The position numbers and the translations under genes were made by a program. Positions 1 through 64,000 of a DNA stretch of 64,000 nt are shown in pieces. The stretch is taken from the NCBI GenBank assembly GCA_902809825.1, contig LR778114.1, forward strand, positions 1,674,001 to 1,738,000, written 5' to 3'. Source of the DNA: Candidatus Hydrogenisulfobacillus filiaventi (GTDB lineage: Bacteria; Bacillota; Sulfobacillia; Sulfobacillales; R501). Position 1 is the first letter of the stretch, and each line of letters opens with the position of its first letter. Under the pieces are notes generated by a model that had not been told where the DNA came from, made no database searches, and saw nothing but the letters and a program-made list of their open reading frames with translations.

Positions 1-576
1 CCCGATCTGCCCGATGAGGGCCAGGATCATGTCCTTGGCCGTCACCCCGGGCGGCCGTGCTCCCCGGAAGTTGACCGCCATGGTGCGAGGCTTGCTCTGC
101 CACAAGCACTGGGTCGCCAGAACATGCTCCACCTCGCTGGTGCCGATGCCGAAGGCCAGGGCCCCAAAGGCCCCATGGGTGGACGTATGGCTGTCCCCGC
201 ACACGATGGTCATACCCGGCTGGGTGTAGCCCTGCTCCGGGGCCACGACGTGCACAATCCCCTGCCGGGGGTCATCCAGCCCGTAAAGGGTGATGCCCGC
301 CTCGCGGCAGTTGGCCGCCAGAGCCTCCATTTGCGCCCGCGCCACCGGATCCGCCGGGGGCTGGTCCCGGTGCCGGGTGGGAACGTTGTGGTCCATCACC
401 GCCACCGTGCGGTCGGGCCGCCGCACCCGCCGGCCGGCCAGCCGCAGCCCTTCAAAGGCCTGGGGCGAGGTCACCTCGTGCACCAGGTGCAAGTCGATAT
501 AGAGCAGCGCCGGCTCGCCCGGCGGCTCCACCACGACATGCCGCTCCCAAATCTTTTCAAACAGGGTTTTGGCCAC
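1..576 (-). CDS. leuC: 3-isopropylmalate dehydratase large subunit, N-terminal part (cut by window edge)
   Basis: LeuC isomerises 2-isopropylmalate to 3-isopropylmalate in leucine synthesis, as the large subunit of a [4Fe-4S] aconitase-family enzyme with LeuD. The 192 visible codons start at a GTG (574-576) behind a GGGAGGTG ribosome site. They include the family hallmarks MDHNVPT, QGIVHVV and [20 protein letters not shown] (about residues 143-162), which form the substrate and cluster site. The cluster cysteines lie beyond the window. A LysR-type gene is transcribed divergently, and its product is the obvious candidate regulator. Confidence 0.95.
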
Positions 577-645
577 TGTACACCTCCCGAACAGCCCCAC
601 CGGCCCGGCCGGCGGGGTTCGACCAGAAAACCGCTCATACCTTTC

Positions 646-675
646 ATCATCGCCCAGCCGACGCCGGGGCGTCAA
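646..675 (-). promoter_or_regulatory. Probable leuC promoter
   Basis: On the minus strand, TTGACG (675-670) is followed after 18 bases by GATGAT (651-646), which matches the housekeeping consensus 5/6 and 4/6. It lies about 70 bases upstream of the leuC GTG. It is called by eye only. Confidence 0.45.
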
Positions 676-756
676 TCGGGCCCGGGCGGCCGGCCCCGCC
701 GCCCTCATGGTAACAAGGCGGCTATTATTCGTCTAAGATATTGCTGATATTGAAGG

Positions 757-773
757 CATAGCCTCTACCTATG
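757..773. promoter_or_regulatory. LysR-type operator candidate (T-N11-A palindrome)
   Basis: CATAG and CTATG form a perfect inverted repeat around seven bases. It contains the T-N11-A core (T759, A771) typical of LysR-family boxes. It ends at the ribosome site (GGGAG, 773-777) of the LysR gene starting at 785, so binding there would suit autorepression. The surrounding A+T-rich stretch 720-760 may hold further half-sites. The regulator-site link is inference. Confidence 0.45.
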
Positions 774-784
774 GGAGCCGTGCC

Positions 785-1693
785 ATGGAACTACGGACGC
801 TGCGGTATGCTCTGGAGGTGGCCCGGCAGGCGAGCTTCACCGGCGCCGCCCGTGCCCTGCATATTGCCCAGCCCTCGCTCAGCCAGCAGATTGCACGCCT
901 GGAGGAGGAGCTGGGGATGCCGCTCTTCTACCGCCGGGCTTCGGGTGTGGAGCCCACCCCCGACGGCCGCCGCTTCCTGGAGCAGGCGGAGCGGATCGTG
1001 CGCCTGGAGGAGGACCTGGTGCGGGAGATGCGGGAGCGCCGCGAAGGCATCGGGCCGGAACTGGTGGTGGGGGCCCCGGCCATCACCGGCGAGCACGTGC
1101 TACCGCCGGTGCTGGGCCGCTTTCAGAGCTTGTACCCCCGCACCCGCGTGCGCCTGGTGGAGGACTCCCCCCATGCCCTGGAGGCGCTGACCGCGCGAGG
1201 CCTGACCGACCTCTCCATCCTGCCGCTGCCGGTCGAGGATACCCGCCTCGCCATCCGGCCCCTGTTCACCGAACCCATCCTGCTGGCGCTGCCGCCGCAG
1301 CCGGCGGCCTGGATACCGGCGGGCATCCTGCCCCCGGCCGGAAGCCGGGTGGGGCTGGCGGCGGTGGCAGGAGCCCCCTTCATCCTGCTCAAGCCGGGTT
1401 ACGGGTTCCGGCAGACGGTGCTGGAGCTGTGCGCCGCCGCCGGCTTTCAGCCCCGGGTGGTGTACGAGACCAGTAGCATCGAAATGGCGCAGTCCTTGGT
1501 GGCCCATGGCCTAGGCGTCACCCTGGTGCCGGCCATGGTCCGCCGGCGGGGCTCCGGAACCCGGCCCCACTACCGGCGCCTGCAGGAGCTGCCGACGCGC
1601 ACCCTGGCCCTGGTCTGGGCCCGCGACCGCTACCTGAGCCTGGCGGCGCGGGCGTTCCTGCAGCTGCTGCCACAGGCCGGCGCCACCGGTTAA
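785..1693 (+). CDS. LysR-family transcriptional regulator, divergent from leuC
   Basis: This 302-aa protein has the usual LysR layout. A winged helix-turn-helix occupies about residues 1-60, with the recognition segment AQPSLSQQIARLEEELG, followed by a linker helix and a two-lobed periplasmic-binding-like effector domain at about 90-295. Its position back to back with leuC suggests control of leucine genes by a pathway intermediate, but the ligand cannot be read from sequence. The ribosome site is GGGAG, 7 bases before the ATG. Its stop overlaps the stop of the next, convergent gene by 4 bases. Confidence 0.9.
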   Translation: MELRTLRYALEVARQASFTGAARALHIAQPSLSQQIARLEEELGMPLFYRRASGVEPTPDGRRFLEQAERIVRLEEDLVREMRERREGIGPELVVGAPAITGEHVLPPVLGRFQSLYPRTRVRLVEDSPHALEALTARGLTDLSILPLPVEDTRLAIRPLFTEPILLALPPQPAAWIPAGILPPAGSRVGLAAVAGAPFILLKPGYGFRQTVLELCAAAGFQPRVVYETSSIEMAQSLVAHGLGVTLVPAMVRRRGSGTRPHYRRLQELPTRTLALVWARDRYLSLAARAFLQLLPQAGATG

Positions 1694-2532
1694 AGGGCGT
1701 CGGGGGCACCGTCCAACGCCTGAAAGCCGTAGCGCCGGTAGACATCCTGCCCCTCCGGCCCGGTCAGGTAGTCCAGGAAGGCACGGGCCGCCGCCGCATG
1801 CGGCGCCCGGCTGCAGACAGCCGCCCAGTAGCGGCCGGAGGGATTGGCCTCCGCCGGCAGGGGGACCGGCTCCACCGCCCGCCCGGTGGTCACCGCCCAG
1901 CGGGCCTCGCTGAGCCAGACCGGACCCACGTGGGCTTCGCCGGCCTCCAGCCAGGCCACCGTCTGGCGGTGATGCACGGTGGTGACCCGGGTACTGCCGG
2001 CCCGCAGCTTTTCCTCAAACACCCGCTGCGCCGCGGCCGTCCCCAGGGCGGCCGTAATCCCGGCCCGCACCAGGCGGGCGATGCCCTCGGTGGCGGGGTT
2101 GGGCAACGCCACCACCACCTCCGGCCGCAGGAGGTCGTCCCAGCCCCGGATGCCAAGGGGATTGCCCCGCGTCACCAGCAGCGCGAGCCGGTTCTGGGCG
2201 TAGGCCGCCGGTTCCCCCACCAGCCCCGCCCTCCGGGCGGCGTCCATCTCGCCCCGTCCGGCGGCAAACACGTCCGGGGCCACGGACAAGGTCAGACTGC
2301 CGACGCGCAAGGATCCAGCCTGCAGTTGCCCCAGCAGGACCCCCGGCGGGAGGGTCTCGTAGTAGACGCTGCGCACCGCCGGATAAGCCCGGCGGAATCC
2401 TTCCAGCAGCTCCGGCAGCACCATGAACTGGTTACCGTTCATGAACAGCACCAGATCGGCCGCCAGGGGATCCCCCACCAGGTCCACCATTTCATCGAAG
2501 CCCGGCAGGTCCAAAAACGGCACCTCGGCCAT
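1690..2532 (-). CDS. ModA-like type 2 substrate-binding protein lacking a signal peptide
   Basis: This 280-aa protein looks like a type 2 periplasmic-binding fold of the molybdate/tungstate or sulfate kind. Late motifs fit such proteins, for example ARAFLDYLTGPEGQDVYRRYGF near the C-terminus (residues about 252-272). The start chosen (2530-2532) has a strong GGGAGGAGG site. That start gives MAEVPFLDLPGFDEM, with no signal peptide, lipobox or transmembrane segment, so the protein is predicted to be cytoplasmic. No permease lies beside it, although an ABC ATPase follows divergently. It may be a ligand sensor rather than a transporter component. The ligand is unknown. Confidence 0.65.
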   Translation of the reverse strand: MAEVPFLDLPGFDEMVDLVGDPLAADLVLFMNGNQFMVLPELLEGFRRAYPAVRSVYYETLPPGVLLGQLQAGSLRVGSLTLSVAPDVFAAGRGEMDAARRAGLVGEPAAYAQNRLALLVTRGNPLGIRGWDDLLRPEVVVALPNPATEGIARLVRAGITAALGTAAAQRVFEEKLRAGSTRVTTVHHRQTVAWLEAGEAHVGPVWLSEARWAVTTGRAVEPVPLPAEANPSGRYWAAVCSRAPHAAAARAFLDYLTGPEGQDVYRRYGFQALDGAPDAL

Positions 2533-2562
2533 GGCCGGCCTCCTCCCTGTCTGCTGCGGCCT

Positions 2563-2571
2563 ATTGTAGCA
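2563..2571 (-). promoter_or_regulatory. Extended -10 promoter for the binding-protein gene
   Basis: The minus strand reads TGCTACAAT, an extended -10 element (TGn plus a TATAAT-like hexamer), about 30 bases upstream of the start at 2532. No convincing -35 is present, which is normal for extended -10 promoters. Confidence 0.4.
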
Positions 2572-2642
2572 GACCGGGGGATGCCGGGCCGGAGCGGGTT
2601 GGGCTAGAATGGGGCCGGACATCGCGGCAGAGGAGGACGGGC

Positions 2643-2936
2643 ATGCGACGTGCGCGGGTGCTGGTGGCCGGCCGGGTGCAGGGCGTCGGCTTCCGGGCGG
2701 CGACCCGGGAACGGGCCCTGGCCCTGGGCTTGACCGGCCGGGTGGCCAACCGTCCCGACGGGCGGGTGGTGGCGGAGGTGCAGGGACCGGAGGCGGCGGT
2801 GGCCGCCTTCCTGGCCTGGGTCCGCACCGGTCCGCCCTGGGCGCGGGTCGAGCGGGTGGAGGCGGAGGACCTGCCGCCGGACCCGGCCGAGACCCGCTTC
2901 GAGATCCGGCCCTTCCCCTGGGGGGGTGCCTCATGA
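2643..2936 (+). CDS. acyP: Acylphosphatase
   Basis: This is a 97-aa single-domain acylphosphatase, the normal length for the family. It hydrolyses carboxyl-phosphate bonds of acyl phosphates in the cytosol. The signature VAGRVQGVGFRA (about residues 8-19) carries the phosphate-binding loop and catalytic Arg, and VANRPDGRV (about 34-42) supplies the conserved Asn. A GAGGAGG site precedes the ATG. The stop overlaps the next ATG as ATGA, so the ABC ATPase is translationally coupled to it. Confidence 0.92.
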   Translation: MRRARVLVAGRVQGVGFRAATRERALALGLTGRVANRPDGRVVAEVQGPEAAVAAFLAWVRTGPPWARVERVEAEDLPPDPAETRFEIRPFPWGGAS

Positions 2937-3727
2937 CCGCCCCGGCGGTGCTGCGGCTGGAGGGGGTGAGCGTGCGTCACGGCCCCCGTACCGTGCTGAA
3001 CGGGATCGACTGGATGGTGGAGCCCGGCCAGCACTGGGCGGTGGTGGGGCCGAACGGGGCCGGCAAGACCACCCTCCTCAACCTGCTGGCGGGGTATCTG
3101 TGGCCGGCGGCGGGCAAGGTGGAAGTGCTGGGCACTCCCTTCGGCAGCATCGACCTGCGCGACCTGCGCCGCGCCATCGGCTGGGTGAGCAGCGCCCTGG
3201 CCGACCGCCTGCTCACCGGCCACCGCGGGCGGCCGGCGCTGGACATCGTGATGGGCGGGGCCGAAGCCGCCATCGGCTTCCCCCTGCACGCGGACGCGGA
3301 ACGGGCGATGGCGGCACGGGCGGCGCTGGAGGCCCTGGGCGCAGGCCATCTGGCTGCGCGCCCCTACGGTGAGCTGTCTCAAGGGGAACGCCAGCGGGTG
3401 CTGCTGGCCCGGGCCCGCATGGCCGATTACCGTCTGCTGATCCTGGATGAGCCCTGCAACGGGCTGGACCTGGCTGCCCGCGAGCAGGTGCTGGACGGGG
3501 TGGAGGCCCTGGCCCTGGAGCCGGGCGCCCCCAGCCTGGTGTACGTCACCCATCATGTCGAGGAGATCCGGCCGGCCTTCACCCATGCCTTGGTGCTGAG
3601 CCGGGGGCGCGTGCTGCGCCAGGGTCCCAAACAGACCACCCTCACCGGCCCCGTCCTTTCCGACGCCTTCGGCATCGGCCTCGAGGTGGAATGGCACGGC
3701 GGCCGGCCCTGGGCGCGGGTACGCTGA
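2933..3727 (+). CDS. ABC transporter ATP-binding protein (orphan, YlmA/ModF-like)
   Basis: This 264-aa ATPase has every catalytic element of an ABC domain: Walker A GPNGAGKTT (about residues 36-44), signature LSQGERQR, Walker B LLILDEP and the switch His in YVTHH. A longer reading frame extends upstream, but the ATG at 2933 is supported by ATGA overlap with acyP and a conventional N-terminus. No membrane subunit is adjacent, as with the YlmA and ModF groups. It may serve an importer encoded elsewhere or act in another process. Substrate unknown. Confidence 0.85.
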   Translation: MTAPAVLRLEGVSVRHGPRTVLNGIDWMVEPGQHWAVVGPNGAGKTTLLNLLAGYLWPAAGKVEVLGTPFGSIDLRDLRRAIGWVSSALADRLLTGHRGRPALDIVMGGAEAAIGFPLHADAERAMAARAALEALGAGHLAARPYGELSQGERQRVLLARARMADYRLLILDEPCNGLDLAAREQVLDGVEALALEPGAPSLVYVTHHVEEIRPAFTHALVLSRGRVLRQGPKQTTLTGPVLSDAFGIGLEVEWHGGRPWARVR

Positions 3728-3731
3728 CGCC

Positions 3732-3763
3732 GCGGCGCCGGCCCGGGAGGGGACCGGCGCCGC
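3732..3763. terminator. GC-rich hairpin between convergent genes
   Basis: A perfect 10-bp inverted repeat (3732-3741 with 3754-3763, arms GCGGCGCCGG/CCGGCGCCGC) surrounds a 12-base loop. It sits between the ABC ATPase stop and the stop of the facing LysR gene, where a bidirectional terminator is expected. There is no U tract. Confidence 0.55.
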
Positions 3764-3775
3764 CGGCAGGCGCGG

Positions 3776-4699
3776 TTACAAGGCGGCCGGTTGTGCCCGG
3801 CCGCTCGCCAGGGCATCCAGGAACCATCGCCCCAGGGGATGGTCCTGCACCTCCGGGCGGGCCACCACCGTGAAGGCGCGCGTCAGGGGCAGGCCCTCCA
3901 CCGTCACCATCGCCAGACGGCCTTCCGCCACCTCCCGGCGCACGGCCCAGGGGGACAGGAAGGACACCCCCAGGCCGTCCGCCACCGCCCGCTTGATGGC
4001 CTCTATGCTCCCCAGCTCCTGATACCGCAGGCGCTCGAGCGGCAGGCCCGCCGCCTTCAAGGCCGCCAGCACCGTCTCCCGGGTGGCGGACCCCGGCTCC
4101 CGCAAGAGCAGGCAGGGCTGGGTCAGCTCCTCCGTCGTCACCCGGCCGCGGCCTGCCCACGGATGCCGGGGCCCGACCACCAGCGCCAGGGTATCGGCCA
4201 TCCAGGGCCACTGCCGCCAGCAGCCGCCGGGGGTGTACGCCCCTTCCAGGAGGGCGACATCGATCTCCCCCGCCTCCAGGCGGGCCAGGATGGCACTACT
4301 GTTGCCGATCTGCAGATGGATGCGCACCTCCGGCCGCGCCTGCCAGAGCTCACCCAGCACGGCCGGGACCACATAGTTACCCAGCGTCTGGCTTGCCCCC
4401 AGGCCCAGGCTAAGGCGGTCGGTGTGGGCCACCGACTCCAGCGCCGCCCGGGCCTCCTGCACCAGCCCCTGGATATGGAGGGCGTAGTCCAACAGCTTGC
4501 TGCCCGCCGGGGTGAGCTCCACCATCTTAGAGGTGCGCCGGAACAGCCGCACCCCATAAAAAGCCTCCAGGCTCTGAATGTGAGCACTGACCGTCGGTTG
4601 CGCCAGGAACAGACGTTGCGATGCGCGGGAGAAACTGCGTTCCTGAGCCACGGCGATGAATGTCTGCAGATGAATAAGATTAAGTCCGGATGCCTGCAT
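3776..4699 (-). CDS. LysR-family transcriptional regulator (CysB/CbbR-like layout)
   Basis: This is a 307-aa LysR-type regulator. The DNA-binding domain is in residues 1-65 (LAQPTVSAHIQSLEAFYGV recognition helix) and the effector domain in about 90-300. The start at 4699 gives a standard N-terminus, and the 37 residues upstream in frame look non-native. A GAGGAAGGGA site lies just before. Its target is unclear: divergent from it, after 283 bases, is an uncharacterised membrane protein. Ligand unknown. Confidence 0.85.
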   Translation of the reverse strand: MQASGLNLIHLQTFIAVAQERSFSRASQRLFLAQPTVSAHIQSLEAFYGVRLFRRTSKMVELTPAGSKLLDYALHIQGLVQEARAALESVAHTDRLSLGLGASQTLGNYVVPAVLGELWQARPEVRIHLQIGNSSAILARLEAGEIDVALLEGAYTPGGCWRQWPWMADTLALVVGPRHPWAGRGRVTTEELTQPCLLLREPGSATRETVLAALKAAGLPLERLRYQELGSIEAIKRAVADGLGVSFLSPWAVRREVAEGRLAMVTVEGLPLTRAFTVVARPEVQDHPLGRWFLDALASGRAQPAAL

Positions 4700-4901
4700 G
4701 CATGCGTCCCTTCCTCGGCTCCTCTCCCCTGCGCCCGGACCGTCCGGGCGCCCACGCGGCCGGAAACCAGGAATGACACCATCTTCATTTAACATCAGGT
4801 TCAAGCGCAAATCAAACTTTTCTGCCGGGAGTCCTGGTCCTTTTTACCCGATCCGGCCGCCGGTCGGCCGGCTCCGGGCGGCGGCCCGGCCCGGCCTGGG
4901 G

Positions 4902-4907
4902 TACAAT
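4902..4907 (+). promoter_or_regulatory. Possible -10 element for the 184-aa membrane protein gene
   Basis: TACAAT (5/6 to consensus) stands about 75 bases before the ATG at 4983, in the 283-base gap after the LysR start. I see no good -35. The rest of the gap shows no clear structure. Confidence 0.3.
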
Positions 4908-4982
4908 GCAGGTATACCCGACGGACGGCTGCACGGACGGCGGGCCGGCCGCCGCCCCGGTTCCGGAAGCGAAGGTGATCCC

Positions 4983-5537
4983 ATGCTCCCTATGCTGCGC
5001 CGCTCCCGGCGAGAACCCGGCCCCGTGGGCCCGGCCTGGCCGGATCCCCGGCTGGTGCGCTGGGTGGAGCGGGTGGTGCTGGGGCTGGGCCTGACGGTAG
5101 CGGTTTTCGGGCTGGGCTTCGTGAGCGGCTGGCTGGCGCATATGGGCCAGGTGGCGGCGGCCCTGGCCCAGCTGCAGGCGGACCGCGCCGCGCTGGCCCG
5201 TACCCACCACCTGCCGCCCGCCGGCCATCCCTGGCTGACCGCGGGCGTTGCCGTCCTCAGCGCGGCGGCCGGGGTCGCGGGCGGTTATGCCTGGGCGCGT
5301 CGCCGGCCGCTGCCCGTCCCGTCGCCCGCGGCCGCCCCGGCTCCTCCCTCCGCCGCAGCCGGCCCCGACCCGCTCCCCCCGCCGGCAGACGCGGACGCTC
5401 CGGCCCCGGACAGCGGGAGCAGCTATGTGCTGGGCCCCCTGCTGCGGGCCTTCACCTGGTGGGCAGTGGCCGCCTTCCTGGCCCTGGTGGCCTGGCAGAG
5501 CGGCTTCCTGGCCCAGAGCCACCTCTTGCCCTGGTGA
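4983..5537 (+). CDS. Hypothetical three-helix membrane protein with Ala/Pro linker
   Basis: I do not recognise this 184-aa protein. It has three hydrophobic segments, at about residues 29-53, 83-103 and 155-178. A low-complexity Ala/Pro linker (about 107-150) separates the second and third. The start at 4983 follows AAGGTGAT. The gene meets the multicluster Fe-S gene tail to tail, so it is not in that operon. No catalytic or binding motif is visible. Confidence 0.6.
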   Translation: MLPMLRRSRREPGPVGPAWPDPRLVRWVERVVLGLGLTVAVFGLGFVSGWLAHMGQVAAALAQLQADRAALARTHHLPPAGHPWLTAGVAVLSAAAGVAGGYAWARRRPLPVPSPAAAPAPPSAAAGPDPLPPPADADAPAPDSGSSYVLGPLLRAFTWWAVAAFLALVAWQSGFLAQSHLLPW

Positions 5538-5548
5538 CACCCGGGTGG

Positions 5549-6946
5549 CTAAGCGCCCGGGCCGAAATCGGGACCGGTCCCCCACACCCCCAGGCTGGCC
5601 TGCAGGCGGCACTGGTCGCACAGCGGCGGTTCCGGCAGCGGGCGGCCCAGGCGCTCCGCCAGCACCGCCAGCTGGCGGCGGGTACCGAGCACACTGCCAC
5701 AAGACCGGCAGCGCACCACCCCCTCCTCCACCAGGGCGCGGGGACCCGCCGTCAGCACCTGCGGCGAGGCCGGCTCCACCGTCAGCGCCCCCTCCGGACA
5801 GACGGCGGCACAGCGCCCGCAGCCGAGGCAGGCGCCGGCATCGGCGGCCAGGACCCATGCTTCCGGCCCCGCGCCGGCCAGGCCCAGGGCCGGGGTGGGG
5901 CAGGCCCGCGCACAGGCGGCGCAGAGGGTGCAACGCTGCCCGTCCACCCTCACCTGCCATGCCGGCCACCCCGGCTCCGGCGCCAGGGCCGGCGGCTCGA
6001 CTCCGGCAGGGAACCGCCAGGCGGCCAGGTCCGTCGCCAGGGCCCGCACACGGCCGCTCCAGGGCGCAGCCGCCGCCCCGGCGGCGGGTTCCCCGGGCGG
6101 CGCCGGCTCTCCCGCCTCCAGCCAGGCCAGCCAGGCCAGAGCGCGGGCGGCCGCCGCCTGCCGCGGACACCCCGGATCCGGACAGCGGGCGGTGACGGGA
6201 CCGCTGCGGCGCAGGCGCGCCAGCTGGGCGGGAGCCAGCGCGCCCACACACGGCACCGGCAGCAGCACCTCCCCCTCCGCCTCCGGGCGGTCGTCGCGGG
6301 GGCAGACCGCCCGCAGGGCCCCCTGCGGGTCCGTCGCCCGCACCCGGGCCAGGGCATCCACCGTGGCATCACTCAGGTCCCGCACCGTCATGGCCCCCGT
6401 GGGGCAGGCGGCGGCACAGGACCCGCACCCATCACAACGCTCTCCCGGCGCCGGCCGTCCCTCCGGCCAGGTGAGGGCCTCGCGGGGACACGCGGCGGCG
6501 CAGACCCGGCATCCCTGGCCCGCCGCACAACGGGCCGCCTCCAGGGCCGGCCAGGGGCGGAAGCGGCGCGGCCCGGCCCAGGCCTGCAGCAGGTCCCGCC
6601 GGCTCATCGTGCGGCCCTCCCCCGCCGCCGGCGCCTCCAGCAGGGCCGGGGAGGTCGCCAGGCGCACGGCCGCCAGGCTCAGGCGCAGGCGGTCATGCCC
6701 GTCCCCCTGCAACCGCACCGCCCGGAAGGCTAAGGGATGAACCCCGGGCGGGGCCGCGGGGGGCGGGCCCTCCCTCCAGGCCACGACCAGGCCGTCCCAC
6801 GCGCGGGCCTGCGTCGGATCCCAGCGTCGCCCCACCCCCAGGGGCCCGGCCCCGCCCGCCTGCACCCAGCCGGCGGTCCAGGCCTCCACCTCCGCGACCA
6901 GCTCCTCCCCCGCTGCCGTCTCCGGAATCACCACCGCCACCCGCAT
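5549..6946 (-). CDS. Multicluster [4Fe-4S] protein with MvhD-like segment
   Basis: This is a 465-aa soluble electron-transfer protein of unknown partner. After about 130 residues without cysteines, two ferredoxin motifs follow (CRVCAAACP preceded by an extra Cys, then CDGCGSCAAACP). Next comes a segment with PCVGAL and CPDPGCP that resembles the MvhD/HdrA-associated hydrogenase iron-sulfur domain. Two more ferredoxin motifs follow (CTLCAACARACP, CLGCGRCAAVCP), and the protein ends in a CRSCG...CDQC zinc-ribbon-like pair. No signal peptide or membrane helix is seen. It is divergent from the molybdoenzyme operon across 223 bases and has a strong AGGGAGG site. Context suggests it feeds or drains that respiratory complex on the cytoplasmic side, but this is inference. 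Confidence 0.7.
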   Translation of the reverse strand: MRVAVVIPETAAGEELVAEVEAWTAGWVQAGGAGPLGVGRRWDPTQARAWDGLVVAWREGPPPAAPPGVHPLAFRAVRLQGDGHDRLRLSLAAVRLATSPALLEAPAAGEGRTMSRRDLLQAWAGPRRFRPWPALEAARCAAGQGCRVCAAACPREALTWPEGRPAPGERCDGCGSCAAACPTGAMTVRDLSDATVDALARVRATDPQGALRAVCPRDDRPEAEGEVLLPVPCVGALAPAQLARLRRSGPVTARCPDPGCPRQAAAARALAWLAWLEAGEPAPPGEPAAGAAAAPWSGRVRALATDLAAWRFPAGVEPPALAPEPGWPAWQVRVDGQRCTLCAACARACPTPALGLAGAGPEAWVLAADAGACLGCGRCAAVCPEGALTVEPASPQVLTAGPRALVEEGVVRCRSCGSVLGTRRQLAVLAERLGRPLPEPPLCDQCRLQASLGVWGTGPDFGPGA

Positions 6947-7011
6947 GCGCCGGACCTCCCTTCACTCACTTCCACTATAGGGTGCGGGCCCGGCCCCGCC
7001 GTGGCGGCGAC

Positions 7012-7049
7012 TATCGGATCTTCCCATACTCGCCCGGCCCCCTCCGATA
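7012..7049. promoter_or_regulatory. Spaced inverted repeat between divergent redox operons
   Basis: TATCGGA (7012-7018) and TCCGATA (7043-7049) are perfect inverted arms 24 bases apart. They lie inside the 223-base gap between the Fe-S gene and the NrfD gene. This could be a shared operator or a hairpin. A minus-strand TATAGT (6979-6974) is a possible -10 for the Fe-S gene. Confidence 0.3.
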
Positions 7050-7169
7050 AGCGGGACCCCGCTGGCCTGCTACCCTCAGAGACAACCGGGGCCTCCATCC
7101 CGGCGACGGCCGTCCGCCCGGCTGCAACGGCGGCCGGAACCTGTCCGCACCGCCTAGGGAGGGACGTTC

Positions 7170-8111
7170 ATGCCTGCATCCTTTTATCTCATGCATTGGG
7201 GGCTATCCTGGCTGCCGCCCGCCTACCGGGACGCCTGGAGCTGGAAGGCCGGGCTGGCCCTGTTCTTCGCCGGGTCCTCGGCGATGGTGCTCTTCCTGTC
7301 CGCCTGGGAGGACTGGCGGGGCGAACACCCGCGCCTGGCTCACACCGGCATGCTGGCCGGCCTGGTCGGCCTGGTGGTGATGGGGATCCTCTTCATCTGG
7401 GACCTCGGCAACCCGCTCCGCTTCTGGGAGCTCATGGTGTACGGCTGGACCCAGCGCCTCGGCAGCTCCTGGATGCCCTGGGGGGTTCTCTTCATGGTCC
7501 TCCTGGGCCTGGCGGCGCTGGTGGAGGGCTGGGGCATCCGGGAGGACAGCTGGCGCAAGCCCGCCGCCGCGGCCACCATGCTCTTCGGGCTGCTGGTCAC
7601 CACCTACTCCGGCTTTGAGCTGGCCGACACCTCCATCGCCCTCTGGAACACTTACCTGCCCCTGGTCTTCCTGACCGTGAGCCTCTCCATCGCCGGCGCC
7701 TTCGTGCCGGTGCTGGCCGGGCAGATCGGGGACGAAGGAGCGCGCCAGCGGCTCGTTGCCCGCTATCGCACCCTCACCCTGGTCAGCCTGGCCTCCACGG
7801 CCCTGGTGCTGCTCTTCTGGCTTTACACCGCCGGGCACCTGGACGGCGGCCGCGCCCTGCCCACGGTGGACGCGCTGCTGGGCGGGTCCCTGGCCGGCTG
7901 GTTCTGGGCGGCGGTGCTGCTGGGCTTGGCGGCGGCCGCCCTGCTCTGGCGCGCCTCCGACCGCCTGACCGTCCAGCCCGCCATGCGGGGGGCCATCTTT
8001 GCCCTCACCGGCTCCAGCGGCCTCATCCTGCGCCTGCTCATCGTCCTGGCCGGCTACCACTTCTTTGCGCCCTTGAGCCCCTTCGGGGTGACCCACATCG
8101 AGCTCCCCTAA
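7170..8111 (+). CDS. NrfD/PsrC-like membrane anchor subunit of a molybdoenzyme complex
   Basis: This 313-aa polytopic protein has about eight or nine hydrophobic segments spread evenly through it. It has the WDLGNPLRFWE-type motif near residues 75-85 that is typical of NrfD-family quinone-interacting subunits. It would tie the periplasmic-side catalytic and Fe-S subunits to the menaquinone pool. It is the first gene of the operon, with a GGGAGGGA site, and is followed 28 bases later by the catalytic subunit. NrfD proteins may or may not pump protons; sequence alone does not say. Confidence 0.88.
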   Translation: MPASFYLMHWGLSWLPPAYRDAWSWKAGLALFFAGSSAMVLFLSAWEDWRGEHPRLAHTGMLAGLVGLVVMGILFIWDLGNPLRFWELMVYGWTQRLGSSWMPWGVLFMVLLGLAALVEGWGIREDSWRKPAAAATMLFGLLVTTYSGFELADTSIALWNTYLPLVFLTVSLSIAGAFVPVLAGQIGDEGARQRLVARYRTLTLVSLASTALVLLFWLYTAGHLDGGRALPTVDALLGGSLAGWFWAAVLLGLAAAALLWRASDRLTVQPAMRGAIFALTGSSGLILRLLIVLAGYHFFAPLSPFGVTHIELP

Positions 8112-8139
8112 GGGGAACCGCTAAGAGGGAGGTCCTAGG

Positions 8140-11100
8140 ATGGCCATCACACGCCGTACGTTCCTGAAGGTGGCGGGGGCCGCCAGCGGCACCGCCGCCG
8201 CCCTGGGCAGCGGCCACTTCCTGTTCGGCAGCCTGTTCGCCCGCGCGGCCGGGCCCGGCGGCAACGCCGAAACCACCGCCGCCGACCCCAAGCAGGACCG
8301 GGTGGCCTTCGCCGGCTGCTTCACCTGTCTGGGCCGGTGCACCCTGCAGATCCAGTACACCGAGAACAACATCCCCCGCTACGTGACCGGGGACATCCAC
8401 GGCACCGTCAACGAGGGCGGGGTGTGCGCCCTCTCCACCGCCTCCCTGCTGCACTACCTGAGCCCGGCCCGGCTGCGCTTCCCCCTGCTGCGCCGGCCCG
8501 GCGCCGAGCGCGGCAGCGGCAGCTTCGTGCGCATCCGGTGGGCTGACATGTTCGACATCCTGCTCCACGGCGACCAGGCCGCCTACCTGAAGCGCCGGGG
8601 CTGGAAGTACGGGTTCCTGGGGATGAAGGCCATCCGCGAGCGCTTCCCGGAGAAGCTGGTGTACTTCACCGGCCGCGACCAGTACAACCCCACCGAGAAC
8701 ACCTTCTTCGCCAGTGCCTTCGGCACCCCCAACCAGGGCGCCCACGGCGGGTTCTGCTCCGCCACGGTGGCCCTGGGCGGCACCTACACCAACGGCGGCA
8801 CCTGGTGGGAATACGGCGGCATGGATGTGGAGAACTCCCGGGTGGTGGTCATTGCGGGCATGACCAACGACCACTTCCCTACCGGCACCCGGCGGGTGAT
8901 GACCAAGATCCGGAGCCGGGGGGCGCGCTTCATCTACATCGCCCCCGACCGCTTCCCCAACCTGGGGCCCATCTCCGACCAGTGGATCGCCCTCAACCCT
9001 GGCACCGACGGGGCGCTGGTAATGGCCACCATGCATGAGCTATGGCGCCTGCACCGCCAGGATCCCCAGGGCCGGCCCTACATCGACGAGGACTTCCTGA
9101 CCTGGTACTCCAACTCGCCGTGGCTGGTGATGACCAACCCCGACGGTACCGTCGACCCGCCTGCAGCCGGCAACGTGGGCCTGTTCGCCCGGGTCAAGAA
9201 CAGCAAGGGCGAATGGACGCCGGCCGTGATGGGCAGCGACGGCAAGGTCTATCCCTTCGACGAGGTGCCCTGGCAGAGCGGGGTGACGCCCTCCCTGACC
9301 TATGCGGGCAAGGTGACCGTGCCCACCGGCCCGGACAACCCGGCCCCCCTGACCGTCCCTGTCACCACCGCCTTCAATCTCCTGACCGCGCGGCTGGCCG
9401 ATCCCCGCTGGGCACCGGAGGCGGTCTCCCGCATCACCGGGGTGCCGGCCTCCACCATCACTGAGTTCGCGCGGTACCTGGGGGACATCGCCATGCGCCA
9501 GGCGGAGTGGATCCCGGGTGCCTGGACCGACTACCTGGGCCGTAAGCACAAGGGATTCATCGGCCGGCCGGTGACCCTCTACATCATGCGGGGGGTGGCC
9601 GCCCACTCCAACGGCTTCCAGACCGCCCGCGACTACATGCTGCTGCTGTCCCTGCTGGGCGCCATCGACGCCCCGGGCGGCTGGCGCTACAAGACCCCTG
9701 CCCCCTGGCCCATCCCGGACGGGGCCTACTGGCCGGGCTACGGCTTCCCGCCCGACCCCCGCGCCCGCCAGGCCTCCGGCGCCACCGGCGGAACCGTAAT
9801 CCAGGAGTTCATCCGCAATGACGGCACCGTGTCCGCCACCGCCGTCCACGGCCGCCAGCCGGCGGTGATGCAGACCACCAAACCCCTCATCTACACCCCG
9901 GACCAGCTGGTGGTGGACGAGAACGGGCTGCCGGTGCTGATCGACCGCGCCTTCAGCTGGGACGCCCCCCTGGGCCTGCACCGGGTGTGGACGGCGGTCA
10001 ACTACGACTGCGGCCACGAATTCCCCATGCGGCCGGAGATGCTGCTGTGGCACATCACCAATCCCTACTGGGACAACTCCTACGACCTCGACAAGGACCT
10101 GGCCCTGGTGCGCAAGAAGTCGTCCGACGGGCGCCACACCATCCCCTTCGTGGCCCTGGTCGACACCTTCTACGGCAACAGCGTGCCGTTCGTGGACCTG
10201 GCCATCCCCGACCTGACCTTCTATGAACGGTTCGGGGTGCACAGCCTGCTCGACCGCCCCATCTCCACCGTGGACGGTCCCGCCGACAGCATCCAGTGGC
10301 CGGTGCTGCCGGCCCTGTACGGGGTGCATTCCTGGGCCGACACCGAAATCCGGCTGGGGGAGATGCTGGGCCTGAAGGCCTTCCTCAACCCGGACGGCAG
10401 CCCGCTCTACCCCAAGGGCTACGAGGACTTCATCTGGAAGTGGCAGGCGGCGCCGGGCATCGGCCTGTTGGGCGGCGGGCGCGGCAACGGCACCAGCATC
10501 CTGAAGGGCGCCCCCAACCCGGGGCAGGTGGACCTCTACACCTCTCCCCGCGGCATCCGCGCCTACCAGGGCTACAGCCGGGACAAGGCCTTCCCGGGCC
10601 TCGCCACCTATCCGGTGCGCAACGGCACCTACCCAGCCGGGGTCAACCCCGGGCAGCAGAGCGTCGGTCACGCCCAGTTCCGGTACACCCTGCCGGTCAA
10701 CATCCGCTACCGCCGCAACGTCAACCGGGAGTACCTGACCTGGGCCCACAGCGTAGGCCTCATCCCCTACGCCAAGCCCGTGCCCACCCAGGTCTACTCG
10801 GAAATCATCCAGAAATTCCGGCTGGCGGGCTACGGCAAGTGGGGCGGGGCCAACGCCTACTTCCTGTCCATCGGCCGCAAGGACCTGGCGGTGAAGAACG
10901 CCGCCCCGCCTACCGACGCCCGGGGGCAGGCGCTGCGCAAGATCCTGACCCAGCTCTTCGACCCCCTGCCCGACTGGTATGCGCCCCTGGAATGGGCCGA
11001 CGACGGGTCCAACCCTGCCGAATACCCCATCATCACCGAGCACCGGCACGTCAACCCCTGGTTCTACCATCACTGGGAGAACCACAATCCCTGGCACCGG

Positions 11101-11643
11101 CCCCTGCTGCCCTTCTCGCCCCTCTACCTGAACCCGGAGACGGCGGCGCGCTACGGGCTCAAGACCGGCGACTGGGCGGAGTTCGCCTCCCGCGGCGGGG
11201 AGAAGGTGCGGGCCATGATCGAGGTCACGGAGGCCACCCGGCCCGGCGTGATCTGGTACTGGAAGGCCCGCAACGTGCGGCCGGGCACCCTGGCCATCTC
11301 CCCGGACTCGCCCGAAATCCGGCAGGGGATCATGTTCAACGACATCTATTCCTACCAGCGGCCCCGGAGTTGGGGCGGCGACCTGCCCGGCCAACCCGGC
11401 CAGGGTCTACTCAACCTGGATCCCTTCACCGGGCAGACCGCCTGGGGCGACCTGCGCCTCAAATTCGTCGGCAAGTCCGCCGTCCAGGAGTCCTACTACG
11501 GGGACGCCAACAACCTGCTGAAGGCGGTGGCGGACCACAGCTTCCAGCCGGCGGCCGACCGCATCCCCACCCTGCGCTTCTCCGCCTACCAGCCGCTGGA
11601 GACGCTGGGCCTCACCTGGTACACGAAGGGCGAGCCCAAATAG
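8140..11643 (+). CDS. Tat-exported molybdopterin oxidoreductase, catalytic subunit (PsrA/TtrA/ArrA type)
   Basis: This 1167-aa enzyme begins with a twin-arginine signal (RRTFLK, residues 5-10, then a hydrophobic stretch), so it acts outside the membrane. The N-terminal [4Fe-4S] cysteines are C60, C63, C67 and C96. The molybdenum ligand is most likely C206 in GGFCSATV, with H202 four residues before and R179 27 before. A Cys ligand and this spacing point to the polysulfide/tetrathionate/arsenate reductase clade rather than DMSO reductase (Ser) or Nar (Asp). The C-terminal part (about 960-1100) holds the pterin-binding barrel. It is longer than typical PsrA or TtrA (750-1050 aa), with inserted segments around residues 340-420 and 520-640. 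Substrate and direction cannot be fixed from sequence. Confidence 0.88.
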   Translation: MAITRRTFLKVAGAASGTAAALGSGHFLFGSLFARAAGPGGNAETTAADPKQDRVAFAGCFTCLGRCTLQIQYTENNIPRYVTGDIHGTVNEGGVCALSTASLLHYLSPARLRFPLLRRPGAERGSGSFVRIRWADMFDILLHGDQAAYLKRRGWKYGFLGMKAIRERFPEKLVYFTGRDQYNPTENTFFASAFGTPNQGAHGGFCSATVALGGTYTNGGTWWEYGGMDVENSRVVVIAGMTNDHFPTGTRRVMTKIRSRGARFIYIAPDRFPNLGPISDQWIALNPGTDGALVMATMHELWRLHRQDPQGRPYIDEDFLTWYSNSPWLVMTNPDGTVDPPAAGNVGLFARVKNSKGEWTPAVMGSDGKVYPFDEVPWQSGVTPSLTYAGKVTVPTGPDNPAPLTVPVTTAFNLLTARLADPRWAPEAVSRITGVPASTITEFARYLGDIAMRQAEWIPGAWTDYLGRKHKGFIGRPVTLYIMRGVAAHSNGFQTARDYMLLLSLLGAIDAPGGWRYKTPAPWPIPDGAYWPGYGFPPDPRARQASGATGGTVIQEFIRNDGTVSATAVHGRQPAVMQTTKPLIYTPDQLVVDENGLPVLIDRAFSWDAPLGLHRVWTAVNYDCGHEFPMRPEMLLWHITNPYWDNSYDLDKDLALVRKKSSDGRHTIPFVALVDTFYGNSVPFVDLAIPDLTFYERFGVHSLLDRPISTVDGPADSIQWPVLPALYGVHSWADTEIRLGEMLGLKAFLNPDGSPLYPKGYEDFIWKWQAAPGIGLLGGGRGNGTSILKGAPNPGQVDLYTSPRGIRAYQGYSRDKAFPGLATYPVRNGTYPAGVNPGQQSVGHAQFRYTLPVNIRYRRNVNREYLTWAHSVGLIPYAKPVPTQVYSEIIQKFRLAGYGKWGGANAYFLSIGRKDLAVKNAAPPTDARGQALRKILTQLFDPLPDWYAPLEWADDGSNPAEYPIITEHRHVNPWFYHHWENHNPWHRPLLPFSPLYLNPETAARYGLKTGDWAEFASRGGEKVRAMIEVTEATRPGVIWYWKARNVRPGTLAISPDSPEIRQGIMFNDIYSYQRPRSWGGDLPGQPGQGLLNLDPFTGQTAWGDLRLKFVGKSAVQESYYGDANNLLKAVADHSFQPAADRIPTLRFSAYQPLETLGLTWYTKGEPK

Positions 11644-11688
11644 GCCGCCCTTCCCCCCGGCGGGGGCATGCCCGAAAAGGAGGGTGCC

Positions 11689-12405
11689 ATGCAGTTAGCG
11701 CTCGTAACCGACCTCGACAAGTGCGTGGGCTGCGATGCCTGCCAGATGTCGTGCAAGGTCTGGAACACCAGCGGTCCCCACGGTCCCCTGCCCGACATCA
11801 ACCCCTGGGGTGCCAAGCCCTGGTCGATGTACTGGCTGCGGGTCCTGCACTTGGAACAGAACAAGTTCCCCGACACCAAGACCACCGCCCTGCCCCTGAG
11901 CTGCTTCCATTGCCGGGAGCCGGCCTGCGTCAAGGTCTGCCCGGTGGGGGCCATGCACAAGCGGCCGGAGGACGGCGTGGTGCTGGTCGACTACGACAGG
12001 TGCATCGGCTGCCGGTATTGTGTCAACGCCTGTCCCTACGGCAACGTGAACTTCGACCCCATCCAGGGGGTGGCCAAGAAGTGTACCCTCTGCATCGACC
12101 GGGTCTACAACACCGACCTGCCCGAATACGAACGGGTGCCGGCCTGCGTGCGCTCCTGCCCCACCGGCGCCCGCATCTTCGGGGACATCGATAATCCCCA
12201 GAGCGACGTGCGGCAGTACATCGAGCGCTACGACGGCTTCGTCATCGGCCCCAGCTTCGGGACCCGGCCTTCCAACCATTACCTGCCGCCGCGGGGCCCC
12301 AGCGGGCCCGACGCGCGCTGGCCGGATGAGACCCGGGTGCAGGACTTCGGGCACCGCAGCGGCGCTGAGGACGTCATCACCGAGGCCCTGCCGCATAAAA
12401 AGTAG
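11689..12405 (+). CDS. Four-cluster ferredoxin-like electron transfer subunit (PsrB/TtrB type)
   Basis: This 238-aa protein carries four [4Fe-4S] motifs in the order usual for DmsB/PsrB/TtrB subunits: CVGCDACQMSC near the start, CFHCREPACVKVCP, CIGCRYCVNACP and CTLC...CVRSCP. It wires the molybdoenzyme to the NrfD-like anchor. I chose the ATG at 11689 because it has AAGGAGGG just upstream; an earlier in-frame ATG at 11668 has no ribosome site. It has no signal of its own, so it probably crosses the membrane by hitch-hiking on the Tat substrate. Confidence 0.92.
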   Translation: MQLALVTDLDKCVGCDACQMSCKVWNTSGPHGPLPDINPWGAKPWSMYWLRVLHLEQNKFPDTKTTALPLSCFHCREPACVKVCPVGAMHKRPEDGVVLVDYDRCIGCRYCVNACPYGNVNFDPIQGVAKKCTLCIDRVYNTDLPEYERVPACVRSCPTGARIFGDIDNPQSDVRQYIERYDGFVIGPSFGTRPSNHYLPPRGPSGPDARWPDETRVQDFGHRSGAEDVITEALPHKK

Positions 12406-12435
12406 GGCCCGGACGGGAAAGGCGGGGATGGGACC

Positions 12436-13128
12436 ATGGTGGAGGAACCGGAACGGGAGCTGGACGGCGGCCCGGCGGCCGAGCTGGCGATGGCCCGGGC
12501 GTGGCTGTGGGACTGGCTGGCCGGGATTTTCAGCTATCCCTTCAGCCTGGAGGATTTCCGGAGCCGGGTCACCGCCAAGGTCCCGGCGGTGACGGAGGCA
12601 GCCGCGGCCCTGGCCGGTTGGGGCTACACCCTGGAGGGCCTGGCGGAGGCGGCGCGGGCCGCGGCGGCCATCGGCGGGGAGGAGGAGCTGGCCGACCTGG
12701 AAATGGAGTTCGTGCGCCTGTTCGACACCCCCTCCGCCGGCAACCGCTTGCATCCGACAGAGTCGGTCCAGCGCCAGGGCCACGTGGACCTGGTGCTGGC
12801 CGGCGAGCTCGATCGCCTCTACCGGCGCTGGGGCCTGCAACCGGCCCCCGACGCCGGGGAGATGGCCGACCATGCCAGCCTGGAGAGCGCCTTCCTCAGC
12901 TACCTGGCGGTGGAGGAGGCCCGCCTCCGCGCCGCGGGCCAATCCGCGGCGGCGGTGGAGCAGGCCCAGGCCGGGCTGCTGAGCGACCACCTCCTGCACT
13001 GGATGCCGGGATGGTGGCGGGCCGTGGCCGAAACCGCCCGCCATCCCCTGCTGGCCGCCGCCGCCCGCATCGGGCCGGGCCTCCTGGCCGGGGATGCCCG
13101 CCTGTTCGGGCTGCGGCAGCCGGTGTAA
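12436..13128 (+). CDS. TorD/DmsD-family molybdoenzyme chaperone
   Basis: This 230-aa, mostly helical cytosolic protein closes the molybdoenzyme operon. The motif LEMEFVRLFDTP (about residues 94-105) matches the conserved E-x-x-R-L-F region of TorD-like chaperones, and HPTESVQRQGH follows. Such proteins bind the Tat signal of their partner and hold it for cofactor loading. The ATG follows GGCGGGGATGG. Position and family together make service to the 1167-aa enzyme very likely. Confidence 0.85.
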   Translation: MVEEPERELDGGPAAELAMARAWLWDWLAGIFSYPFSLEDFRSRVTAKVPAVTEAAAALAGWGYTLEGLAEAARAAAAIGGEEELADLEMEFVRLFDTPSAGNRLHPTESVQRQGHVDLVLAGELDRLYRRWGLQPAPDAGEMADHASLESAFLSYLAVEEARLRAAGQSAAAVEQAQAGLLSDHLLHWMPGWWRAVAETARHPLLAAAARIGPGLLAGDARLFGLRQPV

Positions 13129-13144
13129 GGCGGCGGCCATGCCG

Positions 13145-13182
13145 CGGGCCCCGGTCCCCCGCCTCCCGGGGGCCGGGGCCCG
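13145..13182. terminator. Strong bidirectional hairpin after the molybdoenzyme operon
   Basis: Arms CGGGCCCCGG (13145-13154) and CCGGGGCCCG (13173-13182) pair perfectly. After a one-base bulge they continue with CCCCC/GGGGG around a 7-base loop. The hairpin lies between the chaperone stop and the stop of the convergent Rieske gene. No U tract is present. Confidence 0.7.
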
Positions 13183-13202
13183 TGCTTGCCCCGCGCCAAT
13201 CC

Positions 13203-13550
13203 TTAACCTCCGAGGTCGACCTCCAGGAACCCGTCGACGTCCCGGGCGGGATAGGTGGGGAGAGGGAGGGACAGGTTCGACTCACCGCAGGACCGTTCCG
13301 GATGCACAGCAGCCGGCTGCAGCAGCGCCCCGGTGCGGAGGTCATAAGCCGCCCCGTGCGCCGGGCAGACCGCCCGGTAGCCGTCCGTTTCGGTCAACAG
13401 CACGCAGCCCATGTGGGCGCAGACCGCCTCTATGGCATAAAGCTGCCCTTCCACCCGTGCCACCAGCACCGGCCGCCCCTGGACCCAGGTCACCACCGCA
13501 GGGCGGCGATCAAACAAGCGGGTAGACAGGCCGACCCGTTGAAAGGCCAT
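13203..13550 (-). CDS. Small Rieske [2Fe-2S] protein
   Basis: This 115-aa single-domain Rieske ferredoxin has CAHMGC and CPAH box motifs (C-x-H then C-x2-H, about residues 44-66). They ligate a [2Fe-2S] cluster with two Cys and two His; the extra Cys of box I and the lack of one in box II argue against the respiratory bc1 type. There is no signal or membrane anchor, so it is a soluble electron carrier or oxygenase-type ferredoxin. The start at 13550 has AAGGAGG 11 bases upstream. It follows the GH13 gene by 85 bases. Partner unknown. Confidence 0.85.
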   Translation of the reverse strand: MAFQRVGLSTRLFDRRPAVVTWVQGRPVLVARVEGQLYAIEAVCAHMGCVLLTETDGYRAVCPAHGAAYDLRTGALLQPAAVHPERSCGESNLSLPLPTYPARDVDGFLEVDLGG

Positions 13551-13635
13551 GAAAGCGGTCGCCTCCTTGCCGGATGTGGCCGCCTGCCGGCGGACAGACC
13601 CATTCTGGTCCTCCGGCACGGAGCCCGCAAGCGGC

Positions 13636-15357
13636 TCAGGTCCCCCTGCCGCCGCCCGGGATCCATTCCCAGACCGCCGCCCCGCCCGCGGGTAGCACAT
13701 CCTCTTCCGCCGGCGCCTCCGGGACCGCCAGCCGGCGGCGGGCCCCCGGCGGCAGAGGAACCCGGCGCGAGGCCGGGCCCGTCTGCACCGCCACCCGCAG
13801 GGCGGGACCCTCCCCTTCCGGTAGACGGTCGTACAGGAGCAGACCCCGCGCCGGCAGCACCCGCAACCCGCCCCCGATAAGGGCCGGCGCCGTCCGCCGC
13901 AGGCAGGCCAGCGCCCGCACCAGGCGCACCAGGGCGTGCCGCCGCCGGCGGGGGTCCCACCACATGCCCGCCCGGCACCCGGGATCGGGCCCGCCGGTCA
14001 TCCCGGCCTCGTCGCCGTAATACACCACCGGGATGCCCGGCCAGGTGAACTGCACCACCAGCGCCCGCTCCACCGCGGTCACATCTCCGGCCGCCGCGGT
14101 CAGAACCCGCTCGGTGTCGTGGCTGCCCAGGAGCAGGAAGGAGGCGCGGGCGGCGGGCTCAGGGTAGGCAAACCACAGGCGCAGCAGGCGCCCGCCCAGC
14201 TCCTCCGGGTCCAGCCGGGCCTCCAGCAGCGCCGCCTTCACCGCCTCCCGCCAGCGGTAGTGCATGACCCCGTCCCACTCCCCGCCCGCCAGCCAGGGCA
14301 GGGCGTCGTGCCAGGCCTCCCCCACCAGCAGCGCATCCGGGCGCTCCGCCTTCACCCGCTCCCGGAGCCGGCGCCAGAAGGCGTGGGCCACCTCATCCCC
14401 GACGTCCAGCCGCCAGCCGTCGACCCCGGTCTCCCGGATCCAGTAAACCGCCACCTCCAGGAAGTAGTCGGCGGCGGCGGGATGGGCCAGGTTGAGGCGG
14501 GGCATGGAGGCCACCCCGTCCCCGAAGGTCTCATAGTTGGGGGGATCCGTCTGCACCCGCTCCCCGTGGATGACAAACCAGGGCCAGTACGGCGAGGCAG
14601 GCCCCGCCCGTGCCGCCTCCCGGAAGGGGCGGAAGCCGCTGCCGCTGTGCTGGAAGACCGCGTCCAGCAGCACCCGCATCCCCCGCCCGTGGGCCGCCTC
14701 CACCAGCTCCGTCAGGTCGGCCTTGGTGCCGCAGGCGGGGTCGAGGTCGAAATAATCGCAGGGATCGTAGCCATGCGGGGACGCCGCCCGGAAGATGGGA
14801 GTCAGGTAAAGGAGGTTGACCCCCAAGGCCTGGAGGTAGGGGAGCCGCCGCCGGATCCCGGCCAGACTCCCGCCCAGGCGGGTGGCCGGTCCGGGGGCCG
14901 TGTCCCAGGGGTCGGCGCCGGGCGGGGAATGGCCCGGGCGGGTGCGCGCAAACCGGTCGCACAGGATCGCGTAGCCCACCGCCCCGGCGGTCCAGGCCGG
15001 AACCTGGAGCCGATCCTCCGCGTGCAGGTAGGGCAGCCGGAAGGGGACGGCCGCTGCCCGGTCGCCGGCCGTCCCCTCCTCCCCCAGCCAGGTCCGCCCG
15101 CCGTCCGCGGCCTCGGCTTCAAAGCAGTAGCGCAGGCGGCGGGTGGGCACCGGGACCCGTCCCTCCCAGTAGTCCCACTCCAGGTCCTGCCCCGCCCGGT
15201 CGAGGGCCGCCGCCCGCCAGTCCCACCCCCGATAGGGGTCGCCGAAGTGCACCCGCACCCGCCGGGCCTCGCCCCGCCCGGTGCGCAGACGCAGCCGCAC
15301 CGTCTCGCCGCTAAGGGCGTAGGCATCGGGGACCTGGCTGCGATGGGCGAAACGCAC
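13636..15357 (-). CDS. GH13 glycoside hydrolase (neopullulanase/cyclomaltodextrinase-like), cytoplasmic
   Basis: This 573-aa alpha-amylase-family enzyme has an N-terminal beta domain (about 1-120) of the type found in neopullulanase, maltogenic amylase and cyclomaltodextrinase. A TIM barrel follows with all four conserved regions: D232-AVFQH, GWRLD with nucleophile D318, GEAW with acid/base E347, and S412-H-D414. It ends in a C-terminal beta domain. There is no signal peptide, so it probably acts on imported or stored maltodextrin in the cytosol. The start is a GTG 6 bases after GGGAGG. It begins 43 bases after glmS and may share that transcript. The exact specificity is not deducible. Confidence 0.85.
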   Translation of the reverse strand: MRFAHRSQVPDAYALSGETVRLRLRTGRGEARRVRVHFGDPYRGWDWRAAALDRAGQDLEWDYWEGRVPVPTRRLRYCFEAEAADGGRTWLGEEGTAGDRAAAVPFRLPYLHAEDRLQVPAWTAGAVGYAILCDRFARTRPGHSPPGADPWDTAPGPATRLGGSLAGIRRRLPYLQALGVNLLYLTPIFRAASPHGYDPCDYFDLDPACGTKADLTELVEAAHGRGMRVLLDAVFQHSGSGFRPFREAARAGPASPYWPWFVIHGERVQTDPPNYETFGDGVASMPRLNLAHPAAADYFLEVAVYWIRETGVDGWRLDVGDEVAHAFWRRLRERVKAERPDALLVGEAWHDALPWLAGGEWDGVMHYRWREAVKAALLEARLDPEELGGRLLRLWFAYPEPAARASFLLLGSHDTERVLTAAAGDVTAVERALVVQFTWPGIPVVYYGDEAGMTGGPDPGCRAGMWWDPRRRRHALVRLVRALACLRRTAPALIGGGLRVLPARGLLLYDRLPEGEGPALRVAVQTGPASRRVPLPPGARRRLAVPEAPAEEDVLPAGGAAVWEWIPGGGRGT

Positions 15358-15400
15358 CCCGCACCTCCCTGCAGGCCCGGCCAGCGTACGCAGCGGCCGG

Positions 15401-17227
<1,827 letters not shown>

Positions 17228-17284
17228 GGTGGCCTCAACCTTTCCGTTGTCGCGGCCCGGGGCACGCCCGGGCATCCGCACGCC

Positions 17285-17443
17285 ATGTCGGGCCCGACCC
17301 CCGCGGCTTTGTGCCCGCCTTACGGCCTGGCCTTTGTCCGCGGTTTCACGGCCGTCGGGTAGGCCGGGGGTCACCCGCCGAATCCTTCGAGATCCCCCGC
17401 CTCGTCAACCCTCCCCGGACGGGCCGGGCAGGGTTCCGGCGCT
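17285..17443 (-). ncRNA. glmS ribozyme (self-cleaving riboswitch)
   Basis: On the minus strand the segment begins AGCGCC (17443-17438), with the expected cleavage between A17443 and G17442. It continues through GTTGACGAGG (17408-17399) and then ATTCGGCGGGTG near 17372-17361, which reproduces the core signature of glmS ribozymes (AGCGCC, UUGACGAGG, UCGGCGGRUG). The P3/P4 side shows GAAACCGCGGAC near 17340. Cleavage would occur only 8 bases after the glmM stop codon and about 215 bases before the glmS ATG. The 3' boundary is approximate. Confidence 0.93.
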
Positions 17444-17450
17444 TGCGGGC

Positions 17451-18800
17451 TTACCGTGCGGAAGCCCCGGCCGACTCCAGGGCTTCCTTGGCGACCGCGA
17501 CCAGGCGGTCCGCCCACCAGGCAATGCGGTCGGCATCCCTCCCTTCCAGCATGATCCGCAGCACCGGCTCTGTGCCCGAGGGACGCACCAGCACCCGGCC
17601 GTCCCGGCCCAGCTCCGCCTCCGCCGCCGCCACCGCCTCCGCCAGCGCCGGCGGCAGCCGGCCGGGCAGCGTCCCCAGCGGCAGGCGCAGGTTCTTCAAC
17701 ACCTGCGGATACCGGGTCACGCCCCGGTGCAGGTCCGCCAGCGACAGGCCGGTGCGGGCCATCTCCGCCAGCAGGGCCAGGGCGGTGAGGAGCCCGTCGC
17801 CGGTGTTGGCCCAGCGGGCCAGGATGACGTGCCCCGACTGCTCCCCGCCCAGGGCCAGGCCCTCCCGCCGCAGCACCTCCGCCACCCACCGGTCGCCCAC
17901 CGGCGTCCGCTCCAGGGCGATCCCGGAGGCGGCCAGCGCCCGCTCCACCCCCAGGTTGGTCATCACGGTGGCCACCACCCGGTTGCCGGGCAGCGCCCCC
18001 TCCGCCTGCAGGCCCCGTCCCAGGATATAAAGGGCGCTGTCGCCGTCCACCAGCGCCCCCTCCCCGTCGACGGCGATCAGGCGGTCGGCATCCCCGTCAA
18101 AGGCGAGCCCCAGGTCAGCCCCTTCCGCCAGCACCGCCGCCTGCAGGCCGCGGGGATGGGTGGCTCCGCAGCCGACGTTGATGCGGGCCCCGTCCCCTTC
18201 GCCGTTCAGCACCCGCACGGTGAGACCCAGCCGCTCCAGCACTGCAGGGGCGGTGGTCACCGCCGCCCCCTGGCCCACATCCACCACCACCGTGAGCCCG
18301 GCCGGAACCCGGCCGCGGAAAAGGTCCACCAGCCAGCTCCGGTAGCGCTCGGCGGCGTCCCCGCTGCGGTCGCGGACGGAACCCAGCCGGCCGGGGTCCT
18401 GGGGCCAGCCGCGGCGGCGGATGCGGTCCTCCACCGCCGCCTCCCGCTCCGGCGCCCACTTGCGGCCCTGGCCATCGAGCAGCTTGATGCCGTTGTACTC
18501 GGGCGGGTTGTGACTGGCCGAGATCATGACCCCCGCCGCGCAGCCGAGTTCCGGCAGCAGATGGGCCAGGGCGGGGGTGGGCAGCACGCCCAGCCGCAGC
18601 ACCTCCACCCCGGCGCTGGTCAGACCGGCGGCCACCGCCGCCTCCAGCATGGGGCCCGACAGCCGGGTATCGGTGGCCACCGCCACCACGGCCCCGGCGG
18701 GCAGGAGCGCCGCCGCCGCCCGTCCGATGTCCAGCGCCAGGTCCGGGGTGAGTTCACGGTTGGCCACCCCGCGCGCCCCGTCCGTGCCGAATAAGGCCAT
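17451..18800 (-). CDS. glmM: Phosphoglucosamine mutase
   Basis: GlmM converts glucosamine-6-phosphate to the 1-phosphate. The 449-aa protein has the phosphoserine loop ISASHNP (active Ser about residue 96), the metal loop DGDADR and the C-terminal phosphate-binding RPSGTEP. It is the normal length and starts MALFGTDGARG. It lies downstream of cdaA-cdaR, the standard Firmicute order, where GlmM also physically inhibits CdaA. Its stop sits almost on the ribozyme cleavage site of glmS. Confidence 0.97.
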   Translation of the reverse strand: MALFGTDGARGVANRELTPDLALDIGRAAAALLPAGAVVAVATDTRLSGPMLEAAVAAGLTSAGVEVLRLGVLPTPALAHLLPELGCAAGVMISASHNPPEYNGIKLLDGQGRKWAPEREAAVEDRIRRRGWPQDPGRLGSVRDRSGDAAERYRSWLVDLFRGRVPAGLTVVVDVGQGAAVTTAPAVLERLGLTVRVLNGEGDGARINVGCGATHPRGLQAAVLAEGADLGLAFDGDADRLIAVDGEGALVDGDSALYILGRGLQAEGALPGNRVVATVMTNLGVERALAASGIALERTPVGDRWVAEVLRREGLALGGEQSGHVILARWANTGDGLLTALALLAEMARTGLSLADLHRGVTRYPQVLKNLRLPLGTLPGRLPPALAEAVAAAEAELGRDGRVLVRPSGTEPVLRIMLEGRDADRIAWWADRLVAVAKEALESAGASAR

Positions 18801-18883
18801 GTCCGACCCGCCTTCCGTCCGGCCAGAGTGAGGGAGGAACCCCTGCGCCGGCTTATGATATGCCGCCGGTCCGCCAGGGGCGC

Positions 18884-19831
18884 CTAGGCGGCGCCGCTGC
18901 GGGCGATGCGGATGCTGACGTGGACCCGGTTGACCGCCACCGGGCTCACCCCCGGCGGCAGGGACAGCCCCACTATGGCCGCCACCGGCCCCCGCGCCCC
19001 GGACAGGTCGACGGGGGCGGTGTCCACCGCCGTCAGCCCGGACAGGGCGGCCGCACTGCCCGTCACCGTCACCGTGGACGGTTCCACCCCGATGGAGACG
19101 ATCTGATAGCCGGCAGCCGGTTGTCCATTGTACCGCACCACGACCGGCAGGGTCACCTCCGGCGGTTGGGGCTTGATGGTCACCGACACCGTGGCCAGCA
19201 CCGGGTTGACCTCCACATGGGGCACGATACGGCCTTCATCGTTCAGCGGCTGCAGGATGGCCTGCTGGGAGAAGCTGGCCTTGCGGCCCGCCACCGGCAC
19301 CTCCGCCACCAGCTCCGTCACCGCGGCCAGGTCGCCGCTGGGGCCCGAGAGCACCGCCGAGGGCACACTGGTGTTGACCGAGGCTACCAGGTAACCGGGG
19401 TCGGGGGTGCCGATGGTGCGCACCGTCACCGCCCGCTTCACACGGCCCACCCGGTCCACCGTCACCACCACGCGCGAAGGGTAGACGGCCACCAGGCTGG
19501 TACCCGCCGGGATGGCGGCATGCACCGGCAGGGAATAGGTGCCGGGCCGGGTGAGCTGGCCCAGGCTGACCCAGGCCGCCAGACTGGAGGAATGGGCGGC
19601 GTTGACCGCCGTCGGCGGTCCCTTGATCTGCACCGTGACCGCCCCCGGCTTGAGGCCCATGACCATGAGGTCGGACCCTTGGGGCAGGGTGGTCCATTCC
19701 AGGGGGATGGGGCCCAGGGTGGCGACCGTGGGGGGCGTGCGGTTGCTGTTGGCCGTCACCCACAGGGCGATGGCCACAATCACCGAAATGATCTTGAGGG
19801 CGGTGCCGTTTTCCAGCAGGCGGTCCATCAT
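18884..19831 (-). CDS. cdaR: CdaR/YbbR-domain regulator of the c-di-AMP cyclase
   Basis: This 315-aa membrane-anchored protein has one N-terminal transmembrane helix (about residues 10-28, ALKIISVIVAIALWV). Four repeated beta-rich YbbR domains follow, facing outward. CdaR binds CdaA and modulates c-di-AMP production. Its ATGATG start overlaps the cdaA stop, so the two are translationally coupled. The order cdaA-cdaR-glmM is the conserved Firmicute module. Confidence 0.92.
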   Translation of the reverse strand: MMDRLLENGTALKIISVIVAIALWVTANSNRTPPTVATLGPIPLEWTTLPQGSDLMVMGLKPGAVTVQIKGPPTAVNAAHSSSLAAWVSLGQLTRPGTYSLPVHAAIPAGTSLVAVYPSRVVVTVDRVGRVKRAVTVRTIGTPDPGYLVASVNTSVPSAVLSGPSGDLAAVTELVAEVPVAGRKASFSQQAILQPLNDEGRIVPHVEVNPVLATVSVTIKPQPPEVTLPVVVRYNGQPAAGYQIVSIGVEPSTVTVTGSAAALSGLTAVDTAPVDLSGARGPVAAIVGLSLPPGVSPVAVNRVHVSIRIARSGAA

Positions 19832-20649
19832 GAGGCGGTCCCCCGATGCCACAGCTTGATGGGGCTCTGGGTGCGCGGCCGCATGAGCCGCATCAGGAAT
19901 TCCCGCAGGGCCCGGTCCTCGATGCGGCGGTGCAGGCGGCCCTCCACCGCCACCGAGATCCACCCGGTCTCCTCCGAAACCACCACCGCCACTGCATCCG
20001 ACTGTTCGCTGATGCCGAGGGCAGCGCGGTGGCGGGAGCCCAGCTCCGACCCCGGCTGGGCGCTGTCGGTGAGGGGCAGGAAGGCGGCCGCCGCCAGCAC
20101 GCGGTCCCGGCGGATGATACAGGCCCCGTCATGTAAGGGAGTGTTGGGCACGAACAGGTTCTCCAGCAGCGCAGCCGAGACCACGGCGTCGATGGGGATG
20201 CCGGTGGCCGCATATTCACCCAGCCCGGTCTGCCGCTCGATGACGATCAGCGCGCCCGTGCGGGAGCGGGCCAGGTGGTCGCAGGCGCGCGCGATCTCGT
20301 CGATCACCCGCCCGACCTCCAGCTCCTCCCGCGGCACCAGCCCTTCGGCGAAGAAGCGGCCCTGGCCCAGATGCTCCAGCGCCCGCCGCAGTTCCGGCTG
20401 AAAGACCACAGGCAGGGCCACCAGCAGCATGACCTGGATGTCCTGCAGCACCATGTGGGTAGTGTAGAGGCCCAGCCACTTGGAGACCGGCACCGCGAGC
20501 AGCACAATGGCGATGCCCTTCACCAGCTGCACCGCCCGCGTGCCGCGGATGAGCAGGAACAGCCGGTACAGGCCGTAGGCCACCAGCCCGATGTCCACCA
20601 CCGATAAGAGCCACCCGCTCCAGCTGAGCGAACCCAAGTACCCGAGCAC
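19828..20649 (-). CDS. cdaA: Diadenylate cyclase CdaA (c-di-AMP synthase)
   Basis: CdaA condenses two ATP into c-di-AMP, which controls potassium and osmolyte balance. The 273-aa protein matches the family's usual size. It has three N-terminal transmembrane helices (about 12-75), then a DAC domain with the DGA loop in PLHDGACI and the RHR motif in GSRHRAALG. A much longer frame runs upstream, but the GTG at 20647-20649 gives the expected N-terminus (VLGYLGSLSW) and has AAAAGGTGGG before it. Confidence 0.93.
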   Translation of the reverse strand: MLGYLGSLSWSGWLLSVVDIGLVAYGLYRLFLLIRGTRAVQLVKGIAIVLLAVPVSKWLGLYTTHMVLQDIQVMLLVALPVVFQPELRRALEHLGQGRFFAEGLVPREELEVGRVIDEIARACDHLARSRTGALIVIERQTGLGEYAATGIPIDAVVSAALLENLFVPNTPLHDGACIIRRDRVLAAAAFLPLTDSAQPGSELGSRHRAALGISEQSDAVAVVVSEETGWISVAVEGRLHRRIEDRALREFLMRLMRPRTQSPIKLWHRGTAS

Positions 20650-20820
20650 CGCCGTCCCACCTTTTCCCCGCCCGGCGCGGCTTGGCCACCGTCTCACCCC
20701 ATCCAGGTTACCATAACCGTCGGGGGGCCCGGGAACCGCAGCCTCAAGGCGGCGGGCAAAAAGCGGTATACTGAGGCCGCGCCGAGCGTGCGGCAGCCGG
20801 AGGGCGAGAGGAGGGAGGCT

Positions 20821-22524
20821 GTGGCCGACGTCCGATCCCGGCCCGGGCAGGTTCCCGCAACGGGCCGTGCTGCCAGCGGCGGGACCCGCCGCCCGGGCAG
20901 CCTGTCCCATTGGGCCGTCGCCCGCCGGGTCTGGCGGGTTCTGGCCCTGTTTTTCGGCATCCTGGCCGAACTGGGCTGGGCGGGCTACACCCAGCGCCTG
21001 CGGGTCTACGGCCACAGCCCCCAGTACTGGGAGGCCCTCTACCGTCGCCAGGCCGTCCGCTTCCGCCGGACCAGCGAGGAGCTGGGCGGGCTGCTGATCA
21101 AGGTGGGCCAGTTCCTGTCCAGCCGCGTCGACCTTCTCCCCCAGGCCTTCATTGAGGAGCTGGAAACCCTGCAGGACCGCGTGCAGGCCGCACCCTGGGA
21201 GGCGGTCCGCCCCATCCTGGAGGCCGAAATCCCCGACTTTGAGGAGCGGTTCGCGGGCTTCGACCCCGAGCCGCTGGCCGCCGCCTCCCTGGGCCAGGTG
21301 TACCGGGCCCGCCTGGCTGACGGCACCCCGGTGGCGGTCAAGGTGCAGCGGCCGGACATCGAGGACATCGTGACCGCGGACCTGCGCGCCCTGCGCCTGG
21401 TGGTGCTCTTCACCACCCGCTTCACCCGCTTCGGCCGCACCTTTGACCTCTTGACCGTCTACCGCGAGTTCCGGCGCACGGTCTATGAGGAACTGGACTA
21501 CCGCGCCGAGCTGGCCAACGCCGACTTCTTCGCCCGCGCCCTGGCCGACATCCCCTGGCTGCACGTGCCCGCCACCTACCCCCGCTACAGCACCGGCCGG
21601 GTGCTGACCATGGCCTACTGGGAAGGGATCAAGGTCAATCACCGGCGCAGCCTGCTGGCGGCCGGCATCGACCCCTCGCTGGTGGCGGAGCGCCTCATCG
21701 ACGTCTACCTGCGCATGGTGATGGAGATGGGGGTGTTCCACGCCGACCCCCACCCCGGCAACATCCTGGTCCAGCCGGGCGGCGACATCGTGCTGCTGGA
21801 CTACGGCATGGTGGGGCGCCTGGACATCGCCACCCGCCGCCAGATGCGGCGCCTGTTCGTGGCAGTGGCGGAGCGGCGGGCCAGCGAGCTGGTGGACAGC
21901 CTGTGGGCGCTGGGCATGGTGCTGCCCCACGCCGACCGGGCGGCCCTCAAGGAGAAGGTGCGCTACCTGCTCGACCGCTACTATGCGGAAACCCTGGCCC
22001 AGGTGCTGGACCTGGACGTGGTGGCCCTGTTGCGCGACTTCGAGAACCTGTTGCGCGACGACGCCATCCAGATCCCGGGCACGTTCGCCTTCCTGGGGCG
22101 GGCCATTGCCATCCTGGTCGGCCTGGCCACCCGCCTGGACCCCGACATCAACCTGGTCCAGCTGTTCGCCCCCTATGCCCAGCGCTTCGTGGCCGAGGAC
22201 CAGGGCGGCACCGTGGCCATGATCCGGGAGCGCCTGACCCGCCTGGGCCGGCAGACCCTGGAGATCCCCGACCACCTGCAGCGGGTCCTGCGCCAGATCG
22301 AGGATGGCGAGGTGCAGACCCGACTGCGCTGGAACGAGGGCACCGACCACCTCAACCAGCTGGTGCGGGCCCTGCGCGGGCTCACGCATGCCATCTACGT
22401 CATGGGCTTCGCCCTGGCCGGAACCGTGTTGTGGGTGCACCACCTGGACGGGCCCGCCTTGGCCGCCCTGGCCCTGACCCTGCTGGCCGCCCTCATGGCC
22501 CTGCAGAACCGGCACCGGGGGTAA
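20821..22524 (+). CDS. UbiB/AarF (ABC1) atypical kinase family protein
   Basis: This 567-aa ABC1/UbiB-family protein has the diagnostic KxGQ motif (IKVGQFLSSR), the Ala-rich loop AAASLGQVYRA, a catalytic segment HADPHPGNIL and metal-binding LDYGMVG. Two hydrophobic helices end the protein (about 520-560). Members support quinone or isoprenoid metabolism as ATPases or unusual kinases. In a menaquinone user this is likely a quinone-pathway accessory role. GTG at 20821 is chosen for its AGGAGGGAGG site. It is divergent from cdaA. Confidence 0.9.
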   Translation: MADVRSRPGQVPATGRAASGGTRRPGSLSHWAVARRVWRVLALFFGILAELGWAGYTQRLRVYGHSPQYWEALYRRQAVRFRRTSEELGGLLIKVGQFLSSRVDLLPQAFIEELETLQDRVQAAPWEAVRPILEAEIPDFEERFAGFDPEPLAAASLGQVYRARLADGTPVAVKVQRPDIEDIVTADLRALRLVVLFTTRFTRFGRTFDLLTVYREFRRTVYEELDYRAELANADFFARALADIPWLHVPATYPRYSTGRVLTMAYWEGIKVNHRRSLLAAGIDPSLVAERLIDVYLRMVMEMGVFHADPHPGNILVQPGGDIVLLDYGMVGRLDIATRRQMRRLFVAVAERRASELVDSLWALGMVLPHADRAALKEKVRYLLDRYYAETLAQVLDLDVVALLRDFENLLRDDAIQIPGTFAFLGRAIAILVGLATRLDPDINLVQLFAPYAQRFVAEDQGGTVAMIRERLTRLGRQTLEIPDHLQRVLRQIEDGEVQTRLRWNEGTDHLNQLVRALRGLTHAIYVMGFALAGTVLWVHHLDGPALAALALTLLAALMALQNRHRG

Positions 22525-22696
22525 CCAGACGCACCACCGGCTTTGGGCCCCAGCGCCCATCCCGTTCCGGCCGCCCGCCGGGGTCCGCAGGCTTCCCGCA
22601 GCCCCAAGCCGGCCCCCGTTTGCCAACCGCCCCGGGCCGAGGCAGGCGCACACCACATTTTTGTCACAGGTTAGTCATGTTGTTGAAAAACTCCCT

Positions 22697-22726
22697 TGAC
22701 ACCATTACGTACTAATGATTATCATG
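22697..22726 (+). promoter_or_regulatory. NCS1 permease promoter
   Basis: A perfect -35 TTGACA (22697-22702) and a -10 TATCAT (22721-22726) are separated by 18 bases. This is the best sigma-A-like promoter I see in the window. Transcription would start near 22733, leaving a leader of about 94 bases. Confidence 0.7.
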
Positions 22727-22741
22727 GCTCCGCACGCCGTG

Positions 22742-22757
22742 ATATTGCCCAATATCT
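22742..22757. promoter_or_regulatory. Perfect palindrome at the permease transcription start
   Basis: GATATTG and CAATATC are perfect inverted arms with a 2-base spacer. They lie about 10-25 bases after the predicted start of transcription, a classical repressor position. The CAATAT half recurs next to the -35 of the formamidase promoter (minus strand, 25896-25891). A common regulator is possible but unproven. Confidence 0.45.
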
Positions 22758-22826
22758 TCCCGGTTTTGCCGGCGTTGCGAACGCGGATGACATTAAGCTG
22801 ACCAGGAGAAAGGGGGCCCGCCTGAC

Positions 22827-24476
22827 ATGCCGGCATCCGGTTCCGCACCCTTGCGTCCCCGGCGGGTCTTCAGCCGCTGGGCCAACAACCCGGTCGTGGA
22901 GGACTACGCCCTCCGTTACGCCCCCCGTTCCTTCCGGCGTTGGAGTGAATGGGCGGTGGCCGGCGCCGCCTTGGGCGGCATCGCCTACCTGGCCGACTTT
23001 GCCATCGGAGGGTCCATTACCCTCACCTACGGCTTCGTCAACGCTCTGACCGGTATCCTGGTGGTGGCGGCGATCATCTTTCTGACCGGTCTGCCCATCG
23101 CCTATTGGGCCTCCAAGGAAAACATCGACATGGACCTGCTGACCCGGGGGGCCGGTTTCGGGTATTACGGCTCCACCCTGACCTCCCTCATCTATGCCAG
23201 CTTCACCTTCATCTATTTCAGCCTGGAAGGCTCGGTCATGGCCCAGGCGCTCAACCTGGCTTTCGGATGGCCCCTGCCGGTGGCCTACCTGGTGGCCGCC
23301 CTGGGCATCATCCCGCTGGTGGTCTACGGCATGACCTTCCTCTCCCGCCTGCAGGCCTGGACACAGCCGCTGTGGCTGGCGCTGCTGGTGCTGCCGCTGT
23401 TCGTCATCCTGGCCCGGGACCCGCAGGCTTTTGCGCAATGGACCGCCTTCGCGGGGGTGAACGGCCACGGGGCGCACTTCAGCCCGCTCCTGTTCGGCGC
23501 GGCGGCCGGCGTGGTCCTGAGCCTCATCGCCCAGATCGGGGAGCAGGTCGACTACCTGCGCTTCATGCCCGACCGTACGCTCAAGAACCGGCGGCGCTGG
23601 TGGTGGGCGGTGGTGCTGGCGGGACCGGGCTGGGTCATCCTGGGCGCCGCCAAGCAGATCGGGGGATCGGTGCTGGCCACCTTCGTGCTGCCGGCGGTGG
23701 GTCCCGCGCGGGCCGACGAGCCCATCCAGATGTATCTGCACGCCCTCGGCCTCTGGATCCGCAACCCGGCCGTGGACCTCACCCTCGCCACCCTGTTCGT
23801 CCTGCTGAGCCAGGTCAAGATCAACGTCACCAACGCCTACTCCGGCTCCCTCAGCTGGTCCAACTTCTTCTCCCGGGTCTTCCACTTCCATCCCGGACGG
23901 GTGGTGTGGCTCGTGCTCAACGTGGGCATCGCCCTCACCCTGATGGAGCTGGGGGTCTTCGGCTTCCTCAACGCCATCCTCGGCTTCTATTCCAATGTGG
24001 CGGTGGCCTGGATCGGCGCGGTGGTGGCGGACCTGGTCATCAACAAGAGCCTGCTGCACATCAGCCCGCCCTACATCGAGTTCAAGCGCGCCCACCTCTA
24101 CAACTTCAACCCCGTGGGCTTCGGCTCCATGCTCATCGCCTCCGCGGTGTCCATCGCGGCCTTCTTCGGCGCCTTTGGGCCCTTCCTGGCCGCCTTCTCC
24201 CCCTTCCTCTCCCTGCTGCTGGCATTCGTGCTGGCGCCCGTCATCGCCCTCCTGACCCGCGGCCGCTGGTACCTGGCCCGCCGGCCCGAAGCCCCGGACG
24301 CACCGGCCACCGAGGCCGCGGCCACGGTGGAGGCGGCGGCGACCCTCAACTGCGTGAGCTGCGGCTTCGACTACGAGGAGCACGACACCGCCCAGTGCCC
24401 GTACCACGACGGCCCGGTCTGCTCCTTGTGCTGCAGCCTGGAACGGAACTGCCACGACCTCTGCAAGCGCGGCTAG
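22827..24476 (+). CDS. NCS1-family permease with C-terminal Cys-rich domain
   Basis: This is a 549-aa secondary transporter of the nucleobase:cation symporter-1 type, with about 12 transmembrane segments between residues 40 and 480. An 8-Cys tail follows: C509, C512, C524, C532, C535, C536, C542 and C546, in the patterns CVSC, CSLCCSL and CHDLCK. I recall very similar Cys tails in large transporter-histidine kinase hybrids, where they lie between transporter and sensor modules; here nothing follows. The tail probably binds zinc. A nitrogenous substrate fits the amidase encoded next door, facing it. AGGAGAAAGG precedes the ATG. Confidence 0.8.
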   Translation: MPASGSAPLRPRRVFSRWANNPVVEDYALRYAPRSFRRWSEWAVAGAALGGIAYLADFAIGGSITLTYGFVNALTGILVVAAIIFLTGLPIAYWASKENIDMDLLTRGAGFGYYGSTLTSLIYASFTFIYFSLEGSVMAQALNLAFGWPLPVAYLVAALGIIPLVVYGMTFLSRLQAWTQPLWLALLVLPLFVILARDPQAFAQWTAFAGVNGHGAHFSPLLFGAAAGVVLSLIAQIGEQVDYLRFMPDRTLKNRRRWWWAVVLAGPGWVILGAAKQIGGSVLATFVLPAVGPARADEPIQMYLHALGLWIRNPAVDLTLATLFVLLSQVKINVTNAYSGSLSWSNFFSRVFHFHPGRVVWLVLNVGIALTLMELGVFGFLNAILGFYSNVAVAWIGAVVADLVINKSLLHISPPYIEFKRAHLYNFNPVGFGSMLIASAVSIAAFFGAFGPFLAAFSPFLSLLLAFVLAPVIALLTRGRWYLARRPEAPDAPATEAAATVEAAATLNCVSCGFDYEEHDTAQCPYHDGPVCSLCCSLERNCHDLCKRG

Positions 24477-24493
24477 GGATCGGGGAAAACGAC

Positions 24494-24533
24494 GGGCGGG
24501 GCTCCGGCTGAAGGCACAGCCGGGGCCCCGCCC
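24494..24533. terminator. Bidirectional terminator between permease and formamidase
   Basis: A 17-bp stem with a single G-U pair (24494-24510 with 24517-24533) closes a 6-base loop AAGGCA. It lies between the two convergent stop codons. It is GC-rich throughout, with no U tract. Confidence 0.8.
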
Positions 24534-24597
24534 CATTGCGTGCCGGGCCCTCCCCAGGCCGCCGGCGGAAGACCCGGCCGGCAGCGTCACCCCGGCG

Positions 24598-25761
24598 CTA
24601 CACCGGCAGCACCGGCCGGTCGAAGATGGCGGTGGGGATGGCCAGGGACACGCAGGCGTTAGGGATGTCCACCACCCCGCCGATACGCCCCTCCACCGGC
24701 GCCGCGCCCAGCAGGAGGTAGGCCTGCTCGGCGGTATAGCCGAAGTGCGTGAGGTAGCGGATGGCATTCAGCGCCGCCTGCCGGTAGGCAACGGTGGCGT
24801 CGAGGTAGTAGTTGCGCCCTTCCTCCACGGAGATCCCTTCAAAGGTCAGGAATTCCAAGTAGCGGGGCTCGACCGGGCCCGGCTTGAAAACGGGCGAGGT
24901 GATGCCGTAGCGGGCCATGCCGCCCTTGATTACGTCCACGCCCAGGTCAATCCAGCCCGCCATTTCGATGGCGCCGCAGAAGGTGATCTCGCCGTCCCCC
25001 TGGGAGAAGTGCAGGTCCCCCACCGACAGCAGGGCATCCCGGACGTAAACCGGGAAGAAGATGCGGGTCCCGCAGGAAAGGTTCTTGATATCCACGTTGC
25101 CGCCGTGTTCCCGGGGCGGGATGGTGCGGGCGGCTTCGCGGGCCACCCGGTCGCGCGCCGCCCCCTTGAGCGTGCCCAAGACAGCGTTGCGTTCCAGCGG
25201 CGGCAGGGCCAGCGGCGGCACCCGGCCGGGGTCGGTGGCGATGAGCGCCTGCTCCCGGGCGTTCCAGCGCGCCAGCAGGTCCTCGGAGGGGGCGCACCCG
25301 ATGAGGCCCGGATGGCTCAGGCCGGCGAAACGGACGCCGGGAATGTGGCGGGAGTCGGTGTAGATGCCGTGAAAGTCCCACACCGCCTTCTGCGCCTCGG
25401 GAAACACGTCGGTCAGGAAACCGCCGCCGTTGGTGCGGGAGAAGATCCCGGTGTACCCCCAGGACCGCAGCGGCCCCAGGTCCAGGATGTCCACCACCAG
25501 CAGGTCGCCGGGCTCGGCGCCCTTGATGGCGATCGGCCCGCTCAGGACATGGGCCCGCGACAGGTCCACCCCTGCCACATCGGCCGCGTCGTCAGTGTTG
25601 CCGATCTGCCCGTCGGTCCATTCCTGGCATTCCACCCGGAAGTCCTCGCCGGGCTTGACGCCCACCTGGGCGGGAATCTCCGGATGCCAGCGGTTGTGAC
25701 CCGGCAGGTCCCATTCGGCCATCGGCTTGTCCAACTCGGCGAGAAACAGCACCTTGGGCAT
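24598..25761 (-). CDS. fmdA: Acetamidase/formamidase family amidohydrolase
   Basis: This 387-aa FmdA/AmdA-family protein would release ammonia from formamide or another short amide in the cytosol. Family features include the N-terminal HNRWHPEIP, GPIAIKGAEPGDLL, HPGLIGCAP and the metal/acid-rich stretch HFSQGDGEITFCGA. It is close to the family's usual length of about 400 aa. A strong AAAGGGGAG site lies before the ATG. Convergence with the NCS1 permease suggests uptake and hydrolysis of one nitrogen source. Exact substrate unknown. Confidence 0.88.
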   Translation of the reverse strand: MPKVLFLAELDKPMAEWDLPGHNRWHPEIPAQVGVKPGEDFRVECQEWTDGQIGNTDDAADVAGVDLSRAHVLSGPIAIKGAEPGDLLVVDILDLGPLRSWGYTGIFSRTNGGGFLTDVFPEAQKAVWDFHGIYTDSRHIPGVRFAGLSHPGLIGCAPSEDLLARWNAREQALIATDPGRVPPLALPPLERNAVLGTLKGAARDRVAREAARTIPPREHGGNVDIKNLSCGTRIFFPVYVRDALLSVGDLHFSQGDGEITFCGAIEMAGWIDLGVDVIKGGMARYGITSPVFKPGPVEPRYLEFLTFEGISVEEGRNYYLDATVAYRQAALNAIRYLTHFGYTAEQAYLLLGAAPVEGRIGGVVDIPNACVSLAIPTAIFDRPVLPV

Positions 25762-25870
25762 CAGTCGCTCCCCTTTCCCCGGCCTCCCCGGCCGGACCCC
25801 TGCGGACCCCGGCTGCGCAACAGCCGGACGGCGGACGATTTATGTTAGTTTAGTGAGAGGATTCTCTTTC

Positions 25871-25899
25871 ATTGTATCGGCCGCGGGGTCATATTGCAA
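25871..25899 (-). promoter_or_regulatory. Formamidase promoter
   Basis: On the minus strand, TTGCAA (25899-25894) and TACAAT (25876-25871) are spaced by 17 bases, 4/6 and 5/6 to consensus. The start would lie near 25864, about 100 bases before the ATG. The sequence CAATAT overlapping the -35 edge resembles a half of the permease palindrome. Confidence 0.6.
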
Positions 25900-26020
25900 G
25901 ATATTCTCATAACCATTCCCATTGTGCGGGCAACTCCGGGAGGGATCGGCGATACCCTATCCTGTGTATGACCTGCCACCGAGGGCCGGCATCCCGTCGT
26001 CCGGCCACCGGCTGCCAGCC

Positions 26021-26049
26021 TTGTAGGCCGTGTCCCGCCGGCGTATCTT
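26021..26049 (+). promoter_or_regulatory. crcB operon promoter
   Basis: TTGTAG (26021-26026), a 17-base spacer and TATCTT (26044-26049) make a plausible promoter. The leader before the crcB ATG is then only about 20 bases, too short for a fluoride riboswitch. Confidence 0.45.
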
Positions 26050-26075
26050 AACGGTAGAAGAAGGAGGAACCCCAC

Positions 26076-26459
26076 ATGGCGTCGTTTTGGCATTTCTGGG
26101 GGCCGGTCGCGTTGGGGGGCGCCCTCGGCAGCCTGGCCCGGTATCACGTCGGACGCCTGGTGGGGTTGGCTTGGGGCCGGCTGTTTCCGCTGGGTACGTG
26201 GATCATTAACGTCAGCGGCAGTTTCGCCATCGGCCTGACCGCCGCCCTGGCCGCGCGCCACGTGCTGGCACCCGCCGCCCTGCAGCTGACAGAGACAGGC
26301 TTCATCGGCGCCTACACCACCTTTTCCACCTTCAGCTATGAGACCGTCCGTCTGGTGGAGCAGCGCCTGTGGCGGACGGCGGCCGCCAACCTCCTGCTCA
26401 GCGCCGGGGCCGGGCTGGCAGCGGCCGGCGGCGGGCTGGCCGCCGGTGGGTGGCGGTGA
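26076..26459 (+). CDS. crcB: Fluoride channel CrcB/Fluc, first subunit
   Basis: This 127-aa four-helix Fluc protein exports fluoride. Seen are GGALGSLARYHVGR at the N-terminus, the TM2 Asn in NVSGSFAIG, and the polar-track motif GAYTTFSTFSYE with the paired Phe residues that coordinate fluoride. AAGGAGG precedes the ATG. A second, different crcB follows directly, so the channel is probably a heterodimer, as in other Gram-positives with two genes. Confidence 0.93.
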   Translation: MASFWHFWGPVALGGALGSLARYHVGRLVGLAWGRLFPLGTWIINVSGSFAIGLTAALAARHVLAPAALQLTETGFIGAYTTFSTFSYETVRLVEQRLWRTAAANLLLSAGAGLAAAGGGLAAGGWR

Positions 26460-26461
26460 GC

Positions 26462-26908
26462 ATGGGCAATACGGTGGTCATCCTGGTCGGCGGGGCCCTG
26501 GGGGCGCTGGCGCGGGCGGCGGTGGCGCACTGGTGGCCGGGCCAGGGGAGTCTGCCCTGGGTCTATGTGCTCATCAACCTCTCGGGGGCGTTCGCCATCG
26601 GGCTGGTCATGACCTGGTCCCTGGAGACCATGCGGCTGAGGGAACGAGGACGCCTGTTCGGGGGCGTGGGCTTCCTGGGGGGATACACCACCTTCTCCAC
26701 CTGGATGCTGGGCACCCTGGAGCTGGCCCGGCACGGGCACTGGCCGGCAGCCGCGGCCTACCTGACCGGGTGCCTGCTGCTGGGCCCCGCCGCCACCGTC
26801 GCCGGCATCGCCCTGGGCCGGGCGGGCAGCGGTCGCGGGACACGGGCGGCCTCCACCCCCTTGCCGGAGGCGGAACCGGAGCCCGCCCCGCCCGCCCAGG
26901 GCAGTTGA
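26462..26908 (+). CDS. crcB: Fluoride channel CrcB/Fluc, second subunit
   Basis: This 148-aa partner Fluc protein has GGALGALARAAV, NLSGAFAIG and GGYTTFSTWM, matching the first copy at the same functional positions. It carries a 20-residue Pro/Glu-rich tail after the last helix. The ATG at 26462 lies 2 bases after the first gene's stop; a GTG at 26456 overlapping that stop is an alternative. Confidence 0.92.
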   Translation: MGNTVVILVGGALGALARAAVAHWWPGQGSLPWVYVLINLSGAFAIGLVMTWSLETMRLRERGRLFGGVGFLGGYTTFSTWMLGTLELARHGHWPAAAAYLTGCLLLGPAATVAGIALGRAGSGRGTRAASTPLPEAEPEPAPPAQGS

Positions 26909-26932
26909 ACGCAGCCGAAAGGAGGCCGCAGC

Positions 26933-27313
26933 GTGAAGATCTCCGGGGAGGCGCAACGTCTACGCATCTTTGTGGGGGAGGCCGACCACTGGCACCACGA
27001 GCCGCTCTATCATGCCATCGTCAAGAAGGCCAAGGAAATGGGCATGGCCGGGGCAACCGTCATGCGGGCTTTTGAGGGCTTCGGGCCCTCCAGCCGGCTG
27101 CGAACGGCCAACCTGCTCGACCTGTCGGCCGACCTCCCGGTCGTGGTCGAGATTGTCGACAGCCGGGAATACATCGAACGCTTCCTGCCCGTTCTGGACC
27201 AGATGGTGGACGCCGGCCTCATCACCCTGGACCCGGTGCACGTGGTCAAGTATGCACAAAAGCCGGAGGCCGGGCATGTGGATCCTGAAGGCCCGGCCTC
27301 CCCTGCAGTCTGA
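26933..27313 (+). CDS. DUF190 (PII-like) protein of the fluoride operon
   Basis: This 126-aa protein of the DUF190 family has a ferredoxin-like, PII-resembling fold. Such genes often accompany crcB and may sense a nucleotide or modulate the channel, but the role is unknown. Visible features are LRIFVGEADHWHHEPLYHAI at the start, GATVMRAFEGFG in the middle and VVVEIVD before the C-terminal helix. It starts at a GTG after AAAGGAGG, 24 bases after the second crcB. Confidence 0.88.
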   Translation: MKISGEAQRLRIFVGEADHWHHEPLYHAIVKKAKEMGMAGATVMRAFEGFGPSSRLRTANLLDLSADLPVVVEIVDSREYIERFLPVLDQMVDAGLITLDPVHVVKYAQKPEAGHVDPEGPASPAV

Positions 27314-27319
27314 AGAGCC

Positions 27320-27913
27320 TCAGCCGTGCAGCCGCCCGGTAATGGCGGCGAAACGCCGTCCGTAGGCGCGGGCGATGGTGCGCTCCTCGGCCGAGAGGCC
27401 GGGGCCGCCCACATGGGTGGGGCCGTAGGGTCCGCCGCCGGTGGTGGTGGTGTTGACCTCGGGCACGGTGTACCCCATGGGCACGATGATCATGCCATGA
27501 TGATAGCCAAAGGTGGAGAGGGTGAGCACGGTGGTCTCATGGCCGCCATGCATGGTGGCGGCGGCGGTGAAGAAGCCTAGGGTCTTGTCCACCAGCTTGC
27601 CCTCCGCCCACAGGGGCCCGGTCTGGTCGAGGAAGTTCTTCAGCTGCGCCACCACGTTGCCGTAGCGGGTGGGGGTGCCCAGGATGACCCCGTCGGCCCA
27701 CACCAGGTCATCCAGCTCCGCCTCTACCACCCCCTGCTGGCGCTCACGGGCCTGGGCTGCTTCCGGGCGGGCCTGGTAGACCTCCTCCGGCAGCCAGTCG
27801 CGCACCCGCCGCAACCGGGTCTCGGCACCCGCCTCCCGGGCCCCGGCCTCCACCTCCTGCGCCAGGTCATACAGGTTGCCGGTCATTGAATAGTAGATGA
27901 TGGCAATCCGCAC
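27320..27913 (-). CDS. wrbA: WrbA-like NAD(P)H:quinone oxidoreductase
   Basis: This 197-aa flavodoxin-fold protein of the WrbA family reduces quinones by two electrons with FMN. Present are the FMN loop YYSMTGN near the N-terminus, GTPTRYGN, and GHETTVLTL with SAEE later in the fold. GTG at 27913 is preferred over earlier in-frame ATGs because AAAGGGGGATGGGG precedes it and the length then matches the family (about 198 aa). Its stop lies 7 bases past the convergent DUF190 stop. Confidence 0.88.
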   Translation of the reverse strand: MRIAIIYYSMTGNLYDLAQEVEAGAREAGAETRLRRVRDWLPEEVYQARPEAAQARERQQGVVEAELDDLVWADGVILGTPTRYGNVVAQLKNFLDQTGPLWAEGKLVDKTLGFFTAAATMHGGHETTVLTLSTFGYHHGMIIVPMGYTVPEVNTTTTGGGPYGPTHVGGPGLSAEERTIARAYGRRFAAITGRLHG

Positions 27914-28028
27914 GCCCCCATCCCCCTTTCTCATCCGCATCTGCAAGCTGTGGGCTGCGCCCGGCTTGAGTCTACCGTTGTTCGTTCCTATTGTAAAGCA
28001 CGTGGAAAAATGGAATTAATACTGGAAT

Positions 28029-28050
28029 AAAAAACCCTGGCGAGGGCCAA
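28029..28050 (-). terminator. Intrinsic terminator after rex
   Basis: On the minus strand a short GC hairpin (CCCT-CGCC-AGGG) is followed directly by six T. It lies 7-28 bases after the rex stop and would end the nuo-hepT-rex transcript. It is one of the few hairpins here with a true U tract. Confidence 0.7.
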
Positions 28051-28056
28051 CGGGAG

Positions 28057-28728
28057 CTAGAGATCCCGCTCCACCGCCAGGGATTTGTCCGGGGTCACGG
28101 TGACGAAATAAGCCAGCGCCTGCAGCTCCAGGGCCAAGTCAATGTTGTGAACCACCACCTCGGGACAAGCCTGGCAGATGGTGACGGGCGCGAAGTTGAG
28201 GATGGCCCGCACGCCGGCACGGGTCAGGCGTTCGCCCACGGCATTCGCCGCCCCCGCCGGCACCGCCACAATCCCGATGCGGGCCCCCAGTTCCTGGACA
28301 CGCTCCTCCAAGTGCTCCAGCGGTTCCACCACCACCCGGCCAATGGTCGTCCCCACCACCCGGGGATCCACGTCAAAGGCGGCCGCCACCTGCACATCCT
28401 GGGAGGAAAACTGGGAATAACGCAAGAGCGCCGTGCCCAAATGGCCGGCGCCCACCAGCACCGCCAGCACCTCGCGGTCGAGACCCAGGATGCGCCGGAT
28501 CTCCCGCGCCAGCGCCGGCACCTCATACCCCACCCCGCGGGTCCCAAAGGCCCCGAAATAGGCCAGGTCCTTGCGGACCTGTTCCGAAGAGAAACCGGTC
28601 AACTGCCCCAGCTCGCCGGAGGTCATGCGGCTGAGGGAGGAGCGTTCCAAGGCCCGCAGATACGCGGGCAACCGCCGGATGGTCGCGTCCGGGATGCGGC
28701 GCGCCCCCGGGGAGGGTACCTGGCTCAC
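28057..28728 (-). CDS. rex: Redox-sensing transcriptional repressor Rex
   Basis: This 223-aa Rex protein pairs an N-terminal winged helix (about 1-80, SSEQVRKDLAYFGAFGTRGVGY) with a Rossmann NAD(H)-binding domain (GAGHLGTALL, about residues 93-102) and a C-terminal swap helix. It represses respiratory and fermentative genes until NADH rises. It starts at a GTG behind GGGGGGAGG, 18 bases after the prenyl synthase and downstream of all complex I genes. I found no clear TTGTGA-type Rex operator at nuoA. Confidence 0.95.
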   Translation of the reverse strand: MSQVPSPGARRIPDATIRRLPAYLRALERSSLSRMTSGELGQLTGFSSEQVRKDLAYFGAFGTRGVGYEVPALAREIRRILGLDREVLAVLVGAGHLGTALLRYSQFSSQDVQVAAAFDVDPRVVGTTIGRVVVEPLEHLEERVQELGARIGIVAVPAGAANAVGERLTRAGVRAILNFAPVTICQACPEVVVHNIDLALELQALAYFVTVTPDKSLAVERDL

Positions 28729-28746
28729 GGCTGCCTCCCCCCCGAT

Positions 28747-29739
28747 TCAGTAGTCCCGGTCCAGCACAAAGCGGGCCAGGGATTCCAGAGCCGTGCGGGC
28801 TGCACCGGCTGGCAGGGCCGCCACCCGCTCCAGGGCTTCCTTGATATAGTCTCCGGCTTTTTCAAGCGCGTAGTCAATAGCCCCGCTCGACTGCAGGATG
28901 GTCCGCACCTGATCCGTGGTGCCGGGCCCGGGTTCCGCTCCCAGCACCGCCAGCAGCGCATCGCGGGAGAGGGGGTTGTTGAGCGCGTAAATCACCGGCA
29001 GGGTGAAGATGCCCTCCTGCAGGTCTTCGCCGACCGACTTGCCCAACCGCTCCGGGTCGGCCACCCAGTCCAGGAGGTCGTCCACGATCTGAAAGGCCAT
29101 GCCCAGGGCGTAGCCGTATGCGGCCAGGGTATCGCCCACCTCCGGGCTGGCCCCGGCGCCCAGGGCGCCGATCCGGCAGGCAGTCTCCAGGAAGGCGGCC
29201 GTCTTGGCGTAGATCCGCTGCAGGTACCCCTCCTCAGAAGCCACCCGCCCCTGGTCGAGGTTCTGCGCGATCTCGCCCGTGCACATGGTGTGCACCACGT
29301 CCGCCGCCGCCCGCACGACCCGCAGATCCCCGGAGTCGGAGAAGAGCTGAAAGGCGCGTGCAAACAGGAAATCCCCGCTGAGCACGGCCACCTGCTCGTT
29401 GAAGCGCACATGAACCGCCGGCTGCCCCCGGCGGACCAGGGCATGATCGATGATGTCGTCGTGGACCAAGGTGGCCATGTGGATCATCTCCACCGCCGCC
29501 GCCAACGCGGTCAGCCCGCGGCGGTGGGTGCCGAACTGCCCGGCCAGGATCACCATCGCCGGCCGCAGACGCTTCCCACTTGCCCCCAACAGATAGTCGG
29601 CCACCGACTGCACCAGGGGGTTGTCCTCCCGGAGGGTACCGGTCAGGACCCGCTCCACCTCCTGCATGTCGGATTCGACCAGTGACAGAAATGCCAGACG
29701 GTTTTCCGCTCCCTGGGGAAGCGCCTGTTCGGATTGCAT
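28747..29739 (-). CDS. hepT: Trans-polyprenyl diphosphate synthase (HepT-like)
   Basis: This 330-aa all-helical prenyltransferase makes the long isoprenoid chain for menaquinone. The two Asp-rich motifs are DDIIDH (FARM) and DDLLDW (SARM), with GKRLRP before the first. The resemblance is to component II of heptaprenyl diphosphate synthase; no component I gene is next to it. The start at 29739 has AAGGAGAGG; a longer frame from 29829 lacks a ribosome site. It follows nuoN by 94 bases, where an extended -10 (TGGTAATAT) may give its own promoter. Confidence 0.88.
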   Translation of the reverse strand: MQSEQALPQGAENRLAFLSLVESDMQEVERVLTGTLREDNPLVQSVADYLLGASGKRLRPAMVILAGQFGTHRRGLTALAAAVEMIHMATLVHDDIIDHALVRRGQPAVHVRFNEQVAVLSGDFLFARAFQLFSDSGDLRVVRAAADVVHTMCTGEIAQNLDQGRVASEEGYLQRIYAKTAAFLETACRIGALGAGASPEVGDTLAAYGYALGMAFQIVDDLLDWVADPERLGKSVGEDLQEGIFTLPVIYALNNPLSRDALLAVLGAEPGPGTTDQVRTILQSSGAIDYALEKAGDYIKEALERVAALPAGAARTALESLARFVLDRDY

Positions 29740-29833
29740 CTGCACCTCTCCTTCTCCCATGCTTTCGATATTACCATACCGGGGAAGGAGCCTTCTCAGC
29801 CAATTTTCATCTTCCGGTTCCAGCTTCATGGGC

Positions 29834-31219
29834 TCAGTGTAACCAGTAAAATCGGGCGGCTTGCCCCAACCAGTGCACCACCGGCCCGGGCCATACCCCC
29901 AGGGCCAGGGTCAGCACGGCCGTGACCGCCAGCACCAGGGCGGGGCCGGGGGCGGGATGGGGCACCACCGCTGCGGCGTCCCGCCGGAAGACCTGCTCCA
30001 GGGGCCGCAGGTAGGCCAGCAGGCCCACCGCGGCCCCCAGCGCCACCGCTACCGCCAGCCCCGGCTGTCCGGCCGCCACTGCCGCCTGCAGCAGGTAGAC
30101 CTTGCCCAGGAACCCGCCCGTAAAGGGGATGCCGGCCAGGGAGAGGGCAGCCAGCCCGAAGGCCAGGGCCATACCCGGCCGCCGGTAGGCCAGGCCGCGC
30201 AGCGCCTGACGGGTGGGGCCCCGGTCGGGCTCGCCCGCCGCGACCCCGGCCACGGTCAGAAAGCCGATGGCCCCCAGGCCGTAGGCGGCCAGGAAGTAGA
30301 GGCCGGCCTCGTCCCCCAGCACGCTGTGGGCGGCCAGCCCCACCAGCAGGTAGCCCCCCGCCGCCACCGCCGACCACCCCACCAGGCGCTTCAGGTCCCG
30401 CTGCACCAGGGCCAGGAGGTTGCCGGTGAGGATGGAGAGGGCGGCCAGGTACGCCAGCAGCGGGCTCCAGAGGGCAGCCCCGGGGTAGAAGCCGAAACTG
30501 AGCACGCGGATGAGGGCCGCCAGCGCCCCCGCCTTGGTGGCCAGGGCCATGAAGGCGGTCACCGGCGTGGGGGCCCCTTCGTAGACATCAGGCGCCCACA
30601 TGTGAAAAGGAACGATGGCCAGCTTGAAGAGCAGCCCGCCGAACACCAGCCCCAGCCCTACCTCCACCCAGGGCTGGGCGCTCTCCCCGGCCAGGCGCAG
30701 GAAGGTGAAGCTGCCGATCTGGCGGTAGATGAGGGCCATCCCGAACAGGAACAGGCCCGAGGCCACCGTCCCCATCAGCAGGTACTTGACCCCCGCCTCC
30801 AGGTTGGTGCGGCTGCGCCCCAGGGCCACCAGCACATACAGGGGGAAGGAGAGCAGTTCCAGCCCCACGAACACGGTCAGCAGGCTGCCGGCTGCCCCCA
30901 GTACCTCCGCCCCCAGCACGGCGGTGAGGACCAAGGCGGGCGCCTCCGGCACCGCCCCCGCCCCCGGTCCCAGCAGCAGCGCCGCCAGCCCGGCCAGCAC
31001 CGCCAGCCCGTCGATCACCCCGCTCAAGCGGTCGGGCAGGAAGGCACCCGCCAGCACGGGATGCTCCCCGCCGGGCAGCAGCAGGGCGGCCGCGGCCGAC
31101 GCCAGCAGGGCGAGCCCGGCCAGCCAGGAGGCCAGGCGGCCCCATCCCCCGCCCGCCACCAGCAGCACGGCGGCCAACCCGGCCAGCAGCACCCCCTCCG
31201 GAATCAGCCAGCCGCTCAT
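29834..31219 (-). CDS. nuoN: NADH-quinone oxidoreductase subunit N
   Basis: This 461-aa antiporter-like proton-pumping subunit has about 14 transmembrane helices. Key Lys and Glu positions of the family are visible in VGLELLSFPLYV, KYLLMG and GLLFKLAIVPFHMWAPDVYEGA (about residues 190-212). Its ATG overlaps the nuoM stop as ATGA. It is the last structural gene of complex I here. Confidence 0.94.
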   Translation of the reverse strand: MSGWLIPEGVLLAGLAAVLLVAGGGWGRLASWLAGLALLASAAAALLLPGGEHPVLAGAFLPDRLSGVIDGLAVLAGLAALLLGPGAGAVPEAPALVLTAVLGAEVLGAAGSLLTVFVGLELLSFPLYVLVALGRSRTNLEAGVKYLLMGTVASGLFLFGMALIYRQIGSFTFLRLAGESAQPWVEVGLGLVFGGLLFKLAIVPFHMWAPDVYEGAPTPVTAFMALATKAGALAALIRVLSFGFYPGAALWSPLLAYLAALSILTGNLLALVQRDLKRLVGWSAVAAGGYLLVGLAAHSVLGDEAGLYFLAAYGLGAIGFLTVAGVAAGEPDRGPTRQALRGLAYRRPGMALAFGLAALSLAGIPFTGGFLGKVYLLQAAVAAGQPGLAVAVALGAAVGLLAYLRPLEQVFRRDAAAVVPHPAPGPALVLAVTAVLTLALGVWPGPVVHWLGQAARFYWLH

Positions 31220-32727
31220 CGCCGGACCCCTCCTTCCGCGGCAGGCGCCGCCGGTACCCGGGCCAGGGCCACCGTGCCCGGGAGCTGATACCGCACCGCC
31301 CGCACCAGGGCCGGGCCGGCCCGGGCGGTCACCCCGGCCGGCCACACCCCCAGCAGCAGCAGCACCGCCCCCCCGGCGGCCAGCGCCCACAGCCGGCCCC
31401 GCCCGGCTCCCAGCCCGGCCGGCACGCCAGGGGGCTGCTCCCGCGGCCCCTGCATCAGGCCCTGGAACAAGCGCAGCATGTACCAGGCGGCCAGCACCAT
31501 CACCGCCACCGCCACCGCCGCCGCCGGCCAGGCCCGCTCCACCAGCCCCTGCACCACCAGGTACTCGCCGGCGAAACCCGCCAGCCCGGGCAGTCCCAGG
31601 ACGGCCAAGGCAAAAAAGAGGAACCAGAAGCCGAAGGCCGGGGCCCGGACCGCCAGCCCGCCCACGCGGCCCAGCGTACGCTCCCCGCCCGTCGCCTGCT
31701 CCAGCACCCCCAGGATCAGGAACACCCCGCCCACGGCCAGCCCATGGGCCAGCATGAGCAGGGTGGCCCCCGCCATCCCGGCCGGGGTAAGGGAGAAGAG
31801 TCCCAGGGCCATCATGCCCATATGGGAGAGGGAGGCATAGGTGGCCACCAGCTTGGCATCGGTCCGGCGCAGGGCGGTGAGCGCCCCCCACACCAGGCTT
31901 ACCGACGCCCCGGCCAGGAACCAGGGCGCCACCGGCGCCAGGGCCCGCCCCAGGAAGGGCAGCACGACCACCAGGAAGCCGTACAGGCCGGCTTTGGAGA
32001 GCAGCCCCGCGAACAGGGCGGTCACCGGCGGCGGCGCCTCCCGGTAAGCGTCCGGCATCCAGCCGTGCAGCGGCCACAGGGGCGCCTTGACCGCGAAGGC
32101 CAGGGTGAAGGCGGCCAGGGTCCAGGCCCCGGCCGCCCCGCCCAGGCGGGTGTGCTCCAGGGCCCGGAAGCCGAAGGCGGGATGACCCAGCACCGCCGCC
32201 TGCGCCAGCCCCAGCTCCACCACCCCCACCAGCATCAGAAAACTGCCGGTCAGGTTCATCACCAGGAAGCGGCGGGCGGCGGCCGGAGCCCCGGGTCCGC
32301 CCCAGCCCGCCAGCAGGAAGTACCCCGGCAGCAGGACGGCCTCAAAGAAGCCGTAAAAAAGCAGGAGGTCCCGGGTGGTGAAGAGTCCGGCCGCGGCAAA
32401 CCCGGCGACGAGGATCCAGAAATAGTACAGGCGGCCGGCGCCCGACGGGGAGAAGATGATTACCAGCGGCAGGAGCAGCCCGGTCAGCAGCAGCAGGGGC
32501 AAGGTTGCCCCCCCGGTGGACACGCTGAGGGCCGCGCCCCAGGCTGGAATCCAGGGCAGGCTGCCCCGCACCGGCGGTGCAGCCGCCAGCAGCAGCACCA
32601 CCAGCAGCGCAGCCCCGCTCACCGCCAGGCTCCAGGTCCGCGCCCGGGCCGGCGGCACGGCCGCCAGGGCCACGGCGCCCAGCAGCCAGATTCCCAGCAA
32701 TACCCAGATGCCGCTTGCCATCCCCAT
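31216..32727 (-). CDS. nuoM: NADH-quinone oxidoreductase subunit M
   Basis: This is an antiporter-like membrane subunit of about 503 aa. It has the channel motif KAPLWPLHGWMPDAYREAP and VKAPLWP Lys region near residue 215, and FFEAVLLPGYFLLAGWGG near 130 with the conserved Glu. Several starts compete (GTG 32730, ATG 32727, ATG 32721) directly after the nuoL stop. Confidence 0.94.
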   Translation of the reverse strand: MGMASGIWVLLGIWLLGAVALAAVPPARARTWSLAVSGAALLVVLLLAAAPPVRGSLPWIPAWGAALSVSTGGATLPLLLLTGLLLPLVIIFSPSGAGRLYYFWILVAGFAAAGLFTTRDLLLFYGFFEAVLLPGYFLLAGWGGPGAPAAARRFLVMNLTGSFLMLVGVVELGLAQAAVLGHPAFGFRALEHTRLGGAAGAWTLAAFTLAFAVKAPLWPLHGWMPDAYREAPPPVTALFAGLLSKAGLYGFLVVVLPFLGRALAPVAPWFLAGASVSLVWGALTALRRTDAKLVATYASLSHMGMMALGLFSLTPAGMAGATLLMLAHGLAVGGVFLILGVLEQATGGERTLGRVGGLAVRAPAFGFWFLFFALAVLGLPGLAGFAGEYLVVQGLVERAWPAAAVAVAVMVLAAWYMLRLFQGLMQGPREQPPGVPAGLGAGRGRLWALAAGGAVLLLLGVWPAGVTARAGPALVRAVRYQLPGTVALARVPAAPAAEGGVRR

Positions 32728-32736
32728 CACCCCGCC

Positions 32737-34578
32737 CTAAACCCGCAGCAGGTAGTAGGCCAGGACCGCCCCCAGCCCCACCGCCATCGACAGCAGATAC
32801 CGCCGCACCAGCCCGGTCTGGACCGGACGCAGGTCACGCCCCAGCCCGGTCACCCAGCGGCCCGGGGCTCCGGTACCGGGGATCCAGACCCGGTCCTCAA
32901 CCCGGCCCAGCCAGCGGCCCAGGGCGGCGGTCCATGCCACCGGCCCCCGCATCCAGGCGGCGTCCAGCCCGAAGCCGGCCAGGGCCCCGCGGCCCCAGAA
33001 ACCGGCCGGCTCCGCCCGGCCGGCGCGCCCTTCCCGCCAGCCCCCGTAGAGTCCCGCCACGGCCAGCAGGACCGTGACCAGGCTCACCCCCGCGGCGGGC
33101 GGCTCCAGGGCGGCCCGCGCCGCCCCCGGCCAGGCCCGGAAGGCGGGTGCCAGCAGGCGGTCGATGCCGCCACCGAAGGCGCCGCCGATCACGGCCAGCA
33201 CCGCCAGGACCAGCACCGGCCCCAGCATCACCCAGGGGGCTTCCCGCGCCTCCCCCCGCGGCCGCCGGGCAGGACCCAGGAAGGTCAGGCTGAAGACCCG
33301 CGCCATGTAGTACCCTGTGAGCCCGGCTGTGAGCACCCCCAGGCTGCCCAGCAGAGGATGCCCGCTGCGAAAGGACTGGGCCAGGATGGCATCCTTGCTG
33401 AAGAACCCGGCCAGGGGCGGGATGCCGGCCAGGGCCAGGGCCCCGATCCCGAACGCGGCGGCCGTATAGGGCATGCTGCGGGCCAGGCCCCCCATGCGCC
33501 CCAGGTCCTGCTCCCCCTCCAGCACGTGGATGACATTGCCGGCGGCCAGGAAGAGCAGGGCCTTAAAGAAGGCGTGGGTCACGAAATGAAACACGGCCGC
33601 GGTGTAGGCCCCCACCCCCACCGCCAGGAACATGTACCCCAGCTGGCTGATGGTCGAGTAGGCCAGCACACGCTTGATATCCCGCTGGCGCAGGGCGGCC
33701 AGGGCGGCGTACAGGGCGGTGAGGGTCCCGATCACCGCCACCGTCTCCCCGACCCCGGGCGCCGCCCCCAGGAGGGGGTAGAAGCGGGTCATGAGGTAGA
33801 CGCCGGCGGTGACCATGGTAGCGGCGTGGATGAGGGCCGACACCGGGGTAGGACCCTCCATGGCATCCACCAGCCAGGTATGTAAGGGCAGCTGCGCCGA
33901 CTTGGCCATGGCCCCCACATAGAGCAGGAGGGCGCTGGCCACGGCCAGCCCCGGCACCGGGTGCCGGGTCACCCCCGCGAACACCGCCCCGTAGCGGGCA
34001 CTGCCGTAGTGCGCCACCAGCAGGGTCAGGCCCAAGAGGATGCCGGCATCGCCGATGGTGTTCATCACGAAGGCCTTGCGGGCCGCCAGCACCGCCGACG
34101 GCCGCCGGTACCAGAAGCCGATCAGGAGATAGCTGGCCAGGCCTACCCCCGCCCAGCCCAGCAGCAGGATGAGGAGGTTATCGGCGGTGACCACCAGCAG
34201 CATGGCAAAAAGGAAGAAGTTGAGCCCGGCGAAGTAGCGGGGCCGGTCATCCTCCTCCGCCATGTAACCGGCGGAATAGACGTGGATGAGGAAGCCCACC
34301 CCGGTGATGATGAGGGCCCACACTTCCCCCAGGGGGGTAAACGCCAGCCGCCAGCGGATGACCGGCCCGAATCCCCGCACCCAGGGGGCTACCGTCACCG
34401 CCCCCCGGCTATGGGCCAGGCTGAGCGCCAAGGCGGCCAGGAAGGCCACGCCCGCTGCGGCCGCAGCCAGTACCGCCGGACCCCGGGGTCCGGTCCGATC
34501 CCCGGTCAGGGCGATGAGCACCGCCCCCGCCAGGGGGGCCCCCAGCAGGACCAGCAATCCCAGTTCCAGGCTGTGCAT
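32737..34578 (-). CDS. nuoL: NADH-quinone oxidoreductase subunit L
   Basis: This 613-aa protein is the distal pump subunit of complex I, with the long lateral helix expected at the C-terminal end. Conserved motifs include GWAGVGLASYLLIGFWY, KSAQLPLHTWLVDAMEGPTP and HAFFKALLFLAAG. GGGAGGCGGAGG precedes the ATG. The length matches the family. Confidence 0.95.
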   Translation of the reverse strand: MHSLELGLLVLLGAPLAGAVLIALTGDRTGPRGPAVLAAAAAGVAFLAALALSLAHSRGAVTVAPWVRGFGPVIRWRLAFTPLGEVWALIITGVGFLIHVYSAGYMAEEDDRPRYFAGLNFFLFAMLLVVTADNLLILLLGWAGVGLASYLLIGFWYRRPSAVLAARKAFVMNTIGDAGILLGLTLLVAHYGSARYGAVFAGVTRHPVPGLAVASALLLYVGAMAKSAQLPLHTWLVDAMEGPTPVSALIHAATMVTAGVYLMTRFYPLLGAAPGVGETVAVIGTLTALYAALAALRQRDIKRVLAYSTISQLGYMFLAVGVGAYTAAVFHFVTHAFFKALLFLAAGNVIHVLEGEQDLGRMGGLARSMPYTAAAFGIGALALAGIPPLAGFFSKDAILAQSFRSGHPLLGSLGVLTAGLTGYYMARVFSLTFLGPARRPRGEAREAPWVMLGPVLVLAVLAVIGGAFGGGIDRLLAPAFRAWPGAARAALEPPAAGVSLVTVLLAVAGLYGGWREGRAGRAEPAGFWGRGALAGFGLDAAWMRGPVAWTAALGRWLGRVEDRVWIPGTGAPGRWVTGLGRDLRPVQTGLVRRYLLSMAVGLGAVLAYYLLRV

Positions 34579-34603
34579 GTCCTCCGCCTCCCTCCCGGCC
34601 CGG

Positions 34604-34903
34604 CTACCCGCGCAGGCGCTTGAGCACGTCGGCGTCCAGCCGGTGCCGGTGCTGATAGGTGGCTACAATGAGGGCCAGGCCGATGCCGACCTCGGCTGCG
34701 GCGGCGGCGATGACCAGGAAGGCCGCCGCCTGCCCGCCCTCCCGGCCCCAGTGCCGGGAGGCCGCCACCAGGACCAGCGCCGCCGCGTTCCACATCATCT
34801 CCGCCGCCATGAACATCACCAGGGGGTTGCGGCGCACCAGCACCCCGGCCAGACCCACCGCGAACAGCAGCGCGGCCACCAGCGTCACCGCCCCCGTGCT
34901 CAT
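34604..34903 (-). CDS. nuoK: NADH-quinone oxidoreductase subunit K
   Basis: This 99-aa, three-helix subunit carries the two conserved buried Glu residues, in FMAAEMMWNA and AAAEVGIGLAL. The start overlaps the nuoJ stop as ATGA. It is a normal NuoK length. Confidence 0.94.
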   Translation of the reverse strand: MSTGAVTLVAALLFAVGLAGVLVRRNPLVMFMAAEMMWNAAALVLVAASRHWGREGGQAAAFLVIAAAAAEVGIGLALIVATYQHRHRLDADVLKRLRG

Positions 34904-35463
34904 GGCTGATCCCCCCGCGTGGCGGCCGCCTCCTGGGGGGCCGGGGCCTCCCCGGACCCGGCCTCCCGGCCGGCGGTACCGGACCGGTTCAACACCAGCA
35001 CCCCCAGCACGGCGGTGAGCAGCATCACCGCCACCCCCAGCAGGGCGGGAAAGAAGGGCCCCCACAGGCTGGCGGCCACCGCTGTCAGCCCGCCGAAACC
35101 GGGGCGCGGCGGCCGTCCCGCCCCCAATACGGGGGCCAGGGCGGCGGCCCCCAGGGCCGCGGCGGTGCCCGCGGCCAGGACCCCGGCCAGGGGCCGCTGC
35201 CAGCCCAGCTCCTCCGGCAGGTCGGCCACCGTGCGGCCGGCCGAGAGCAGAGTGACCACGAACAGGAACAGCACCATCACGGCCCCGGTGTAGACGATGA
35301 CCTGGGCTACCCCCATAAACTCCGCCCGCAGGCCGAAGTAGAAGAGGGCCAGGCTCAGGCTGTTCAGGACCAGGAACAGGGCGCTGTGCACGGGATGGCG
35401 GGCCGCCACCACTCCCAGGGCACTGCCCACCGTCAGGATCCCCAGCACCACGACCCCCCACAT
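34900..35463 (-). CDS. nuoJ: NADH-quinone oxidoreductase subunit J
   Basis: This 187-aa, five-helix subunit has the invariant VIVYTGAVMVLFLFVV segment (about residues 55-70). The last 30 residues are a hydrophilic Ala/Gly/Glu-rich tail that is probably dispensable. GGAGGCGG precedes the ATG. Confidence 0.94.
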   Translation of the reverse strand: MWGVVVLGILTVGSALGVVAARHPVHSALFLVLNSLSLALFYFGLRAEFMGVAQVIVYTGAVMVLFLFVVTLLSAGRTVADLPEELGWQRPLAGVLAAGTAAALGAAALAPVLGAGRPPRPGFGGLTAVAASLWGPFFPALLGVAVMLLTAVLGVLVLNRSGTAGREAGSGEAPAPQEAAATRGDQP

Positions 35464-35488
35464 GCCGACCGCCTCCTGCCTCCGCGTC

Positions 35489-35971
35489 CTACTTGCGCAC
35501 CGCCGGCCGCAGCAGCTCCTCCTTGCGGGCCACCATGTCGGCCCGGCTGAACCCGGCCAGCTCGTTGAAAGGCGTCAGCCGCACCGCATTGGTGGGGCAG
35601 GCCTCCTCACACATGCCGCAGAAGATGCAGCGGATGAGGTCCACCTCATAGTCGGCGGCGTAGCGCTCGGTCCAGGAGACCGTCGCCCCCTCGGGGGCCG
35701 AGGCCGCCACCACCCGGATGGCATTGGCCGGGCAGACCGCCTCGCACAACCCGCAGCCCACGCAGAGTTCGTGTCCGTCCGGTCCCCGCGCCAGCATGTG
35801 CTTGCCCCGGAACCGGGGGGCGTGTTCCAGCCGTTTCTCGGGATAAGGGGCCGTATCCCGGGGGGCGAACAGCTCGCTCAGGGTCATGCCCAGGCCGTGG
35901 GCAAGCCCCATCGCTCCCCGGATGGTGAAGCCCAGCCGGCCCAGCCGGCGGGGCCGAGGTGGTGCTGCCAT
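35489..35971 (-). CDS. nuoI: NADH-quinone oxidoreductase subunit I
   Basis: This 160-aa subunit carries the two [4Fe-4S] clusters N6a and N6b, bound by CVGCGLCEAVCP and CIFCGMCEEACP. An N-terminal amphipathic helix docks it to the membrane arm. AAAGGAGG precedes the ATG. Confidence 0.95.
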   Translation of the reverse strand: MAAPPRPRRLGRLGFTIRGAMGLAHGLGMTLSELFAPRDTAPYPEKRLEHAPRFRGKHMLARGPDGHELCVGCGLCEAVCPANAIRVVAASAPEGATVSWTERYAADYEVDLIRCIFCGMCEEACPTNAVRLTPFNELAGFSRADMVARKEELLRPAVRK

Positions 35972-36007
35972 GCCATCCGCCTCCTTTCCGGCCCGCGCGC
36001 CGCGGGC

Positions 36008-36988
36008 TTAGCGCAGGGCCACCACCGCCGCCGTGCCCAAGGCCCACACGAAGGACAGCGGCAAGAGCACCTGCCAGCCCAGGTGCATCAGCCGGTCGTA
36101 TTTCAGCCGGGGCAGGGTGGCCCGCATCCACACGAACAGGAAGATGAAGATCCCGATCTTGAGAAGGAACCAGATCACGGGCGGCAGGAAGGCGGGGCCC
36201 AGCCAGCCGCCGAAGAAGAGGGTCACGGTGAGGGCGCTGACCGTGATCATGTTGACGTATTCGGCGATGAAGAACATGGCGAAGCGGATACCGGAGTACT
36301 CGGTGTGGTACCCCCCCACCAGCTCCGACTCCGCCTCCGGCAGGTCGAAGGGGGTGCGGTTGGACTCCGCCACCGCGGTCAGGAAGAAGACCGCCAGCGG
36401 CAGCGGCTCCTTCCACCAGAACCAGCCGTGGCGGGCCTGGGCCTCGACAATCCGGGTCAGATTGGCGCTCCCCGCCAGCATCAGCACGCCCAGGGCCGAT
36501 ACCCCCATGGCCAGCTCATAGGAGATGATCTGGGCCGCGGAGCGGATGCCGCCCAATAGGGAGTACTTGTTCTGGGAGGCCCAGCCGGCCAGCACCAGCC
36601 CGTAGATGCCCAGCGAGCTCAAGCCGAAGGCCACCAGCAGCCCCGCCGGCGGGTTGGCCACATCCAGGGGGATGGTGCGGCCGGCCAAATGGGCAGGGGC
36701 CCCGAAGGGGATCACGGCGTCCACCCCCAGGGCGGCGAACACCGAGATCACCGGCGCCAGGCGGAATACCACCGGGTCGGCCTGCCCCGGCAGCAGGTCC
36801 TCCTTGAACAGCATCTTCAAGGCGTCGGCCAGGGGTTGCAGCAGCCCGGCCCGCCCCACCCGGTTGGGGCCCCAGCGCAGCTGGAAGAGGCCCAGCAGCC
36901 GCCGTTCCGCCCACATGGTGTAGGCGAAGGAGATCAGCAGAAACAGGATCAGGATGACGATCTTCACCGCCAGGATGAGCCCGTTCAC
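36008..36988 (-). CDS. nuoH: NADH-quinone oxidoreductase subunit H
   Basis: This 326-aa, eight-helix subunit forms the quinone chamber entrance. Seen are RRLLGLFQLRWGPNRVG, GVDAVIPFG and the acidic loop FDLPEAESELVGGYHTEYSG. It starts at a GTG that overlaps the true nuoG stop in the other frame (GTGA at 36985-36988), which confirms where nuoG should end. Confidence 0.95.
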   Translation of the reverse strand: MNGLILAVKIVILILFLLISFAYTMWAERRLLGLFQLRWGPNRVGRAGLLQPLADALKMLFKEDLLPGQADPVVFRLAPVISVFAALGVDAVIPFGAPAHLAGRTIPLDVANPPAGLLVAFGLSSLGIYGLVLAGWASQNKYSLLGGIRSAAQIISYELAMGVSALGVLMLAGSANLTRIVEAQARHGWFWWKEPLPLAVFFLTAVAESNRTPFDLPEAESELVGGYHTEYSGIRFAMFFIAEYVNMITVSALTVTLFFGGWLGPAFLPPVIWFLLKIGIFIFLFVWMRATLPRLKYDRLMHLGWQVLLPLSFVWALGTAAVVALR

Positions 36989-39272
36989 CGGCCATCCACC
37001 TCCTCCGCCGCTTCCGCCGCCGGGGCCAGCTCCCAGGGCCCGGCCGGCAGGCCGCCGGCCGCCTCCGGCAGGTCATAAGGCAGCCACACCCGGCCCGCCG
37101 GCAGGGCGGGATCGGCCGCCAACGGCAGAACCAGCTCCCCCGTCGTCCCCCGGATCCGGACCGGACCGCCGGCAGGCCGGTCCAGGCGGACGGCATCCTC
37201 CGCCGCCATCGCCCCAGCGGTGGGGGGACGCAGGAAGATGGCCGAGGGGGGTCCCCCCCGGTAGGCATCCCCGCCCCGCAGCACGGTGACCCCGCCCCCG
37301 CCGCCTCCGGCCGCCGCAGGGGCCGGGGAGCGGGTGCGGGAACGTCCGGCAGCAGGCGGAGACGGGACCCGGTCATGCGGCCCGCCAGGGGGTCGGCCGG
37401 CGGGGCCCACCGCCGCCCGGCGGCCGCTGCCAGCGCCTCCAGCCAGGCCCCGGTGGTCCGGACCCCGGGCTGCGGCGGGACCGCCGCCCGCACCGCGGTC
37501 AGGGTGCCCTCCCAGTCGGCGAAGGTGCCGCCGTGCTCGGTGCGCACCGGCAACGGCAACCAGGCGTCGGCCCGGGTGGCAGGACTCAGGAAGGCGCCCG
37601 CCGCCAGCACGTGACCGGCCCCCGCCAGGGCCCGGGCGGCCAGCTCCGGGTCGGGCGCCTCCCGCAGCAGGTCGGTGCCCCACAGCACCAGGGTGCCCAC
37701 TTCCCCGGCGGCGGCCGCACGCAGTACGCCCTCCAGGGCCGCAGCCGTCACCCGGACCCCCGCCAGCTCCTGCCCCCGCCAGCCGGCCGGACCCCAGGCC
37801 GGGAGCACCCGCGTGGGCGCCTCGCCGCGGGCGGCGGCCAGGGCCAGCAGGACGTCCTCCACCCCCGCCTCCTCCCCGTCCCAGATCACCGCCAGCCGGG
37901 CAGCGCCCAGCAGCGCCCGCCCCAGCGCCTCAAGGTCCCCGGTCCCCGCGGCGGGCTGCCAGTCCCCCAGGTCCTGCAGCAAGGCCGCCGCGCCGCCCAC
38001 GCCGGCCGCCGCCAGGGCCCGGGCCAGCACCGCCGCCTCCTCCCCGGGGGCGGTGACGTGCTCCTGCACCGGCAGGGCCCGCCGGCCCAGGCGCCGCGGG
38101 GCCAGGCCCCAGATTCCGGCCCCCCGCCGGTAGGCCTCCCGCACAGCCAGGTAGCCTACGGGCACGCTCTGGTAGGGGTCGGCTCCCAACAGGAGCACGG
38201 CGTCCGCCGTCTGCAGGTCCTGCAGGGTGCCGTGGAGGGCCGGGGGCAGGTAGCCCCGCCCGGTCCGCACCAGCACAGGAGCGCCCGCGCCCCACAGACG
38301 GCGGGCGGCGTCGGTGAGAGCGGCCGCCTCCTCCACCGTCAGTTCCCCGCCGGTCAGCACCGCCACCGGCCCCTCCGCCAGCCAGCGGGCGGCAGCCGCC
38401 ACCACCTCCCCCGCCTCCCGCTCCGCCCCGCCCAGGCGGGGACGGGTGCGGCGCTGGGGATGGCGGGCCTCATCATAGGAGAACCGCCCGCGGTCGCATA
38501 GCCAGCCCCGCCCGTCGGGGTCGCTGCGGGAGGTACCCTCCGCCCGCTCCACCACCCCGTCGCGGACGGTCAGCAGGCGCCGGCAGCCCACCGGGCACAG
38601 CCCGCAGATGCCCTCCACCTTTTCCAGATTCCAGGGGCGGGCCCGGAAGCGGTAAGGGCGGGACAACAGCGCTCCCACCGGGCAGAGGTCGATCACGTTG
38701 CCGGAAAAAGGGGAGGTGAGGGGGGCCCCGCCCGCCGCGGTGACCACGGTGTGCACCCCGCGCGCCTCCAGCACCAGCTGGGGTTCGCCCACGTACTCGC
38801 CTAAAAAGCGGACACAGCGCTGGCACAGGATGCAGCGCTCCTGGTCCAGGGCGATGTAGGGGCTCAAGGGCACGTCCTTGGCCTTGCGGATGCGGGGCTC
38901 GGTGAAGCGGCCGGCGGCGGGGCCGTAGGCAAAGGTGTAATCCTGCAGGTCGCACTCCCCGCCCTTGTCGCAGACCGGGCAGTCCAAGGGATGGTTGAGG
39001 AGCAGAAACTCCAGCACCCCGGCCCGCCCTTTGTCGACCTCCGGCCCGCGGGTGTGCACCACCATGCCCTCCTGGACCTGGGTGGTGCAGGCGGTCACCA
39101 GCTTGGGCATCTTCTCCACCTGCACCAGGCAGATACGGCAGGCGCCCAGCGGCCCCAGGGCCTCCTGGTAGCAGTAGACGGGGATGTGGATGCCGGCCGC
39201 TTTAGCCGCATCCACCAGGTTGGTGCCCGGCGGCACCTCCACCGGCCGGCCGTCAACCGTGATGTGCACCAT
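36985..39272 (-). CDS. nuoG: NADH-quinone oxidoreductase subunit G with an apparent frameshift
   Basis: The N-terminus has all expected clusters: a [2Fe-2S] ferredoxin domain (Cys near residues 34, 45, 48, 62), HPLDCPVCDKGGECDLQD, CILCQRCVRF and the CGLCPVGC set. A molybdopterin-oxidoreductase-like body follows. The reading frame then degenerates after about residue 655. The expected C-terminal barrel (VTVLRGGDAYRGGPPSAIF, then LPLAADPALPAGRVW) continues in the -1 frame and stops at 36985, overlapping nuoH. The break lies in G/C runs at about 37275-37330. One missing base would explain it: a sequencing error, a real mutation, or less likely programmed slippage. The joined protein would be about 760 aa. 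Confidence 0.85.
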
Positions 39273-40557
39273 ACAGCGTCGCCCCCCACGGACAGCCCTT
39301 CTCGGTCACGTGTGCCACGAACTCGTCCCGGAAATGCTCCAGGGCGCTGACCAGGAACCCCAGGGAGGCGTCACCCAGGGGGCAGAAGCACTTCCCGGCC
39401 ATGTTGTCGGCGATGTCCAGCAGCTGGTCGATGTCCTCCATGCGCCCCTGCCCCCGCTCCAGCCGGGCCAGGATCTCCGCGTTCCAGAAGGTGCCCTCCC
39501 GGCATGGGGTGCACTTGCCGCAGGACTCCTCGCGGTAGAAGCGCACCAGGCGTTCGGCCGCGCCCACGATGCAGGTGCGGTCGTCGAGCACGATCACCCC
39601 GCCCGATCCCAGCATGGACCCGGCCTGCAGCATGGACTCATAGTCCATGGGGGTGTCCACACGGTCGGCGGGCAGGAGCGGGACCGAACTGCCCCCCGGG
39701 ATGACGGCCTTCAGCTGCCGGCCGGGATAGAGCCCGCCTGCGGCCTCAATCAGAGCGCGCAGAGGGGTGGCGAGCGGCCGCTCGAAATTGCCCGGCCGGC
39801 GGACCTGCCCGCTGACCGAGAACACCTTCACCCCCGGGCTCTTTTCGGTGCCCATGGAGCGGTACCAGTCCGCCCCGTAGGTCAGGATCGGGGGCAGGTT
39901 GGCGATGGTCTCCACATTGTTGACCACGGTCGGCAACCCGTAGAGTCCGGAGACAGCCGGGAAGGGCGGCTTCAGGCGCGGATTGCCGCGCCGGCCTTCC
40001 AGCGACTCCAGCTGCGCCGTCTCCTCCCCGCAGATGTAGGCCCCCGCCCCCCGGTAGACGTGCACGGTCAGGGAATAGGAGGTCCCGAAAATGCGCTCGC
40101 CCAGGTAGCCGCGGGCGCGGGCCGCCGCCACCGCCCGCTCCAGGATTTCCGCCCCGGTGCGGAACTCCCCCCGGCAGTAGACAAAGGCTTCCGGGGCCCG
40201 GATGGCGTAAGCCGCCAGCAGGATGCCCTCCACCAGCTGGTGGGGGTTATGTTCCAGGATCTCCCGGTCCTTGAAGGTCCCGGGCTCCGACTCGTCGGCG
40301 TTGACCACCAGCACCCGCGGGCGGCCGTCTTTGGGCAGGAAGCCCCACTTCACCCCGGTAGGGAAGCCGGCCCCGCCGCGCCCGCGCAGGCCCGAGGCCT
40401 TCACCACCTCCACCACCGCCTCCGGCTCCATGCCCGTCAGGACGGCGCGGGCGGTGGCGTAGCCGCCCTCGGCCTCGTACACGGCCAGGTCGCCGATGCC
40501 GGGCACATCCCGGTGGCGCAGCAGCACATGGGGCGGCACCGCGCGGCTAGACGTCAT
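39253..40557 (-). CDS. nuoF: NADH-quinone oxidoreductase subunit F (NADH-binding)
   Basis: This 434-aa subunit oxidises NADH and passes electrons through FMN and cluster N3. Motifs are the NADH loop GRGGAGFPTGVKW, FMN site NADESEPGTFKDR, YRGAGAYICGEETAQLESL and cluster ligands ESCGKCTPCREG plus a later Cys (KCFCPLGD). The ATG overlaps the end of nuoE by 11 bases, and its own end overlaps nuoG by 20. Confidence 0.96.
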   Translation of the reverse strand: MTSSRAVPPHVLLRHRDVPGIGDLAVYEAEGGYATARAVLTGMEPEAVVEVVKASGLRGRGGAGFPTGVKWGFLPKDGRPRVLVVNADESEPGTFKDREILEHNPHQLVEGILLAAYAIRAPEAFVYCRGEFRTGAEILERAVAAARARGYLGERIFGTSYSLTVHVYRGAGAYICGEETAQLESLEGRRGNPRLKPPFPAVSGLYGLPTVVNNVETIANLPPILTYGADWYRSMGTEKSPGVKVFSVSGQVRRPGNFERPLATPLRALIEAAGGLYPGRQLKAVIPGGSSVPLLPADRVDTPMDYESMLQAGSMLGSGGVIVLDDRTCIVGAAERLVRFYREESCGKCTPCREGTFWNAEILARLERGQGRMEDIDQLLDIADNMAGKCFCPLGDASLGFLVSALEHFRDEFVAHVTEKGCPWGATLYGAHHG

Positions 40558-41050
40558 CCCCTTCGCCCCCCTCGGCCAGGAAGCGGGCCGCCGCCTCCGG
40601 CGGCACCGGTCCCCGGTAGCGCAGGTTGACCTGCACCACCGGCGCCTTGTCGCAGGCGGCCAGGCACTCCGCAGGCAGCAGGGTCCACTCCCCGTCGGGG
40701 GTGGTCTGCCCGGGCGCGATGCCGAGTTCGCGGGCGAAGGCCGCCAGCAGCTGGTCCGCGCCCGCCAGGGCGCAGGGCAGGCCGGTGCAGACGTGCAGCA
40801 CCTTTTTGCCCACCGGACGCCGGTAGAACAGGGTATAGAAGGAAACCGTGGATACAACCTCCTGCGCCGGAACGCCCAGTTCCTCCGCTACCGCCGCCAG
40901 CACCGCATCGTCCAGATAACCGGTCTCGGCCTGGATGCGGTGGAGCAGGGGCAGGAGGGCCGAACGTTCACGCGGGAATTCGGCCTTGATGGCACGGGCC
41001 GCCTCCCGCCACTCGGGGCGCAGCCCGGCCGGTTGCTGCTCCGTGGCCAT
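40547..41050 (-). CDS. nuoE: NADH-quinone oxidoreductase subunit E
   Basis: This 167-aa thioredoxin-like subunit holds the [2Fe-2S] cluster N1a with ligands in CTGLPCALAG and CLAACDKAP (C-x4-C...C-x3-C). The chosen start (41050) gives the usual helical N-domain, and the frame upstream is non-coding in character. Confidence 0.94.
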   Translation of the reverse strand: MATEQQPAGLRPEWREAARAIKAEFPRERSALLPLLHRIQAETGYLDDAVLAAVAEELGVPAQEVVSTVSFYTLFYRRPVGKKVLHVCTGLPCALAGADQLLAAFARELGIAPGQTTPDGEWTLLPAECLAACDKAPVVQVNLRYRGPVPPEAAARFLAEGGEGDDV

Positions 41051-41064
41051 GGCGTTCACCGCCT

Positions 41065-42258
41065 TCAACGATCTACGTCCCCCAGCATGATGTCGATGCT
41101 GCCGATGGCGGTGATGACGTCCGCCACCAGCCCGCCCCGGCACATCACCGGCAGGCTCTGCAGGTTGTAGAAGGAGGGGGTCCGGGCCCGCCAGCGCCAG
41201 GGGCGCGGGCCCCCATCCGAGACCAGGTAGAAACCCATCTCCCCCCGGGGGCCCTCCACCCCCTGGTAGACTTCCCCGGCGGGCACGGTGAAGCCCTGGG
41301 TCACCAGCTTGAACTGATGGATGAGGGACTCCATGTCGCTGTAGACGGCATCCCGGGGCGGCAGCGCCACCTTGCGGTCGGCGGTGGTGAAGGGCCCCCG
41401 GGGACTGATCCGGCCCAGGGCCTGCTCCACAATCTTGACCGACTCCTCCATCTCCTCCATGCGGACCCAGAAGCGGGCGAAGGCATCCCCCTCCTCCCGC
41501 ACCGGCACCGCAAACTCGAACTCCTCGTAGCGGCTGTACGGCTCCAGCTTGCGCAGGTCCCGGGCCAGGCCGGTGGCGCGCAGGATGGGGCCGGTCACCC
41601 CTAACGCCAGGGCCTGCTCCCGGTCGAGACGGGCTACCCCCTTCAGGCGGTCCTCAATCAGGGGATTGCCCTCCACCAGGTCCCGGAAGCGGCGCGACCA
41701 GCGGGGCCATTCATCCAGAAAGGCCCGCACCAGGTCCAGCAGCCCGTCGGGCAGGTCGTAGGCCAGCCCGCCCACCCGGAAGTAGCTGGGGTTCATGCGC
41801 ACCCCGGCGGTGGCCTCGATGATGTCCAGGATGACCTCGCGCTCGCGCATGGTGTAGAAGAAGAGGCCCATCGCCCCCAGGTCCATGACATGGGTCCCCA
41901 GCCAGATGACGTGGCTGGCGATACGGGTGAGCTCCGCAAACAGCACCCGGATGTACTGGGCCCGAGCCGGCACCTCGATCCCCAGCAGCTTCTCCACCGC
42001 CAGCACATAGGCCAGGTTGTTGCTCATCGGCGAGAGGTAGTCCAGGCGGTCGGTGAGGGTGTTGCACTGCTGCCAGGGCAGGTACTCGGCACTCTTCTCA
42101 AAGCCGGTGTGCAGGTAGCCGATGATGGGCTCGGCCTCCACCACCCGCTCGCCGTCCAGGGTCAGCCGGACCCGCAGCACCCCGTGCGTGGCGGGGTGCT
42201 GGGGTCCCATGTTGATGACCATGGTCTCGGTTCCGGTCCGGGCGTCGACGTCGGCCAT
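41065..42258 (-). CDS. nuoD: NADH-quinone oxidoreductase subunit D
   Basis: This 397-aa, 49-kDa-type subunit forms the quinone-binding pocket with NuoB. Features are GPQHPATHGVLR (His that contacts quinone), GYLHTGFEKSAE and the C-terminal IGSIDIMLGDVDR. GGGAGGGGG precedes the ATG at 42258, which excludes an upstream in-frame extension into nuoC. Confidence 0.96.
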   Translation of the reverse strand: MADVDARTGTETMVINMGPQHPATHGVLRVRLTLDGERVVEAEPIIGYLHTGFEKSAEYLPWQQCNTLTDRLDYLSPMSNNLAYVLAVEKLLGIEVPARAQYIRVLFAELTRIASHVIWLGTHVMDLGAMGLFFYTMREREVILDIIEATAGVRMNPSYFRVGGLAYDLPDGLLDLVRAFLDEWPRWSRRFRDLVEGNPLIEDRLKGVARLDREQALALGVTGPILRATGLARDLRKLEPYSRYEEFEFAVPVREEGDAFARFWVRMEEMEESVKIVEQALGRISPRGPFTTADRKVALPPRDAVYSDMESLIHQFKLVTQGFTVPAGEVYQGVEGPRGEMGFYLVSDGGPRPWRWRARTPSFYNLQSLPVMCRGGLVADVITAIGSIDIMLGDVDR

Positions 42259-42280
42259 CGCGCCCCCTCCCTCCTGGAAC

Positions 42281-42739
42281 CTAGTCGATGCGGAAGCCCG
42301 TGCGCGGATAGTCCTTGCGCAGGGGATGCCCTTCCCAGTCGTCGGGCAGGTAGATGCGGGCCAGATGGGGATGGCCCTGGAACACGATGCCGAAGAGGTC
42401 GTAGGTCTCCCGCTCCGGCCAGTCGGCGCCCGGCCACAGCCGGGTGGCGGTGGGCACCTCCTCCCCCTCCGCCACCGGCACCTTGACCCGCAGCCGGCTG
42501 CCGGGCCCGCCCTCCGGGCGCGTGAGGTGGTAGACCACCTCAAAGCGGGGGCGCCGGGGGAGGAAATCGACCGCGGTGACATCCAGCAACAGGGCGTACC
42601 CGTCCGCCTTCAGGGCCGCCAGCACCTCGGGCAGGTCGGCGGGGGAGGCCACCAGCAGGGTGGGCTGGTCCACCGCCGCCACCGCCTGCACGCGGCCGGG
42701 GAAACGCGCCGCCCAGGCTTCCGTCCCCGCCTCAGGCAT
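42281..42739 (-). CDS. nuoC: NADH-quinone oxidoreductase subunit C
   Basis: This 152-aa, 30-kDa-type subunit has the signature [20 protein letters not shown] and the C-terminal [14 protein letters not shown] 42739 is chosen over GTG 42748 because GGGGTGAGG fits it better. It overlaps the nuoB end by 8 bases. Confidence 0.94.
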
Positions 42740-43259
42740 GGGCCTCACCCCCGGCCGCCTCCCGCTGCTCCAGGTAGCGCGGCTTCAGTCCCCGCGCGAT
42801 CTTCTCCTGCAGCTTCATGACCCCGTACATGAGGGCATCGGGACTGGGCGGACAGCCGGGGACGTAGACGTCCACCGGCACCACGTGGTCCACCCCCTGG
42901 ATGGTGGCGTAGTTGTCGAAGATGCCGCCACTGGAGGCGCAGGCGCCCATGGCGATGACCCACTTGGGCTCCGGCATCTGCTCCCAGATGCGGCGCAGCA
43001 CCGGCGCCATCTTCTGCGACACCCGCCCGGCCACGATCATGAGGTCGGCCTGGCGGGGCGATGCCCGGAACACCTCCGACCCGATGCGGGCGATATCGAA
43101 CTTGGAGTCGGTCACCGCCATCATCTCGATGGCGCAGCAGGCGAGGCCGAAGGTGGCAGGCCACACCGAGGACTTGCGGGCCCAGCGCACCGCCCGCTCC
43201 ACGGTGGTCAGCAGCAGGGAGCGTTCGACCTCCTCCTCGGGGCGGTCAATCAATCCCAT
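42732..43259 (-). CDS. nuoB: NADH-quinone oxidoreductase subunit B
   Basis: This 175-aa subunit binds the terminal cluster N2. Tandem Cys in [10 protein letters not shown], the later Cys in MGACASSGG and [14 protein letters not shown] provide the ligands. The start at 43259 overlaps the nuoA stop by 10 bases. Confidence 0.96.
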
Positions 43260-43603
43260 CGGAATCCCCCCCGCTTCCAGGCGTAGGCAAAGGCCAGCAC
43301 CACCACCACCAGGAACCCCAGCCCGCGCAGGAGCCCGGGGAGGCCCAGGTGCCGCAGGGCCGTGGCCCAGGGGTAGAGGGCGACCACCGCCACGTCGAAG
43401 ACCAGGAAGAACATGGCCACCCGGTAAAAGCGGACCGAAAAATAGCCCACGGGGGCTTCGGGCACGATGCCCGATTCGTAGGGCAGGGCCTTGACAGCCC
43501 CGGGATGGCGGGGCCCCAGCCACTGCGAGGCGAAGGAGAGCACTACCGCCAGCGCCAGGGCCACCACCAGGTACACGAGAAGGGCCACGTAGCTCTGTGT
43601 CAC
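43250..43603 (-). CDS. nuoA: NADH-quinone oxidoreductase subunit A
   Basis: This 117-aa, three-helix subunit is the first gene of the locus. The conserved loop [20 protein letters not shown] (about residues 38-57) reads Ser where many NuoA proteins have Cys. GTG at 43603 has GGGAGGCGAGG upstream. A minus-strand CATAAT (about 43685-43680) is a possible -10. Confidence 0.94.
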
Positions 43604-43962
43604 GGCGCCTCGCCTCCCTGCCGCCCGGCATTCGGTCGACCCGGCTGCCAGCTGTACCAATGGCCCATTTGCTCGGGGATTATGCTAGCACTTCCGGCAG
43701 CCCTGCCCACCGCGAATTGGCACATCGCTGCAAAAATTCCCCGGAAACGGCGCCGTTTGCGCCTCTTTCCTGTACCTTGGTACAAGCTCCCAGCCCACCT
43801 GGATCCGCTTTTCCGGGCGGGCCGTTTCGGCGGTCGCCCCCGCCGGCCGCGGGCGGTAGAATACATCCAAGCGGAGGCGCACGGCGTAAACCGATTAATG
43901 CAGGCCCGGAATGCACACAGCGCGCGGCCACCCCCCGGGGCGGCCGGGGAAGGGAGCGGGGG
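43604..43962. other. 359-base divergent intergenic region upstream of nuoA
   Basis: This control region serves the complex I operon on one side and a tiny membrane-protein gene on the other. The 43660-43790 part is A+T-rich for this genome. It contains the palindrome listed separately and a possible nuo -10. On the plus side TAGAAT (43857-43862) may be a -10 for the small gene. I see no RNA gene. Confidence 0.5.
43771..43784. promoter_or_regulatory. Perfect palindrome upstream of nuoA
   Basis: TGTACC-TT-GGTACA is a perfect 14-base inverted repeat, about 90 bases upstream of the likely nuo -10. It does not match the Rex consensus (TTGTGA-N6-TCACAA). It could bind another respiratory regulator. 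Confidence 0.4.
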
Positions 43963-44187
43963 ATGATGCAGGCCGGCGGGATCATCGAATTCGTGGCCAT
44001 GTTGGGCACGCTCATCTACGTGGTCGGATTCGGCCTCTGGTGGTACCGCAGCATGCACACTTCCAGCCGCGGCCGCCGCATCCGTCCCGGCTGGCGCGTC
44101 ATCAAGGGCGGCCGGCCGCGGGGTCTGCCCCCCGGCGGGCCGGGCCAGACCCGGCCGCACCGGGTGGCCCGTCTCAACGGGAAGTAG
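43963..44187 (+). CDS. Small single-helix membrane protein, hypothetical
   Basis: I do not recognise this 74-aa protein. One transmembrane helix (about residues 6-28, EFVAMLGTLIYVVGFGLWW) is followed by a strongly basic Arg/Gly/Pro tail. Tandem ATG codons follow GGGAAGGGAGCGGGGG. Its 3' end overlaps the convergent whiA by 14 bases. Good ribosome site and clear topology support it as real. Confidence 0.6.
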   Translation: MMQAGGIIEFVAMLGTLIYVVGFGLWWYRSMHTSSRGRRIRPGWRVIKGGRPRGLPPGGPGQTRPHRVARLNGK

Positions 44188-45088
44188 GCCCGGCGGCGTA
44201 GGCCAGGATCCGGCGCAGGCGGCGGGCAACGGCGGATTTGGAGAGCGGCGGGCGCAGGGCATCCCCGATTTCCCGCAGCGACCAGTCGGGGTGACGGAGG
44301 CGCAGCTCCGCCACCTCCCTCAGGTCGGGACCGAGCTGCTGCCAGCCGGGCCCGGCGCGCAGGATGCGGATGGCCTCCAGCTGGGCCCAGCCCGAGACCG
44401 CGGCCCGCCGCAGGTTGGCGCTCTCGGAATTGACCAGGCGGTTGACCTGGTTCTTCATGGCCCGCAGCACCTGGGCGCTTTCCAGGCCCAGCACCGCCCG
44501 GTGCGCGCCCCAGCGGGTCAGCAGGGCCGCAATCTGCGGCGCATCCTTCAGGTAGACGGTGGTCCCGGACCGGCGGGGGCTGGCCCCCCCGCTGAGCCCC
44601 AGCCGGGCCAGGGCGTGCAGGGCCAGGGCCCCCGCTGCCGGGCTCGGCTGCCAGACCTCCCAGTGGTAGCCGTGGTCGGGGTCGCGCATGTAGCCCCGGG
44701 CCAGGAAGGCCCCCAACAGATAAGCGTCGGCCTGCTCCAGCAGGGTCTCGCGCGGCGGCGCGGGCAGCGGCTGACCAGCCATCAGGCAGACGTGCACCCG
44801 GTGGCGGGTGCGCCAGGCCCGCATGCGCGGCCCTAGGCCCGCAGCCTGCATCAGGCGGTAGGCCCGGCGCGCCACCAGCGCCGAGTCCAGCGCCAGCCAG
44901 CCGCGCGGGGCCCGCGGGGCGGGAAAGACCGGCTCCTCCTGTCCCCCCATCCCCCACAGCTCGGCCCACACCCCCGCCGGGGTTCGCGGCAGGGGCAGGT
45001 GCACCAGTTCCCCCTTCAGCTCGCGCGTGTAGGACCATGGCGGCCGCCGGGCCAGCCGGAGGGGTCCTTGAGACGGTTTTCCAGCCAT
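44174..45088 (-). CDS. whiA: WhiA-family regulator
   Basis: This 304-aa WhiA protein has a divergent LAGLIDADG-like N-terminal half and a C-terminal helix-turn-helix. The C-terminal signature is SLREIGDALRPPLSKSAVAR (about residues 268-287), and NQVNRLVNSESANLRR precedes it. WhiA controls sporulation in actinobacteria and division and chromosome traits in Firmicutes. The ATG at 45088 lies inside the end of yvcK (73-base overlap) without a strong ribosome site, so translation is probably coupled. An alternative start cannot be excluded. Confidence 0.9.
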   Translation of the reverse strand: MAGKPSQGPLRLARRPPWSYTRELKGELVHLPLPRTPAGVWAELWGMGGQEEPVFPAPRAPRGWLALDSALVARRAYRLMQAAGLGPRMRAWRTRHRVHVCLMAGQPLPAPPRETLLEQADAYLLGAFLARGYMRDPDHGYHWEVWQPSPAAGALALHALARLGLSGGASPRRSGTTVYLKDAPQIAALLTRWGAHRAVLGLESAQVLRAMKNQVNRLVNSESANLRRAAVSGWAQLEAIRILRAGPGWQQLGPDLREVAELRLRHPDWSLREIGDALRPPLSKSAVARRLRRILAYAAGPTSR

Positions 45089-46329
45089 AGGGCGTCGAAC
45101 ACCCGCCTTTCCGCCCAGTCGGGCCGGTAGCGGAGCAGCAGCCGCAGCAGGGCCCGTGCCAGCTTGTGGGGGTCGTGGCGGACGGTGCCGTCGGGAGTGA
45201 CCGCCACCAGCGGCTCCTGCACCACGATCGGCCGCGGGCCCCCGGGGTCGTCCCCCAGGGTGACCACATCCGCCCCCTCCTTGCGGTAGCGCGCCAGCGT
45301 CTCCGGGTCGATGGGGGCGTTGTTGACCAGGATGACGTCCACCAGGCCCGGCCCCACATGGCGGCTGAGGGCCTGCCAGTGGTCCCAGGCCGTGTAGCGG
45401 CTGGTTTCGCCGGGCTGGGTCATGATGTTGGCCACGTACACCCGCAGCGCACGGCTGGTTCGGATGGCATCCCGGATCTGCCCCACCAGCAGGTTGGGGA
45501 GCACCGACGTGTAGAGGCTGCCCGGGCCCAGCACCACCAGGTCTGCCTCGGCGATGGCCGCCACCGCCTCCGCCAGGGGGGTGGCGTCGGACGGCTCCAG
45601 CCACACCCGCTCGATGGGGAGCGGGCTCCGCCCCACCCGGCTCTCGCCGGTAATCTCGCTGCCGTCGGCCAGGCGCGCCTTCAGGGTCACGTGCTCCAGG
45701 GTCACGGGCAGCACGCTGCCCCGCACCGCCAGCACCCGGCTGACCTCCTTGAGTCCGGTCACAAAGTCCCCCCGGGTCTGCTCCATGGCAGCCAGGAACA
45801 GGTTGCCGAAGCTATGACCGGCCAAGTCCCCCCCGCTGAACCGGAACTGGAAGAGGTCCTCCATCAAAGGTTCGGTGTCGGCCAGCGCCACCAGACAGTT
45901 GCGGATGTCTCCCGGTGGCAGCATGCCCAGCTCCCCCCGCAGGCGCCCGGAACTGCCGCCGTCGTCGGCCACCGTCACCACCGCGGTCAGGTTGGCGGTG
46001 TACTCCTTCAGCCCCCGTAACACCGCCGGCAGGCCGGTGCCCCCGCCCAGGGCCGCCACCTTGGGACCCCGGGCCAGGTAGCGGGTATAGATGCGCCCGG
46101 TCCACCGTGCGGACCCCACGGCGTCGTTGAGGGAGACCCATACCCGGCGGCTGCCCCACCCGACCAGCAGCGCCCCCGCCGCCGCTGTCAGCGCCGCCGT
46201 CCAGCCCCGCCCGGCCGCCGGGGGCCACAACAGATGGGCGGCATCCGCCCCCAACAGCAGGAAGCCCAGCCCCACCGCCCCCAGGTACCGTTTGAAGCGC
46301 AGGCCGGGCATGAAGAGGCGCCACCACAT
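45016..46329 (-). CDS. yvcK: YvcK/CofD-like gluconeogenesis factor
   Basis: This 437-aa protein has a UDP-sugar-binding YvcK domain after two N-terminal hydrophobic helices (about 13-62). The nucleotide loop is VAALGGGTGLPAVLRGLK, with VTVADDGGSSGRLR and GHSFGNLFL following. YvcK is needed for growth on gluconeogenic carbon and for cell-wall homeostasis. The membrane-anchored form is less common than the soluble Bacillus one. It sits 6 bases after rapZ. Confidence 0.93.
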   Translation of the reverse strand: MWWRLFMPGLRFKRYLGAVGLGFLLLGADAAHLLWPPAAGRGWTAALTAAAGALLVGWGSRRVWVSLNDAVGSARWTGRIYTRYLARGPKVAALGGGTGLPAVLRGLKEYTANLTAVVTVADDGGSSGRLRGELGMLPPGDIRNCLVALADTEPLMEDLFQFRFSGGDLAGHSFGNLFLAAMEQTRGDFVTGLKEVSRVLAVRGSVLPVTLEHVTLKARLADGSEITGESRVGRSPLPIERVWLEPSDATPLAEAVAAIAEADLVVLGPGSLYTSVLPNLLVGQIRDAIRTSRALRVYVANIMTQPGETSRYTAWDHWQALSRHVGPGLVDVILVNNAPIDPETLARYRKEGADVVTLGDDPGGPRPIVVQEPLVAVTPDGTVRHDPHKLARALLRLLLRYRPDWAERRVFDALWLENRLKDPSGWPGGRHGPTRAS

Positions 46330-46335
46330 CCGCCG

Positions 46336-47211
46336 CTATTCCTCCTCCGCCCGGTCCAGGTCCCGGTGATCGACGCTGACCGCCATCCCCCCCGCCGCCA
46401 CCCGTTCGGCCAGGGCGTTGGCGAACACCACCGAGCGGTGCTGACCGCCGGTGCAACCTACCGCCACCGTCACCTGCGGCTTGCCTTCCCGCTGGTAGTG
46501 GGGGAGCAGGAATTCCAGCAGCCGCCCCAACCTCTCCAGGGTATCACGCCCTAGGGGATTGCCGAGCACGTAGTCCCGCACCGGGGGGTCGTTGCCGGTC
46601 AGGGGCCGCAGCTGAGGCAGGTAGAAGGGATTGGGCAGGAAGCGCACGTCGAACACCAGGTCGGCATCCTTGGGCAGCCCGTACTTGAATCCGAAGGAGA
46701 CCAGGTGCACCCGGAAGGCTGGCGGGCTGTCCCCTTCCCCCAGCGCGAAGCGGGCCATGAGCCGGCGCCGGAATTCCGCTACCGAGAGCGTGGTGGTGTC
46801 GATGATGACGTCAGCCTCCCCCCGCAGCTCGGCCAGCGCCCGCCGCTCGCGGCGGATGGCGGACAGCAGGCGCTCCTCGCCCTCCCAGGGATGACGCCGG
46901 CGCGTCTGCTTGTAGCGGCGGATGAGGGTCTCCTCCTCGGCCTCCAGGAAGACCAGCACGTAGGGCACCCCCCGCGCTGCCACTCCCTTCAAGGCCGAAC
47001 GCAGCTCCCCAAAGAACACCCCGCCCCGGATGTCCATTACCAGGGCCGCGCCTTTGATTTCAGGACTTTTGTGGACCAGTTCCGCAAACTTGGGCAACAG
47101 GCCGGGGGGGAGATTATCGACCGAAAAATAGCCCATGTCCTCGAAGGCCCGCAGCGCCTCCGTGCGCCCGGCCCCCGAGAGTCCGGTGATGATGACCAGC
47201 CGCGCCGTCAT
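46336..47211 (-). CDS. rapZ: RapZ/YvcJ nucleotide-binding protein
   Basis: This is a RapZ-family P-loop protein of about 291 aa. Its P-loop reads GLSGAGRTEA, with Arg in place of the usual Walker A Lys, a form I know from actinobacterial members. DNLPP, FVDIRG-type Walker B (VMDIRGG) and the C-terminal GCTGGQHRSV are all present. RapZ family members bind nucleotides and, in E. coli, GlcN6P. ATG 47211 is chosen for GGGGGGGCGG just upstream. It is the first gene of rapZ-yvcK-whiA. Confidence 0.93.
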   Translation of the reverse strand: MTARLVIITGLSGAGRTEALRAFEDMGYFSVDNLPPGLLPKFAELVHKSPEIKGAALVMDIRGGVFFGELRSALKGVAARGVPYVLVFLEAEEETLIRRYKQTRRRHPWEGEERLLSAIRRERRALAELRGEADVIIDTTTLSVAEFRRRLMARFALGEGDSPPAFRVHLVSFGFKYGLPKDADLVFDVRFLPNPFYLPQLRPLTGNDPPVRDYVLGNPLGRDTLERLGRLLEFLLPHYQREGKPQVTVAVGCTGGQHRSVVFANALAERVAAGGMAVSVDHRDLDRAEEE

Positions 47212-47359
47212 GGTCCGCCCCCCCTTGTTCCCTTTCATTCTACGGGATCGGACCCCGTCCGCCGGCGGAACCCATTACCGCAGGGCGGGAGCAGGGAAGC
47301 CGGCAGCCGGCGTCGAATCCTTGCGGAAACCACCCTACCGCGGCGAAAGGGGGATCCGC

Positions 47360-47536
47360 ATGGCGGAGCAAGCCGGTCCGCCCAGCCGCACCCTCCGCCA
47401 CCTCCAGGCCCGCATGCGCCGGGCCGAGCGGTGGTGGGCCTGGCTGTTCACGGTCAGCGCCCTGGGGCTGACCGCCTACCTGGTGGAACGCAGCCCCTGG
47501 CCGGCCTATCTGGCGGCCCACTGGCCCTGGCGGTGA
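47360..47536 (+). CDS. Small single-helix membrane protein, hypothetical
   Basis: This 58-aa protein has a basic N-terminus (residues 10-23) and one helix (about 25-43, WWAWLFTVSALGLTAYLVE). GAAAGGGGGATC precedes the ATG. It lies alone between rapZ (divergent) and the HAD gene (convergent). Function unknown; it is called because of ribosome site and topology. Confidence 0.5.
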   Translation: MAEQAGPPSRTLRHLQARMRRAERWWAWLFTVSALGLTAYLVERSPWPAYLAAHWPWR

Positions 47537-47562
47537 GTTGCGCCGGGCACGGGCTGCCGCGC

Positions 47563-48387
47563 CTAGAGCGCCCAGCGCTCGATGGCCACCGCCGCCCCGT
47601 CGGCCTCTACCGGCGGAGCCACCCAGTCGGCCGCCGCCCGCACTGCAGGCAGGGCCTGGCCCATGGCCACCCCGATGCCGGCCCAGCGGATCATGTCCAG
47701 GTCGTTTTCGGCGTCCCCGATGGCCAGCACCGCCCGCGCCGGGATGCCCAACCGGGCGGCCACCGCCGCCAGGGCCTCCCCCTTACCGGCCCCGCCGGGC
47801 AGGATCTCCAGGTAATGCGGATGGGAACGCACCACCCGCAACCCCGCGGCCGCCGCCACCGGTTCCGCCTCGGCCCGGTACCCTGCCAGGGCGTCGTCGT
47901 CCCCCTGCAAGAGCAGCTTGATGGGGGGCGTGGGCCAGCCCCAGAGCGCGGGCGGCGGCATCAGGCGGCCGGGGATGCGGTTGACGGCGATGTACTCGCG
48001 GGCGCGGGCGTCGTCCTCCGAGATCCAGAGTTCGTCCCCCACATAGGCCTGCACCACCAGGCCCGCCCCCACCGCCGCCTGCGCCAGGCGCCGGGCGGGA
48101 TCGGAGGGGAGGTGGGCCTCCAGCACGGGGCGGGCCTCGGGCATCGCCGCCACCATGGCCCCGTTGTAGGCAATGCAGTAGCCGGCCCCCAGACCGAACT
48201 GCCGCCAGAAGGGGCGCACCGAGGCCAGCATGCGCCCGCTGGCCAGCACCACCGTCACCCCCTGCCGGCGCGCGGCATGCACCGCCGCCAGCACCCGCGG
48301 GCTCACGCGGCCATCGTAGCCGGCCGCGGTCCCGTCCAGGTCCAGCGCCAGCAGCTCCACCCGGACCGCCTTGACCTGCTCCCTCAC
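47563..48387 (-). CDS. HAD-superfamily Cof-type phosphatase
   Basis: This 274-aa Cof/YidA-type hydrolase has motif I LLALDLDGTA (catalytic Asp pair), motif II VLASGRM, motif III Lys in the GKGEAL region, and motif IV GDAENDLDMI. It likely dephosphorylates a sugar phosphate or flavin intermediate. The GTG start overlaps the uvrC stop as GTGA, so it is the last gene of the uvrBAC transcript. There is no known functional link to repair. Confidence 0.9.
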   Translation of the reverse strand: MREQVKAVRVELLALDLDGTAAGYDGRVSPRVLAAVHAARRQGVTVVLASGRMLASVRPFWRQFGLGAGYCIAYNGAMVAAMPEARPVLEAHLPSDPARRLAQAAVGAGLVVQAYVGDELWISEDDARAREYIAVNRIPGRLMPPPALWGWPTPPIKLLLQGDDDALAGYRAEAEPVAAAAGLRVVRSHPHYLEILPGGAGKGEALAAVAARLGIPARAVLAIGDAENDLDMIRWAGIGVAMGQALPAVRAAADWVAPPVEADGAAVAIERWAL

Positions 48388-50273
48388 GCCGGCCCCTCCT
48401 CCGGTCCCCTGCCCGGCCCCTCCAGCACGCCGGCCAGGTAGTCCTTGACCCGCTCTGCCGCCCGCCGGGTCATACCGGGCAGGGCGGCCAGCTCCTCCAG
48501 GGGGGCGGCCCGCACCGCCTCCAGGTTGCGGTAGCGGGTGAGCAGCTCCCGCTTGCGTTTGGGCCCGATGTCGGGCACCTCGTCCAGCAGGGAGCGTAGG
48601 CTGCGGCGGCCCCGCAGCTGGCGGTGGTAGGTGATGGCGAAGCGGTGCGCCTCGTCGCGCAGGTGCATGAGCAGGCGCAGGGCCGGTGAGTGGCGGTCGA
48701 GGATGATGGGGTCCGGCTCGCCGGGCGCGAACAGCCACTCGTGCTCCTTGGCCAGCCCGAACATGGCCGTCTCCTCCCCGGCCGCGTGCATGGCCTCCCA
48801 GGCGGCGGACAGCTGCCCCTTCCCCCCGTCGATCAAGATGAGGTCGGGCCGGCGGGCGAAGCGGGCCAGCTCCGGCCGCTCCCCGGCCAGGCGGGCGTGC
48901 TCGAACCGGCGGCGGATGACCTCGGCCATGGAGGCGAAGTCGTCGGGGCCGCTCACCCCCCGCACCCGGAAACGGCGGTACTGGCTCTTGTCGGGCCGGC
49001 CGTCGGTGAAGACGACCATAGAGGCCACCGTCTCCTGGCCCTGGGTATGGGAGATATCGTAGCACTCCATGCGCCGGGGCGGCGCGGCCAGGCCCAGGGC
49101 CTGCTGGATGCCGGTGAGGGCCTCCTCCCGCTCGCGGTCGCCTAGGGCCAGGCGCCGGGCCTCCTCGTCCCGGGCCAGGCGGGCGTTCTCCTCCACCATG
49201 GCCAGCAGCTTGGCCTTCTCCCCCCGCCGCGGCACCTTGAGCGCCACCCGCCCCCCGCGCCGCTCCGCCAGCCAGGCGCGCAGGCTCTCCGCCTCCGCCG
49301 GCTCAACCGGCACCAGCACCTCGGCTGGAATCTCGCGCGCCCGGTCGTAGTACTGGGTCAGGAACGCCCGCCCGATCTCGGCCCCGGTGGTGGCGGCGTC
49401 CAGGCCGGTGAGGGTGAAGGCCTGCCGGCCGATGAGCCGGCCGCCGCGCACCGTGAACACCTGCACAAAGGCCTCCTCCCCGGCCGTGACCCAGGCAATG
49501 GCGTCCAGCTCCCGCCCGGCGTCGGCCGCCACCTTCTGCTGGGCGGTCACCTCCCGCACCGCCTTCAGCTGGTCGCGCAGCCGGGCGGCGCGCTCGAACT
49601 CCATGCGCTCGGCTGCCTGGGTCATGGCCGCCAGCAGGTCCTTCTCCACCTGGTCGGCCTTGCCGTCCAGGAACAGCTCCACGTCCTTCATCATGGCCCG
49701 GTAGCTGTCGCGGTCGACCAGGCCCACGCAAGGCGCCTGGCAGCGCCGGATGTGGTACTCCAGGCAGGGCCGGCGCGCCTCCTGGAAACGCCGGTTGGTG
49801 CAGTTGCGGATGGGGAAGATGGACCGGAGCAGCCGCACCGTCTCATGCATGGACTGCGCGCGGGTGTAGGGCCCGAAGTAGCGGCTGCCGGTATCCTCCA
49901 CCCGCCGCGCCACCACCAGGCGCGGGAAGTCCTCTTCCCAGGTCAGGCGCAGATAGGGATAGGCCTTGTCGTCCTTGAGCCGGATGTTGTAGTGGGGCCG
50001 GTGGCGCTTGATGAGGGTGGCCTCCAGGATGAGGGCCTCTACCTCGGTATCGGTGGTGATGAGCTCGAAATCGGCCACGTGCCGCATCATGGCCGCCACC
50101 TTGGGCGCCAGCCGGGAGCGGTCCTGGAAGTAGGACCGCAGGCGGTTGCGCAGGTTGACCGCCTTGCCCACGTACAGGATGGTGCCGCCGGCATCCTCCA
50201 TCAGGTAGACCCCCGGCCGTTCCGGCACCCCTGCCAGCTTCTCCCGCCAGGCCTCACGGTCGTGCCCGGGCAT
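48384..50273 (-). CDS. uvrC: Excinuclease ABC subunit C
   Basis: UvrC makes both incisions in nucleotide excision repair. The 629-aa protein shows the GIY-YIG domain (PGVYLMEDAGGTILYVGKA), a UVR motif (about 200-235), the RNase H-like 5' nuclease half (ECYDISHTQGQ, LILIDGGKGQ) and a C-terminal helix-hairpin-helix pair (VPDIGPKRKRELL). It follows uvrA by 2 bases. Confidence 0.97.
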   Translation of the reverse strand: MPGHDREAWREKLAGVPERPGVYLMEDAGGTILYVGKAVNLRNRLRSYFQDRSRLAPKVAAMMRHVADFELITTDTEVEALILEATLIKRHRPHYNIRLKDDKAYPYLRLTWEEDFPRLVVARRVEDTGSRYFGPYTRAQSMHETVRLLRSIFPIRNCTNRRFQEARRPCLEYHIRRCQAPCVGLVDRDSYRAMMKDVELFLDGKADQVEKDLLAAMTQAAERMEFERAARLRDQLKAVREVTAQQKVAADAGRELDAIAWVTAGEEAFVQVFTVRGGRLIGRQAFTLTGLDAATTGAEIGRAFLTQYYDRAREIPAEVLVPVEPAEAESLRAWLAERRGGRVALKVPRRGEKAKLLAMVEENARLARDEEARRLALGDREREEALTGIQQALGLAAPPRRMECYDISHTQGQETVASMVVFTDGRPDKSQYRRFRVRGVSGPDDFASMAEVIRRRFEHARLAGERPELARFARRPDLILIDGGKGQLSAAWEAMHAAGEETAMFGLAKEHEWLFAPGEPDPIILDRHSPALRLLMHLRDEAHRFAITYHRQLRGRRSLRSLLDEVPDIGPKRKRELLTRYRNLEAVRAAPLEELAALPGMTRRAAERVKDYLAGVLEGPGRGPEEGPA

Positions 50274-50275
50274 GC

Positions 50276-53123
<2,848 letters not shown>

Positions 53124-53131
<8 letters not shown>

Positions 53132-55139
53132 GCCGGCCCCGCCCTCCTACCGCCTGCACCGGGCGCTCCGCCTCCAGCTCCAGCAGCATGTCCCGCAGCA
53201 CCGCCGCCCGCTCGAACTCCCAGTTACGGCTGGCCTCCTTCATCTCCTTGCGCAGCTGCGCCGCCAGCCGCAGCCGTTCCCGCGCACTCATCGCCTGCAC
53301 CGGCTTGCCGTCCCGGGTCGCGGGCAGGTCGTCCTCCACCGCCCGCGTGGCCTGGATGACCTCCCGCACCGCCTTGACCACCGAGCGGGGCACAATCCCG
53401 TGCTCCCGGTTGTAGGCCTCCTGGATGGCCCGGCGCCGCTCCGTCTCCCCGATGGCCTGGCGCATGGAGTCGGTCATCCGATCCGCGTACATGATGACGG
53501 TGCCCTCCACGTTGCGGGCCGCCCGTCCGATGGTCTGGATGAGGGAGGTGGCGGACCGCAGGTAGCCTTCCTTGTCCGCATCCAGGATGGCCACCAGGCC
53601 CACCTCGGGCAGGTCCAAACCCTCCCGCAGCAGGTTGATGCCGACCAGCACGTCAAACTCGCCCAGGCGCAGGTCGCGGATGATGGCCATACGCTCGATG
53701 GCGTCGATGTCGGAGTGCATGTAGCGCACCTTGGTGCCCATCTCGCGCAGGTAATCGGTCAGGTCCTCGGCCATGCGCTTGGTGAGGGTGGTAACCAGCA
53801 CCCGCTGGCCCCGTTCCACCCGGGCCCGGATCTCGCCCAGCAGGTCGTCGATCTGCCCCCGGGTGGGCCGCACCTCCACCTTGGGGTCCACCAGGCCGGT
53901 GGGGCGCACGATCTGCTCCACGACCTGCTGCGCCACCGAGAGTTCATAGGGGCCGGGGGTGGCGCTCACGTAAATGACCGGTCCCACCCGGCGGTCGAAC
54001 TCCTCGAAGGTGAGGGGCCGGTTGTCCACCGCCGACGGCAGCCGGAAGCCATGCTCCACCAGGGTGCCCTTGCGGGAAAGGTCCCCGGCGGCCATCCCCC
54101 GGATCTGGGGCACGCTCACATGCGACTCGTCGATGATGGTCAGGAAGTCGGGGGGGAAGAAGTCCAGCAAGGTGTAGGGCGGCTCCCCCGGCGCCCGCCC
54201 CGTAAGGTGGCGCGCATAGTTCTCGATGCCGGAGCAGTAGCCCACCTCCTCCAGCATCTCCAGGTCGTAGCCGGTGCGCTGCTCCAGGCGCTGGGCCTCC
54301 AGCTCCTTGCCCTGCGCCCGCAGTTCCTGCAGGCGTTCCGCCAGCTCCTGCCGGATGGCGGCGATGGCCGGCGCCAGCCGGTCCCGGCCCAGGACGTAGT
54401 GGGAGGCCGGGTAGATGGCCACGTGCTCGCGCTCGCCCAGGATCTCCCCCGTCACGGGGTCGAACTCCCGGATGCGCTCGATGGTATCCCCGAACAGCTC
54501 GATGCGGATGGCCTGCTCGCTCTGGTTGGCGGGGAACACCTCGATCACGTCCCCGCGGGCCCGGAACTTGCCCCGCACGAAGTTGGTGTCGTTGCGCTCG
54601 TACTGGATCTCCACCAGCTTGCGCAGGATCTGGTCGCGGTCCCGCTCCCCGCCCACCCGCAGGGACAGCACCAGGCTCTTGTAGTCCTCGGGCGAGCCCA
54701 GGCCGTAGATGCAGGAGACGCTGGCCACGATGATGACGTCGTCCCGCTCCAGCAGGGCGGAGGTGGCAGAGTGACGTAGTTTATCGATCTCGTCGTTGAT
54801 CTGAGCGTCCTTCTCGATGTAGAGGTCGGTCTGGGGCACGTAGGCCTCCGGCTGGTAGTAATCGTAATACGACACAAAATACTCCACGGCATTGTGGGGG
54901 AAGAAGGCTTTCAGCTCCCCGGCCAGCTGGGCGGCCAGGGTCTTATTGGGAGCCAGCACCAGCGTCGGGCGCCCCACCTCGCGGATGACGTTAGCCATCG
55001 TGAAGGTCTTGCCCGACCCCGTCACCCCCAGCAGCACCTGGCGGGTCAGCCCGCGCCGGATGCCGTCCACCAGGGCGGCCGTGGCCTTGGGCTGGTCGCC
55101 GGCCGGGGCATAGGGGCTTTCCAGCAGGAACTCGGCCAT
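53124..55139 (-). CDS. uvrB: Excinuclease ABC subunit B
   Basis: UvrB verifies damage after loading by UvrA. The 671-aa helicase-like protein has Walker [11 protein letters not shown], the beta-hairpin region [17 protein letters not shown], the QTIGRAARN motif and a C-terminal UVR domain for UvrC. ATG 55139 has GAGGAGGGTGGGAGG. It is the first gene of uvrB-uvrA-uvrC-HAD and carries an SOS box in its leader. Confidence 0.98.
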
Positions 55140-55165
55140 GGCCTCCCACCCTCCTCGTGTTCGCA

Positions 55166-55198
55166 CGAATATCCGTTCGCTTCCCTACCGGTATTGTA
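55166..55198 (-). promoter_or_regulatory. uvrB promoter element with LexA (SOS) box
   Basis: CGAAT-ATCC-GTTCG at 55166-55179 differs by one base from the Gram-positive LexA consensus CGAAC-N4-GTTCG. A minus-strand TACAAT (55198-55193) forms the likely -10, so the box lies at the start of transcription. LexA repression of the uvr operon is the expected reading. No strong -35 is seen. Confidence 0.7.
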
Positions 55199-55223
55199 CC
55201 GCGAAGGCCGCCTTGCACAGAAG

Positions 55224-55250
55224 ACGCCCGGGTGCGGGGCACCCGGGCGT
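55224..55250. terminator. Terminator after ftsX
   Basis: A perfect 12-bp stem (ACGCCCGGGTGC with GCACCCGGGCGT) has a 3-base loop. It lies 16 bases after the ftsX stop. On the minus strand it is followed by the partly U-rich TCTTCTGT. Confidence 0.75.
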
Positions 55251-55265
55251 GCGGCCGGCCGGCGC

Positions 55266-56153
55266 CTAGACCTTGAGGAAGCGGTGGACGGCGAGCAGGC
55301 TGCCGGCCACCCCCACCGCCAGGCCGCCCAGCCCGGTGACCTCCAGGATGGGCGGGATGACGGAGGCGCTGGAGGCCAGCGGCCAGAAGGGCAGGGCTTC
55401 GGCTGCCGCCCGCACCACCCAGTGGTACCCCCAGGCCGCTACCAGGTCGGCCACCCCCGCACCGGCCAGGCCCAGGGCGGCGCCCTCGATCAGGAAGGGC
55501 CAGCGGATGTGCCAGTCGGTGGCCCCCACCAGCTTCATGATCCCGATTTCGCGCCGGCGGGCGTACACCGCCAGACGGATGGTGTTGACGATGATGAAGA
55601 GCGCCCCCAGGCCCAGCAGCACCTCCAGGGCCAGCCCCACCGAGCGCAGCACGGCCGCCAGCCGTTCCAGGCGGGTCACCACCCGGCCCTGGTAGACCAC
55701 ATTGTGCACCGGCGGCTGGGCGGCAAAGCGGTGGGCCAGGGGGGCGATGGCCGCCGGGGTGGTCACGTACACGTCAAAGCCGTCAAACAGCGGGTTGGAC
55801 TGGGTCAGGATGGCGATGAGGTCGCGCTGGTGCGGGAATTCGCGCTTCAAGGCCTCGGCCGCCTGCTGTTTGGTGAAGTAGCGGATGGCCCGCACCCCCG
55901 GCCAGCGGCGGGCCTGCGCTAGCAGGGCCATCTCCTGGGCCCGTGTGTCCTGGGGCTTCAGGAACACCTCCACCTCCACCTGGCTTTCCAGGGTGGCGGT
56001 CAAGTGGTTGATGTTGGCGGTCAGGGCCAGGAAGAAGGCCAGGACAAACAGGGCCACCGCCACCGTGCCCACTGAGGCCAGGGTCATCCAGCGGTTGCGG
56101 CCCAGGCTGCGGCCGGCGTCGCGCAGGTGGTGGCAGGCGGTTCTAAGCCTCAT
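55266..56153 (-). CDS. ftsX: Cell division protein FtsX
   Basis: FtsX is the four-helix membrane partner of FtsE and regulates cell-wall hydrolases at division or sporulation. The 295-aa protein has an N-terminal helix (about 22-45), an extracellular domain to about 165, then three helices, with IVNTIRLAVYARRREIGIMK between them as usual. The start overlaps the ftsE end by 11 bases. Confidence 0.94.
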   Translation of the reverse strand: MRLRTACHHLRDAGRSLGRNRWMTLASVGTVAVALFVLAFFLALTANINHLTATLESQVEVEVFLKPQDTRAQEMALLAQARRWPGVRAIRYFTKQQAAEALKREFPHQRDLIAILTQSNPLFDGFDVYVTTPAAIAPLAHRFAAQPPVHNVVYQGRVVTRLERLAAVLRSVGLALEVLLGLGALFIIVNTIRLAVYARRREIGIMKLVGATDWHIRWPFLIEGAALGLAGAGVADLVAAWGYHWVVRAAAEALPFWPLASSASVIPPILEVTGLGGLAVGVAGSLLAVHRFLKV

Positions 56154-56829
56154 TGCCGTATACCCCCCGCAGCTGGTCCCGGACGATGCGGCCGCGGTCG
56201 AGGGCCACCACCCGCTTGCGCAGGCTGTTGACGATGCCGTGGGCATGGGTGGCCATCACCACCGTGGCCCCCCGCCGGTTGATCTCCAGGAACAGCCGCA
56301 TGATGTCGCGGGCAGTCTCGGGGTCCAGGTTGCCGGTGGGCTCGTCGGCGATCACCAGGGAGGGGTTGTTGACCAGGGCACGGGCGATGCCCACCCGCTG
56401 CTGCTCGCCCCCCGACAACTGTTCGGGATAGGCGTCGCGGTAGCGGGAGAGGCCCACCAGATCCAGAATCTGGGGCACGCGCTTGCGGATCTCACGCGGG
56501 GAGGCCTCCACGACCTCCATGGCGAAGGCGACGTTGGCGTAGACCGTGCGGTGGGGGAGCAGCTTCACATCCTGGAAGACCACCCCCAGCTGGCGGCGCA
56601 GGCGGGGCACCTCCCGCGGGCGCATGGTGTTGAGGTGGAACTGGTCCACATAGACGTCGCCCTCGCTGGGCAGCTCCTCGCGGTAGAGCAGGCGGATCAG
56701 GGTGGACTTGCCGGCCCCGGAGGGCCCGACCAGGAACACGAACTCCCCCCGCTCCACCGTCAGGGACACGTCACTCAGGGCATGCTGACCGTTGGGATAG
56801 CGTTTACTGACCTGCTCCAGCCGGATCAT
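56143..56829 (-). CDS. ftsE: Cell division ATP-binding protein FtsE
   Basis: FtsE is the 228-aa ATPase of the FtsEX complex. Walker A GPSGAGKST, Q-loop VVFQDVKLL, signature LSGGEQQR, Walker B LVIADEP and the H-loop ATHAH are intact. It is the first gene of a two-gene operon. It is divergent from the thioredoxin-like gene. Confidence 0.96.
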   Translation of the reverse strand: MIRLEQVSKRYPNGQHALSDVSLTVERGEFVFLVGPSGAGKSTLIRLLYREELPSEGDVYVDQFHLNTMRPREVPRLRRQLGVVFQDVKLLPHRTVYANVAFAMEVVEASPREIRKRVPQILDLVGLSRYRDAYPEQLSGGEQQRVGIARALVNNPSLVIADEPTGNLDPETARDIMRLFLEINRRGATVVMATHAHGIVNSLRKRVVALDRGRIVRDQLRGVYGNEA

Positions 56830-56942
56830 GGCCTGTCCCCTTTCCGATGCCCGGCGTAATGCCTGTCCTTAGCCCTTTCGACACCCGGCCGACTTCTCCT
56901 GCCCCGATTCGCGCCCAGGGGAAAACTCCCTGCGGGAGGCTC

Positions 56943-56951
56943 TGCTATAAT
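56943..56951 (+). promoter_or_regulatory. Extended -10 promoter for the thioredoxin-like gene
   Basis: TGCTATAAT combines the TGn extension with a perfect TATAAT (56946-56951). It lies about 43 bases before the GTG at 56994. No -35 match is needed or evident. Confidence 0.65.
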
Positions 56952-56993
56952 CGGTTTCAAAGGCTACGGCGGAACGGGAAAAGAGGGTTCCGG

Positions 56994-57497
56994 GTGCGGA
57001 CAGGGGAACGGACCGCGGCGGGGTTGGGAATCCTGACCCTGGGACTGGTGGCGGCCAACGTGCTGCGGCCGGCGGCCCCCGTCACCGTGGCCCGGCTGCC
57101 GGCGGTGGCGGTCTACACTGCCGCGGGGCAGGCGGTGCGCCTGTCCGCCCTGCCCCGCCGGGACGGGCAGGCGTGGGTGGTGGACTTCTGGGCCCCCTGG
57201 TGTCCGGCCTGCCGGCTGGAGCTGCCCGACCTGGAGCGCCTGGCGCGGGCGGGGGCGCAGGTAGCCCTGGTAAGCCAGGATCCCCAGGCCTTCGCCTACC
57301 TGACGGCCTGGCGCGACACCCGCGGGCTGGCGCTCTACGACCGCAATGGCCGGGCCAGCGCCGCGCTGCTGGTCGAGACCCTGCCCACCACCCTCTACGT
57401 CAGCCCCCGGGGCACGGTGCGGGTCCGCACCGTCGGCCCCCTCCCTTATGCGGTAATGCACCGCTACTGGGTGGAGGCGGGGGGACATCCGGCCTGA
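56994..57497 (+). CDS. Membrane-anchored thioredoxin-like protein (TlpA/ResA type)
   Basis: This 167-aa protein has an N-terminal signal-anchor (about residues 8-26) and a thioredoxin fold with the redox pair in WAPWCPACRLELPDL (CPAC). The cis-Pro segment is TLPTTLYV. Outside the membrane it would reduce disulfides, for example in cytochrome c maturation or spore functions. GTG 56994 follows AAGAGGG. The next gene, 18 bases on, encodes an Lgt-like membrane protein. Confidence 0.85.
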   Translation: MRTGERTAAGLGILTLGLVAANVLRPAAPVTVARLPAVAVYTAAGQAVRLSALPRRDGQAWVVDFWAPWCPACRLELPDLERLARAGAQVALVSQDPQAFAYLTAWRDTRGLALYDRNGRASAALLVETLPTTLYVSPRGTVRVRTVGPLPYAVMHRYWVEAGGHPA

Positions 57498-57515
57498 AAT
57501 CCGCGAAGGGAAGCG

Positions 57516-58241
57516 GTGCCTGTGTATCTGCCGGCCACGGTCTATTTCGGCTCCCTCCCCCTGCTGGCCTTCACCGCCATCGGGGGCGGGATAATCGCCC
57601 TGGGTCTGCTGGCGCGGCTGGGCGCACCGGAGCGGGACGCCGACCTCCTGCTGTGGCTGGTGGTGGGAGCGGTGCTAGGCACCAAGGCGGCCTACCTGGC
57701 CGCCGATCCCGCCACCTACCTGGCCCATCCGGAGGCGCTGCTGTTCACGCCCCGTAGCCCGCTCGGCACCGCCGGTATGGCAGCCGGCGCCGCCGTGGGC
57801 GGGATCCTGGGCTGGCGGGAAGGACGCGGCTTCTGGAACTGGGCCGACGCCGACGCCCTGCTGGCCGCGGTGCTGGCCTGGGTGGCGGTGGGGGTCTGGG
57901 GCTGGAACCTGGTCGGTGCCCCGATACCTGTCGCCCTGCACCGCCTGGGGGTCCCCCTGGGCCCGCAGCGGCTCTGGCCCAGCTATGCAGTGGCCGGCCT
58001 GGGCAGCGGTGCCGCCCTGGCGGCCCTGCTACGCTGGCGGGCAGCGGCCGGGGACCCCGACGGGCACCGGCGGGTGACGGGCCTGGGGCTGCTGGCTGCG
58101 GCGGCGGTGGAGCTGGTGGTCCTGCTCACCCTGCCGGCCCCCGGCCCCGCCTCCCCCTTCATCTGGGCCGGGGCGGCGGTGGCAGTGGCGGGGTGGCGCC
58201 TGACGCGGCCGCCCGCGGTGCCGGGCACCGGGAACGTATAA
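57516..58241 (+). CDS. Lgt-like integral membrane protein
   Basis: This 241-aa protein has about seven transmembrane helices. Its GAVLGTKAAYLAADPATYL segment and the following Pro/Gly-rich loop with MAAGAAVGGILGWR resemble parts of prolipoprotein diacylglyceryl transferase. It is shorter, and I do not see the Lgt signature with its essential His and Arg residues clearly. It may be a divergent Lgt or a relative with another lipid or electron role paired with the thioredoxin. GTG start after GAAGGGAAG. Confidence 0.55.
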   Translation: MPVYLPATVYFGSLPLLAFTAIGGGIIALGLLARLGAPERDADLLLWLVVGAVLGTKAAYLAADPATYLAHPEALLFTPRSPLGTAGMAAGAAVGGILGWREGRGFWNWADADALLAAVLAWVAVGVWGWNLVGAPIPVALHRLGVPLGPQRLWPSYAVAGLGSGAALAALLRWRAAAGDPDGHRRVTGLGLLAAAAVELVVLLTLPAPGPASPFIWAGAAVAVAGWRLTRPPAVPGTGNV

Positions 58242-58242
58242 T
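58237..58242 (+). promoter_or_regulatory. Possible -10 of ispH
   Basis: A perfect TATAAT covers the stop codon of the Lgt-like gene, 43 bases before the ispH GTG. No clear -35 exists. It could give ispH its own transcript. Confidence 0.35.
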
Positions 58243-58284
58243 CAGGAGGCAGCGCATCCGGACGGGAAGGGGAAGAAGCGGCCG

Positions 58285-59178
58285 GTGGACGTTTTCAAGA
58301 TTACCCCCCGCGGGTATTGTTACGGCGTGGTGGATGCGGTGACCATGGCCAAACGGGTGGCCAAGGACCCGGCCGTCCCCCGCCCCATCTACGTACTGGG
58401 CCAGATCGTGCACAACCAGCACGTGGTCAATGACCTCACCGAACTGGGGATCATCACCCTCGAGGGGCCCAACCGCCTGGCCCTGCTGGAACAGGTCCCG
58501 GACGGGGCCACCGTCATCTTCACCGCCCACGGGGTGTCACCGGCAGTGGTGGAACGGGCACGGGCCCGGGGCCTGACCGTCTTCGACGCCACCTGCCCGG
58601 ATGTCACCCGGACCCATACCCTCATCCGCGAGCGCATCGCGGCCGGCTACTCCATCGTCTACATCGGCACCAAGCGCCATCCCGAACCGGAAGGGGCCAT
58701 GGGGGAGGCGCCCGAGGGGCGGGTGGTGCTGGTGGAGACGGAAGCCGATGTGGCCGGCATCCCCTTCGACCCCCGCACCCCCATCGCCATCGTCACCCAG
58801 ACCACCCTCAGCCAGTGGGATACCGCCGCGGTGATCGCGGCCGTCAAGGCCCGCTACCCGGACGCGGAGGTCTACAACGAGATCTGCCGCGCCACCCAGC
58901 TGCGCCAGGAGGCCGCGGTGCGGGCGGCGGCCGATGTGGACCTGGTGGTGGTGGTGGGCGACCGGCGCAGCAACAACTCCAACCGCCTGGTGGAGGTGGT
59001 GCAGAAGGTGGCGGGCAAGCCGGCGGTGCGGGTGGAAAGCGTCGAGGACCTCAACCCCGCCTGGTTTGCCGGGGTACGGTCGGTGGCGGTCACCGCCGGT
59101 TCCTCCACCCCCAGCCCCATCACCCGCGCCGTGATCGGTTGGCTGGAACAGTTCACCGGCGCCACCGTCCGCTCCTGA
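58285..59178 (+). CDS. ispH: 4-hydroxy-3-methylbut-2-enyl diphosphate reductase
   Basis: IspH makes IPP and DMAPP in the last step of the MEP pathway. The 297-aa protein has the three cluster cysteines C12 (RGYCYGV), C104 (DATCPDV) and C201 (NEICRAT). It also has the substrate histidines H43, H82 and H132 (in VHNQH, AHGVS, RHPE) and TQTTLS. GTG start behind GGAAGGGGAAG. It supplies precursors for the prenyl synthase elsewhere in the window. Confidence 0.97.
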   Translation: MDVFKITPRGYCYGVVDAVTMAKRVAKDPAVPRPIYVLGQIVHNQHVVNDLTELGIITLEGPNRLALLEQVPDGATVIFTAHGVSPAVVERARARGLTVFDATCPDVTRTHTLIRERIAAGYSIVYIGTKRHPEPEGAMGEAPEGRVVLVETEADVAGIPFDPRTPIAIVTQTTLSQWDTAAVIAAVKARYPDAEVYNEICRATQLRQEAAVRAAADVDLVVVVGDRRSNNSNRLVEVVQKVAGKPAVRVESVEDLNPAWFAGVRSVAVTAGSSTPSPITRAVIGWLEQFTGATVRS

Positions 59179-59208
59179 CCCCGGAACCCCTGAGCGTCCG
59201 CCCGCATA

Positions 59209-59231
59209 CGGTTGGAAAGTGATACCAACCG
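59209..59231. terminator. Short hairpin after ispH
   Basis: CGGTTGG and CCAACCG pair perfectly around a 9-base loop, 31 bases after the ispH stop. It lacks a U tract and may instead be a leader structure of the next gene. Confidence 0.35.
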
Positions 59232-59284
59232 GGACGGCGGCCGGCCGCAGCCGGCACCCGCCCGACGTGCGGGAGGGGGTTCCC

Positions 59285-61078
59285 ATGGCCAGCTTCTCCG
59301 ATACGCTGCCCTCCGTACCCTTCGGGTCCCGTATCCTGCGCCTGACCCGGCCCTTCCTCCGCGGCACCGACGTCAAGGTGCTGCAGCGTCTCTATGACAC
59401 CATGCTGGAGCTGATGAACCCGCCTCAGGGCCCCATGGGGTCCCGCATCGCCATCGATGGCATCTTCGCTCCTGAAACCGCCCAGGCCGTGGCCAACATC
59501 CAGTCCTATTTCGGGGTGCCCGTCGACGGGGTGGCGGGACCGGTCACCTACGCCCTCTGCGGCCAGGTCGCGGACGCCTTCGGGGGCCCGGCCTTCGGCA
59601 GCCGGCCCCTGGCCTCCGGCACCCAGGGCGGGGACGTGCTGGTGCTGCAGAACCGTCTCAACTGCCTGCGTTACGCCCGCCTGCTGGCCGGCTACCAGCC
59701 GGGGCTGTTCGACGCCCCCACCCTGGCCGCGGTCCAGGCCTTCGAGGCCGACAACGTGGTCTTCCGGCACTGGCTTATCCGCTTCGACGGGGTGGTGGAC
59801 GCGGGCGTCTTCGACATCCTCTGGATCACGGCCTTCACCGGCGGCCGCGAACTACGGGAGGGGGTGAACGGCTTCGACACCGCCGGCCTGCAGGTCATCC
59901 TTCAGAACCTGGGCTTCTACCCGGGCGCGATCGACGGGTACTTCGGCAGCCTGACCCGGCGGGCCCTGTCGGCGTTCCAGCGCACGGCCGGGCTGCCCGA
60001 CCATGGGGTGGCCGGACCCGACACCTATCACGCCCTCGGGCTCAGCAATCCCGTATTCTGGTACTCGCCCGTCCTGCGGCCGCGGGCCCGCCTCGACACC
60101 CTGCCGGTCATCCGGGAGGTCAGTTCCACCATCGACCCCAGCACCGGCGACCGCAACCCCTACGGCATCTTCCTCGCCCCCAACACCTTCGACGACGCCG
60201 CCACCGTGCTCAAGCACGGGGACCTGGTGGTCTCCAATATCAACAACCACCTGGACGTCATGGGCCAGGGCCGCAGCCTGGTGCGCATCGTCAACGGCCA
60301 GCCGGTGACCTTCTTCATCGGAGCCGGGGCCCCCATCGCGCTGGCCGCCAGCAACCTGGGCGTCACCTGGGCCGCCGACTTCGGGTCCGCCCCGGACGGC
60401 AGCCACGGCCGGGTGCAGGTCATCTCCCCCGACGGCGCCCTGTTCAGCGGCGGCAATATCGAACGGCCTCTGTTCGCGGGCCCCTGGGGCATGCAGTTCA
60501 ATTTCGGCCCCCTCTACGGCCTGCCGCCGGCCTTCTTCTCCACCAATGTGCTGACCGGTACCATCGACCGCTTCACCGCCTTCCACGTCCCCGACTTCAA
60601 CGGCACCTCGGTGGTGGAGCAGATCGGCAGCGGGTTCGCGCATACCGGCACCACCATCAGCACCGTCTTCGGGCCCCAGGGGATGATCTGGCTGCCGATG
60701 GGGGACGTACTCTACATTGCGGACGGGGCCGACGACAGCATCCGGGCCCTGGCCCCCGCCACCAGCGCCCCCGGTGACCTCGGCAACGGCTTCCTCCTCT
60801 ACCAGGGCCGGCCGCTCCACCAGCCGGCGGGCTTGGGCTTCCACCCCGAGAACGGTCACCTCATCGCCGTGAACCAGGGCGACAACCGCGCAATCGAGAT
60901 CGACCCCCGCACCGGGCAGGTGGTCTCCGCCCGCGTGCTGGACCCCACCCCGGTCAACCCCATCACCGGCGCGGGCTCGGCCCTGTTCGGGCTGACCGTG
61001 GCTCTCGACGCCACCGGGGAACCGGTGATCTTCTACACCGACGACAACACCAACACCGTCAACGTCCTGACCCGCTGA
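59285..61078 (+). CDS. Triple peptidoglycan-binding-domain protein fused to a beta-propeller
   Basis: This 597-aa protein has three PG_binding_1-like units at about residues 17-95, 105-190 and 195-258. The third is the clearest ([20 protein letters not shown]). The rest (about 272-597) resembles a family of secreted NHL-type beta-propellers. It opens with [11 protein letters not shown] and DLVVSNINN, has GPWGMQF in the middle, and ends [15 protein letters not shown]. No signal peptide, lipobox or membrane helix is present, although the domains suggest a wall or spore-coat location. GGGAGGGGG precedes the ATG. Function unknown. Confidence 0.75.
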
Positions 61079-61088
61079 ACCGCATAGC

Positions 61089-61120
61089 AAGGCCCCCGCA
61101 CCCGATGGTGCGGGGGCCTT
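61089..61120. terminator. Strong terminator between propeller gene and rRNA operon
   Basis: A perfect 14-bp stem (AAGGCCCCCGCACC with GGTGCGGGGGCCTT) closes a CGAT loop and is followed by TT on the plus strand. It begins 11 bases after the propeller stop. It also lies just past the 5S end on the minus strand, so it may end both transcripts. Confidence 0.9.
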
Positions 61121-61140
61121 TGGTCACAAAGGAAGGAGCA

Positions 61141-61261
61141 TCGGGCGGCACCCGCCCGTCGCCTCAGTCCCCGGCGGGACCAGCCGACGGGCGCGCGGGC
61201 GCCGGCACGACCGTGTGCGGCATGGGGACGGGTGGACTCCGCCCGCCGTCGCACCGCCCGA
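61141..61261 (-). rRNA. rrf: 5S ribosomal RNA
   Basis: A 121-base segment folds as 5S rRNA. Terminal arms TCGGGCGGTGC and GGTGCCGCCCGA pair, with wobbles. The helix III region reads CACCCGTCCCCATGCCGCAC followed by ACGG-TC-GTG, aligning with the E. coli CAC/GUG and loop C layout. The normally invariant bulged AA is TC here, and the loop CCGAAC is CCGCAC. It begins within a few bases of the 23S end. Structure supports the call despite the odd sequence. Confidence 0.85.
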
Positions 61262-61269
61262 CCCTCCAC

Positions 61270-64000
<2,731 letters not shown>

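Follow-up and report, generated by a model that had tools for sequence, protein, structure and literature searches.

The heat- and acid-loving hydrogen bacterium "Candidatus Hydrogenisulfobacillus filiaventi" R50 encodes a Tat-exported molybdoenzyme that belongs to a branch related to SoeABC and is accompanied by an NrfD-type membrane anchor, a chaperone and a SreD-type polyferredoxin. SoeABC and SreD are already known. Tentatively, at somewhat less than an even chance, we read the complex as an outward-facing, membrane-anchored relative of SoeABC, probably a sulfite:quinone oxidoreductase, matured with the help of a NapF-like polyferredoxin; what we infer here is the substrate, the direction of catalysis and what the polyferredoxin does.

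R50 comes from Pantelleria, where it lives in acid and oxidises hydrogen (PMC10080006); its genome is one contig of 2,570,337 bases. The window, that is the whole stretch of 64,000 nucleotides that was analysed, holds the cluster as five genes, all backed by homology, with D on the minus strand followed by C, A, B and E on the plus strand (7170-13128). A sequence-only reading of this DNA had proposed an NrfD-like anchor, a Tat-exported subunit of 1167 aa, a four-cluster subunit and a chaperone, and the open reading frames and family matches agree with it. The features are:

5549-6946, minus strand: D, SreD-type polyferredoxin, 465 aa, with four [4Fe-4S] motifs, a four-cysteine middle segment and a CxxC...CxxC tail
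6587-6604, minus strand: SRRDLL motif of D, residues 115-120, NapF-like, twin-arginine-like but internal
6947-7169, no strand: divergent intergenic region between D and C, 223 bp, probable shared control region
7170-8111, plus strand: C, NrfD-type membrane anchor, 313 aa (PF03916, 4.7e-15)
8140-11643, plus strand: A, Tat-exported molybdopterin catalytic subunit, 1167 aa, type I branch of the bSreA/SoeA clade
8149-8169, plus strand: Tat motif TRRTFLK, A residues 4-10 (sequence motif)
8317-8427, plus strand: N-terminal [4Fe-4S] motif of A, C60-x2-C63-x3-C67-x28-C96 (alignment)
8755-8757, plus strand: C206 of A, probable Mo ligand, with R179 and H202 (alignment)
11668-12405, plus strand: B, four-cluster Fe-S subunit, 245 aa (family match and tree)
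12436-13128, plus strand: E, TorD/NarJ-type chaperone, 230 aa (PF02613, 1.6e-18)

A sigma-70 promoter scan of the 223-bp region gave no consensus and nothing better than chance. Adjoining the cluster and convergent with E is a gene for a Rieske-type protein (13203-13700, minus strand), which among NCBIfam models comes nearest to that of archaeal sulredoxin (9.2e-19, under the model cut-off); this is possibly a further gene with archaeal kin. Upstream lie a LysR regulator (3776-4810, minus strand), nearest to a selenium-metabolism-associated family, and a solute-binding protein (1690-2934, minus strand) resembling sulfate/molybdate-binding proteins; a tie of both to sulfur or molybdate supply is possible.

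The molybdoenzyme had been labelled unassigned, a label that no longer holds. A falls inside the bSreA/SoeA clade in a careful tree (100/100) and in a second tree with Ttr, Arr and NarG added (100 SH-aLRT), and this clade comprises SoeA and the Aquificaceae Sre proteins (100/100). Within it, A and three Sulfolobaceae proteins (type I; loci L055, L196 and L197, each from a different genome) form one clade (100/100), which is joined next by type II (100/100), a form of about 1440 aa present in 22 of 31 Sulfolobaceae genomes and read at loci L198-L200. The closest relative among the matches listed is L055, with 53% identity over residues 1-1161, and the only bacterial carrier of type I among them is one hydrogen-oxidising bacterium, R50 itself. 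The searches covered 154 genomes of the class, a sample of 398 genomes of the phylum, 229 genomes of the archaeal class and a GTDB contig scan, whose listed matches left out G738 and G756. On plasmids, the full-length relatives of A were only of the cytoplasmic Soe type (31-33%). The enzyme sits in a clade with known enzymes, as a tree had been proposed to decide, but on an exported branch in which we found no characterised member.

As to other identities, Psr/Phs, Ttr, Arr and archaeal Sre are ruled out for A by the tree and the active-site sequence. SreA-type proteins join Phs/Psr (100/99), which A does not, and Ttr and ArrA-like proteins lie elsewhere, the labels of the ArrA and TtrA references being approximate since these score under the curated cut-offs. 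Against the NCBIfam models for PsrA/PhsA, TtrA and ArrA the scores of A are far under cut-off. Our tree agrees with the published placement of archaeal SreA with PsrA/PhsA and of bacterial SreA with SoeA, the latter given as cytoplasmic (PMC10100899).

Compared with SoeABC (Allochromatium vinosum, Sulfobacillus and the R50 paralog at 537 kb), the window has the same catalytic clade (100/100), the same GRDQ/HGGFC site and a four-cluster B subunit on one branch with theirs. However, the catalytic subunit of SoeABC and bSreA is described as cytoplasmic and without Tat signal (PMC10100899, PMC6620896), whereas A carries TRRTFLK and measures 1167 aa against about 950-1000 aa in SoeA. The window further differs by its NrfD anchor in place of DmsC and by the added chaperone E and polyferredoxin D: C matches PF03916 (NrfD), the SoeC proteins of L036, L040 and L042 match PF04976 (DmsC), and between C and the SoeC set there was no detectable match. 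The cytoplasmic SoeABC loci show no Tat motif, a DmsC-type anchor in all three tested and no D. Cytoplasmic members of the clade adjoin xsc in Azospirillum, and those of Sulfobacillus were induced on sulfur, with sulfite oxidation proposed as their role (PMC5114278).

The exported Soe-like operons of Sulfolobaceae (types I and II) resemble the window in their five components, inserts and Tat signal; in archaeal type I the order is C-A-B-E-D in one direction, whereas D of the window is divergent. Archaeal SreABCDE of the Acidianus ambivalens type likewise has a Mo subunit, an Fe-S subunit, an NrfD anchor, SreD and the chaperone SreE, a five-component definition that includes the last two (PMC3189178), but its SreA is of Psr/Phs lineage with another active-site sequence (PMC10100899). 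Operons taken here as true Sre (type III) were recognised by the order A-B-C-D-E, by their neighbours and by absence from Sulfolobus sp. A20. No type III operon was found in A20 (G742), for which lack of SRE has been reported (PMC5127849); some type III copies stand beside NiFe-hydrogenase-type genes recognised by eye. Aquifex aeolicus SreABC (bSreA; Aquificaceae proteins of L066, L076 and L083) has the superclade and the active-site motif in common with A, but is not exported and forms a separate subclade.

C206 of A aligns with Cys173 of Thermus PsrA, the Mo ligand of that enzyme, and R179, H202 and C206 are invariant in the alignment of 33 Soe-type proteins. The proposal of a cysteine ligand at C206 with H202 and R179 nearby, and with it that of an oxyanion-type active site in an exported respiratory molybdoenzyme, is supported, C206 being the probable Mo ligand. 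GRDQ...HGGFC is common to every SoeA protein sampled; as a sequence likeness it favours an oxyanion substrate, with sulfite as the best guess. The R...H...C pattern is also present in ArrA-like proteins, and a fold search of A gave ArrA as best match, at 16% identity, all matches being family-level only. Inserts had been placed at about residues 340-420 and 520-640. Relative to SoeA inserts are real, but the larger ones lie at about 147-160, 520-580, 800-850 and 898-925, and these are common to the window, type I and type II.

In the tree B pairs with type I B (93/89), type II B joining next (98/94); C and E are each closest to their type I Sulfolobaceae counterparts, with type II next. For A and B this points to a common or transferred origin with Sulfolobaceae, whose hot acid habitats are similar. 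Transfer of the whole five-gene set from Sulfolobaceae was rejected: it suits the other four genes, but a sister position of D to the D of type I is rejected (AU p = 0.008). The tree places D of this locus among bacterial D proteins (99/99), so that it may have been swapped, tentatively so in view of composition differences.

D is a polyferredoxin of the SreD type, known from the operon of the archaeal sulfur reductase. Its homology to D of L055 extends along most of the protein (25%, E 4e-27). It had been described as a divergent 465-aa protein with four ferredoxin motifs, and four [4Fe-4S] motifs are indeed present (C140/146/149/153, C171-181, C339-349, C373-383), together with a middle segment of four cysteines (C215, C233, C255, C260) and a CxxC...CxxC tail. 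The segment called MvhD-like gave no match with Pfam FlpD. Nor is D foreign to Sre clusters, from which the sequence-only reading did not know it: SreD is a polyferredoxin of these operons, described in papers from 2011 to 2021 as of unknown function (PMC3189178, PMC8551704), and R50 has a second D copy inside a true Sre-type operon. The cysteines are largely kept across the D family, with the exception of the type of about 1440 aa; in the type II operons read (L198-L200, about 6-18 kb), D is without C140, C146, C149, C181 and C376, and two extra small genes stand near it. A two-sequence structure model of D was useless (pLDDT 36.8).

D is associated with exported operons. Besides types I, II and III, further exported operons of the class carry a member of its family. 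At E <= 1e-8, a D gene stands no more than 10 kb from A in all three type I loci and in 18 of the 22 type II loci, all eight type III loci read have D (one of them broken), and a full-length D adjoins nearly all exported Sulfolobaceae operons read. R50 has two D genes, each adjoining an exported operon. Beside cytoplasmic Soe, a full-length D was found at none of 53 loci longer than 15 kb. The association of D with the exported enzyme, for which a co-occurrence check had been proposed, is genuine. The same pattern is reported for T. tenax, where sreA1 with a Tat signal has D and E and sreA2 without Tat has neither (PMC3189178). The association is not universal: exported Ttr-like operons with a chaperone have no D, so some exported enzymes do without it. 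In one Sulfolobaceae genome (G743; L205, 8955-10298) SreD is cut by an in-frame TAG while the remainder of the sre operon looks intact. In another Bacillota genome (G285; L212, 10436-13546) a molybdoenzyme operon distantly related to Soe has two adjacent D-like proteins.

Several traits bring D close to NapF. This cytoplasmic protein with four clusters binds NapA and, in Rhodobacter sphaeroides, is required for Fe-S assembly of NapA, although in E. coli and Wolinella deleting napF matters only marginally (PMC10609526). In D an SRRxLL motif precedes the first clusters, with R116/R117 nearly invariant in 13 D proteins, and E. coli NapF starts with VKIDASRRGILTG, a motif of the same type; both proteins carry four Fe-S clusters and accompany a Tat-exported molybdoenzyme. 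D matches the NapF profile over the first two clusters (61 columns, 96.3%). Against the NapF family TIGR00402 it scores 39.7 bits at a cut-off of 102.2, so that it is not a NapF member by score, and its ferredoxin domains resemble many other families to about the same degree. D is moreover about three times longer than NapF and has the four-cysteine middle segment and the CxxC...CxxC tail in addition. The motif, the profile match and the role of NapF on NapA favour a maturation role by analogy: D is most likely a maturation partner and resembles an assembly factor rather than a novel path for electrons. That SreD-type proteins in general are dedicated Fe-S maturases, analogues of NapF, for several unrelated Tat-exported sulfur molybdoenzymes of Archaea and Bacteria is possible, if on balance somewhat doubtful.

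In the proposed mechanism, chaperone E would assist the cytoplasmic maturation of A, and folded A and B would be exported together by Tat; TatC is encoded in the R50 genome. The NrfD-type C would hold A-B and exchange electrons with the quinone pool. The likeliest substrate is sulfite or bisulfite, which would be oxidised on the outer side of the membrane under acidic conditions. D would stay in the cytoplasm, outside the catalytic electron path, and would help, prior to export, to load the Fe-S cluster of A or to protect it.

The direction of catalysis is not fixed by phylogeny, since the clade of A includes the sulfur reductase of Aquifex, which reduces S0, polysulfide and tetrathionate (PMC4378227, PMC10100899). 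The exported complex could accordingly work like Aquifex aeolicus SreABC, with H2-derived quinol reducing elemental sulfur, polysulfide or tetrathionate outside. Aquificaceae proteins in the superclade with an identical active-site motif, and a D and E composition in common with the archaeal S0 reductase operon, speak for such a reductase; yet R50 already has a true Sre-type operon, and the type II sister occurs in 22 of 31 Sulfolobaceae genomes, including that of A20, which is without SRE (PMC5127849), so that we regard a reductase as unlikely. An arsenic enzyme, or more generally one acting outside on another oxyanion such as arsenite or thioarsenate, appears very improbable: a Soe-like second cluster is arsenite-induced in Thioalkalivibrio (PMC6620896) and ArrA-like proteins have the R...H...C pattern and provide the best fold match, but A is far from them in the tree and that match is family-level only.

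A different role for D, as a carrier that feeds the membrane complex with electrons of cytoplasmic ferredoxin or NAD(P)H and so drives chemistry on an external substrate, would suit its richness in clusters, its conserved extra four-cysteine segment and its best solved-structure matches, MvhB, FwdF, HdrA and formate hydrogenlyase subunit 6. The ferredoxin similarity is generic, however, the cluster includes no flavin, NAD or hydrogenase partner gene, and D is missing beside cytoplasmic Soe. Its grouping with bacterial D proteins and not with D of its own A type, tentative for the composition bias, makes D look interchangeable among enzyme types, as would befit an accessory protein. An electron route that starts at a cytoplasmic donor, put forward in the sequence-only reading, found no support, distribution and NapF resemblance fitting maturation at least as well, and we consider it improbable.

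R50 has four molybdoenzyme loci, at about 537, 991, 1401 and 1682 kb, whose order and spacing match the published annotation of soeAB twice (R50_v2_0555/0556 and 1810/1811), psrABC (1049-1051) and narG (1497) (PMC10080006). By position, A and B of the window are very probably R50_v2_1810/1811, the second soeAB pair. The paralog at 537 kb is a cytoplasmic SoeABC with no D beside it. The locus at about 991-998 kb (G000:C1; L044, 8416-15231) is the other exported operon of this genome and belongs to the true Sre type, with A, B, NrfD anchor, chaperone and its own D; it was labelled a thiosulfate reductase (PMC10080006). Thiosulfate, tetrathionate and sulfide failed as electron donor for R50, and growth on sulfite was not reported (PMC10080006).

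With two exported and one cytoplasmic sulfur enzymes side by side, the R50 genome is open to their comparison. SoeABC is described as oxidising sulfite in the cytoplasm; the exported branch would place the chemistry of sulfite or SO2, which is abundant in hot acid habitats, outside the cell. The distribution of D hands SreD a testable role, and the broken SreD of G743 is a natural test of essentiality. If the reading of SreD as a maturase is true, it would account for a sulfur reductase operon gene to which the literature assigns no function, and the exported Soe branch would add an extracellular path of sulfite chemistry to the known one.
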